Positions 1-42,078 of a stretch of DNA of 42,078 nt are shown here, piece by piece. Origin of the DNA: Rhodopirellula sp. GTDB lineage: Bacteria; Planctomycetota; Planctomycetia; Pirellulales; Pirellulaceae. The first letter of the stretch is position 1; each line of letters starts with the position of its first letter. The stretch is taken from the NCBI GenBank assembly GCA_024644085.1, contig JAHELS010000025.1, forward strand, positions 3,557 to 45,634. Reading direction: 5' to 3'. A program made the position numbers and the translations under genes. Below the pieces are notes generated by a model. It was not told where the DNA came from. It did no database searches and saw only the letters and a program-made list of their open reading frames with translations.

Positions 1-46
1 ACGCGAAGGGATAGTCAGTGATGTTGTGACGGGCGGGACTTGCCAT
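1..46 (-). CDS. Possible start of a protein running off the left edge
   Basis: An ATG on the minus strand at 46 opens a frame of 15 codons that stays open to the window edge (it begins MASPARHNI). It lies 78 bases downstream of the MerC-like gene on the same strand, so it could be the next gene of that unit. There is too little sequence to recognise a family, and the start may be chance. Confidence 0.25.
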   Translation of the reverse strand, partial: MASPARHNITDYPFA

Positions 47-123
47 CAAGACGCGTTGCTTGGTTGTCCAGGCCGAAAGTCTTGACGACATTCGCTACGT
101 TCCACGTCATACCGAGAAACGCT

Positions 124-645
124 TCAGCAACTCGATGTCTGCAGACAGCCAGTGCTCTTGCACATGCCTCGCGATTCGCGTCGCACAAGGTCAAGGTTCA
201 TCACGTGCGCGACGATCAACAAGATGCCACCGATGGGTGTCAGGTACGGTTGAACCATCAACAAGACATTGGCACTCCCGCTACCCAGCAGCCACTGCAG
301 CTGAGTCACCGTCAGCAGAGGCAATCCGAACCAGCCAAAGACCGATGTCGGCTCACAACAGGGATCGGGAAGAACGAAAGCCGCCAGCATCAATAGGACC
401 AATCCGCCAGCGACGCAGCCGATCACGACTCGGTCACGGTGGCGCCGCCACGCAGGCACGATGGCCTTGTAAACAAAAACGCCGCACATGATCGCGGCGA
501 CCTGATGCACGAGCGAGCCGGCCAACCAGGCAAATCCAAGTGACGGGGCAGCCGTCGCGACCACGGGCATCGCCGCGCAGTGCACCGCACAGCCCGCCGA
601 ACAGGCGATTCCGAGAAGGTCTGCGGATTGATTGGGACGGGCCAT
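124..645 (-). CDS. MerC-like domain integral membrane protein
   Basis: This 173-residue protein resembles the MerC family of small multi-helix membrane proteins first known for mercuric ion uptake. The N-terminus has a cysteine cluster on the cytoplasmic side of the first helix (C15, C19, H22, C23), which is the expected thiol metal site. Helices are seen near residues 25-60, 72-93, 102-130 and 133-150. A second cysteine pair (C96, C97) follows helix 2, and the tail ends with C162, C167 and C173. No merA, merP, merT or merR lies nearby. Many MerC-domain proteins outside mer operons have no proven link to mercury, so a general metal or thiol role is as likely. ATG start at 645 with a promoter-like pair just upstream. 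Family call moderately sure, substrate unknown. Confidence 0.7.
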   Translation of the reverse strand: MARPNQSADLLGIACSAGCAVHCAAMPVVATAAPSLGFAWLAGSLVHQVAAIMCGVFVYKAIVPAWRRHRDRVVIGCVAGGLVLLMLAAFVLPDPCCEPTSVFGWFGLPLLTVTQLQWLLGSGSANVLLMVQPYLTPIGGILLIVAHVMNLDLVRRESRGMCKSTGCLQTSSC

Positions 646-946
646 CGAAAATGATTGGGGATTTCGTGGGGAAGTGAGCGATCGGACGGAATTCTATGCA
701 ATCGTAACTGCAGATGCAACTCGACTGCATTCACAGTCACTGTTCATTTCGGCACTTTCGCCAGCTGGGGCGTCAGAATCGCCGAATTCCTCGTAAAAAT
801 CGCATTGGTTCCGCGGCCCGACGCCCTGGGGGAGATAAATCGCCTGGGGAACATGAACCGCGCGCGGGCAATCCCGGTTCCTCGGTGCCTAGGTTCCTCA
901 GTGACTCACTGTGTCTATCTGCGGGATTTCCGGACACACCGCGGGA
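646..946. other. Intergenic region upstream of the MerC-like gene
   Basis: About 300 bases without a convincing gene. It holds the promoter-like pair for the MerC-like gene (691-719, minus strand) and a perfect short palindrome at 899-911 (CAGTGA-C-TCACTG) just past the end of the isomerase gene. That palindrome has no T-run, so it does not look like an intrinsic terminator. Confidence 0.6.
691..719 (-). promoter_or_regulatory. Candidate sigma-70 promoter of the MerC-like gene
   Basis: On the minus strand TTGCAT (714-719) and TAGAAT (691-696) are separated by exactly 17 bases. The -10 matches the consensus at 5 of 6 positions, the -35 only at 3 of 6. The pair sits about 46 bases upstream of the ATG at 645. 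Seen by eye only. Confidence 0.4.
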
Positions 947-1792
947 TCAACCGAGAATTTCGCTGCGCAGCCGTTTCAGCAACTCAATCGCCTGGCCGAT
1001 TTCGGCCCGCTGCCGATCGGGATCCTGGGGGATTTCCCGTTCGATGGTCAACGGCCCGGTGTAACCGATCTGGTGCAGAGTTCGCAGGTAGTTTTCCATC
1101 CCCACGTCACCTTGGCCGAGCGGGACCTCGGCGCCCCAGGTCTCACCCGGTTTATCGCTCCAGGTACCATCCTTGCAATGCACGCTGCGAACGTGCTGGC
1201 CAACTTTCTGCAAGGCTTCGATCGGGTCGCCGGTTCCGTACAAGATCATGTTGGCCGGATCGAAGTTGATCTTCAGATTCGCGCGGTCGACCTGGTCAAT
1301 GAATTGGAGCAATCCGTCTGCGGTTTCTTGACCCGTTTCCAGGTGAAGGAATTGGCCGTTGGATTCGCAGTGATCGCACAATTGGCGTGTCACATCAACG
1401 ATCGGCGCGTAATCTTTCGCTGCGGTATCGTGCGGGACAAATCCAAGATGCAGCGCAACGGTGTCGCACCCCAGGCACTTGGCGAAATCGGAGATCTGTC
1501 GCATTTCCGCAAGACGACTTTGACGCGTTTCCGGCGGAACCAAACCGACGGTGCGGACCACCGTGGGGATATCGGCGTAGCTTTCCCCCTCGAAGCCACC
1601 GAAGACAGCTGTGCATTTCACGCCCATTTGGTGCAACTGAGCGTTGAAATCCTCGGCTGAAGCCTGGTTCCGCTTCTCGGGGTGTGGAGCGTGCAGTTGG
1701 ATGGTGGGTACCGAAAGCTCCGCGATCACATCCCAAGCCACGCCCAAGCCGGCGTCGACGGAAGCGAAAACACCGATTGGCCATGGATCCAT
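947..1792 (-). CDS. Sugar phosphate isomerase/epimerase family protein (TIM barrel)
   Basis: A 281-residue protein of the AP-endonuclease-2-like TIM-barrel superfamily, which includes sugar isomerases and 3-epimerases such as tagatose epimerase and inosose dehydratase. The four expected divalent-metal ligands can be placed at barrel strand ends: E152 (in HLETG), D178 (in FDPAN), H205 (in VHCKD) and E251 (in TIERE). There is no signal peptide, so it should be cytoplasmic. It fills the length of a single-domain member of the family. ATG start at 1792. The neighbours (MerC-like protein, Ser/Thr kinase) do not reveal the substrate. Planctomycetes carry many paralogues, so the exact sugar cannot be named. 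Confidence 0.85.
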   Translation of the reverse strand: MDPWPIGVFASVDAGLGVAWDVIAELSVPTIQLHAPHPEKRNQASAEDFNAQLHQMGVKCTAVFGGFEGESYADIPTVVRTVGLVPPETRQSRLAEMRQISDFAKCLGCDTVALHLGFVPHDTAAKDYAPIVDVTRQLCDHCESNGQFLHLETGQETADGLLQFIDQVDRANLKINFDPANMILYGTGDPIEALQKVGQHVRSVHCKDGTWSDKPGETWGAEVPLGQGDVGMENYLRTLHQIGYTGPLTIEREIPQDPDRQRAEIGQAIELLKRLRSEILG

Positions 1793-2024
1793 TTGATTTG
1801 CTCTGAGTATCGGGGGCGGATTCGATCGGACGCTCAGCCTAATGGATCAACCGCGAAGGCCGCAATCGTCTGAGCTGCGACGGCGCGTGTGCCGGTTGGG
1901 AAAGCTTGGAAGAGTTTGCCGACGCGCGGCGGTGTCAGTCGTCCGGCGTTGCCGCGCGAGACGATTCAGAGGAAGACCCTGACTCTGGTCTCCCGCTCCA
2001 GTCATCTGCCCGAGGATCGTCTTC

Positions 2025-2855
2025 GTGACCCACGTTTCCCCAAAAAACGCCGGAAAAAACTGCGACGGACCATCGATCCTGGGGATCTGGCGAGTTGGTC
2101 GAACGCTTCACCAAGGCGACGGCGCCGTGGTCGCACTTGCCCAGCCGGCCGATGCCGCATCGAACCCCCGCTGGGATTACGTGATCAAGCGTGCGGTGGG
2201 AGGCGACCGAAACGTCGAGGTTCGTCGCCAAATCGGTCAATACATTTCCGCAGCGTCCGCAGTCGGCCATCCGAATCTGATCGCAGTTCTTGATGCATCG
2301 ATGACGGCCGGCACGCCCTATGTGGTGATGCCGCGGCTCGACGGACACACGATGCAAGATCACATCGATTCGACCAAACTCAAACCGCTGCCGGTCGCCC
2401 TTTGGTTTGTCCGCCAGGCCGCCCAGGCACTCGAGGCCTTGCACACGGGCGGTTGGGTACACGGCGATGTGAAACCGCAAAACGCGATTGTCGGGCCTCG
2501 CGGGCACGTGACTCTGATCGATCTCGGATTCGCATCGCGAGTCCACACCGCGTCGCACCACATCTACCGGGGGACGCCCAACTACAGTGCGCCCGAAACG
2601 CTTTCCGGCGAGATGGCGTCGATGCCGTCGATGGATATCTTTTCGCTTGGCCGGGTGCTTTGGCAATGGATGATCCGCTGTGAAAACGTCAACACGGCAT
2701 TGATGGAGCCGGTGGCGGAACTGGTCGAAGCAATGGTTTCGGACGACCCATCGGCACGACCTTCGGCAGGCACCGTCGCCAAGGGATTGTTACTCCTGGA
2801 GATCGAAACGCTTGGACGGCACATCGGTCCCGGAGCGCAACGTCGCGCGGCATGA
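2025..2855 (+). CDS. Minimal Ser/Thr protein kinase (Hanks type)
   Basis: At 276 residues this is a bare eukaryotic-like kinase domain with no sensor domain and no transmembrane helix. Visible motifs are the VIK lysine (K55), the catalytic loop HGDVKPQN (146-153; catalytic D148, N153), the magnesium loop DLG (D166), the APE motif (189-191) and the SMDIFSLG helix (202-209). Several are variant: the glycine-rich loop (about 26-36) lacks the GxGxxG pattern, HRD is HGD, and DFG is DLG. HGD is seen in other bacterial and atypical kinases, often ones not controlled by activation-loop phosphorylation. All catalytic residues remain, so activity is plausible. GTG start at 2025; the frame has no better start upstream. 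It converges on the ABC lipoprotein gene, with 5 bases between stops. Confidence 0.85.
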   Translation: MTHVSPKNAGKNCDGPSILGIWRVGRTLHQGDGAVVALAQPADAASNPRWDYVIKRAVGGDRNVEVRRQIGQYISAASAVGHPNLIAVLDASMTAGTPYVVMPRLDGHTMQDHIDSTKLKPLPVALWFVRQAAQALEALHTGGWVHGDVKPQNAIVGPRGHVTLIDLGFASRVHTASHHIYRGTPNYSAPETLSGEMASMPSMDIFSLGRVLWQWMIRCENVNTALMEPVAELVEAMVSDDPSARPSAGTVAKGLLLLEIETLGRHIGPGAQRRAA

Positions 2856-2860
2856 ACGCC

Positions 2861-3892
2861 TTATTCCAGAAACTCAGTTGTGAAGCAGTCTTCGGGCTTC
2901 ACTTTGCCGGATTCCTTGGGATCCAAATCGTCCATTTGCTCGACAAGCGTGCTCCAACGTTCGAGCGTCATCATGCCGACCGATTGGGGCGGAAGATCAT
3001 TCGGCATTGCCAGATTGCGTAACTCTGAGCTTCCGAATCGAAGCGCTTCGGCCGTCATCCCATGCTGGTTCGCAGCAAGGATCACAGCGTTCCCCGCGGT
3101 CGGATCGGTTAAATAGTGTTGCCAACCGCGGCGAGAGGACTGGACGAATTTGCGGACCAGTTCCGGGTCGCTGCGGATCAGGTCGCCAGTTGTGATCAAC
3201 ACGCTGGAGTACGGATTCCAACCAAGGTCGCTCACCATCAATCGCCGAACCTTGACACCTTGCTGCTCGGCCAACAAAGGTTCGGCAAACGAATAAGCCT
3301 GGATCGCAATGTTGGGATCCGACACCAACGATGAAACACTGCCGTGATAGGGAACCTCCTGGACCTTGTCGAGAATCCCGCGCGAGCGCATGAACTCGAG
3401 GAACGGTCGTCCCGGTTGCCGCTGCAGCGTCATGCCCGCCAAATCTTCGAATGTTTTGGCACCACTCTCTTCGCGGACCAGGATACAACGCGGGCTGTCC
3501 TGCATCGCTGCCAGAACAGCGACGATATCCAACCCCTGGCGACGGTAGACCACAACATCATCAGCGTTGGAAAAAGCAAACTGAACCCGCCCCAATTCTA
3601 ACTCTGGCGCAACAGGCGTCGCGCGGCCCCCAGGCCGTATCTCCACCTGCAAACCGGTTTCAGCGAAGGTGCCATCAGCAACCGCCTGATAAACGCCGCC
3701 ATGTTCCGCCTCGGGATACCAGTTCAATTGAACGGTGACCGCCGAGGACGATTGCGATTCGGGCGACGCAGTGCGGTCGCCCGCTGCATTGCAGCCGGCG
3801 GCAAACACGACCAACAGACCGGCACAAATCAAGATGGATCGATTCAAAGCGTGAACCCCTGGGAATGGTTGAAAAGGCACGGCGGTCATCAT
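2861..3892 (-). CDS. ABC transporter substrate-binding lipoprotein, NMT1/THI5-like
   Basis: A 343-residue solute-binding protein of the NMT1/THI5/SsuA fold. The mature part opens with the LNWYPEAEHGG pattern, close to the LNW.PEPE.GG signature of ThiY-type binders of thiamine pyrimidine precursors. The N-terminus has a hydrophobic stretch (about 19-31) ending in a lipobox AAGC, so C34 is the likely lipidated residue. The ATG at 3892 gives a long 18-residue n-region; a TTG at residue 16 would give a more usual signal peptide. It is the last gene of the ABC set, 31 bases after the permease. Substrate is inferred from family resemblance: pyrimidine precursor is likeliest, while taurine, sulfonate or nitrate type ligands remain possible. 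Confidence 0.85.
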   Translation of the reverse strand: MMTAVPFQPFPGVHALNRSILICAGLLVVFAAGCNAAGDRTASPESQSSSAVTVQLNWYPEAEHGGVYQAVADGTFAETGLQVEIRPGGRATPVAPELELGRVQFAFSNADDVVVYRRQGLDIVAVLAAMQDSPRCILVREESGAKTFEDLAGMTLQRQPGRPFLEFMRSRGILDKVQEVPYHGSVSSLVSDPNIAIQAYSFAEPLLAEQQGVKVRRLMVSDLGWNPYSSVLITTGDLIRSDPELVRKFVQSSRRGWQHYLTDPTAGNAVILAANQHGMTAEALRFGSSELRNLAMPNDLPPQSVGMMTLERWSTLVEQMDDLDPKESGKVKPEDCFTTEFLE

Positions 3893-3923
3893 CGCCGATT
3901 CGCGGGGCCGCGCACACGGGTGC

Positions 3924-4724
3924 TCATTGACTGGATTGCGTCCAGCGGCGAAGCACGGTCACCGAGATCAAATGGACCAACGCAAACAGGGCCAAACCCA
4001 GCAGTGCCGAAGCGAACAGAGCCGAGATCAGAGCATCCGTTTTTGTCAGTGCCTGCCATCCCGTCATCAATGTCCCCAGTCCGTCGTAATTCGTTCCGTT
4101 GCCGACAAAGAACTCGGCAACGATCGCACCAATCACAGCCAGCCCGGCACTCGTTTTGGTCCCCAGCATCAGATGTCCAACCGCCGAAGGAATCTGTAAC
4201 CGCGTCAGGCGTTTGATGCGCGTCGCACCATACAGTCGAAACAAATCCGAAGTGTCACGATTGACTGACAACAACCCCGTCGTGACGCTGTTGACGATTG
4301 GAAACAGGCAGACGATGACGGTCACGATCACGACGGTACGAAATGTGTAGCCGCTCCAAATGATCAACAAGGGTGCGACGGCGACGATCGGAACGGTTTG
4401 CAAAAGAATCACGTAGGGAAACAACGCCAGACGAAGCTTTCGAGACTGGCTGAACAGCACAGCCAAAAGTGCTCCCAATGCGACGGCCGCCGACAATCCG
4501 ACGATCGCCGCGAGTCCGGTTGAGAATGTCCCCTGAATCAACGCCCGTCGATGTTCAACAGCCGCGTGCCAACATTGCCGAGGCGTCGGCAGCAGCGCCT
4601 TGGGCAACTCGAACACCGCAACGATTCCCTCCCAAGAAACAAGCGCAACCACCGCGACGGCCATTACCAACGCCGCACTCGCCGCTGTATCCCGCGCACT
4701 CCAATTCGGCGTGTCGCCACTCAA
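3924..4724 (-). CDS. ABC transporter permease (SsuC/ThiX-like)
   Basis: This 266-residue inner-membrane protein has about six hydrophobic helices and the binding-protein-dependent permease signature (EAA loop) near 161-183, with LYGATRI followed by the conserved proline and glycine. That loop should contact the ATPase encoded just upstream. The start is a TTG whose last bases overlap the ATPase stop codon (TTGA at 4721-4724), which indicates translational coupling. An ATG at residue 21 (4664) is an alternative but would trim the first helix. With the ATPase and the THI5-like lipoprotein it forms a complete importer. Confidence 0.88.
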   Translation of the reverse strand: MSGDTPNWSARDTAASAALVMAVAVVALVSWEGIVAVFELPKALLPTPRQCWHAAVEHRRALIQGTFSTGLAAIVGLSAAVALGALLAVLFSQSRKLRLALFPYVILLQTVPIVAVAPLLIIWSGYTFRTVVIVTVIVCLFPIVNSVTTGLLSVNRDTSDLFRLYGATRIKRLTRLQIPSAVGHLMLGTKTSAGLAVIGAIVAEFFVGNGTNYDGLGTLMTGWQALTKTDALISALFASALLGLALFALVHLISVTVLRRWTQSSQ

Positions 4725-5512
4725 GTGTCGCCCCCGTTCTCGCTGCCGCGCAAAGCATCGCGGATTCGACCGTAGAAATTTCCGAATTCCGCCGTGGTCC
4801 GCAACGATTCGCTGCGTGGTTGCGGCAACGGATTATGAACCACACCGCTCAAGCGTCCCTGGTGCATCACGGCGATGCGGTGCGACATCAGAATCGACTC
4901 CGCGACGTTGTGCGTGACCAACACTGCGGTGAATCGTCGACGTTGCCACAATTCACGCACCAGTTCTCCGAGTTGATTGCGGAGCATGTCGTCAAGCGCC
5001 GCGAAGGGTTCATCCAACAGCAACAAACTCGGGTCGGTGATCAGCGCCCGTGCAATCGACACACGCATCTTCATGCCGCCGGACAATTGGTGCGGAAATC
5101 GTTCCGAGGCGTCTGCAAGCCCGACAGCGTGAAGCATTTCGGCGGCGGCGAGTCGTCGCTGGGCATACGACCGGCGCGCGATTAATTCCAGCGGCAGCAT
5201 CACGTTTTCGAGCGCTGTTCGCCACGGCAATAATGTCGGAGCCTGGAAGACAAAGGCAACGCCACCTTGCGACGGAGGCACGGGTGGCTCGAGCTCGACG
5301 GAGCCATCGGTCGGCTGGTCCAAACCAGCCATCAATCTCAGCAGGGTTGTTTTCCCACAGCCACTCGGACCAATCAGCGCAAGGATTTCGCCCGCGGGCA
5401 CGTTCAAGTTGACGTCGTCGACAGCGCGCGGGCCGTGTCGAAACTCAATCGAAAGTGATTGGCATCGAATGGACGAAGCGTTCTGGACCGCAGTGCTCAA
5501 GACGAGCCCCAA
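4721..5512 (-). CDS. ABC transporter ATP-binding protein (SsuB/ThiZ-like)
   Basis: A 263-residue nucleotide-binding subunit with the full motif set: Walker A GPSGCGKTT (48-56), Q-loop Q90, signature LSGGM (143-147), Walker B LLLLDEP (163-169, E168) and switch H201. The PWRTALENV segment after the Q-loop is typical of the nitrate/sulfonate/thiamine-precursor class. The apparent start is TTG at 5512. Only 26 bases separate it from the GspM/PilO-like gene upstream, on the same strand, so it may be read from the secretion operon. This gap leaves no room for a TPP riboswitch directly ahead of the importer. Confidence 0.9.
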   Translation of the reverse strand: MGLVLSTAVQNASSIRCQSLSIEFRHGPRAVDDVNLNVPAGEILALIGPSGCGKTTLLRLMAGLDQPTDGSVELEPPVPPSQGGVAFVFQAPTLLPWRTALENVMLPLELIARRSYAQRRLAAAEMLHAVGLADASERFPHQLSGGMKMRVSIARALITDPSLLLLDEPFAALDDMLRNQLGELVRELWQRRRFTAVLVTHNVAESILMSHRIAVMHQGRLSGVVHNPLPQPRSESLRTTAEFGNFYGRIRDALRGSENGGDT

Positions 5513-5538
5513 TGCGTCGTTCTATGGCGGCGTGCGAA

Positions 5539-6720
5539 TCAATCTTCCTGGGAACGCTTTGCCGCTTCGCTGAGGTTGCCGGCCGGCTTGAGCGTGAAAC
5601 GTCGACCATCGATCTCGAGCTCAACGTGACGCGGAGTCACCGCCACGACTTCGCCTTTAAGGCTGCCGATCTCGAACTGGTCGCCGACTTTCAAACGCAA
5701 CGTCTTATCGCGTGTTCGCACATGCATCCACGCGGTCCACTCATCACGGCCTTGAACCAGAGCGGTCAACACGGTTTGCGTGGCGTCGTCAAACGCAAGC
5801 TTCGGCGGGTCTTCGGGCGGGGGCGGCGGCGGATCGACCACTTTAATCGTCAACTTCTGCTCAGTGGTACGACGCGGAAACCCGCTGTCGATTGCGCGCA
5901 CAAGAATCTCGAACTCGCGTTTCTCCGGGCTGTCGACTTTCAATGTTCCGCTGCGCGAATCGAGCGAAACGAAATCGGGCGGGGTTTCGACGAACTCAAA
6001 TTTCATCTCGTGTCCCTCGGGATCCTTGAAGGTCAGAGGGGCTGGCGACTCGCGGCCAACAATCGCCTCAATCTCCGGTCGACCCTCATAGCGTGGCGCG
6101 CTGTTGGGTGGTTCGAACAGGTTGCGATTCATGATCGGTTCGGTGTACGCCGTAGCATCTCCATCGACGCGCCACGAAGGTTCCTTTCGCGGTGGCAGGT
6201 TCTCGGGAGCCGTTAACAACGCGATCGCATCGATCGACAGCTCGACACGGAAGTCCCCTTCCTTGGTCGGACGAATCGAAAAGTCGCGGATCCGATGCAA
6301 GTAATCCCGAGCGTAGAAATCGTGCAGCAGACTGATGAAGTTCGGAAAAGTCGTGTTCCCTTGAACGCGAAAGTCGATCTGTTGATACAAACCGCCAATC
6401 GGCCGCGTACTGTTAAGATCGACGACCGCCTTTGTCAAACCGTTCGCCTGGACCATGTTCAACAAGTATTGCTGGTAATTGCTCTGGGCAATTTGCGGGT
6501 CGCCCGGCAACGATCGCGCCATGTATTCGCCCATTTGACGATTGGCGTATTCTCCCTGCAGCTGCTTCTCGACCAACTGTTGCTTTTCGTTCTCCAGGTT
6601 TGCAATCTGATTATTGCGAACCTTCAACGCGGATCGGTACTTGCCGAAACCCCACCACACGACAACGGCGATCATTAAACCGCCGACCAAAATGGCTAGA
6701 AAACGTTCTCGTTGATTCAT
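5539..6720 (-). CDS. GspM/PilO-like assembly protein with cadherin-like and GspC/PilP HR-like domains
   Basis: A 393-residue bitopic inner-membrane protein. Seen in order: one transmembrane helix (8-24), a coiled coil (30-60), a PilO/GspM-type ferredoxin-like domain (about 80-170), a linker with RNLFEPP (199-205), a cadherin or He_PIG-like beta domain (about 225-295), a proline run (297-306) and a small beta domain (about 340-382). The RNLF linker followed by VGDQFEIGSLKGEVVAV recalls the homology region of GspC and PilP. GspM and PilO are normally 160-210 residues, so this is about twice the usual length. It overlaps the preceding gene by ATGA (6717-6720). Inference: it supplies both the GspM and part of the GspC/PilP role in the assembly platform. 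The beta-domain assignments are by eye. Confidence 0.7.
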   Translation of the reverse strand: MNQRERFLAILVGGLMIAVVVWWGFGKYRSALKVRNNQIANLENEKQQLVEKQLQGEYANRQMGEYMARSLPGDPQIAQSNYQQYLLNMVQANGLTKAVVDLNSTRPIGGLYQQIDFRVQGNTTFPNFISLLHDFYARDYLHRIRDFSIRPTKEGDFRVELSIDAIALLTAPENLPPRKEPSWRVDGDATAYTEPIMNRNLFEPPNSAPRYEGRPEIEAIVGRESPAPLTFKDPEGHEMKFEFVETPPDFVSLDSRSGTLKVDSPEKREFEILVRAIDSGFPRRTTEQKLTIKVVDPPPPPPEDPPKLAFDDATQTVLTALVQGRDEWTAWMHVRTRDKTLRLKVGDQFEIGSLKGEVVAVTPRHVELEIDGRRFTLKPAGNLSEAAKRSQED

Positions 6721-8495
6721 GCCGCCACCTCGATTTGTGTCGCTGGAGTATCCTCGTCGCCGGATTCCTCGTCGCCGGATTCCTCGCCTCCGGACCCGCC
6801 CTCACTCGGCTGGTCCCCGCTATCCTCCGAGGGCGACTGCGAATTTTCCGGCGGAGAATCCTCGTTCGGCGGGGGTGCTTCCGCAGATTCCGGATCCAAC
6901 GGCGTCTCCGACGAATCACCACGGGTGTCCTCACCATTGTCATCCGGCTTCAACTCATCGGTTCCCCCGGCATCACCGCCCCGTGCGGCATCGCCAGCGG
7001 GTGCGGCGTCGCCTTCGGGTGCTGAGTCACTCGTTGATCCCGCGTCACCCGTGGGGGGCGCGGTCAATGCGGCGTATCGCTCGTTGCGTATTGCGGCGGG
7101 GTTGATCTTGATTGATTCGGTGAAACCCCAACGGTAGGCGTCGCTGGTTTTTTGCTCACTCGCTCCGTCACCGCTCACCTGGTGCGAAGCATCTCTCAAC
7201 GCTTCTTCGAACTGATCGATCACAGCCGGATCGGTCGCTGCGCCTTCGACCTTCAATGTCCCCCCACCGCTTCGCGGATCACTGGTGGCTGAAATCCCGC
7301 GCACAATCAACTTGTCCGAGGGCGGGATGTCCTTGGCAAGCCGCCGGATTTCGCTGAGCCAATTGACGTCACCATCGAGAAACACGTCGATCTTTTCGGT
7401 CCGCGCGACGGCTTGGGAAGCCTGGTCCACGCTCGGTTTCAATTCCGTGTTGGCAGCTTGCAAGTCGGCGATTTGTTGATCGAGTCCCTTGAGTTGGCTG
7501 TACACGGCGAACGTCATCAAAAGTACAGCGGCAATCGGGACTCCGACCAGCAGAACGGTTCGATAGGGGCTTGGCGTTTCCTCGACTCGTTCCCGCGGAT
7601 TGAGAAAGTCGACGAGGCGATCGGCGTCCGATTCATCTGCGGCCAGCAGCCCGACCAGCGGCGCCAGCCGGCCGACATGCTCGGGCAATTCGTCTTTCGT
7701 TTTGCGATCAACATCGACAAGATCAAACGGATTGAGCATTTCGACGCGACTGCCCGACGCTTCGGCCAGCATTTTCAAATCGCCGGCATGTACCGATTCG
7801 CGTCCCCAGAGGACAACGCGGTCAAGCGATCCGCTCGATCCGCACGCAACCAGGCTGCGTCGCAGTTCACCGGCCAGCGCCTTACCTCGCGCTGCTTCGC
7901 CGCTCGGCATCCGGACTGTTCGAACAAAGATCACGCGGCCTTCGCGGGCAACGACAATCTCGGCGTCGTCGGCCAGCAAGTCGATCAGGACCGTGTCTTT
8001 CCCCTGAGAGGGCTGGTTGTGAATCAGGAACAGCGCTGAAGCGGCGAGCGGACGCAGTGACACTCGCCGCGTCGTCAGATCGGCTCCCTCACATATTTCA
8101 CGTATCTCGTTCAAGTTGGTAGGACCAATCGCAGCGGCAATCATCTCGACGCCATTCTCGGTGCGGTTGGTGACCAGGTAGTCAACCGTGGCGCTGTCGC
8201 CAGCGCTGGCAAAGCTGCGGATCGCCTGGAAGCGAACCATGTCGGGCAGTTCATCGTCTGGAACCGGAGGCAGCTGCAACTCCCTGAGCTCCGCTTTGCC
8301 GCGCCCGATCGCCACCAATGCGTCGGTGTTTTCCAAGCCGCGGCTTTGGATGACCATCCGCAGCGTTTCGCCAACACTGGTATCACCCAAGGGGACAACC
8401 GCCGCGTCGGTGACCTTAACGCTGCGACCGCTGCACTGGGCTGCGACCAAGCGCAGTTCACTTTCGTCCCAGTCAATCGCCAGTTTCTTTACCAT
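6717..8495 (-). CDS. gspL: GspL-like assembly protein (PilM actin-like plus PilN-like domain)
   Basis: This 592-residue protein begins with an actin/PilM-like cytoplasmic domain (about 1-285, opening LAIDWDESELRLV). A PilN-like motif DFLNPRE follows at 296-302, which recalls the INLLP-RE peptide by which PilN binds PilM. A single helix (312-333), a coiled coil (335-365) and a PilN-type periplasmic domain (about 370-465) come next. The architecture is that of GspL, which unites PilM and PilN in one chain. The last 110 residues are an acidic, Pro/Gly/Ser-rich tail with short repeats (GDAAPAGDAARGGDAGG, then SGDEE units). The tail has no counterpart in GspL and should lie in the periplasm. It overlaps the next gene by ATGA and starts 57 bases after gspK. 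Confidence 0.75.
   Translation of the reverse strand: MVKKLAIDWDESELRLVAAQCSGRSVKVTDAAVVPLGDTSVGETLRMVIQSRGLENTDALVAIGRGKAELRELQLPPVPDDELPDMVRFQAIRSFASAGDSATVDYLVTNRTENGVEMIAAAIGPTNLNEIREICEGADLTTRRVSLRPLAASALFLIHNQPSQGKDTVLIDLLADDAEIVVAREGRVIFVRTVRMPSGEAARGKALAGELRRSLVACGSSGSLDRVVLWGRESVHAGDLKMLAEASGSRVEMLNPFDLVDVDRKTKDELPEHVGRLAPLVGLLAADESDADRLVDFLNPRERVEETPSPYRTVLLVGVPIAAVLLMTFAVYSQLKGLDQQIADLQAANTELKPSVDQASQAVARTEKIDVFLDGDVNWLSEIRRLAKDIPPSDKLIVRGISATSDPRSGGGTLKVEGAATDPAVIDQFEEALRDASHQVSGDGASEQKTSDAYRWGFTESIKINPAAIRNERYAALTAPPTGDAGSTSDSAPEGDAAPAGDAARGGDAGGTDELKPDDNGEDTRGDSSETPLDPESAEAPPPNEDSPPENSQSPSEDSGDQPSEGGSGGEESGDEESGDEDTPATQIEVAA
6751..6795 (+). repeat. Three tandem 15-bp units in the acidic tail of the GspL-like gene
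   Basis: Two identical copies of TCCTCGTCGCCGGAT (6751-6765, 6766-6780) are followed by a degenerate third (6781-6795). The unit is in frame on the minus strand and encodes a SGDEE-type pentapeptide, so copy-number change would lengthen or shorten the tail without a frameshift. Confidence 0.85.
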
Positions 8496-8552
8496 CTTGC
8501 TCTCGAATTAATCACGTGGCTCGTTCATTACATGTGAATCATTGCGTGGCGT

Positions 8553-10211
8553 TCATTGCGTCGCGCCAGTGTTTCGGATGCCCAAAACCGATATGTCGAA
8601 TCCCCGACCGAGGTGACTGAAATCACGCCAGGAGACAATTTTCGGGTTCACGCTCGTTGCATCGATGATGACTTCCGCCCGATGCGACACCCCTTTGCTC
8701 TCGAAGTACCCGACGATCTGGGCGCGAAAGACGTCGCCGCCCCCGGTGACCAGCGGCATCAGCGTCCGCATCTCTTCGAGCGTCAATATTCCCTCCACCA
8801 GCGGCCAGGTCTCGAATTGTCGATTCGCATCATCCGATTCCGCTTCACGATTCTCGAGAATCGCCTGCACCACCTCGTCGCTGAGCAGGGGGATTCCGTA
8901 TAACAATTCCGCCGGACACTCATTCAGGTTAATCCGACCTGGCATCAAGTCGACGTCCTGGGTCGTCAGGGCATCCATCAATATCGACATGTAGATCGAC
9001 ATTGAAATCGGATCGCCTGCAAAAGGTGACATATACGACCGGGCATCATCGCCATTGCCGACCGTGACGGTGGCGTCGACCAGATCGAGCACCTGGTTGA
9101 GCGAGGTGCCGCCGCCCCCGGTCAAATCCAACTGTTCGATCAAGTCCGGGGTCCAGGGACCGCCACTGGGGGCCGCTTCACCTCCGCCGCCCGCTTCACC
9201 TCCGCCGCCCGCGGCGTCTCCACCGGTGATTGCCGAAGCAAGGGAAGTGGATTGGCCCGCGATGCGATAAGCCACGACAAAGCTGGCGTAGGTTTCGTTG
9301 CCAAGTGCGGCTATCAAATCTTCGTACAACAGTTCCAGATCGTCTTGATTGACGTTGACCTTAAAATCACCGTTGTTGCGTTTGTTGCCTTCGGCGCCAT
9401 GCACGGTTAGGTAGGCCGCCCAGCCCAAGGCACCGGCGGTATCGATGCTCACCCCGAATCGCTGCTGCTCATCTGCGTCGAGAACGCCGTTACGATTCAC
9501 ATCGGCGCCAAACAACAACGTCGGCGTGACTCCGCGCACAAGCAACAATTCTTCTACCGTTTGCAGAGGGCCGTTGGCGGCCGAGTACGGCGTGTAAAGG
9601 GAGTTGTAGTAGTCCGATTCGGCACCGTAGAGTCGGGTCTCCTCGTCCTCATCGATCCAATCGAGGATTGAATCGGCGACATCCTCAGTCATGCCCGGCA
9701 GAGCCATTAGCAAGGAAACCGCAATATTCTCCGGATCGACGTCTTCTGCCGAATCACCAGCGACGACGAGCGCGGGCACCAGCGCCGCGGAGTTCTGTTC
9801 GAGAATGGTCAGCGTGTTGACGTTCAGCCGAGCGGATTCATTTTGCAGCCCGAATCGGATTCCGGAATACATTCCCATTTCATCCAGCGCCGGGGCGATC
9901 ACCGAAAAGTTTGCTACCGATTGCGGATCGGGCTGAGACACCGTGATCGCCTGGAACAATTGGGGATTGTTGTAGGTGCCGCCATAATCAACTCGCAGAT
10001 CGCGGGGCTGCGCCAACAACAATCGAATGGTCTCGGCACCCGACTCGACGTTCACGCGCGTCTGGACAAGATCTCCCGCAAGGTAGGCCGAATCGTCATA
10101 CGCCACCATCAACTCGGTGAACGAGTAGACCGCCATCGTTGCGACCACGATTACGATCAGCACAAGTACCAGGAAGAATCCGCGGCGTGAATGGAATGAG
10201 TCTCTTGTCAC
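8553..10211 (-). CDS. gspK: GspK-like minor pseudopilin with an EF-hand loop
   Basis: A 552-residue type II secretion tip pseudopilin, well above the usual 300-350. The prepilin signal RRGFFLVLV puts cleavage after G11, and the usual Glu at +5 is absent, as is normal for GspK. The family's SAM-like domain is clear: SILDWIDEDEETRLYGAESDYY (181-202, part of the segment DWID...YGAE...YY) with PLQTVEELLLVRG (215-227), and later INLNECPAELL (427-437). A complete EF-hand loop lies at 237-248 (D237, N239, N241, G242, V243, D245, E248). A Gly/Ala/Glu insert occupies about 330-350, coded by an 18-bp tandem repeat. It overlaps gspJ by ATGA (10208-10211). It should cap the pseudopilus with GspI and GspJ. 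Confidence 0.85.
   Translation of the reverse strand: MTRDSFHSRRGFFLVLVLIVIVVATMAVYSFTELMVAYDDSAYLAGDLVQTRVNVESGAETIRLLLAQPRDLRVDYGGTYNNPQLFQAITVSQPDPQSVANFSVIAPALDEMGMYSGIRFGLQNESARLNVNTLTILEQNSAALVPALVVAGDSAEDVDPENIAVSLLMALPGMTEDVADSILDWIDEDEETRLYGAESDYYNSLYTPYSAANGPLQTVEELLLVRGVTPTLLFGADVNRNGVLDADEQQRFGVSIDTAGALGWAAYLTVHGAEGNKRNNGDFKVNVNQDDLELLYEDLIAALGNETYASFVVAYRIAGQSTSLASAITGGDAAGGGGEAGGGGEAAPSGGPWTPDLIEQLDLTGGGGTSLNQVLDLVDATVTVGNGDDARSYMSPFAGDPISMSIYMSILMDALTTQDVDLMPGRINLNECPAELLYGIPLLSDEVVQAILENREAESDDANRQFETWPLVEGILTLEEMRTLMPLVTGGGDVFRAQIVGYFESKGVSHRAEVIIDATSVNPKIVSWRDFSHLGRGFDISVLGIRNTGATQ
9174..9209 (+). repeat. 18-bp tandem repeat in the Gly-rich insert of gspK
   Basis: Two identical head-to-tail copies of CGCTTCACCTCCGCCGCC (9174-9191 and 9192-9209) encode the Gly-Gly-Gly-Glu-Ala type insert of the GspK-like protein. 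The unit length keeps the frame. Confidence 0.85.
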
Positions 10212-11212
10212 AGCCCCGCCTCCTCGAGCCCCGCATCCTCTTCCTGCTCGATCGGTCGGGCCAGCGGCAAGCGAATGACGTGCGAGAAAGTACGCATCGC
10301 GTCACTGCTGAGCGTAGTGGCCGTGGCACCACCCGCAGCCGCGACGGGATCGGCCATGTAGATGACTACCTGCACGGCGAGCGGCAGCTCTCCGTACTCG
10401 TCGCTGCTCCATTCAAGTTGCCAGGTGATTCCATCCCAGTACGAAAACTCGATCGCCGTGATTTCCGGGGCCAATAATTCACCGGTTTGGCCGAGCATCG
10501 TGAGGTTGCCGTTGGTCGCAGCTTGGACGGTCGCGGCACGATCGAGCGATCGCCGCACCAGCCCGCCGGCGGCGTTGGACTGCGACTCTGGATCGAGCTG
10601 GGCGAGCTTGTCTTGCACGCCGCCGAACATGTTCTCGCCCTGCACGAAATAGGCGACCGTTTTTAAATCGCTGGGGACGTCCTGGATGTCGGCGTTGTTC
10701 TCGTCCAACATCGCCACGTACTCTTCGAGTCGCGGAAGACGGCTCAAGTCGAGCTGGATCTGGTACTGGTTGCCAATCAAGCCGGGAGTCTCAAGGACCG
10801 CCACACCCGATTGCAGGTCCAAAGTCGACGACTCAGGCGGCGGCTCGGTCGAATCTTCCGACGCGATTCCCGCGGCCGATAGATCTTCCTCCGCGGCGAC
10901 ATCGCCACCAGCACCACCGCCGCCGCCACCGCCGGTGACCTGGGACGCGGTTGAGGCGAGTAGCGCTTCGAGCCCGGATGTATCAACCGGCTCGGTATGC
11001 AAGGTCGCCCGCAGGTCGTCCTCGATCATCTGCATCACAGCAGTTGCCAATTGCGTCTGACGAATCTCCATGTCGCTGACGTTCATGTCGCGGGCGTAAA
11101 ACTGGAGTGCCCCGCCGACCAGGACTATCAACACGACCGAAAGGGAAAGCGTCAGCACCACCTCGAGCAAGGTAAACGCGAATCGTTCGCGGCGTTGTCG
11201 TTGACGGTTCAT
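10208..11212 (-). CDS. gspJ: GspJ-like minor pseudopilin
   Basis: A prepilin of 334 residues if it begins at the ATG at 11212. That start is chosen because it overlaps the gspI stop (ATGA, 11209-11212) and places the leader MNRQRQRRERFA directly before FTLLEVVLTL. Cleavage would follow A12, not the usual glycine; Glu at +5 (E17) is present. The hydrophobic helix spans about 13-35. The protein is longer than typical GspJ (about 200) because of a Gly-run and an acidic, Ser/Pro-rich insert (about 93-130). The C-terminal part (FSYWDGITWQLEW, then LPLAVQVVIYM) matches the GspJ pattern of a predicted beta sheet. It probably forms the tip complex with GspI and GspK. Confidence 0.8.
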   Translation of the reverse strand: MNRQRQRRERFAFTLLEVVLTLSLSVVLIVLVGGALQFYARDMNVSDMEIRQTQLATAVMQMIEDDLRATLHTEPVDTSGLEALLASTASQVTGGGGGGGAGGDVAAEEDLSAAGIASEDSTEPPPESSTLDLQSGVAVLETPGLIGNQYQIQLDLSRLPRLEEYVAMLDENNADIQDVPSDLKTVAYFVQGENMFGGVQDKLAQLDPESQSNAAGGLVRRSLDRAATVQAATNGNLTMLGQTGELLAPEITAIEFSYWDGITWQLEWSSDEYGELPLAVQVVIYMADPVAAAGGATATTLSSDAMRTFSHVIRLPLARPIEQEEDAGLEEAGL

Positions 11213-11691
11213 TGCCCGCCTCCCGCCGCCGCAGCCGCCTCTTCTTTCATCAACTCTTCTTCCTCTTCGGCTGCCTCCAAGCCGAGTGCCGGATCGATCA
11301 TCCATCGGTCGAGTGAAAATGTCGCGGTCGGTGGGCCGCCGTTGAGATGCTGTGCCTCGACTGTGACGCGGATCGCGAGCAACCCGTCAAGTTGTCCCGG
11401 TTGCACGTCGACGCTGAAGTAGAACGGCGTCGTCGATTGCGAATCGAAAGCTTCCAGTGGAGCCATCGGCGAGCCCTGCGGCGAAATGCCCGCGCTCGCG
11501 TCCAGCAGGATTTGTGACAATTTGCTTTGGCACAGCAGCCGGGCGACCGACAAGTCTCGTGCTTCCCGCGCAGCGCTGGTTCCCGTTTCGGCAATGCGGC
11601 TCAATATGGCCAACGAACCACCGAGGATCGCCAGAGCAAGCATGATTTCGAGCAGCGAAAAACCGCGTCGCGGAGATCTTGAACTTTTCAT
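11209..11691 (-). CDS. gspI: GspI-like minor pseudopilin
   Basis: This 160-residue prepilin starts at the ATG at 11691, which overlaps the gspH stop (ATGA, 11688-11691). The leader MKSSRSPRRG precedes FSLLEIMLALAIL, with G10 at -1 and E15 at +5. The position in the operon, the SARLLCQSKLSQ-like helix after the membrane segment (AREARDLSVARLLCQSKL) and the size point to GspI. The C-terminus is a glutamate and alanine-rich tail ending in AAAAAGGGQ, which is not a family feature. An upstream extension of the frame exists but lies inside gspH and lacks prepilin logic. Confidence 0.8.
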   Translation of the reverse strand: MKSSRSPRRGFSLLEIMLALAILGGSLAILSRIAETGTSAAREARDLSVARLLCQSKLSQILLDASAGISPQGSPMAPLEAFDSQSTTPFYFSVDVQPGQLDGLLAIRVTVEAQHLNGGPPTATFSLDRWMIDPALGLEAAEEEEELMKEEAAAAAGGGQ

Positions 11692-12311
11692 TGGGACAAC
11701 ACCTCGCTGACAGTGACATCGCCGGTGATCCCGCGGATTCTCACAACCACGCGTCCGACCGACGCGTGCGAGAGAGTAATCGCCGCAGTGCTGGTCGTTC
11801 CGTCCGGGTAGAACAAAATCGGACGGCCCCATCCTTCCGCCTGGTTGGACAGGGAGAGTTGTTCGATCTCTGCGGCGCGTGCCGCGGAAACCACACCGAT
11901 CGAAGTGACCGTCACGTCTTCGGGCAATGCAACTTCCGTTTCAGCATCCAGGTCGGTTTGCAGCGGCACCACGGTCCCCTGAGTGGCTCCGCTCAACAGG
12001 GCCGACTGGGACCCGGTCTGGTCAATCGCTTCGGTTGAATCGGAAACGGAAAAGAAAGGTTTGATGCGAAACGAGCTTCCTTCGACCATCCCCTCCATCA
12101 TCATCACACGTCCTTGGCGCATGGCGTCGACGCGCAGCCGTGTCATCTCGACGCGTAACTGGTCACCCGCTCGCACCAGGCGGCGATCGCCCAACAACAC
12201 TCCCGCATGCGGGATCGCCACCGACGCGATTGCAGCAAGCACCACGAGGGTCAGCAGCAATTCAAGCAGCGTGAAAGCGGGTCGTCGTCGCAAGGTGTGA
12301 TGAAAGCTCAT
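11688..12311 (-). CDS. gspH: GspH-like minor pseudopilin
   Basis: A 207-residue prepilin starting at the ATG at 12311. The leader MSFHHTLRRRPA leads to FTLLELLLTLVVLAAI, so cleavage would follow A12 in place of glycine, with E17 at +5. Longer starts upstream would bury this motif, which decides the start. After the helix comes RAGDQLRVEMTRLRVDAMRQGR, a pattern (residues about 48-69) typical of GspH/FimT, where a long helix precedes the globular domain. A polypyrimidine tract, not a Shine-Dalgarno, lies directly upstream on the coding strand. The gene is 91 bases downstream of gspG. Confidence 0.8.
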   Translation of the reverse strand: MSFHHTLRRRPAFTLLELLLTLVVLAAIASVAIPHAGVLLGDRRLVRAGDQLRVEMTRLRVDAMRQGRVMMMEGMVEGSSFRIKPFFSVSDSTEAIDQTGSQSALLSGATQGTVVPLQTDLDAETEVALPEDVTVTSIGVVSAARAAEIEQLSLSNQAEGWGRPILFYPDGTTSTAAITLSHASVGRVVVRIRGITGDVTVSEVLSQ

Positions 12312-12402
12312 AAAAGGAGGGGGGGAAGGGGAGAAGCAAGAAAAACCGCACTGCTCCGTCAGCAAACCGCCATTCCCGCCCGCCGCCGGCCAAAAAGAAC
12401 GC

Positions 12403-12837
12403 TCAGGTTCCCTCGACCGTGATGTCGTCATCGGTGTTGATCTGGCCGTCGATACCACCGCTTCGAATCTCGTAAGTGTTGCCGTTGACGGTGTAGACGA
12501 GTTGGTTTTCCCAAGCATCGGTGGGAATCTCGGTGATGATCGGCGAGACCCATTTTGCCTTCAGGGCGGCATCGCTCGGCCCGTCGCGAAGTGCCTCGAG
12601 GGTGTCCGGCAGACTGTTCATGCGGATCTGGTACATCTGGATGTTGTTCTTCAGACCGTTGAGCTGTGCCTTGGTCGCGTTGATTTTGGCTTCGGTCGCC
12701 GCGCCACCGATGTTGACGGTCACGATTCCGCCGATGACGACGAGGATCGCGAGGACCAGCAGGAGTTCGAGGAGGGTAAAACCACCTCGCGAGCGGCTGG
12801 AATTGCGGCGAGATCGATTGGGTAGGCGGTTTCGCAT
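12403..12837 (-). CDS. gspG: GspG major pseudopilin
   Basis: This 144-residue protein is a textbook T2SS major pseudopilin. The leader ends in RSRGG with cleavage after G19; FTLLELLLVLAILVVIGGIV follows, with E24 at +5. The spine helix continues through KAQLNGLKNNIQMYQIRMNSLP, a segment (57-77) that is characteristic of GspG. The DPW-like WVSPIITEIPTDAWENQLVY region and the C-terminal SGGIDGQINTDDD loop (127-138) correspond to the calcium site that stabilises GspG. It heads the operon gspGHIJK-L-M. No gspD, gspE, gspF or prepilin peptidase gene is in the window, so those must be elsewhere. ATG start at 12837. Confidence 0.92.
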   Translation of the reverse strand: MRNRLPNRSRRNSSRSRGGFTLLELLLVLAILVVIGGIVTVNIGGAATEAKINATKAQLNGLKNNIQMYQIRMNSLPDTLEALRDGPSDAALKAKWVSPIITEIPTDAWENQLVYTVNGNTYEIRSGGIDGQINTDDDITVEGT

Positions 12838-13193
12838 CGGACCTGTTTTCGGAGGGATGTGGGGACAATCGAGTTGTTGAGATCGGGATACTTACCCGTC
12901 CTTATACTCATAATAACCACCAATTCGAGCAAAGGTTCCGCCCGGCCAGCACGACCATTTTGGTTCCAGCGGAACAAAAGATCGACGACTCGATCCGGCC
13001 CCAGACCACCTGCATGACGCGAACAACCGTCAAAAGTCCCAGAATCAGCCGACTCGCCGCCGAATTCTGTTCGGACGACAGTAGAATAAGCGTTGATACT
13101 AAATAGGCTGTGTGATCGGGCTTTCCGGGCTCAATCCACGCGGCCCGGCCGGCTCTTCACCCTTCTTCCGCTACTCCTTGGCACAGAACAACC
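12838..13193. other. Divergent intergenic region between gspG and the coiled-coil protein gene
   Basis: About 356 bases with no gene. It must hold the promoters of the minus-strand secretion operon and of the plus-strand gene at 13194. A/T-rich islands occur at 12901-12916 (containing TATAAG on the minus strand at 12902-12907) and at 13083-13106 on plus, but no -35/-10 pair with good spacing stands out. A shared control region is an inference from the divergent layout. Confidence 0.5.
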
Positions 13194-14687
13194 ATGGTGG
13201 CTCGCGACGATTCCGTCATCCGCGGCAGCTTGATTGCCTGCATGATTTTTCTCGTACTCTCAATCGCGCTCAACTTTTTCCTGTGGCGTTGGGGCGACAC
13301 AAAAGCGACCGAGTCTGATACCGCGGGTGAACGCCTCACCTCGGTTCAGAACCAAGTTGCCACGATGGAGACCCAGGCATCGCGGATGAAATCGATGCTC
13401 GGCATCGGGAGCTTCACCCAGGCCGAAATCGACGAGATGCGGGAAAACCAGTCGGACGATCCCGACATGCAGGCGATCGAAGACCAATTCGCCAAGGACA
13501 TGTCCTACTTCGGCCCCGAAGTCGAAGTGCAGAACCGCAATTACCCCGCATTGCCCGAATACCTTGTCAACGCCATTCGATCGCGAAACGAACAGTACGG
13601 GATGGCACGCGACGAAGCGACCAAGATCCGTACCGACGCCGATGCGGACATTGCCAACGCCAGAACCCAGCAGCAGTTGGCAGAAACCCAGCGTGATGAC
13701 GCAAACAAAAAGGTCGTCAACCTGAGCGACCAGTTCGACGAAGACCGCGCTCGGATGAACAAGGAAAAGGAAGACACCAAGGACAAGTTGAACAAGACGG
13801 TCCAGGACTTCAACGTGTTCCGAAAAACCGCCAGCGACGAAAATACAAAATTGTCACAAAAGACTCGCCAGTTGCAGGGAACGATCGACACACAGAAACT
13901 GCAGCTCAACGATTTGCGCAGTGACAATTTTGAAACTACCCAGGGCGAAATTCGATACGTCGTTCGTGGCGGCAATATCACCACGATCAACCTCGGCTCG
14001 GCCGACGCCTTGCGTCCCGGTATCACCTTTGGCGTGATTGACGGCGACGAGACGCGATTGCAGGACGCCAAGGTCAAGGCAACGATCCAGGTCACTCAGA
14101 TCCAGGGTCCCCACCTCGCACAAGCACGCGTGATCGCGCGACCGGAAATCCGAAACCCGATCATCCCGGGCGACAAGATCTATTCGCCGTTCTGGGCTCC
14201 GGGACGCGTCGTCAAGATCGCCCTGGCGGGCGAAATCGACATTGACGGCGACTCTCGACCCGACAACGACAAGCTCAAGGGCCAGATCAAAGCAGCGGGC
14301 GCAACGGTCGCCGCGGAGATCTCACCCTCGGGTGTGGTCACCGGCACACTCGACCCAAGCATTCGATTCCTGGTCATCGGCGAAGACCCCGAGCTCGGCG
14401 GAGCCGATGACGACCAGAAAGCGCAGATCGTTGCGGCAATGGGTAGAACAAAGGCGAAGGCAGCCGAGCTGGGACTGACAATCATTCCTGCCTGGAAACT
14501 GCTCAGCTACCTCAAGACGATCGACGACACGCTGACCACACCACTGGGATCGGCGGTACGGGGTGAGGACTTTCCTGCGGTTTCGACGCCGGGAACGACG
14601 GCATCACGCATTCCGCCCGACATTGCCGATCTTTACAAGCGCGATGACTCGGGAATTCAGAAGGACAACAATATCCTTCCTCCTTAG
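13194..14687 (+). CDS. Membrane-anchored coiled-coil protein with a BRCT-like domain
   Basis: A 497-residue protein that I do not recognise as a named gene. An N-terminal helix (12-31) anchors it in the membrane with little cytoplasmic sequence. Charged heptad-like regions follow (about 40-70 and 135-240, rich in K, E, D, Q, N), indicating a long coiled coil. A short beta segment with NLGSADALRPGITFGVID (266-283) comes next. Residues 340-445 resemble a BRCT fold: a beta strand and glycine (IALAGE), a helix with GAT(V), LVIG, then KAKAAELGLTIIPAWKLLSYL-like spacing at 420-440. Inside it is an acidic loop DIDGDSRPDND (349-359) of calcium-binding type. It is transcribed divergently from gspG, so a link to the secretion system or cell envelope is possible but unproven. 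Confidence 0.65.
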   Translation: MVARDDSVIRGSLIACMIFLVLSIALNFFLWRWGDTKATESDTAGERLTSVQNQVATMETQASRMKSMLGIGSFTQAEIDEMRENQSDDPDMQAIEDQFAKDMSYFGPEVEVQNRNYPALPEYLVNAIRSRNEQYGMARDEATKIRTDADADIANARTQQQLAETQRDDANKKVVNLSDQFDEDRARMNKEKEDTKDKLNKTVQDFNVFRKTASDENTKLSQKTRQLQGTIDTQKLQLNDLRSDNFETTQGEIRYVVRGGNITTINLGSADALRPGITFGVIDGDETRLQDAKVKATIQVTQIQGPHLAQARVIARPEIRNPIIPGDKIYSPFWAPGRVVKIALAGEIDIDGDSRPDNDKLKGQIKAAGATVAAEISPSGVVTGTLDPSIRFLVIGEDPELGGADDDQKAQIVAAMGRTKAKAAELGLTIIPAWKLLSYLKTIDDTLTTPLGSAVRGEDFPAVSTPGTTASRIPPDIADLYKRDDSGIQKDNNILPP

Positions 14688-14714
14688 CCTCGAACCGTCT
14701 TGATGACTTTCACC

Positions 14715-14746
14715 AAACCTTCGCTCAATGTTTTGGGCGAAGGTTT
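14715..14746. terminator. Bidirectional terminator hairpin between convergent genes
   Basis: A perfect 10-bp inverted repeat AAACCTTCGC (14715-14724) and GCGAAGGTTT (14737-14746) encloses a 12-base loop. A T-rich run follows on plus, and the A-run of the left arm gives T residues on minus. It lies 27 bases past the stop of the coiled-coil gene. The loop contains the stop codon of the histidine kinase (14725-14727), so both convergent transcripts could end here. Confidence 0.7.
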
Positions 14747-16095
14747 TCTGCTTGCTGCTGAAGGCGAGTGGTCTGCTTCTTGAGCTGCATGGACAATCGC
14801 CGTAGTTCCTGTTCGAGTCTTTCCGCGGCGACATCCGACGGCTCGATCGGGGCAGTTCCCGGGCGGACATCGTTATGGTCCAGGCCGTAATTGATCGAAG
14901 ATGCGGACAAAGACTCGCGCACCAACAGGTCACTGAGGCGAGCATGCGTCCGACGCGAGTCGACAGGAATCATTTGCGGCGCGGACCAATTCGTTCGGAT
15001 GGTCGGAATTTTTGCTTTGATGGTGTCATCGATCGACTCGATTCGATCTTCGATCCCGTGCGTGTCGCAGTCCATGACCCAAACCCATCGCCGAGTCTCA
15101 ACCCGGTAGACAAGATCGAACATTTGCATCTGCGACTGGAACATTTCGTCGAATTGGTCGGCTGCATCGCGGGAAACGGTCCCTCCGAGTGAAACGATGC
15201 CGGCGGCCAATCGGTCCTGGCACCGCGGCGACGTTGCTTCGTGCGACAACTCGATCGTCAAGGCCGGCGGATCAAGCCGCATCCGCTTCGATTCATTCGC
15301 CAATTCGTTGCTCGATGTTTCGCCACGTTGTTGCGGTTGCTTCAGCGGCCCGCGCCGCGCGACACGCCATCGCGCCCATGCGTCGGCAACGCTTCGCGGT
15401 CCGGCGGCCGCGGTCTCGAAACTGACCTGTGTCCCGGTTCCCAGCCGCGAGCGAATCTGCAGCGAAGAGAAATGCAGGGCGGCCAATTGCCGGCAGATCG
15501 CCAGCCCGAGCCCCTCGCCGCCTCCAAGTGATACCTGCCGCTCGGCAATGATTTGCATGTCGGCTTCGCCGATCCCGGTTCCCTGATCAACGACCGACCA
15601 ACGCAGCGCCTCTCCGTCGCGAATCTTCTCGAGCCGGATCAGAATCGAACCGCCCTCCCGCGTGACGCGAATTGCATTGGTGACGAGGTTGACGACCAAC
15701 CGACGCAGCATACCGACGTCCGCGAACACTTTTCTTTCAGGGCCGTCGGCGCCATCCCAGAGAACGTCGATCTGTCGCGGCAACGCCCACGGCCTCAACG
15801 TCTCGTCGATCGCACTGCGAACTCGTGAGACCGGGACCCACCGCCGATGTACCTTGGGCGTGCCGGTGCGCAGCCGCTCGAGCTGGACCATTTCGCCAAT
15901 CATCTGTTCGAGACAATCGCATTGGTCGATCGCCGAGGCCAGGCACATTTTCTGGTCCGAGGTGAGATCGCCCAGATCACCGTCGTGGACGATCCGCACC
16001 GATTCGCGGACGGTGGTCAGCGGGGACCTCAGATCGTGCGCCGTTTCGCTCATCAATCGGGCCGCGGCTTCGGTCACTCCGTGGTCGCGGCGCAT
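14725..16095 (-). CDS. Soluble orphan sensor histidine kinase with an unknown C-terminal domain
   Basis: A kinase of about 456 residues if begun at the ATG at 16095; the frame is open back to 16323, but that part is Arg/Ser-rich and carries a plus-strand terminator-like hairpin. The HisKA H-box is ETAHDLRSPLTTVRES (H at residue 20 of this start). The HATPase boxes are N (NLVTNAIRV), G1 (DQGTGIG) and G2 (GGGEGLGLAICRQL). No transmembrane, PAS or GAF domain precedes the H-box. After the ATPase domain come about 225 residues with no family I recognise (it includes RRWVWVMDCDTHGIEDRIES), ending in a coiled coil rich in Q, R and L. No response regulator gene is adjacent. The input may reside in the C-terminal part or in a partner protein. 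Confidence 0.8.
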   Translation of the reverse strand: MRRDHGVTEAAARLMSETAHDLRSPLTTVRESVRIVHDGDLGDLTSDQKMCLASAIDQCDCLEQMIGEMVQLERLRTGTPKVHRRWVPVSRVRSAIDETLRPWALPRQIDVLWDGADGPERKVFADVGMLRRLVVNLVTNAIRVTREGGSILIRLEKIRDGEALRWSVVDQGTGIGEADMQIIAERQVSLGGGEGLGLAICRQLAALHFSSLQIRSRLGTGTQVSFETAAAGPRSVADAWARWRVARRGPLKQPQQRGETSSNELANESKRMRLDPPALTIELSHEATSPRCQDRLAAGIVSLGGTVSRDAADQFDEMFQSQMQMFDLVYRVETRRWVWVMDCDTHGIEDRIESIDDTIKAKIPTIRTNWSAPQMIPVDSRRTHARLSDLLVRESLSASSINYGLDHNDVRPGTAPIEPSDVAAERLEQELRRLSMQLKKQTTRLQQQAENLRPKH

Positions 16096-16250
16096 GGCGC
16101 GTGATCGTGTGGATTTCGAATCGGTGGGAGCTGACACGTGCCCTGGCCTTTGATTGGATGAACGGAGAAGCGAAGATCGGATTGGCGTACATCTCACTGA
16201 TTCGACCCGCAGAGCCGCGTTCGACATCATTTTTCGGGTCCCTCGCGATG

Positions 16251-16276
16251 CCGCCGCCGTCGGCGGTTTTGTCTTT
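16251..16276 (+). terminator. Terminator-like hairpin upstream of the sugar ABC operon
   Basis: CCGCCG (16251-16256), loop CCGT and CGGCGG (16261-16266) form a 6-bp G/C stem followed by TTTTGTCTTT. On the plus strand this looks like an intrinsic terminator, yet no plus-strand gene ends here. It may end an antisense or small RNA that starts inside the kinase gene, or act on read-through. Confidence 0.4.
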
Positions 16277-16426
16277 CCTGCTGTATCGATCGTGCGGCCA
16301 TCAGCAGCGAACTTCTTCAGCACCAGCCCGCACCACCCGGCGCGACACCTCAGGGTGGAATCCGACCGTTACACGTCGCAAGGTTCACCGAATCGCTACG
16401 CCTTCACTCGACCGCGGGCGGAAAGC

Positions 16427-16455
16427 TTGCGATCGCCATCCCCGGCACCTAAAAT
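16427..16455 (+). promoter_or_regulatory. Candidate sigma-70 promoter of the sugar ABC operon
   Basis: TTGCGA (16427-16432) and TAAAAT (16450-16455) are 17 bases apart, matching the consensus at 4 and 5 of 6 positions. It would give a leader of about 115 bases before the ATG at 16578. Seen by eye only. Confidence 0.45.
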
Positions 16456-16577
16456 CCCCGGCTGACCCTGCTACGGCGAATTTCCCTGCTGCAAATGCCG
16501 ATCGGTCACGACTCAATTCGCAGAATTGTCTGCGAGATTTCCACCTACCGTTTCTCCATCCATCGAGCGTTGTGACC

Positions 16578-17627
16578 ATGAATCGATACCTGCTGATCCC
16601 GTTGATCCTCGCGCTTGCAGCGTGTGGATGTTCAAAATCCGGATCGAACACCGCGCCTGGTACGACTGGATCGAATTCATCCACCCCCGAGGGGCGCCCC
16701 AATGTTGCTTACGTCACCAACGGTGTCGCTTCGTTCTGGGTGATCGCCGAATCAGGGGTGAAACAGGGCGGCCAGGAATTCGATGCCGACGTCCAGGTCC
16801 TGATGCCGGCCGAGGGCATCAGTGACCAGAAGCGGATGATCGAAGACTTGGTGACCAAGGGTGTCGACGGTATCGCTGTCAGCCCGATCGACCCGGCCAA
16901 TCAAACCGAGTTATTGAACAAGGCCGCCCAGTACACGCACCTGATCACGCACGACAGCGACGCGCCCGATTCGGATCGAAAGTGCTACATCGGCATGGAC
17001 AACTACCTGGCTGGGTGGATGTGCGGCGACCTGGTCAAAGAAGCGATGCCAGAGGGCGGCAAGTTGGCGATCTTCATCGGTCGGCTCGAGCAGGACAACG
17101 CCCGTCGGCGGCGACAGGGCATGATCGATTCCGTGCTCGAACGGACGCAGGACGCCAGCCGGTTTGATCCGCCCGATGCCGAGATCAAGGAGGGAAAATG
17201 GCACATCGTCGGCACCTACACGGACCAGTTTGACCGCGCACAGGGGAAAGCCAATGCCGAAGATTCGATTTCGCGACACCCGGACCTTAACGGCATGGTC
17301 GGACTGTTCGCCTACAACCCGCCGCTGATGCTCGAAGCGCTCAAACAAGGTGACAAGCTCGGAAAAATCAAGGTCATCGCGTTTGATGAGGCAGACGAAA
17401 CGTTACAGGGAATCAAGGACGGCACCGTCTACGGGACGGTCGTGCAAAACCCCTTCGAGTACGGCCGCCAATCGGTCCGTGTGCTCGCCGGTTTAACACG
17501 GGGCCAAAGCCTCCAGGAGTTGGAAATCCCCGAGGATGGTTTCTTGAACATCGAGGCGCGCCAGATTCGCAAGGACAATGTTGACGAGTTCTGGACTGAG
17601 TTGAAAACGAATCTGGGTGAAGAGTGA
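16578..17627 (+). CDS. Sugar ABC transporter substrate-binding lipoprotein (RbsB/MglB family)
   Basis: A 349-residue periplasmic binding protein of the peripheral PBP type I family that binds monosaccharides. The start ATG at 16578 gives a classic lipoprotein signal, MNRYLLIPLILALAACGC, with C16 (or C18) as the lipidated residue; the longer open frame upstream has no such logic. Family features include VAYVTNGVASFW near the mature N-terminus, DGIAVSPIDP (about 99-108), YIGMDNYLAG (about 137-146) and the late VIAFDEADETLQGIKDG (about 255-271). It is first in a three-gene importer. The ligand cannot be named from sequence: ribose, xylose, galactose and inositol binders share these motifs. Confidence 0.9.
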   Translation: MNRYLLIPLILALAACGCSKSGSNTAPGTTGSNSSTPEGRPNVAYVTNGVASFWVIAESGVKQGGQEFDADVQVLMPAEGISDQKRMIEDLVTKGVDGIAVSPIDPANQTELLNKAAQYTHLITHDSDAPDSDRKCYIGMDNYLAGWMCGDLVKEAMPEGGKLAIFIGRLEQDNARRRRQGMIDSVLERTQDASRFDPPDAEIKEGKWHIVGTYTDQFDRAQGKANAEDSISRHPDLNGMVGLFAYNPPLMLEALKQGDKLGKIKVIAFDEADETLQGIKDGTVYGTVVQNPFEYGRQSVRVLAGLTRGQSLQELEIPEDGFLNIEARQIRKDNVDEFWTELKTNLGEE

Positions 17628-19159
17628 TTGCGGCGAACCCAGGTGATCTTCCTCCGCTGCTCGAAGTCCGGAATCTGACCAAACGGTTTTCCGGTGTCAC
17701 GGCCCTGAAAGATGTCGGGGTTTCGATCGCGCGTGGCGAGGTCCACGCGGTGATCGGTGAAAACGGAGCGGGCAAGAGCACGCTGATGAAGATTCTCGCC
17801 GGAGTGCAGAGCCAGGACGCCGGCGAGATTCTCCTGGACGGCCGCAGCGTGACGATCGACTCGGTCGTAACCGCGCTCGACCTCGGCATTGCGCTGATTC
17901 ACCAGGAGCTCAATCTCGCGGATAATCTGGACGTCGGTGCGAACATCTTTCTCGGACGCGAGCCGCGCCGATTCGGATTGATCGACTTCAAACAGATCAG
18001 CGACGAGGCCAAGACCTATCTTGAATTGGTCGGACTTTATCTCTCGCCATCCACGCTCGTCAGCACGTTGACTGTCGGCGTTCAACAGATGGTCGAGATC
18101 GCGAAGGCACTTTCGGTCGACGCCCGCGTGCTGATCATGGACGAACCAACCAGCAGTCTCTCGCAACACGAAACCGAATCACTCTTCCGCGTGATTGAAA
18201 GTTTGCGGGACAAGGGCGTTACCGTCATCTACATATCCCACCGACTTGGTGAAATCCAACGGATCGCAGATCGCGTCACCGTTCTTCGTGATGGAGAGAA
18301 TGCGGGGCATCTCGAGCGTGATCAGATTTCGCACGATGCGATGGTCGAGTTGATGGTCGGCCGCGATATCTCGCAGTATTTCGCGCGTGCCGACCATGAA
18401 ATCGGCGATCCCGTGCTCGAAGTCGAAGGGCTCCGCACTTCCACCTGGCCGGGAAATGCGATCGATTTCCAGGTCAAGTCGGGCGAAATGGTCGGCGTCG
18501 CGGGTCTGGTCGGCGCCGGCCGCACGGAAATGCTGGCAACGGTTTTTGGAATCGAGCCGCCTCTGGCAGGCTCCGTCCGCGTTCTGGGCGAGCCGTTGCG
18601 GATGACCCGCGGATGTCGCGACGCGATCGAGGCGGGAATCGCGATGGTTCCCGAAGATCGCAAGCAGCAGGGTTTGATTCTCGAAATGGGGATTCGAGCG
18701 AACATCGGGCTGCCCGGTTTGGCACGTCACAAGCGCGTCGGTGCCTTTTTGAACCGCAGCCAGGAACACCGCGACTCGGATCGCATGATCGCCGAGATGC
18801 GCATCAAGACCCCCAACGACGCCCAACAAGTGCAGTTCCTCTCCGGCGGAAACCAGCAAAAGGTCGTGATCGGCAAATGGTTGTCGATGAACCCGCGGGT
18901 CCTGCTGCTTGACGAACCCACCCGCGGCGTCGACATCGGCGCAAAGCAGGAAATCTACCGGTTGATGGAGGAGTTGGCCGAAAAGGGTGTGGCAATTCTA
19001 TTCGTTTCCAGCGAGATGGAAGAAGTATTGAGCATGTCCGACCGCGTGATCGTCATGCACGAAGGACGCATCACCGGCGAATTGCAGCGTGACCAACTCT
19101 CCGAAGAAGCAATTATGCAATTGGCGACCGGAAATCCGCTCGCCAAAACACCGACGTAG
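17624..19159 (+). CDS. Sugar ABC transporter ATPase with two nucleotide-binding domains (RbsA/MglA family)
   Basis: This 511-residue protein has tandem ABC domains. The first has Walker A GENGAGKST (45-53), a signature of the sugar class LTVGVQQMVEIAKAL (149-163) and Walker B VLIMDEPT (169-176). The second has the degenerate Walker A GLVGAGRTE that is normal for this family, then LSGGNQQK and LLLDEPTRGVD. The start is GTG at 17624, overlapping the stop of the binding-protein gene (GTGA), so translation is coupled. The permease follows after 8 bases. It would energise import of a pentose or hexose in carbohydrate uptake transporter-2 (CUT2) fashion. Confidence 0.93.
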   Translation: MIAANPGDLPPLLEVRNLTKRFSGVTALKDVGVSIARGEVHAVIGENGAGKSTLMKILAGVQSQDAGEILLDGRSVTIDSVVTALDLGIALIHQELNLADNLDVGANIFLGREPRRFGLIDFKQISDEAKTYLELVGLYLSPSTLVSTLTVGVQQMVEIAKALSVDARVLIMDEPTSSLSQHETESLFRVIESLRDKGVTVIYISHRLGEIQRIADRVTVLRDGENAGHLERDQISHDAMVELMVGRDISQYFARADHEIGDPVLEVEGLRTSTWPGNAIDFQVKSGEMVGVAGLVGAGRTEMLATVFGIEPPLAGSVRVLGEPLRMTRGCRDAIEAGIAMVPEDRKQQGLILEMGIRANIGLPGLARHKRVGAFLNRSQEHRDSDRMIAEMRIKTPNDAQQVQFLSGGNQQKVVIGKWLSMNPRVLLLDEPTRGVDIGAKQEIYRLMEELAEKGVAILFVSSEMEEVLSMSDRVIVMHEGRITGELQRDQLSEEAIMQLATGNPLAKTPT

Positions 19160-19167
19160 TCGTACCC

Positions 19168-20157
19168 ATGAAAAAAGTCCTAGGCATTTTCGGTCTGCTC
19201 GTCTTCATCTGTGTTGCCACGGCATTGATGAGCGACCGCTTTCTGACCGAATTCAACATCGAGAATCTGATTCGCCGAAGTGCGTTATTCGGAATTCTTT
19301 CGATCGGTGCGGCATTCGTCATCATCACTTCCGGCATTGACTTGTCGATCGGATCAGTCGTGTGCCTGGTTGGCTGCCTGTTGCCGTGGATGCTGGTCGA
19401 ACATGGTTTCTCGGTGCCGGTGGCGTTGCTGATCATCGCGGGAATCTCGCTGACAATCGGTCTGACGCACGGCTTGTTGATCACGAAGGTAAAGTTGCAG
19501 CCGTTCGTGGTCACACTTTGCGGTCTGTTGTTCTATCGGGGTTTGACGCGAGGTATCGTGCAGGACCAGACGCAGGGATTCAAAGGAGGATTCAAAACGC
19601 TACGGGAACTATCTCAGGGTGAGGTTGGACTGCCGTTTTCCGATTTCGGGATACCCAACCCCTGCATCATTCTGTTGGTGGTCACCGCGCTGGCGATCGT
19701 CTTTTTGAATTTCACGGTCTATGGTCGATACATGCTGGCGTTAGGTCGCAATGAGACGGCCGCGCGGTTCAGCGGTATCAACACCGATCGAATGATCATC
19801 CTTGCGTACGTGATATGCGGAATGCTCAGCGGGCTCGGAGGAATGCTGTTCGTATTGGATGTCGGCAGCGCCCAGCCGGTCGATTTTGGGAACTTTTACG
19901 AACTCTACGCGATCGCGGGCGCCGTGTTGGGCGGTTGCAGTCTGCGAGGCGGCGAAGGAACCATCTTGGGGGTCGTGATCGGTGCGGCGGTGATGCAGGT
20001 GCTCAAGAACACAATCACGCTCGTTGATGCGATTCCCACCAACATCGAGTACGCCGTGATCGGGGCGGTGATTCTCGGTGGCGTCGTTGTCGACGAGCTC
20101 GTAAAACGTTACGCGGCGCGGCGTCGGGCGGCGCAACAGGCGAAGATGGACGGATGA
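19168..20157 (+). CDS. Sugar ABC transporter permease (RbsC family)
   Basis: A 329-residue polytopic protein with eight to ten hydrophobic segments. Family markers are SGIDLSIGSV (residues 55-64), GLLFYRGLTRGIV (about 118-130), LGRNETAARFSGI and GAVLGGCSLRGGEGT in the C-terminal half, all typical of RbsC-type CUT2 permeases. The C-terminus is basic. It completes the binding protein-ATPase-permease set. A DEAD-box helicase gene follows after 55 bases and may be co-transcribed, though it is not functionally linked. Confidence 0.92.
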   Translation: MKKVLGIFGLLVFICVATALMSDRFLTEFNIENLIRRSALFGILSIGAAFVIITSGIDLSIGSVVCLVGCLLPWMLVEHGFSVPVALLIIAGISLTIGLTHGLLITKVKLQPFVVTLCGLLFYRGLTRGIVQDQTQGFKGGFKTLRELSQGEVGLPFSDFGIPNPCIILLVVTALAIVFLNFTVYGRYMLALGRNETAARFSGINTDRMIILAYVICGMLSGLGGMLFVLDVGSAQPVDFGNFYELYAIAGAVLGGCSLRGGEGTILGVVIGAAVMQVLKNTITLVDAIPTNIEYAVIGAVILGGVVVDELVKRYAARRRAAQQAKMDG

Positions 20158-20212
20158 GTCAAGGTTTCCTACTCGCGTAGTGCGAATGCGGCACTCACGG
20201 TACACTGCGCCC

Positions 20213-21472
20213 ATGAGCCAAACCGAAGAACTACAAGAAGAACTGGAAGTCGAATCGTTTGACGAGCTTGATCTCTCGCCCGTCATGCGTCGGGCCTTAA
20301 AAAAGGCGGGATTCGAAAAGCCGTCCCCCATCCAGGCGAAACTGATTCCGCTGGCGATGGACGGCGAGGACGTGATCGGCCAGGCCCGAACCGGAACGGG
20401 CAAGACCGCAGCCTTCGCCATTCCAATTTTGGAACAACTCGATTCGCTTGACCAATGCCGAGATCCACAGGCGATCGTGGTGGTGCCAACACGCGAGTTG
20501 GCTGACCAGGTTGCTCGCGAAGCCCAGCGGCTGGCGTGGGGCGTCGATACCGAAGTCGCAGTGCTGGCCGGCGGAAAAAACATCACTCGCCAACTTCGCC
20601 AACTGGAAAACGGCGTGCAACTCGTGGTCGGTACGCCCGGACGGCTGCACGATCACCTGCAACGAAAGTCGCTACGCACCGGAAGCGTCTGGTGTGTTGT
20701 TCTCGATGAAGCCGACCGGATGCTCGATATCGGCTTCCGACCGCAAATCGAACGCATTCTTCGCAAGTGCCCGCGGGAACGCCAAACACTGTTGTTGTCC
20801 GCAACCTTACCGCCGACGGTGCGTCGCCTCGCCGAATCGTACATGGTCGACCCGGAAGTGATTGATTGTAGCCAGAACGAAATGGCGGTTGAAACGATCG
20901 AGCAACGCTATTTCACGGTCGCCCAGGATCGCAAGAGCGACCTGCTCGATCGGTTGCTCCGCCGCGAGCAACCGGAACAGGCAATCATTTTCTGTCGCAC
21001 CAAACGTGGAACCGACCGTCTGTACCGCCGACTCAGTCATTCATTCGAAAACTGCGGCAGCATGCACGGTGACATGCAACAACGCGAACGTGACCGCGTC
21101 CTGCAAAGTTTGCGCGACGGGAAGCTGAAGATTCTCGTTGCGACCGACGTCGTGGGCCGCGGAATCGACATCAGTACGATTTCGCACATCATCAATTACG
21201 ACGTCCCGCAGGACTGTGACGATTACGTCCACCGTGTTGGACGGACCGGACGGATGGGGCGCGACGGCATCGCGTTTACCTTTGTTGTGCCCGGTGAAGG
21301 CGAGGTTCTTACCAGCATCGAACAACGCATCAACAAGCAACTCGGACGAGACACGATCGAGGGTTTCGAATCGGTTCCACCGCCCCCCAAAGCTCCCGAG
21401 CCGAAAGAAAGCGACGTTCCATCGCGAAAGAGACTCAATCCGATGCATCGCAAAGTCAAACGGCGCCGCTAG
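20213..21472 (+). CDS. DEAD-box ATP-dependent RNA helicase
   Basis: A 419-residue helicase starting at the ATG at 20213; an in-frame start further upstream (20180) lies in weakly coding sequence. Motifs: Q motif (F16, Q41), motif I ARTGTGKT (58-65), Ia PTRELA (92-97), Ib TPGR (141-144), DEAD (165-168), SAT (196-198), and in the second RecA domain ATDVVGRGID and HRVGRTGR. The short basic C-terminal tail (KRLNPMHRKVKRRR) probably binds RNA. It is closest to the RhlE/CsdA class, acting in rRNA maturation or mRNA turnover, possibly in the cold; the exact orthologue is uncertain. TACACT sits a few bases ahead of the ATG, so a very short leader is possible. Confidence 0.93.
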   Translation: MSQTEELQEELEVESFDELDLSPVMRRALKKAGFEKPSPIQAKLIPLAMDGEDVIGQARTGTGKTAAFAIPILEQLDSLDQCRDPQAIVVVPTRELADQVAREAQRLAWGVDTEVAVLAGGKNITRQLRQLENGVQLVVGTPGRLHDHLQRKSLRTGSVWCVVLDEADRMLDIGFRPQIERILRKCPRERQTLLLSATLPPTVRRLAESYMVDPEVIDCSQNEMAVETIEQRYFTVAQDRKSDLLDRLLRREQPEQAIIFCRTKRGTDRLYRRLSHSFENCGSMHGDMQQRERDRVLQSLRDGKLKILVATDVVGRGIDISTISHIINYDVPQDCDDYVHRVGRTGRMGRDGIAFTFVVPGEGEVLTSIEQRINKQLGRDTIEGFESVPPPPKAPEPKESDVPSRKRLNPMHRKVKRRR

Positions 21473-21517
21473 CGCTCGCCGTGGGTCGTCGCGCGTCGAT
21501 TCGTCAATTCGTATACG

Positions 21518-23452
21518 ATGACTCCGATGGACACCTACTTTGATGCACCCGAGCCCGAGTCACTGCTGACTCATGCCGATGGCCCCACCGGCAAGCTGCC
21601 CCTGAGCGACGAAATGCTGCGCACCTGGAGCAGCGGCGATTTGTTCGGATTGACTCAAAGTGTCGGCATGGGCATGGACCCACGCCGCGTTCTGGGCGAC
21701 CAGTACCTGATCCTCAGCACACAGGGCGGCGTTCGGGCCCCCGACGGCGCGCCCATCGCGCTCGGTTATCACACCGGTCATTGGGAAGTCGGACTGCTGG
21801 TCCAATCGGCCGCGGAGGCGGTCAGTCAACAGGACGGAGTTCCGTTTGCGGCTTTCGTCAGTGACCCCTGCGACGGCCGCAGCCAGGGGACGCGCGGGAT
21901 GTTCGATTCGCTGCCCTATCGCAACGACGCCGCCATGGTGATGCGGCGGTTGATTCGGTCGCTGCCCCGACGCAAAGGGGTGATCGGCATCGCAACCTGC
22001 GACAAGGGACTGCCGGCGATGATGATGGCCCTTGCCGGTTGTAAAGAGCTGGCCAACGTGTTGGTTCCCGGCGGCGTCACCTTGCCGCCGACCGTGGGCG
22101 AGGATGCGGGCAAAGTTCAAACGATCGGGGCACGCTACAGCCGCGGTGAAATGACGCTCGAGGAGGCGTCGCTCGAAGGGTGCCGAGCCTGTGGAACTCC
22201 CGGAGGCGGTTGCCAATTCCTCGGAACCGCGGCCACGAGCCAGGTCGTGGCCGAAGCGCTTGGCATGACCGTCCCCCACGCTGCACTCGCGCCGAGCGGT
22301 CAACCAATCTGGTTGCAGCTCGCCCACGATTCAGCGATCGCTTCGCTCGCGATGCACGAGCGAGGGGAAACGATGGCCGACGTTTTGACCAGCGATGCCC
22401 TGTACAACGCGATGTTGATCCACGCCGCGGTCGGCGGCAGCACGAATCTGTTGCTTCACATTCCCGCGATCGCTGCGGCGGCCGGCCTGACTCGTCCTGA
22501 TGCCGCGGCTTTTCGCGATGTGAACAAACAGGTTCCGCGCTTCGTTGACTGTCTTCCCAATGGACCCGTCGGCCATCCCACCGTGCGAATGTTCATGGCC
22601 GGTGGTGTCCCGGAAGTCGCCTGGCATCTCCGCGAACTTGGCCTGCTGAAGGCGGAGGCGAAAACGGTCACCGGAATGACCTGGAATCGTTTGCTCGATC
22701 GATGGCACCAGTGCGATCGTCGCCGTGTATGCCGCGATCGGCTGCGCGAAGCCGATGGTGTCGACCCCGATGACGTGATCATTCCGCCCGACGAGGCAAA
22801 GCGTCGCGGGATGACCAGCACGGTTTGTTTTCCGTCTGGAAATCTGTGCCCCGAAGGCTCCGTCATCAAGGCCACCTCCATCGACCCGAGCGTGATCGAT
22901 GATGACGGGGTCTACCGCAAGCGGGGGCCGGCTCGCGTCTTCACGACCGAACGCGATGCGATTGCGGCGATCAAGGGCCAGACCGATACGCCCATCGTGT
23001 CGGGCGACGTGATCCTGTTGATCGGGCGTGGACCGATCGGGTGCGGAATGGAGGAGACTTACCAGATCACTTCCGCACTGAAATACCTGTCGTTTGGAAA
23101 GGAGGTGGCTCTGGTTACCGACGCAAGATTCTCGGGTGTCAGCACCGGAGCCTGTATCGGACACGTTGGACCCGAAGCCCTCGCCGGCGGGCCGATCGCC
23201 AAGGTGCGCGACGGCGATATCGTCGAGATTGAAGTCGACCGAAATGAGTTGACTGGACACGTCAATCTGTTGGGGACCGATCAACAGTCGGCCGAGGAGA
23301 TACTGCAATCGCGTGAACCCCATCCCAATCTAGGCGTCGACCCCGGCGTGCCCGACGACACGCGGCTTTGGGCGGCGCTCCAGCAAGTCGGTGGTGGTAC
23401 ATGGGGCGGGTGCGTCTATGACGTCGACGAAATCATTCGCCGGCTGGAGTGA
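21518..23452 (+). CDS. yjhG: YjhG/YagF-family sugar-acid dehydratase (IlvD/Edd superfamily)
   Basis: At 644 residues this matches the YjhG/YagF branch of the IlvD/Edd dehydratases, known for D-xylonate dehydratase. The branch signatures SGDLFGLTQ (39-47), LILSTQGG (64-71), [15 protein letters not shown] (81-95) and [15 protein letters not shown] (186-200) are all present. Iron-sulfur cysteines are C118 (DPCDG), C161 (TCDKG) and C232 (GGGCQFLG); metal-site D119, D162 and K163 are kept. It converts an aldonate to its 2-keto-3-deoxy acid. The nearby sugar importer suggests a sugar or sugar-acid catabolic context, but no dehydrogenase or KDG-type aldolase is next to it. ATG at 21518; ATG at 21527 is equally possible. 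Confidence 0.9.
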
Positions 23453-23559
23453 TCGGGCGACGACGACGGACGACGCAGATTGATGGCGCGCCGGTGGGGT
23501 GCTCTGTCGCCCCAATGGCTCGTTAGTGGAGCCGATTTGACCACCGCCGGCCGAAGCCC

Positions 23560-23587
23560 TTGCGAATTGAATCGGGGCCGCGATAAT
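23560..23587 (+). promoter_or_regulatory. Candidate promoter of the aldolase gene
   Basis: TTGCGA (23560-23565) and GATAAT (23582-23587) are 16 bases apart, about 49 bases ahead of the aldolase ATG. The -10 matches at 5 of 6 positions. This would let the glycolytic aldolase be expressed apart from the dehydratase upstream. Confidence 0.35.
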
Positions 23588-23635
23588 CGCGAGACTCAAA
23601 CTATTCACCCTGCCCCCCGTCTTTCAGGTATCGTC

Positions 23636-24658
23636 ATGCCTTTGGTTCCTCTTCGCGTCGTCCTCGATCATGCTGCGGAAAACGATTACGGCGTCGCCGC
23701 TTTTAACGTCAACAACATGGAGCAGATCCAGGCGATCATGGAGGCCGCCGAAGAGACCGACTCACCCGTGATCATCCAGGCGTCGCGTGGCGCCCGCGCC
23801 TACTCGCAAGACGCGTACCTCCGCCATCTGATGATCGCCGCGACCGAGTTGTACCCACACATCCCGATCGTGATGCACCAAGACCACGGCAACAGCCCCG
23901 AAACGTGCCAAAGCGCCATCGACAACGGCTTCACCAGCGTGATGATGGACGGCTCCTTGCTCGAAGATGGCAAGACCCCCGCCGACTACGACTACAACGT
24001 CCGGGTGACTTCGGAAGTCGTCAAGGTGGCCCACGCCCAGGGCGTCAGCGTCGAGGGCGAACTCGGATGTCTCGGCTCGCTCGAGTCGGGCGGTGGCGAA
24101 CAGGAAGATGGCCATGGAGCTGTTGGCGAATTGACGCACGATCAATTGCTGACCGATCCCGACGAGGCCGAGCGGTTCGTCGAGGAGACGGGAGTTGATG
24201 CTCTCGCCGTTGCGATCGGTACCAGCCACGGTGCCTACAAATTCACCAAAAAGCCGACCGGCGAAGTTCTCGCGATGACCCGCATCGAGGAAATCCACGC
24301 CAAGCTTCCCAACACCCACCTGGTGATGCACGGCAGCAGCAGCGTTCCCCAGGATCTTCAGGACATCATCAACAAGTACGGTGGTGAAATGAAGCAAACC
24401 TACGGAGTACCGGTCAAGGAAATCCAGCGCGGTATCAAAAGCGGCGTGCGTAAGATCAACGTCGACACCGATTGTCGCATGGCGATCACCGGTGCCATCC
24501 GCAAAGTGCTGCACGAGGATCCGTCGGCATTCGATCCGCGCGCCTACCTCAAGCCGGCTCGTACCGCGATGAAAGAAGTCTGCGTCGCCCGCATGACCTC
24601 CTTCGGCCAGGCCGGAAACGGCGCAAAGCTGCGTGCCACACTCGGCGCCACCGCCTAA
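23636..24658 (+). CDS. fba: Class II fructose-1,6-bisphosphate aldolase
   Basis: A 340-residue zinc-dependent aldolase of the longer class IIB (Calvin-cycle subtype). The start ATG at 23636 begins [16 protein letters not shown], the standard N-terminus; the upstream extension is not conserved-looking. Metal and catalytic residues: HQDHG (H81, D83, H84), GELG (E142), TSHG (H198) and MHGSS (H232); NVDTD (275-279) binds the substrate phosphate. It cleaves fructose 1,6-bisphosphate to dihydroxyacetone phosphate and glyceraldehyde 3-phosphate in the cytoplasm, working in glycolysis or gluconeogenesis. A ligase gene follows after 62 bases on the same strand. Confidence 0.95.
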
Positions 24659-24720
24659 AGGCCGCGGAAACCTTCAGGTGGGTCGCAAGGGCAAGTTGTA
24701 CCGGCCCGCCATCAATCGAC

Positions 24721-26160
24721 GTGTCTTCTCCGACCCTCATCGACGCACTGCTGGATCAGGTCCACGGCCGACCTGATCACACCGCACTATGGATCGATAC
24801 GTCCCATGGCAAGCTCGAAGCCGTGTCGTGGAAACGCCTTGGCTCGGCTGTTGCAGGTGTCGCCGACGAATTGGCCAGGCATCTCAAGGACGAGCCGCAT
24901 TTGCAAGCGCGGATCGGACACGCAAGCGATAACACCGTCGCCGATATCCTGATCGCACTCGCCTCACAGTTGCTCGGCACCGTCGAAGTTCCGATTGATC
25001 ACCGACTTCGTGAAGATCAGATCCAGCGGCGGTGGAACCGAGTGGGCGGATTCTGGGTCGATGCCTCGATGCGCAAACGATTCACGTCCTTGCTGTTCGA
25101 ATCGCCGGACACAACTCTCGATCTGACGTCCCGTCGAGCCACAGTCGACATGGACGCACCTTCATTGATACTTTGGACAACCGGCACGACCGCCCAACCA
25201 CGCGGCGTCACACTTTCGCAGCGCAACCTGGCCGGCAATGCCGCGGCAAAACTCGCGGCGGTACCGCAGCGCCGCGAAGATGTACGTCTGACCGTATTGC
25301 CACTCTGTCACGCCTATGCGCGGACTTGTGACCTCGGAACCTGGTTGCTCAGCGGTTGCGAGCTTGCGGTCACGCTTGGGTTTTCCGGGCTTCGGCGACT
25401 TGCTCCCGTGGTGCGTCCCACGTTGATCAACGCCGTCCCAAGACTTGCCTACCGCATGCTCGCGGAGACCGTCTCCGGACTTGAACGACTACGTCTTCTC
25501 GGCTGTGGCGGGGCCGCGATCTCGGAAACGGCGTTTGCGAATTGGACCGATCGCGGAGTGACAGTGATTCAAGGTTACGGATTGACCGAAACATCGCCGG
25601 TTATCTGCAGCGCGACGCCACAAAATGCTGCGGCCGGCATGGTGGGGTGCTTCGTCGATGGCTGGGAACACCAGCTTCGCGACGGCCAGCTCTTCGTGCG
25701 CGGGCCGCACACAATGCTCGGTTACTGGGAAGACGAATCCGCGACGCGTGATCGGATCGACGAGCAAGGCTGGCTGGCCACCGGTGATCTCGTCGAAAAG
25801 GACGAATCAAGTGGCCAACTACGGGTGCTCGGACGGGTCGACGAAGTGATCATTCTCGACAACGGCACGAACCTGTCGCCGTCGGTGATCGAACGCGAGG
25901 TGGAATGTGTTGAAGGAATTCGCCACGCCATGCTGATCATGATGGACCAACTCGAATTGTGGTGCGACGCGGCAACGTCAAGCTCCGCGTGGGACGGCCT
26001 CGTGGCGGATGTTCTGAGCCGGCATCCCGAAATCGGTCACTGTCAGATTCGTCGGTTTGCCAAACCGTTGTCCCAGGCTGACGGCGAATTGACTTCCAAG
26101 GGAACGATATGCCGTGCCCGCATTATCAGCAATCGGTTTCCCAATCACGCCGGGTCATAG
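24721..26160 (+). CDS. AMP-forming acyl-CoA synthetase/ligase family protein
   Basis: A 479-residue adenylate-forming enzyme, starting at a GTG at 24721; the open frame further upstream overlaps the aldolase gene in another frame. Core motifs: P-loop TTGTTAQPRGV (153-163), YGLTETSP (286-293), TGD (354-356), GRVDE (371-375) and the C-terminal lysine in LTSKG (K460). The P-loop departs from SGTTG-PKG by A for G and R for K. The small N-terminal domain and short C-terminal domain make it shorter than FadD (about 560). The likely reaction is activation of a fatty or aryl acid by ATP, with transfer to CoA or a carrier protein. Its end overlaps tatC by 16 bases. Confidence 0.82.
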   Translation: MSSPTLIDALLDQVHGRPDHTALWIDTSHGKLEAVSWKRLGSAVAGVADELARHLKDEPHLQARIGHASDNTVADILIALASQLLGTVEVPIDHRLREDQIQRRWNRVGGFWVDASMRKRFTSLLFESPDTTLDLTSRRATVDMDAPSLILWTTGTTAQPRGVTLSQRNLAGNAAAKLAAVPQRREDVRLTVLPLCHAYARTCDLGTWLLSGCELAVTLGFSGLRRLAPVVRPTLINAVPRLAYRMLAETVSGLERLRLLGCGGAAISETAFANWTDRGVTVIQGYGLTETSPVICSATPQNAAAGMVGCFVDGWEHQLRDGQLFVRGPHTMLGYWEDESATRDRIDEQGWLATGDLVEKDESSGQLRVLGRVDEVIILDNGTNLSPSVIEREVECVEGIRHAMLIMMDQLELWCDAATSSSAWDGLVADVLSRHPEIGHCQIRRFAKPLSQADGELTSKGTICRARIISNRFPNHAGS

Positions 26161-27233
26161 GCTCCGCTCCCGAGCCCGTGTCCGCGAGGGATGAACTTAC
26201 ACATCAAGATCCCAAGGGCGTAAAGGAAGACCAACGGAATCGCCAGAGCAATCATGCTGGTCACGTCCGCCGGGGTCAGCAGCATCGAGATAAAAAAGAT
26301 CACCAGGACTGCGACCTTCCAGCTCTCGATGTAGGACTGTGTCTCGAAGAGTCCGATTCGTTGCAAGAACAGCATGACCAGCGGCAATTGGAATGCGATC
26401 CCGAATCCGAGCGGCAGAATCAGAACAAAGTTGATGTAATAAGACAATCGCGGTTCGACCGCCACGTCCATGCTCCCGTTGAATGCCAACAAGAACGTCA
26501 AGACGTAGTGCAGAACCAGGAAAAACGCGAGCACCACGCCTGAAATAAACAGCAATACGCTGACCGGGAGATAGACGTAAACGTACTTGCGTTCGTGGGA
26601 GTGGAGCCCGGCAGCCACAAAAGACCAGATGTGATAGAAAATCATCGGGGATGCGAAAATGGCTCCTACAATCAATCCCGCCTTGACCCAAATCATGAAG
26701 GGCTCTTCCATCTTCAATGAACTGAGCCCCATCTTGTTCTGGCGCAGTTGGACTTTCGGTTTCAAAGTTGACGGATCGGGAAGCGATTTCAGCAGCTCGG
26801 CCATTTCGACCGGTTTCACCGTGGTCGTCGACGTCGGTGGGACTTCCTCGGAATCTGTCTGCGATGTTTCGGCCGGTTCGGTTACGATCGATTCCAACGT
26901 CAATGATTGGTATTGGTCGGGGATCTCGTAAATGATTTCCCAAACCAGCGCATTGCTGGACAAAAACTTGTGCAGCGGCTGGTTGGCGGCATCGCTTGGA
27001 TCGTAACCGAGCAAATGCAGGTCTCGGTCAGCATTGAATTTCTGGATCGCTCCCTCGAGCGGCTTCTGCACAAACAAGACCACGCTATCGGCAAAAAACA
27101 GCCCGATGATCATCCCGCCGGCCAGCCACAGAATTGCCCGCACAAGCGATTGACGCAACTCTTCGAGATGCTCGCCGAAGGTCATCGTTGAGTTATCGAA
27201 CAGGTCGTCCTTGGGACGCGACAATCGTTCCAC
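26145..27233 (-). CDS. tatC: Sec-independent protein translocase TatC with a large periplasmic insert
   Basis: This 362-residue protein is longer than the usual 240-260. TatC marks are HLEELR (22-27) before helix 1, SFVAAGLHSHERKYV (204-218), the long helix region to 250, PLGFGIAFQLPLV (274-286) and TPADVTSM (320-327). Six helices are visible. Between helix 1 (about 31-55) and the conserved EEPF (176-179) lies an insert of about 100 residues, with an acidic, Thr/Ser/Pro-rich stretch (118-142). This enlarges the first periplasmic loop. TatC recognises twin-arginine signals and forms the receptor complex with TatB. GTG start at 27233; the ATG at residue 17 is possible. No tatA or tatB is adjacent. 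Confidence 0.92.
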   Translation of the reverse strand: MERLSRPKDDLFDNSTMTFGEHLEELRQSLVRAILWLAGGMIIGLFFADSVVLFVQKPLEGAIQKFNADRDLHLLGYDPSDAANQPLHKFLSSNALVWEIIYEIPDQYQSLTLESIVTEPAETSQTDSEEVPPTSTTTVKPVEMAELLKSLPDPSTLKPKVQLRQNKMGLSSLKMEEPFMIWVKAGLIVGAIFASPMIFYHIWSFVAAGLHSHERKYVYVYLPVSVLLFISGVVLAFFLVLHYVLTFLLAFNGSMDVAVEPRLSYYINFVLILPLGFGIAFQLPLVMLFLQRIGLFETQSYIESWKVAVLVIFFISMLLTPADVTSMIALAIPLVFLYALGILMCKFIPRGHGLGSGAYDPA

Positions 27234-27318
27234 GAATCAATTCCCGGTTGGATCCAGAACCAATGTAGGTTGATATGTTGAAAACGCGACCAACACGATA
27301 ATCTGACGTTGCCCGATG

Positions 27319-27347
27319 TTGATATACGGTTCCCAAAACAGTGTAAC
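27319..27347 (+). promoter_or_regulatory. Candidate promoter of manA
   Basis: TTGATA (27319-27324) and TGTAAC (27342-27347) are 17 bases apart in the divergent tatC-manA gap, about 77 bases ahead of the manA ATG. The -35 matches at 5 of 6 positions and the -10 at 4 of 6. GTTGATAT also occurs at 27269-27276, which might be a second element. Confidence 0.35.
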
Positions 27348-27423
27348 AGCGGAACCCGGCTTCGCCGCGCCACCTCGTCCATAACGGTTCAAAAGTCTCC
27401 TTGTCACCGCGCAATTTCGAACA

Positions 27424-28389
27424 ATGAAACCTTATCCCCTTCAATTCAAGCCGGTCTTGAAGCAAACGATCTGGGGTGGCCGGCTCCTGGGCGACCGGCT
27501 CGGCAAGCCGATCGGGCCGGAGTCGAATTACGCAGAGAGTTGGGAAGTGGTCGACCACGGCACCGACCAGAGCATCGTGACCAATGGACCGCTTGCCGGT
27601 GAAACCCTCGCCAATGTGATCGCGACCCATCCGCAGTGGTTGCTCGGTCGTGACCAGAGGGAAATGGCCTTCCCGCTGCTGCTGAAGTACCTGGATTGCA
27701 ACCGCGTGCTTTCGGTTCAGGTTCATCCATCGGATCAATACGGTTTACAGATGGAGAAACCGGATTTAGGGAAGACCGAAGCGTGGTATATCGTCGCTGC
27801 GAAGCCCGATAGTCTGATTTATTCCGGACTTCGAGACGGAGTCGATCAGTCGATGCTCCGCGAGGCGATCGAAGCGGGGAAGACCGAACAAGTGCTCCAC
27901 GCGTTTCACCCCAGCGAAGGTGACGTGGTTTTCATACCGGCCGGGACCGTGCACGCGCTCGGAGCCGGGTTGCTCGTAGCCGAAATCCAACAATCGAGTG
28001 ACACGACGTTTCGACTCTTTGACTGGAATCGCGTCGACTCCGACGGGCGAAGACGACCGCTTCATCTCGAGCAGGGGCTGGAGGTTGCCGACTATGATTC
28101 GGGCCCGGTCCATCCGCGACGTTGCGACCCGCACTCAGCGGGATGGCAATCGATCGTCGAATGTAACAAGTTTCTGTTGCGGATCATGCTTGCGGGACAG
28201 GATGTCATCGCCGGTGACGGCAAGTTTCACATCGTGACTGTTCCACGCGGTCAGGCGACGCTGCACAGCGATGGTGTGGTCACGCGGTTGACCACCGGTG
28301 CGACGGCGCTGCTTCCCGCCGCATCATCGCCCTGCGAGGTCTCCGTCACCGCCGGCGGAACGCTGATGGGGATGTGTCTACCCGAATGA
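27424..28389 (+). CDS. manA: Mannose-6-phosphate isomerase, class I
   Basis: A 321-residue cupin-type zinc enzyme, the short form seen in Firmicutes and many other bacteria. The N-terminus YPLQFKPVLKQTIWGG is the family opening, and ESWEVVDH follows. Zinc ligands are Q99 and H101 (in SVQVHPSD), E119 (in GKTEAW) and H177 (in AGTVHALG). It interconverts mannose 6-phosphate and fructose 6-phosphate, feeding GDP-mannose for envelope sugars or returning mannose to glycolysis. ATG at 27424, divergent from tatC. A catalytic arginine can be expected in the DTTFRLFDW segment (about 193-201). Confidence 0.93.
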   Translation: MKPYPLQFKPVLKQTIWGGRLLGDRLGKPIGPESNYAESWEVVDHGTDQSIVTNGPLAGETLANVIATHPQWLLGRDQREMAFPLLLKYLDCNRVLSVQVHPSDQYGLQMEKPDLGKTEAWYIVAAKPDSLIYSGLRDGVDQSMLREAIEAGKTEQVLHAFHPSEGDVVFIPAGTVHALGAGLLVAEIQQSSDTTFRLFDWNRVDSDGRRRPLHLEQGLEVADYDSGPVHPRRCDPHSAGWQSIVECNKFLLRIMLAGQDVIAGDGKFHIVTVPRGQATLHSDGVVTRLTTGATALLPAASSPCEVSVTAGGTLMGMCLPE

Positions 28390-28582
28390 CGCGTTTCATT
28401 CGCGCAACCGCTACGCCTCGTGAAACAATCTTCCTGGCGTCGCGAACAACCATGCGTGCGGCGGTCCACAGTGGTCGATTCCGGTGATGAATGGACTTTC
28501 GCAGGGATTCGTCTGGTCGCGATCACGCCGCAGTTCGTACCCTCACAGTCCCCATCCCGGTTTTTTAAAAGGAATTGTGAAC

Positions 28583-28849
28583 ATGTCACGCCGTCTACCG
28601 TTGTTGATTTCGAGCGTTGCGATGGTGGCCGTTGTGGTTTGTGCCGTCGGTTGCCGGGGTCGGGGACTGCTGCCGCCCGCCGGACCAATGAACCAACAAC
28701 AGGCCAGCGCGGTGATTCACGATCCCTTTCCGCAAAATGACATCGGTCCATACGAAGCGGCTTCCCGCCCACCGAGCTATCAGCAACCGTTGCCCGAAGC
28801 GGAACGCAACCGCATCGTTCCCGACAACATGCCCTGGCTCAACCGGTAG
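28583..28849 (+). CDS. Small lipoprotein of unknown function
   Basis: An 88-residue protein that starts at the ATG at 28583, just after AAAAGGAA, a fair ribosome binding site. A hydrophobic signal (residues 7-20) ends in the lipobox AVGC, so C24 should be lipidated and the mature part is about 65 residues. It is rich in Pro, Gln and Asn with no recognisable domain. Short lipoproteins of this type are frequent in planctomycetes. A longer in-frame start upstream would spoil the signal peptide. Function unknown. Confidence 0.7.
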   Translation: MSRRLPLLISSVAMVAVVVCAVGCRGRGLLPPAGPMNQQQASAVIHDPFPQNDIGPYEAASRPPSYQQPLPEAERNRIVPDNMPWLNR

Positions 28850-28859
28850 GCTCGTTGCA

Positions 28860-28901
28860 GGGGACGGGTCCGAATCGGTCATGGCGGGGACGGGTGCGAA
28901 T
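28860..28901 (+). repeat. Direct repeat pair after the small lipoprotein gene
   Basis: GGGGACGGGTCCGAAT (28860-28875) and GGGGACGGGTGCGAAT (28886-28901) are 16-base direct repeats with one mismatch, 10 bases apart. They lie between genes. The motif resembles dispersed intergenic elements I have seen in related genomes, but that needs a genome search. Confidence 0.6.
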
Positions 28902-28982
28902 GACAATTCCTGGGCTGAGTCACAAAATGGTGGCGTTCTGGTAGGTTGAATTGGCATTCACCGTGTCAATTCTGAGACCTCC

Positions 28983-30200
28983 ATGCCTCGCAAATCGTCC
29001 CCCAAACGATCGCCTACGCGATCTCCCCGGAAATCTTCGCCCAAGAAGTCATCGCGTAAGCCGAGTACGCGCTCACGGAGGTCGGCCGCTGCGCGGACGT
29101 CCGAATCGGCCCAACGTCTGCAACGGCTGCTTGCCTCAGCCGGATTCGGCAGCCGGCGCCAGTGCGAGGAATTGATTGAAGCGGGACGAGTCGAAGTCGA
29201 CGGCGAAGTGGTCACGAAGCTCGGAACGACCGTCACAGCTGACGTCAGCAAGGTGCGCGTCGACGGAGTCTTGCTGAAAAAACAGAAACTCGTCTACTTT
29301 GCCGTCAACAAACCGGTCGGATTTGTGACGACCAACCGCGACCCCCACGGACGCCCGCGGGTGATCGATCTTGTACCGCCGGACGAACGCGTCTTTCCTG
29401 TGGGGCGTCTCGATCGCAATAGCGAAGGATTGATCCTGCTGACCAATGATGGCGAGTTGGCGCAAAAACTGACCCACCCCAAATTTGGCGTCCGAAAGGT
29501 CTACCGGGTGACCGTCGCTGGCAAGGTCGATCCGGAAACGATGCGGCAAATGCGTAAGGGCATCTACATCGCCGAAGGCTTTGTGCGCGTCGAAGGTGCC
29601 AAGTTGATGAAGTCGCGGAGCCGATCAACCGAGATGGAGATCGTTCTGCGTGAAGGAAAGAATCGGGAGATCCGGCGGATCCTGGCCCGGCTCGGACACA
29701 AGGTCCAACACCTCCGCCGCATCGCGGTTGGCCCGCTTCGACTCGGTGACGTTCCATCGGGTGCTTACCGTGTCCTCAGCAATCAAGAGATCGACAAACT
29801 GTGGATGGCGACCGAGACATCCACCGATCCACCGCCGCGCCGACGAGGCACCAAGAAACATGCCGGAAAACGCGGATCGACGGCATCACGCCGGCCCACC
29901 AAAGGAAAGAAAGGTGAGCGGCGGAAATCCGCGGCACGGGGCGCGGATGCCGAACCCGAAGCCGCGTCACGCGGTAGCGGCACGGTGATCGGGGGCGATG
30001 TCTCGAGTGAACCAAGTCGCACCAGAAAAAGAAATGATTCGCGCCGATCAAAGCCGACCGGTGGAAAACGGGGGTCAAAAAAACGAACGGGGCGAAAGAA
30101 ATCGAAATCCGATTCCCCCCGCGGTAATCGCAAGAAATCGGTGCCAACGAAACGCGGCTCGAAAAAACGCAAACCGTCCAATCGCAAGCGCAAGAATTGA
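28983..30200 (+). CDS. rluB: 23S rRNA pseudouridine synthase, RluB/RsuA type, with long basic tails
   Basis: A 405-residue protein. After a Lys/Arg/Ser/Pro tail (1-40, with SPKR and SPKK-type motifs) comes an S4 RNA-binding domain (about 43-90: RLQRLLASAGFGSRRQCEELI). The RsuA/RluB catalytic domain spans about 104-270 with FPVGRLDRNSEGLILLTNDGE-like sequence (D144 is the catalytic aspartate) and EGKNREIRRI. The last 125 residues are very basic and low-complexity. RluB modifies U2605 of 23S rRNA in E. coli; RluF, RluE or RsuA activity is possible, but the S4 spacing favours RluB. The tails are probably disordered and bind RNA. Its stop overlaps the next start (TGATG). Confidence 0.88.
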   Translation: MPRKSSPKRSPTRSPRKSSPKKSSRKPSTRSRRSAAARTSESAQRLQRLLASAGFGSRRQCEELIEAGRVEVDGEVVTKLGTTVTADVSKVRVDGVLLKKQKLVYFAVNKPVGFVTTNRDPHGRPRVIDLVPPDERVFPVGRLDRNSEGLILLTNDGELAQKLTHPKFGVRKVYRVTVAGKVDPETMRQMRKGIYIAEGFVRVEGAKLMKSRSRSTEMEIVLREGKNREIRRILARLGHKVQHLRRIAVGPLRLGDVPSGAYRVLSNQEIDKLWMATETSTDPPPRRRGTKKHAGKRGSTASRRPTKGKKGERRKSAARGADAEPEAASRGSGTVIGGDVSSEPSRTRKRNDSRRSKPTGGKRGSKKRTGRKKSKSDSPRGNRKKSVPTKRGSKKRKPSNRKRKN

Positions 30201-31078
30201 TGTCAAAACTGCATGCTGACTTCTATGCCGACTCGATGCATCAGATTGACTCGGCGATCGAGCGTAACGACCTGATTGGCGAGGACACGTACTTGATCCG
30301 CGTGGCGGCAGAACCAATTGCCGGCGCGGTGGTCCCCGGGCAATTCGTGATGATTCGCCTGAGCGGGATCGACGCACCGCTGATCGGACGTGCTCTTGCT
30401 GTTTACGACGTCATCAATGACTCCGACAAGAATGCGAAGTGGATCGATCTCGTCTACTTGCGAAAAGGGACTTTCACCTCCGCACTCGCACAGGCACCCC
30501 TTGGAACCAAGGTCACGTTGTGGGGACCCCTCGGGAATGGTTTTGACAATCGTGTCTGCGACCGTTTGATCATGGTTGCCGGTGGCATCGGACAGACGCC
30601 GATGTTGTTGCTCGGCCGTGAAGCGATGGGCACGCAATCCTTTGGCGATCCCGGCCGCGCGAACCGATGGGCGCCGAGGGTTGAACTGATCTACGGTGCG
30701 CGGCGTGCAAGTCTGTTGGCGGGCGTCGATGACTTCCGCGCGGCCGGATTCGAGGTCACGCTCTGCACGGATGACGGTTCGGCTGGTCAGCAGCGGTTGG
30801 TTCCAGACGTGCTGGCCGACCGACTTGCAAATGTAGCCGACGGCGAGCGAATCCGCGTGGCAACATGCGGGCCAGAAATCATGATGGAAAAAGTCGCTGA
30901 AATCTGCCAATCCGCTTCCATCGATTGCCAGGTGTCGATGGAGACGCCGATGGCATGCGGTATCGGAATCTGTTTTTCCTGCGTCGCGCAAGTACGCCAG
31001 GAGGGACCCGAAGAGTGGGATTACAAACGGACCTGTGTCGAAGGGCCGATTTTTGACGCGAACCGGATTTGCTGGTAG
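30200..31078 (+). CDS. pyrK: Dihydroorotate dehydrogenase electron-transfer subunit PyrK-like
   Basis: A 292-residue flavin/iron-sulfur reductase. The start is the ATG at 30200, whose A is the last base of the rluB stop (TGATG). A FAD-binding barrel (about 15-105, with PGQFVMIRL and IGRALAVYDV) precedes an NAD-binding domain (MVAGGIGQTPM at about 127-137, later TCGPEIMM). The C-terminal [2Fe-2S] site is CGIGICFSC followed by TCVEGP, the PyrK pattern. PyrK passes electrons from the PyrDB dehydrogenase to NAD in pyrimidine synthesis. No pyrD is adjacent, so the partner lies elsewhere, or the protein serves another oxidoreductase (for example a sulfhydrogenase-type partner). Confidence 0.85.
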   Translation: MSKLHADFYADSMHQIDSAIERNDLIGEDTYLIRVAAEPIAGAVVPGQFVMIRLSGIDAPLIGRALAVYDVINDSDKNAKWIDLVYLRKGTFTSALAQAPLGTKVTLWGPLGNGFDNRVCDRLIMVAGGIGQTPMLLLGREAMGTQSFGDPGRANRWAPRVELIYGARRASLLAGVDDFRAAGFEVTLCTDDGSAGQQRLVPDVLADRLANVADGERIRVATCGPEIMMEKVAEICQSASIDCQVSMETPMACGIGICFSCVAQVRQEGPEEWDYKRTCVEGPIFDANRICW

Positions 31079-31131
31079 CCGCTCGGCCGGCGCAAAGGCG
31101 CCCAACGCGTTCATCGACGCGCCGATCCAGC

Positions 31132-32052
31132 CTACCGGTAAAACGAACCTTGAGTCGTCGGCGCGACGTTGCCGGTTGGATATCCGTAATCGGTTGCCGT
31201 GCTACCCGGCATGTATCCTCCGCCGGACGAAACCGAAACACTCGCCGGCGATGTCAAGCTTCCGCTTGGCGTGGCATTTTTGGCTGCGCTCGCTGTCGAA
31301 AACTCGGGGGCGGGAGCTGCTTGGGGTATGTCGTTGGCGGACAAACTGACCTCAACAGGTGCGGCCCCAGCTTCTGGGAATGTCATGGAAACAGCCGAAG
31401 CAGCCGATGGGGGCTCTGAGATCGCCGCGACCGCAGGTGAATCGGCGGGCAGAGTAAATCCTCCCGGATTCGCTGCCGGTGGCTTGGTGTAACTCGTGCT
31501 CGGCGGAGCGAAGTTCACCGCCGGCGGAGCTGGTGTGTTCTCGGCCGTCGCGTGGGGCGATGGTTTTGCATAGGGGGACGTCGCCGCCGTCTTGGGAGTC
31601 AAGGCCTTGCTACCGAACGTGTAGCCGGAAGGTTTGGCCTGGGGTTGCTCATAGTCGACCGGTTTGGTCGAGCTGCCGGCATAGACGCCGTTTAATTCGG
31701 CCGCGGCCATATTCGCCGGTACGGTCGATGCGGGCGTTGCGTAGCCGGGGGAAATCTCGATACCTGCCACTTGCGCCGTTTCCGACTCGGCTTGCGACGG
31801 AGGCGTCGCTGTTCCGCCAGCAACCGATGCGATCACTTGCGGAGTCGACGATTCACTCGGCGGAGCAGGGTAGGTGGTCGTGGGACCGTTGCCCGCGAGC
31901 GCTTCTGCCGACGGCTTGGTCCGCATCCCGAACATATTTCGTCCGGGCATGCTGCGACACCCAGCGGAAAATAAAACGGTCGCGGCGCACGTCGCCAACC
32001 ACATCCCGGCACATCTTGCGTTCTTCTTCAGCATCCTGCCAACCTTCGACAC
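31132..32052 (-). CDS. Proline/alanine/serine-rich lipoprotein of unknown function
   Basis: A 306-residue protein with a signal peptide ending in the lipobox FSAGC, C32 being the likely lipidated residue. The rest is low-complexity (Pro, Ala, Ser, Thr) with no fold I recognise; the motif SYTKPPAANPGGFTLP and the ending YGYPTGNVAPTTQGSFYR hint at an extended or disordered surface protein. It converges on pyrK with 53 bases between, in which a short G/C hairpin occurs. The gene lies downstream of gltD behind a terminator-like site, so it should have its own promoter. Confidence 0.65.
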   Translation of the reverse strand: MSKVGRMLKKNARCAGMWLATCAATVLFSAGCRSMPGRNMFGMRTKPSAEALAGNGPTTTYPAPPSESSTPQVIASVAGGTATPPSQAESETAQVAGIEISPGYATPASTVPANMAAAELNGVYAGSSTKPVDYEQPQAKPSGYTFGSKALTPKTAATSPYAKPSPHATAENTPAPPAVNFAPPSTSYTKPPAANPGGFTLPADSPAVAAISEPPSAASAVSMTFPEAGAAPVEVSLSANDIPQAAPAPEFSTASAAKNATPSGSLTSPASVSVSSGGGYMPGSTATDYGYPTGNVAPTTQGSFYR

Positions 32053-32130
32053 TCGGAATCGAATTGAAGCGAATCCTTCGCTTTTGTTCGGAGCCCGTGA
32101 CTACGCGATTCATCCAAACCAGGCGACACC

Positions 32131-32148
32131 CTCGGCAGCTAAGCCGAG
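32131..32148. other. Short hairpin between gltD and the lipoprotein gene
   Basis: CTCGGC and GCCGAG form a 6-bp stem with loop AGCTAA. No T-run follows on either strand, so it is a weak structure of unknown role. Confidence 0.3.
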
Positions 32149-32172
32149 AGAATCACGCCCGTGGTGGGACGT

Positions 32173-32191
32173 TAAAAAGCCGCTTCGCGGG
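32173..32191 (-). terminator. Terminator-like site after gltD
   Basis: On the minus strand CCGC-GAA-GCGG is followed by CTTTTTAAC, about 66 bases downstream of the gltD stop. The stem is only 4 G/C pairs, so it is a modest candidate for ending the gltBD transcript. Confidence 0.4.
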
Positions 32192-32256
32192 ATGTCAATG
32201 TCAGCTTGTGAAATTGCAGCATGAATTGCACAACAGATTCGTGTTTCACGACGGGC

Positions 32257-33768
32257 CTAAGAGATTGGCGACACTTCCATCGCGGTTCCCATGGTCACGC
32301 CCGGAGCGGGTAGATTGCTCGACCCCTGCAGGTAGATATCGATCGATCTCGCCGCTCCCCGACCCTCGTTAATCGCCCAGACGACGAGGCTCTGTCCCCG
32401 TCTGCAATCACCGGCCGCAAAAACGCCGTCGATGTTGGTCGCGAATTTGCCGTGGCTCGCCTGAAAATTGCTGCGCGGGTCAACTTCCAGACCAATCGCC
32501 TCGGCAACGTACTGTTCCGGCCCCAGAAAACCCATCGCTAACAGGATCAACTGGGCGGGCCATTCCTTCTCGCTCCCGTCGATCTCCTCCATCGACCAAG
32601 CGCCAGCTTTGTTCTTTGTCCAGCGAACTTCCACCGTCTTGATCCCCCGCAGATTCCCCTGGTCGTCCAACAGAAACTCTTTACTGAGAATCTGGTATTC
32701 ACGCGGGTCTCGACCGAATTTTGCCTCAGCTTCCTCGTGACCGTAGTCAACGCGAAACACGCGAGGCCATTCCGGCCACGGGTTATCCTCGGCCCGCTGC
32801 TCGGGCGGCTTGGGCAGAAGTTCAAAGTTAACGAGGCTGCGACACCCGTGGCGGATGCTGGTGCCGATACAGTCGGTCCCGGTGTCACCACCGCCGATGA
32901 CGATCACATCTTTACCTTCGGCACTGATGAACCCGTCACCGAGCGAATCGCCGTGAACAATCTGTTGTGTATTCGCAGTCAAGAATTCCATTGCAAAACG
33001 AACACCATCGACGTTGCGATTGGGGATCGGCAAATCCCGTGGCTTCGTTGCACCGCAGGCAAGCAACAATGCATCGAAATCGTCCCGCAGTTGTTTGGGG
33101 TCAACGTTATTGCCAACGTCCGCACCGGTGACAAAGTGAATCCCTTCGTCCGTCATCTTGTCGACCCGACGTTGCACCGCCTCCTTGGAAAGCTTCATGT
33201 TGGGGATTCCATATTGCAGCAATCCACCGATCCGATCGGCCCGTTCGTAAACCGTGACCTCGTGGCCGACCTGGTTCAATTGGTCGGCGGCCGCCAGCCC
33301 GGCCGGACCGCTGCCGATGATCGCAACTTTCTTGCCTGAGCGATTTTCGGGTGGTTGAGGCGTGATCCACCCCTCGGCCCAAGCCCGATCGACAATGGCA
33401 TTCTCGATGTTCTTGATCGTTACCGGTGGATCGGTGATCCCCAACACGCATGCTCCTTCACAAGGCGCCGGACAAGTTCGTCCGGTGAACTCGGGGAAGT
33501 TGTTGGTCTTGTGCAACCGCTCGCTGGCTTCTTTCCAACGATTGTTGTAGACGAGGTCATTCCATTCGGGGATCAGGTTATCGATCGGACATCCGGTCGA
33601 AGACTGACAGAACGGAACGCCGCAATCCATGCATCGGGCGCCTTGTTCGCGGAGATGATCCACGCGCGGTTCGGTGTAAATCTCGTCGTAGTCATTGATG
33701 CGCACGACCGGCAGGCGCCACGGCACCTTCTTGCGGTCAAACTCCTTAAATCCAGTCGGCTTACCCAT
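32257..33768 (-). CDS. gltD: Glutamate synthase (NADPH) small subunit
   Basis: A 503-residue flavoprotein. The N-terminal domain carries the iron-sulfur cysteines C46, C49, C54, C60, then C99, C103 and C107 ([25 protein letters not shown]). A FAD-binding [13 protein letters not shown] follows near 152, an NADPH motif IGGGDTGTD near 292, and a second FAD segment [19 protein letters not shown] near 455-473. It oxidises NADPH and passes electrons through its clusters to GltB for ammonia assimilation. It is 61 bases downstream of gltB on the same strand and is clearly part of one operon with it. ATG at 33768. Confidence 0.96.
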
Positions 33769-33829
33769 AATGATCTGTTAACTGTGTGGAGAGTCGGTTG
33801 GTGTATTCATTTTGCGCGAGGCTGCAGCG

Positions 33830-38410
<4,581 letters not shown>

Positions 38411-38500
38411 TGAGATCTCGAATTCGTTCAATAGTGCGACGCGATTGGCGCCGAAGACCCCTCGCAGAGGCTTTCCGCGGCGGCTTCGTGCGGTCGCTCG

Positions 38501-39490
38501 TTAGGCGACAACCGAGGCATTGCTGAGCGCCTCACCCGTCGCAGCCTCCGCGGCAGACTTCCCGCTGCCGGATCTACTTCGCTTTTCCGATTTCAACGGC
38601 CGCCCCAGGAGGAGAGAGCCGAACTCGCTCGCGGCTCTGCTGAGACGGCCCGATCGCCGGAAGATAATGCCCAGCGGACGCGTCATGCGCAACTCGCGGC
38701 ACGCGACCACTCGCAATGAACCATTCGCCGTTTCGCGGCGCACGGCCGCCTCGGGAACAATGCCAATGCCCCGATTCGCTTGAATTGCGCGGACCATCGA
38801 GTCGGCGTTATCAAACTCCATGCGAATGTTGACCTCGATGCCAGCCTTGGCCAGTGCCTTGTCAATCTCCTCTCGCAACTGCAGCCCGCGGGCAAAACCG
38901 ATCATGCTGATTCCTTTCAACTGCGACATCGATACCGCATGCTGGTCGGCCAATGGATGCTCGGCAGCGCACACCAGCCGCATCGGCTCCTGCTGCCACA
39001 ACACGTGCTGCAACTCTTTTGTGCTGCGGGGAAAACTGACCAACCCAAGCTCGACTTCGCCGCCCACCGTCATCTCGAACACTCGGTCGTTGGATCCAAA
39101 CTCGCTCTTGACGTCCACCTCCGGATGAAGACGCGCAAAAGCCTCGGTCGCCTCCGGCATGTAACTCAGACCAACCGAGACAATGGTGCCAACGGTGATT
39201 TGACCGCTGAGCTGCTGGCTCGTGCTGCGAACCTCCTGCTCGAGACGCTGATAACTGCGGAGAATGCCGCGCACGCCCCGCAGGTACGTCTTGCCAGCAG
39301 CCGTCAGCACCAGGGGGCGCTTGGAGCGGTCAATCAATTCGACACCCAGCGACTCCTCCAGGTGTTGGATCGCCTGAGAGACCGCACTCTGAGTCAATCG
39401 ATGAACACTCGCCGCTTTGGAAAAGCTACGCTGCTCAGCGATGGTGCAGAAAAGTTCGAGAGTACGAAATTGCAACGCCCACCCTCGCAT
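38501..39490 (-). CDS. LysR-family transcriptional regulator, candidate regulator of gltBD
   Basis: A 329-residue regulator with the LysR winged HTH at 7-66 (FCTIAEQRSFSKAASVHRLTQ begins it, then SAVSQAIQHLEESLGVELIDR) and an effector-binding domain at about 95-300 (SGQITVGTIVSVGLSYMPE and onward). The last 30 residues are a basic, Ala/Ser-rich tail. It lies upstream of gltBD on the same strand, like an operon, unlike B. subtilis gltC, which is divergent from gltA. Its own upstream region holds an imperfect dyad (39497-39541), which suits autoregulation. The effector is unknown; a carbon-nitrogen signal such as 2-oxoglutarate would fit if it controls gltBD. Other LysR classes (CysB or CbbR-like) cannot be excluded. 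Confidence 0.88.
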   Translation of the reverse strand: MRGWALQFRTLELFCTIAEQRSFSKAASVHRLTQSAVSQAIQHLEESLGVELIDRSKRPLVLTAAGKTYLRGVRGILRSYQRLEQEVRSTSQQLSGQITVGTIVSVGLSYMPEATEAFARLHPEVDVKSEFGSNDRVFEMTVGGEVELGLVSFPRSTKELQHVLWQQEPMRLVCAAEHPLADQHAVSMSQLKGISMIGFARGLQLREEIDKALAKAGIEVNIRMEFDNADSMVRAIQANRGIGIVPEAAVRRETANGSLRVVACRELRMTRPLGIIFRRSGRLSRAASEFGSLLLGRPLKSEKRSRSGSGKSAAEAATGEALSNASVVA

Positions 39491-39496
39491 TAGAAA

Positions 39497-39541
39497 AACT
39501 TATAGTTCGGACTCCTGCGTGAAATCCGACTAATGCAAGTT
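39497..39541. promoter_or_regulatory. Imperfect dyad, candidate LysR operator
   Basis: The left arm AACTTATAGTTCGGA (39497-39511) and the right arm TCCGACTAATGCAAGTT (39525-39541) are imperfect inverse copies: the reverse complement of the right arm reads AACTTGCATTAGTCGGA. The centres are about 28-30 bases apart and the site begins 7 bases from the LysR start codon. LysR proteins usually bind such interrupted dyads. Confidence 0.5.
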
Positions 39542-39575
39542 AAGCGCGGTCGCCAATGGCGTCAAGCGGTCAGCA

Positions 39576-39836
39576 TCAGGCCGCGGCCCGGCGGAATCGC
39601 CTCGGCAGTGTAAATGCGTACAGGATTGTGATCAAACCGATGCTCAATACCGCCCAGGGGAACCATTCTTCGGGCTGCCAAAGACGAATATTGGCCGAGG
39701 GGGCATTGATCGGATTGAGGAAGGTCGATGCTCGCGTCTCGGAGGCTGAGTAGAAACTCGCGCTATCAATCAGCAGGCATTCGACGCCCACGATGATGGC
39801 CATGAGACCGACTGCGATGAAGATGGAACGCCACAT
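39576..39836 (-). CDS. Small two-helix membrane protein of unknown function
   Basis: An 86-residue protein with hydrophobic segments at about 5-23 and 59-77, and a basic C-terminus (RRFRRAAA). The loop between them (about 24-57) is polar and likely outside the cytoplasm. No family recognised. It lies 134 bases after the hemD-hemE gene and 85 bases before the LysR gene, all on minus. A purine-rich stretch (TGCAGGAAA on the coding strand) just upstream of the ATG may be its ribosome binding site. Confidence 0.65.
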   Translation of the reverse strand: MWRSIFIAVGLMAIIVGVECLLIDSASFYSASETRASTFLNPINAPSANIRLWQPEEWFPWAVLSIGLITILYAFTLPRRFRRAAA

Positions 39837-39970
39837 AACAGATTTCCTGCAAGGGAAGGAAGGAAAGCCCTTTCGTCATCCATCGGCATTTGCTCATGGT
39901 GGACCCCAGGTTCAGGCGGTTCCCCCGCATAGGACGCATCACCGGCATTCTCGGAGCGGCAAAGTACCAC

Positions 39971-41896
39971 TCAGGTCGCATTATCGCGTCGAGACAGATC
40001 TTTGACCGACTCGATCAACGCGATGGCGTGCTCGACCGGCGTCTCTTTCAGCACGCCGTGGCCGAGGTTGAAGATGTGTCCGGGCCGACCTGAGACACTC
40101 TGCAGCAGGTGGTCGACCGCATCGCGAATCACATCGGGCTCGGCCAACAGGACGCCGGGATCCAGGTTTCCCTGGACCGAACAATCGTGTCCGATCCTCT
40201 GCCATGCGACATCGAGCGGTATTCGCCAATCGACGCCGACAACGGTCCGCCGGTCACCGCGAAGCAGCGGCAGCAGCTCCGGGTTCCCGGTCGCAAAATT
40301 GATCACAGGCACACCGGGCGCGATCCCCGAGATGATCTGTTTCATCCACGGCAACACATACCTCGAGTAATCATACGGCGAAAGGCATCCCGCCCAACTG
40401 TCAAAGAGTTGGACGCACTGCGCTCCGGCTTCGATCTGGTGATTGAGATAGACCGTGATGGCGTAGGAAAGTTTTTCCATCAATGCATCCCAACCTCCGC
40501 CGTCGCTGTGCATCAGCTTCTTGGTATGCACGTACTGGCGGCTGCCGCCGCCCTCGATCGCGTAACTCGCCAGCGTGAACGGGGCTCCGGCGAATCCGAT
40601 CAACGGAATCGATTCGGGTAGATCTACGCGAGTCTGGCGAACCGTCTCGTAGACAAAGTCGAGTTCTTCGGGATGGTCCAAGTCCTTGACGCGGGCAATG
40701 TCACCAACTTCGCGTACCGGGTTGTGGATCACGGGGCCATCGCCTGGGGCGAATTCGAGTTCAAGCCCCATGGGAACAAGAATCGGCAGCAGATCGGAAA
40801 AAATGATCGCCGCGTCAACACCCAACCGATCGACCGCCGTGCACATGACCTCGCTGCACAGCTTGGGTTGGCGGCAAAGTTCGAGGAACGATTGTTTGGC
40901 GCGTACTTCGCGGTACTCAGCCATGTAGCGTCCGGCTTGTCGCATCAACCACACCGGCGTCCGCTCGGTCGCCTCGCCTCGACATGCCCTCATGAAAAGA
41001 CTGGACTCGGATGCGTGGCCGACACGGTCCTGGCTCGGTGATGTCACGCGCCATCGTCGCTTCGCATCGACCATCGATACACCACGCTTGGCCGATTCAA
41101 TGACCAGGTGGCCCATTTTCGGATGGCTTGGTTCCAGGTCAACGTGGATGTCGCACTCTTCAAGCATCTGCGAGGTCGTTGGACCGATCGACGCGATCAC
41201 GGTGTGGTGAAGACCATCCCGAAGCTCGTCGACGATGCCGAGTTGCTCGGCCATGCGCAGCATGTTGACAACCTGGTGCGCGCTGGTCAAAAGCAACATG
41301 TCGCGCTCGCCTGCTGCGAGCGCACGCACATTGGATTCCAGCGGCCGCGTATCCTCGGGCAACTCCCATCCGTAGACCCTCACTGATTCGACCGTCGCTC
41401 CGCGTGCCTCCAATCCCGCTACCAACGAAGCATTGGTGACGCCATACTCCTGTAATCCGACGACCTGGTTGGCGATGGGGATCTCCGCGTCAATCAATTG
41501 CAGCAATTCTCGCCAAGTGTTTGGTTCGGGAACTTTGTGCGTCGACGTGACACCGAATTCTCGCATCGCTGCAGCCGGCTTCGGCCCGCGGCAAATGGTG
41601 ATCACATCCGACATCGAGTCCAAAAACCGCTGCTGGTCGAGATGTCGTTCGATCGCCCGCATCAAGTAACGAAATCCAACCCCGGTCATCAGGATCACGA
41701 CGCTTACATGCCCGGTCATCAGCCGGTAGGCGAAATCGATGGCACTACGATTCGATTCGATTGGGACCTCGCGCATCGAAGGGCTGACGTGGGCCTCACC
41801 ACCGCTGCGTGTGATCAGGTTCGCCATATCCTCGGCCCTGCGACTTTCCAGCGCAGCGATTCGGAGTCCGGAATAATCAGCGTCAGTTTTTGGCAT
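39971..41896 (-). CDS. hemE: Fused uroporphyrinogen-III synthase and uroporphyrinogen decarboxylase
   Basis: A single 641-residue frame. Residues about 9-272 form a HemD-like two-lobe domain: GLRIAALESRRAEDMANLI, ILMTGVGFRYLM (68-79), the second lobe with VVGLQEYG (145-152) and LLLTSAHQVVNML (201-213), then SIGPTT (236-241). A linker (about 273-297) leads to a full HemE domain (298-641) with MRQAGRYMAEYRE (318-330; R319, R323), FSDLLPI (366-372; D368), GFAGAPFTLASYAIEGGGS, a block in mid-domain, and NLGHGV near the end. HemD closes the tetrapyrrole ring with D-ring inversion; HemE removes four carboxylates to give coproporphyrinogen III. These are consecutive haem pathway steps. ATG at 41896. 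Domain calls are firm for HemE and good for HemD, which is always divergent. Confidence 0.9.
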   Translation of the reverse strand: MPKTDADYSGLRIAALESRRAEDMANLITRSGGEAHVSPSMREVPIESNRSAIDFAYRLMTGHVSVVILMTGVGFRYLMRAIERHLDQQRFLDSMSDVITICRGPKPAAAMREFGVTSTHKVPEPNTWRELLQLIDAEIPIANQVVGLQEYGVTNASLVAGLEARGATVESVRVYGWELPEDTRPLESNVRALAAGERDMLLLTSAHQVVNMLRMAEQLGIVDELRDGLHHTVIASIGPTTSQMLEECDIHVDLEPSHPKMGHLVIESAKRGVSMVDAKRRWRVTSPSQDRVGHASESSLFMRACRGEATERTPVWLMRQAGRYMAEYREVRAKQSFLELCRQPKLCSEVMCTAVDRLGVDAAIIFSDLLPILVPMGLELEFAPGDGPVIHNPVREVGDIARVKDLDHPEELDFVYETVRQTRVDLPESIPLIGFAGAPFTLASYAIEGGGSRQYVHTKKLMHSDGGGWDALMEKLSYAITVYLNHQIEAGAQCVQLFDSWAGCLSPYDYSRYVLPWMKQIISGIAPGVPVINFATGNPELLPLLRGDRRTVVGVDWRIPLDVAWQRIGHDCSVQGNLDPGVLLAEPDVIRDAVDHLLQSVSGRPGHIFNLGHGVLKETPVEHAIALIESVKDLSRRDNAT

Positions 41897-42078
41897 CGAA
41901 AGCGACGAGCGACCGGGTTGGGCAAATGGTAAATTTAACTCGCATTGTAGGGAATTCTCCGCGAGTTACGATGACCATTGCCCATCGCGCAGCAGTACTC
42001 AACTGAGCGACTCGAAACATGGCCCCAATTGATTCACACCCATGCCGCGCAGTCCCGTCAAACGACCTTCGCCCGATC
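41897..42078. other. Right-edge region, possible start of another gene
   Basis: This 182-base stretch is upstream of the hemD-hemE gene. TACAAT on the minus strand (41944-41949) could be its -10, though no good -35 is seen. On plus, ATG codons at 42019 and 42042 open frames that run off the window; neither has enough sequence to judge. Confidence 0.4.

Follow-up and report, generated by a model that had tools for sequence, protein, structure and literature searches.

Haem, sirohaem, and B12 all derive from uroporphyrinogen III, and fusions of neighbouring tetrapyrrole enzymes are a known kind: HemC-HemD, CobA-HemD, and CysG-type fusions are described in the portions of the literature covered here (PMC4921024, Table 3; PMC11237513). 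The hemDE gene considered below resembles a HemC-HemD fusion in that neighbouring steps around HemD are joined, but it links HemD to the following enzyme, whereas HemC-HemD links it to the preceding one. Like the SUMT-HemD (CobA-HemD) fusion, it attaches HemD to the first enzyme of one of the uroporphyrinogen III branches; in SUMT-HemD, however, the partner is the sirohaem/B12 methyltransferase, it is placed on the N-terminal side, and the HemD belongs to another group. A HemD-HemE fusion was found neither in the portions covered of PMC11237513, PMC4921024, PMC7242693, PMC4870792, and PMC10991733 nor among the matches listed in literature searches at the abstract level, subscription papers and a 2017 review apart. 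Provisionally, we treat this fusion as undescribed; domain-architecture databases may well list the combination of HEM4 and URO-D. The SUMT-HemD fusion also occurs in the same genome, and it is in this paired, branch-dedicated arrangement that the interest lies.

The gene is located in a 42,078-nt stretch of Rhodopirellula sp. DNA, referred to below as the window, where its features map as follows:

39971..41896, minus strand: hemDE fusion gene, 641 aa plus stop (ORF, Pfam, NCBIfam)
41102..41830, minus strand: HemD (HEM4, uroporphyrinogen-III synthase) domain, residues 23–265 (Pfam HEM4, 138.4 bits)
41003..41101, minus strand: linker, residues 266–298, including Met275 at 41072–41074 (alignment of 76 fusions)
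39998..41002, minus strand: HemE (URO-D, uroporphyrinogen decarboxylase) domain, residues 299–633 (Pfam URO-D, 402.9 bits; TIGR01464)

The hemDE ORF begins with ATG and runs for 641 codons without an internal stop. HEM4 (E = 2.7e-40, profile positions 2 to 230 of 231, gathering cut-off 27.5 bits) and URO-D (E = 1.4e-120, profile positions 4 to 345 of 346) are the only Pfam domains of its product; a SUMT/TP_methylase domain is absent. Each domain is close to complete and scores far above chance. The earlier note's reading of a HemD-like domain and a complete HemE in one frame thus stands, and residues 1 to 275, where the lack of a HEM4 match would have counted against it, do contain one.

The HemE half scores 393 bits against the NCBIfam hemE equivalog TIGR01464, above the cut-off of 302.95, and matches solved uroporphyrinogen decarboxylases in the PDB (best E = 4.2e-80). 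Conservation was assessed in an alignment of 76 fusions, comprising the window protein and the fused named loci described below (75 of 77; two truncated loci were excluded). R319, R323, D368, Y445, and H613, which we take to be the catalytic Arg37, Arg41, Asp86, Tyr164, and His339 of human HemE, are invariant in all 76. The HemE half therefore retains the catalytic residues of stand-alone HemE (TIGR01464; PDB 2inf and 1uro), from which hemDE differs by the extra N-terminal HemD domain.

The HemD half falls below every NCBIfam HemD equivalog cut-off. Its best match is NF005568, as is also the case for the HemD part of a fusion from another class (genome G136, see below) and for a lone relative, L221; unlike NF005568/PRK07239-type HemD, it reaches 132.4 bits against a cut-off of 273 and covers profile positions 7 to 269 of 381 only, and is filed under the HEM4 family rather than the NF005568 equivalog. 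Falling short of these cut-offs is of little informative value, since the SUMT-type HemD of the window genome likewise misses them. A profile of the HemD half built from 21 relatives matches the PDB uroporphyrinogen-III synthases 3d8n, 1wcx, and 1wcw, presumably all Thermus chains, with E values from 1.9e-16 to 3.1e-16. The TGVG, RGxK, and QxYG motifs and a tyrosine align with these solved chains. Eight of the nine motif positions checked (T71, G74, R103, G104, K106, Q149, G152, and Y175) are invariant in 76/76 fusions, and the ninth, G72, is kept in 75/76. We assume that the motif tyrosine is the catalytically important Tyr of HemD; a literature search on this residue returned no HemD item among the matches listed. 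Averaged over columns, the commonest residue has a frequency of 0.73 in HemD and 0.76 in HemE, compared to 0.32 in the linker.

This conservation bears on the idea that the HemD domain has degenerated or serves in regulation, such as in sensing hydroxymethylbilane or haem, while SUMT-HemD makes all uroporphyrinogen III. The low NF005568 score is consistent with such a role, as is the existence of four genomes of the same order (G043, G052, G055, and G415) that have HemE without a HemE-type HemD. However, the domain is nearly full length, its motifs are retained, its column conservation approaches that of HemE, and the SUMT-type HemD fails the same cut-offs. We consider loss of synthase function improbable.

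The distribution of the fusion was estimated in 60 genomes, consisting of the window's own genome and 59 relatives up to the order level. HemD and HemE share one open frame in 52 of them (frames checked for 33 + 19), including six single-contig genomes (G003, G027, G032, G041, G042, and G059). Among further genomes of the same order in a phylum-wide sample, 8/9 are fused (frames checked); the exception, G415, combines HemE with one HemD, of the SUMT type. A scan of genome contigs gave 557 confirmed stretches, and 77 of the best 80, all bearing planctomycete titles, are fused. Named carriers include Rhodopirellula baltica, R. maiorica, Neorhodopirellula pilleata, Roseimaritima sediminicola, and Botrimarina hoheduenensis, which we take to belong to the order Pirellulales. 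The window assembly is a draft of 468 contigs with 5.5% contamination, so a frame created by contamination or by an error of sequencing or assembly had to be considered. Conservation of the same frame over so many assemblies excludes a frameshift or wrongly joined ORFs and leaves an artefact of any kind with a negligible probability.

The remaining relatives show several other states. In G045, hemD and hemE occupy different frames, a single base separating stop from start (TGA A ATG; L036, around 4390–4400); this may be a coupled pair of ancestral origin or the result of a later split. The HemD and HemE halves of G056 lie at contig ends and may be fused or split. G043, G052, and G055 contain HemE without the HemE-type HemD. 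G058 is without a HemE match (genome 88% complete), only fragments were detected in G008 (77% complete), and no clear gene in G014 (74% complete). The three exceptions among the named records are L160, located at a contig end; L212, with HemE in several frames; and L190, where a HemE-type HemD stands alone and the ~640 bases left before the contig end contain no hemE. The physical HemD-HemE fusion is not indispensable, as follows from the split in G045, the lone HemD of L190, and genomes with only a SUMT-type HemD.

Whole-genome searches covered Planctomycetota (plus built-in controls). Of the 392 genomes sampled across the phylum, 214 give a match at 1e-20, and at least 11 of the matches listed are fused (G136, the window's own genome, and nine others of its order). 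Pfam finds URO-D alone in five further long HemE frames (G291, G105, G398, G258, and G269). Viral contigs gave no match to the fusion in a search reaching close relatives only. While 92 plasmid records match, none covers 80% of the query; of ten of these matches, nine begin at residue 295 or later and one at residue 258.

Exactly two HEM4 matches and one URO-D match are present in the window genome. The second HEM4 domain is located on contig C285, C-terminal to a SUMT domain; no second HemE was detected in the assembly (94.6% complete, 5.5% contaminated). The earlier note had suggested looking for a separate hemD: a second HemD does exist, but as part of the SUMT fusion rather than as a stand-alone gene. 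Stand-alone second copies of hemD and hemE, which would have spoken against its reading, are accordingly absent from the assembly.

A HEM4 search was run on 42 of the 60 genomes, chosen by us. Two HEM4 genes were found in 37 of the 42, namely 35 with the HemE fusion as well as G045 and G056. Four genomes (G043, G052, G055, and G058) have the SUMT-type HemD only, and in G016 the HemE fusion is the sole HEM4 match. The SUMT match of G016 is fragmentary and stops at base 6123 on a contig of 6128 bases, and its SUMT-HemD is probably cut off by the contig end. SUMT lies beside HEM4 in all 30 loci fetched from this set (one truncated), and five more genomes have TIGR01469 (SUMT) in the same frame as HEM4; in six (G005, G021, G031, G039, G047, and G050), the SUMT type was assigned by frame length alone. 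Among 26 genomes chosen mostly from outside the order, HEM4 passes the cut-off in two genes in 19 and in a single gene in seven. Besides G016 and G415, the latter are G419, G120, and G189, which are outside the order and have HemE with a SUMT-type HemD as the only HemD, and G127 and G082, with a single lone HemD each. Since G043, G052, G055, G415, G419, G120, and G189 have only the SUMT-type HemD, one HemD must serve both branches in these genomes.

HemC was single in 15/15 genomes. One over-cut-off SUMT locus was present in 14 of the 15, each sharing a frame with HEM4; the fifteenth is G016. Ferrochelatase was matched in 13/14 genomes, 12 of them over the cut-off, including the window genome, and in G043 no match was detected.

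The relationship of the two HemD types was analysed in a tree of 107 HemD domains, built by a quick method with SH-aLRT support only. The short L118 was dropped, and repeat loci of one gene were omitted except for L131, which is identical to L085. The 53 HemE-type domains fall on one side of a branch of length 3.0 with support of 100, while 52 SUMT-type domains and two lone HemDs fall on the other; the SUMT-type domains separate from the two lone HemDs with an SH-aLRT of only 73. The depth of the split between HemE-type and SUMT-type domains makes a recent duplication of HemD unlikely.

In a sister family of the same class (f21), the HemE-type HemD is encoded by a separate gene. Of the 22 genomes examined, 12 have it immediately upstream of hemE, on the same strand (7/17 in one set and 5/5 in a second set chosen for long frames). 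An unrooted, modestly supported tree of 66 HemE domains requires three changes for the fused state. The likeliest history is that neighbouring genes were fused near the base of the order and that the fusion was later split or lost in some members; other histories are possible.

The fusion of G136, a genome of another class, has 44% identity to that of the window and lies outside the other fusions on the HemE tree, where its long branch makes the placement unsure. In a sample of its class, 10/76 genomes (G136 included) match its fusion, and the other 66 have no match at 1e-15. No other fusion was found in this sample as judged by match extent, and an independent fusion or a transfer is therefore likely for G136. 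There, a ferrochelatase gene and a protoporphyrinogen-oxidase-type gene come after hemDE on the same strand (L232, 12469–16995, contig C29), an arrangement that ties the G136 fusion to haem.

The part of the protein between the two domains is variable. Across the 76 fusions, the linker is 33 to 69 residues long and its sequence is poorly conserved. According to the earlier note, a methionine at residue 276 might allow HemE to be made alone; the methionine is in fact at position 275. It is present in only 4/76 aligned fusions, and no ribosome-binding site is seen in the 30 bases preceding it, so separate production of HemE from this methionine is not supported as a general feature. A methionine occurs somewhere in the linker of 45/76 fusions, and an internal start may therefore occur in some species.

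Taken with the reactions known for the HemD, HemE, and SUMT families, these observations suggest that the hemDE product is probably a bifunctional enzyme paired with one branch of the pathway. Two bifunctional proteins would each draw on the hydroxymethylbilane made by the single HemC. In hemDE, the N-terminal HemD domain would close and isomerise hydroxymethylbilane to uroporphyrinogen III, which the C-terminal HemE domain would decarboxylate to coproporphyrinogen III, towards haem. The SUMT-HemD protein would likewise convert hydroxymethylbilane to uroporphyrinogen III and methylate it to precorrin-2 for sirohaem and B12. In each branch, the first committed enzyme would then be joined to a uroporphyrinogen III synthase of its own, and the flux may be split at hydroxymethylbilane, depending on how abundant each fusion is relative to the other and on how their affinities compare. 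Left to itself, hydroxymethylbilane cyclises to isomer I, a dead end, and this would favour ample HemD activity.

The same domains could also form a plain bifunctional fusion without channelling, providing equal amounts and co-expression of the two enzymes while both HemDs feed one shared pool of uroporphyrinogen III. This alternative overlaps with the branch-paired enzyme and differs from it on channelling and flux only. It is consistent with the variable linker, with the split genes and missing HemE-type HemD of some genomes of the order, and with the frequent adjacency of hemD and hemE in the sister family. On the other hand, one of two merely redundant copies should be lost over time, while 37/42 genomes retain two HEM4 genes, and the two HemDs form separate tree groups, each joined to a different branch enzyme. 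We rate a shared pool as a serious contender, somewhat short of an even chance.

Returning to the branch-paired enzyme, the earlier note had proposed that uroporphyrinogen III passes straight to the decarboxylase, bypassing the route to sirohaem and B12. A bias of uroporphyrinogen III towards haem gains weight from the finding that a separate HemD, fused to SUMT, belongs to the sirohaem/B12 branch, and preferential transfer between the two domains may occur. Fusion alone need not yield channelling, and the point is disputed in the part of the literature covered (PMC4921024, section 11). The variation of the linker in both length and sequence disfavours a finely built tunnel, and a strong channel is further disfavoured by the genomes that lack the HemE-type HemD. 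The occurrence of two HemD groups and two HEM4 genes alongside one HemC suggests that the working branch point may be hydroxymethylbilane rather than uroporphyrinogen III. In its full form, this proposal has the branch point moved one step upstream, with two fused synthases competing for hydroxymethylbilane and uroporphyrinogen III kept private and channelled in both branches; we put it forward tentatively and regard it as, on balance, doubtful.

The natural pair of fusions provides a system, already in place, in which to test whether joining enzymes covalently divides the flux where a pathway branches, and hemDE is a natural single-chain candidate for the conversion of hydroxymethylbilane to coproporphyrinogen III. 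It may also serve to mark the lineage, with intermediate states to be seen in the neighbouring genes, the split genes, and the cases of absence.

Elsewhere in the window, two long ORFs, at 13194–14687 (plus strand, 497 aa) and 5539–6720 (minus strand, 393 aa), have no Pfam match at 0.01. Six ORFs flanking the fusion, taken from four named loci (L139, L151, L206, and L183), included no haem-like gene, recurring family, or glutamate synthase gene. In the window, genes for the large (33830–38431, minus strand) and small (32257–33768, minus strand) subunits of glutamate synthase lie downstream of hemDE, with a gene for a LysR-type regulator (38501–39490, minus strand) in between. Glutamate is the precursor of tetrapyrroles in the C5 pathway.
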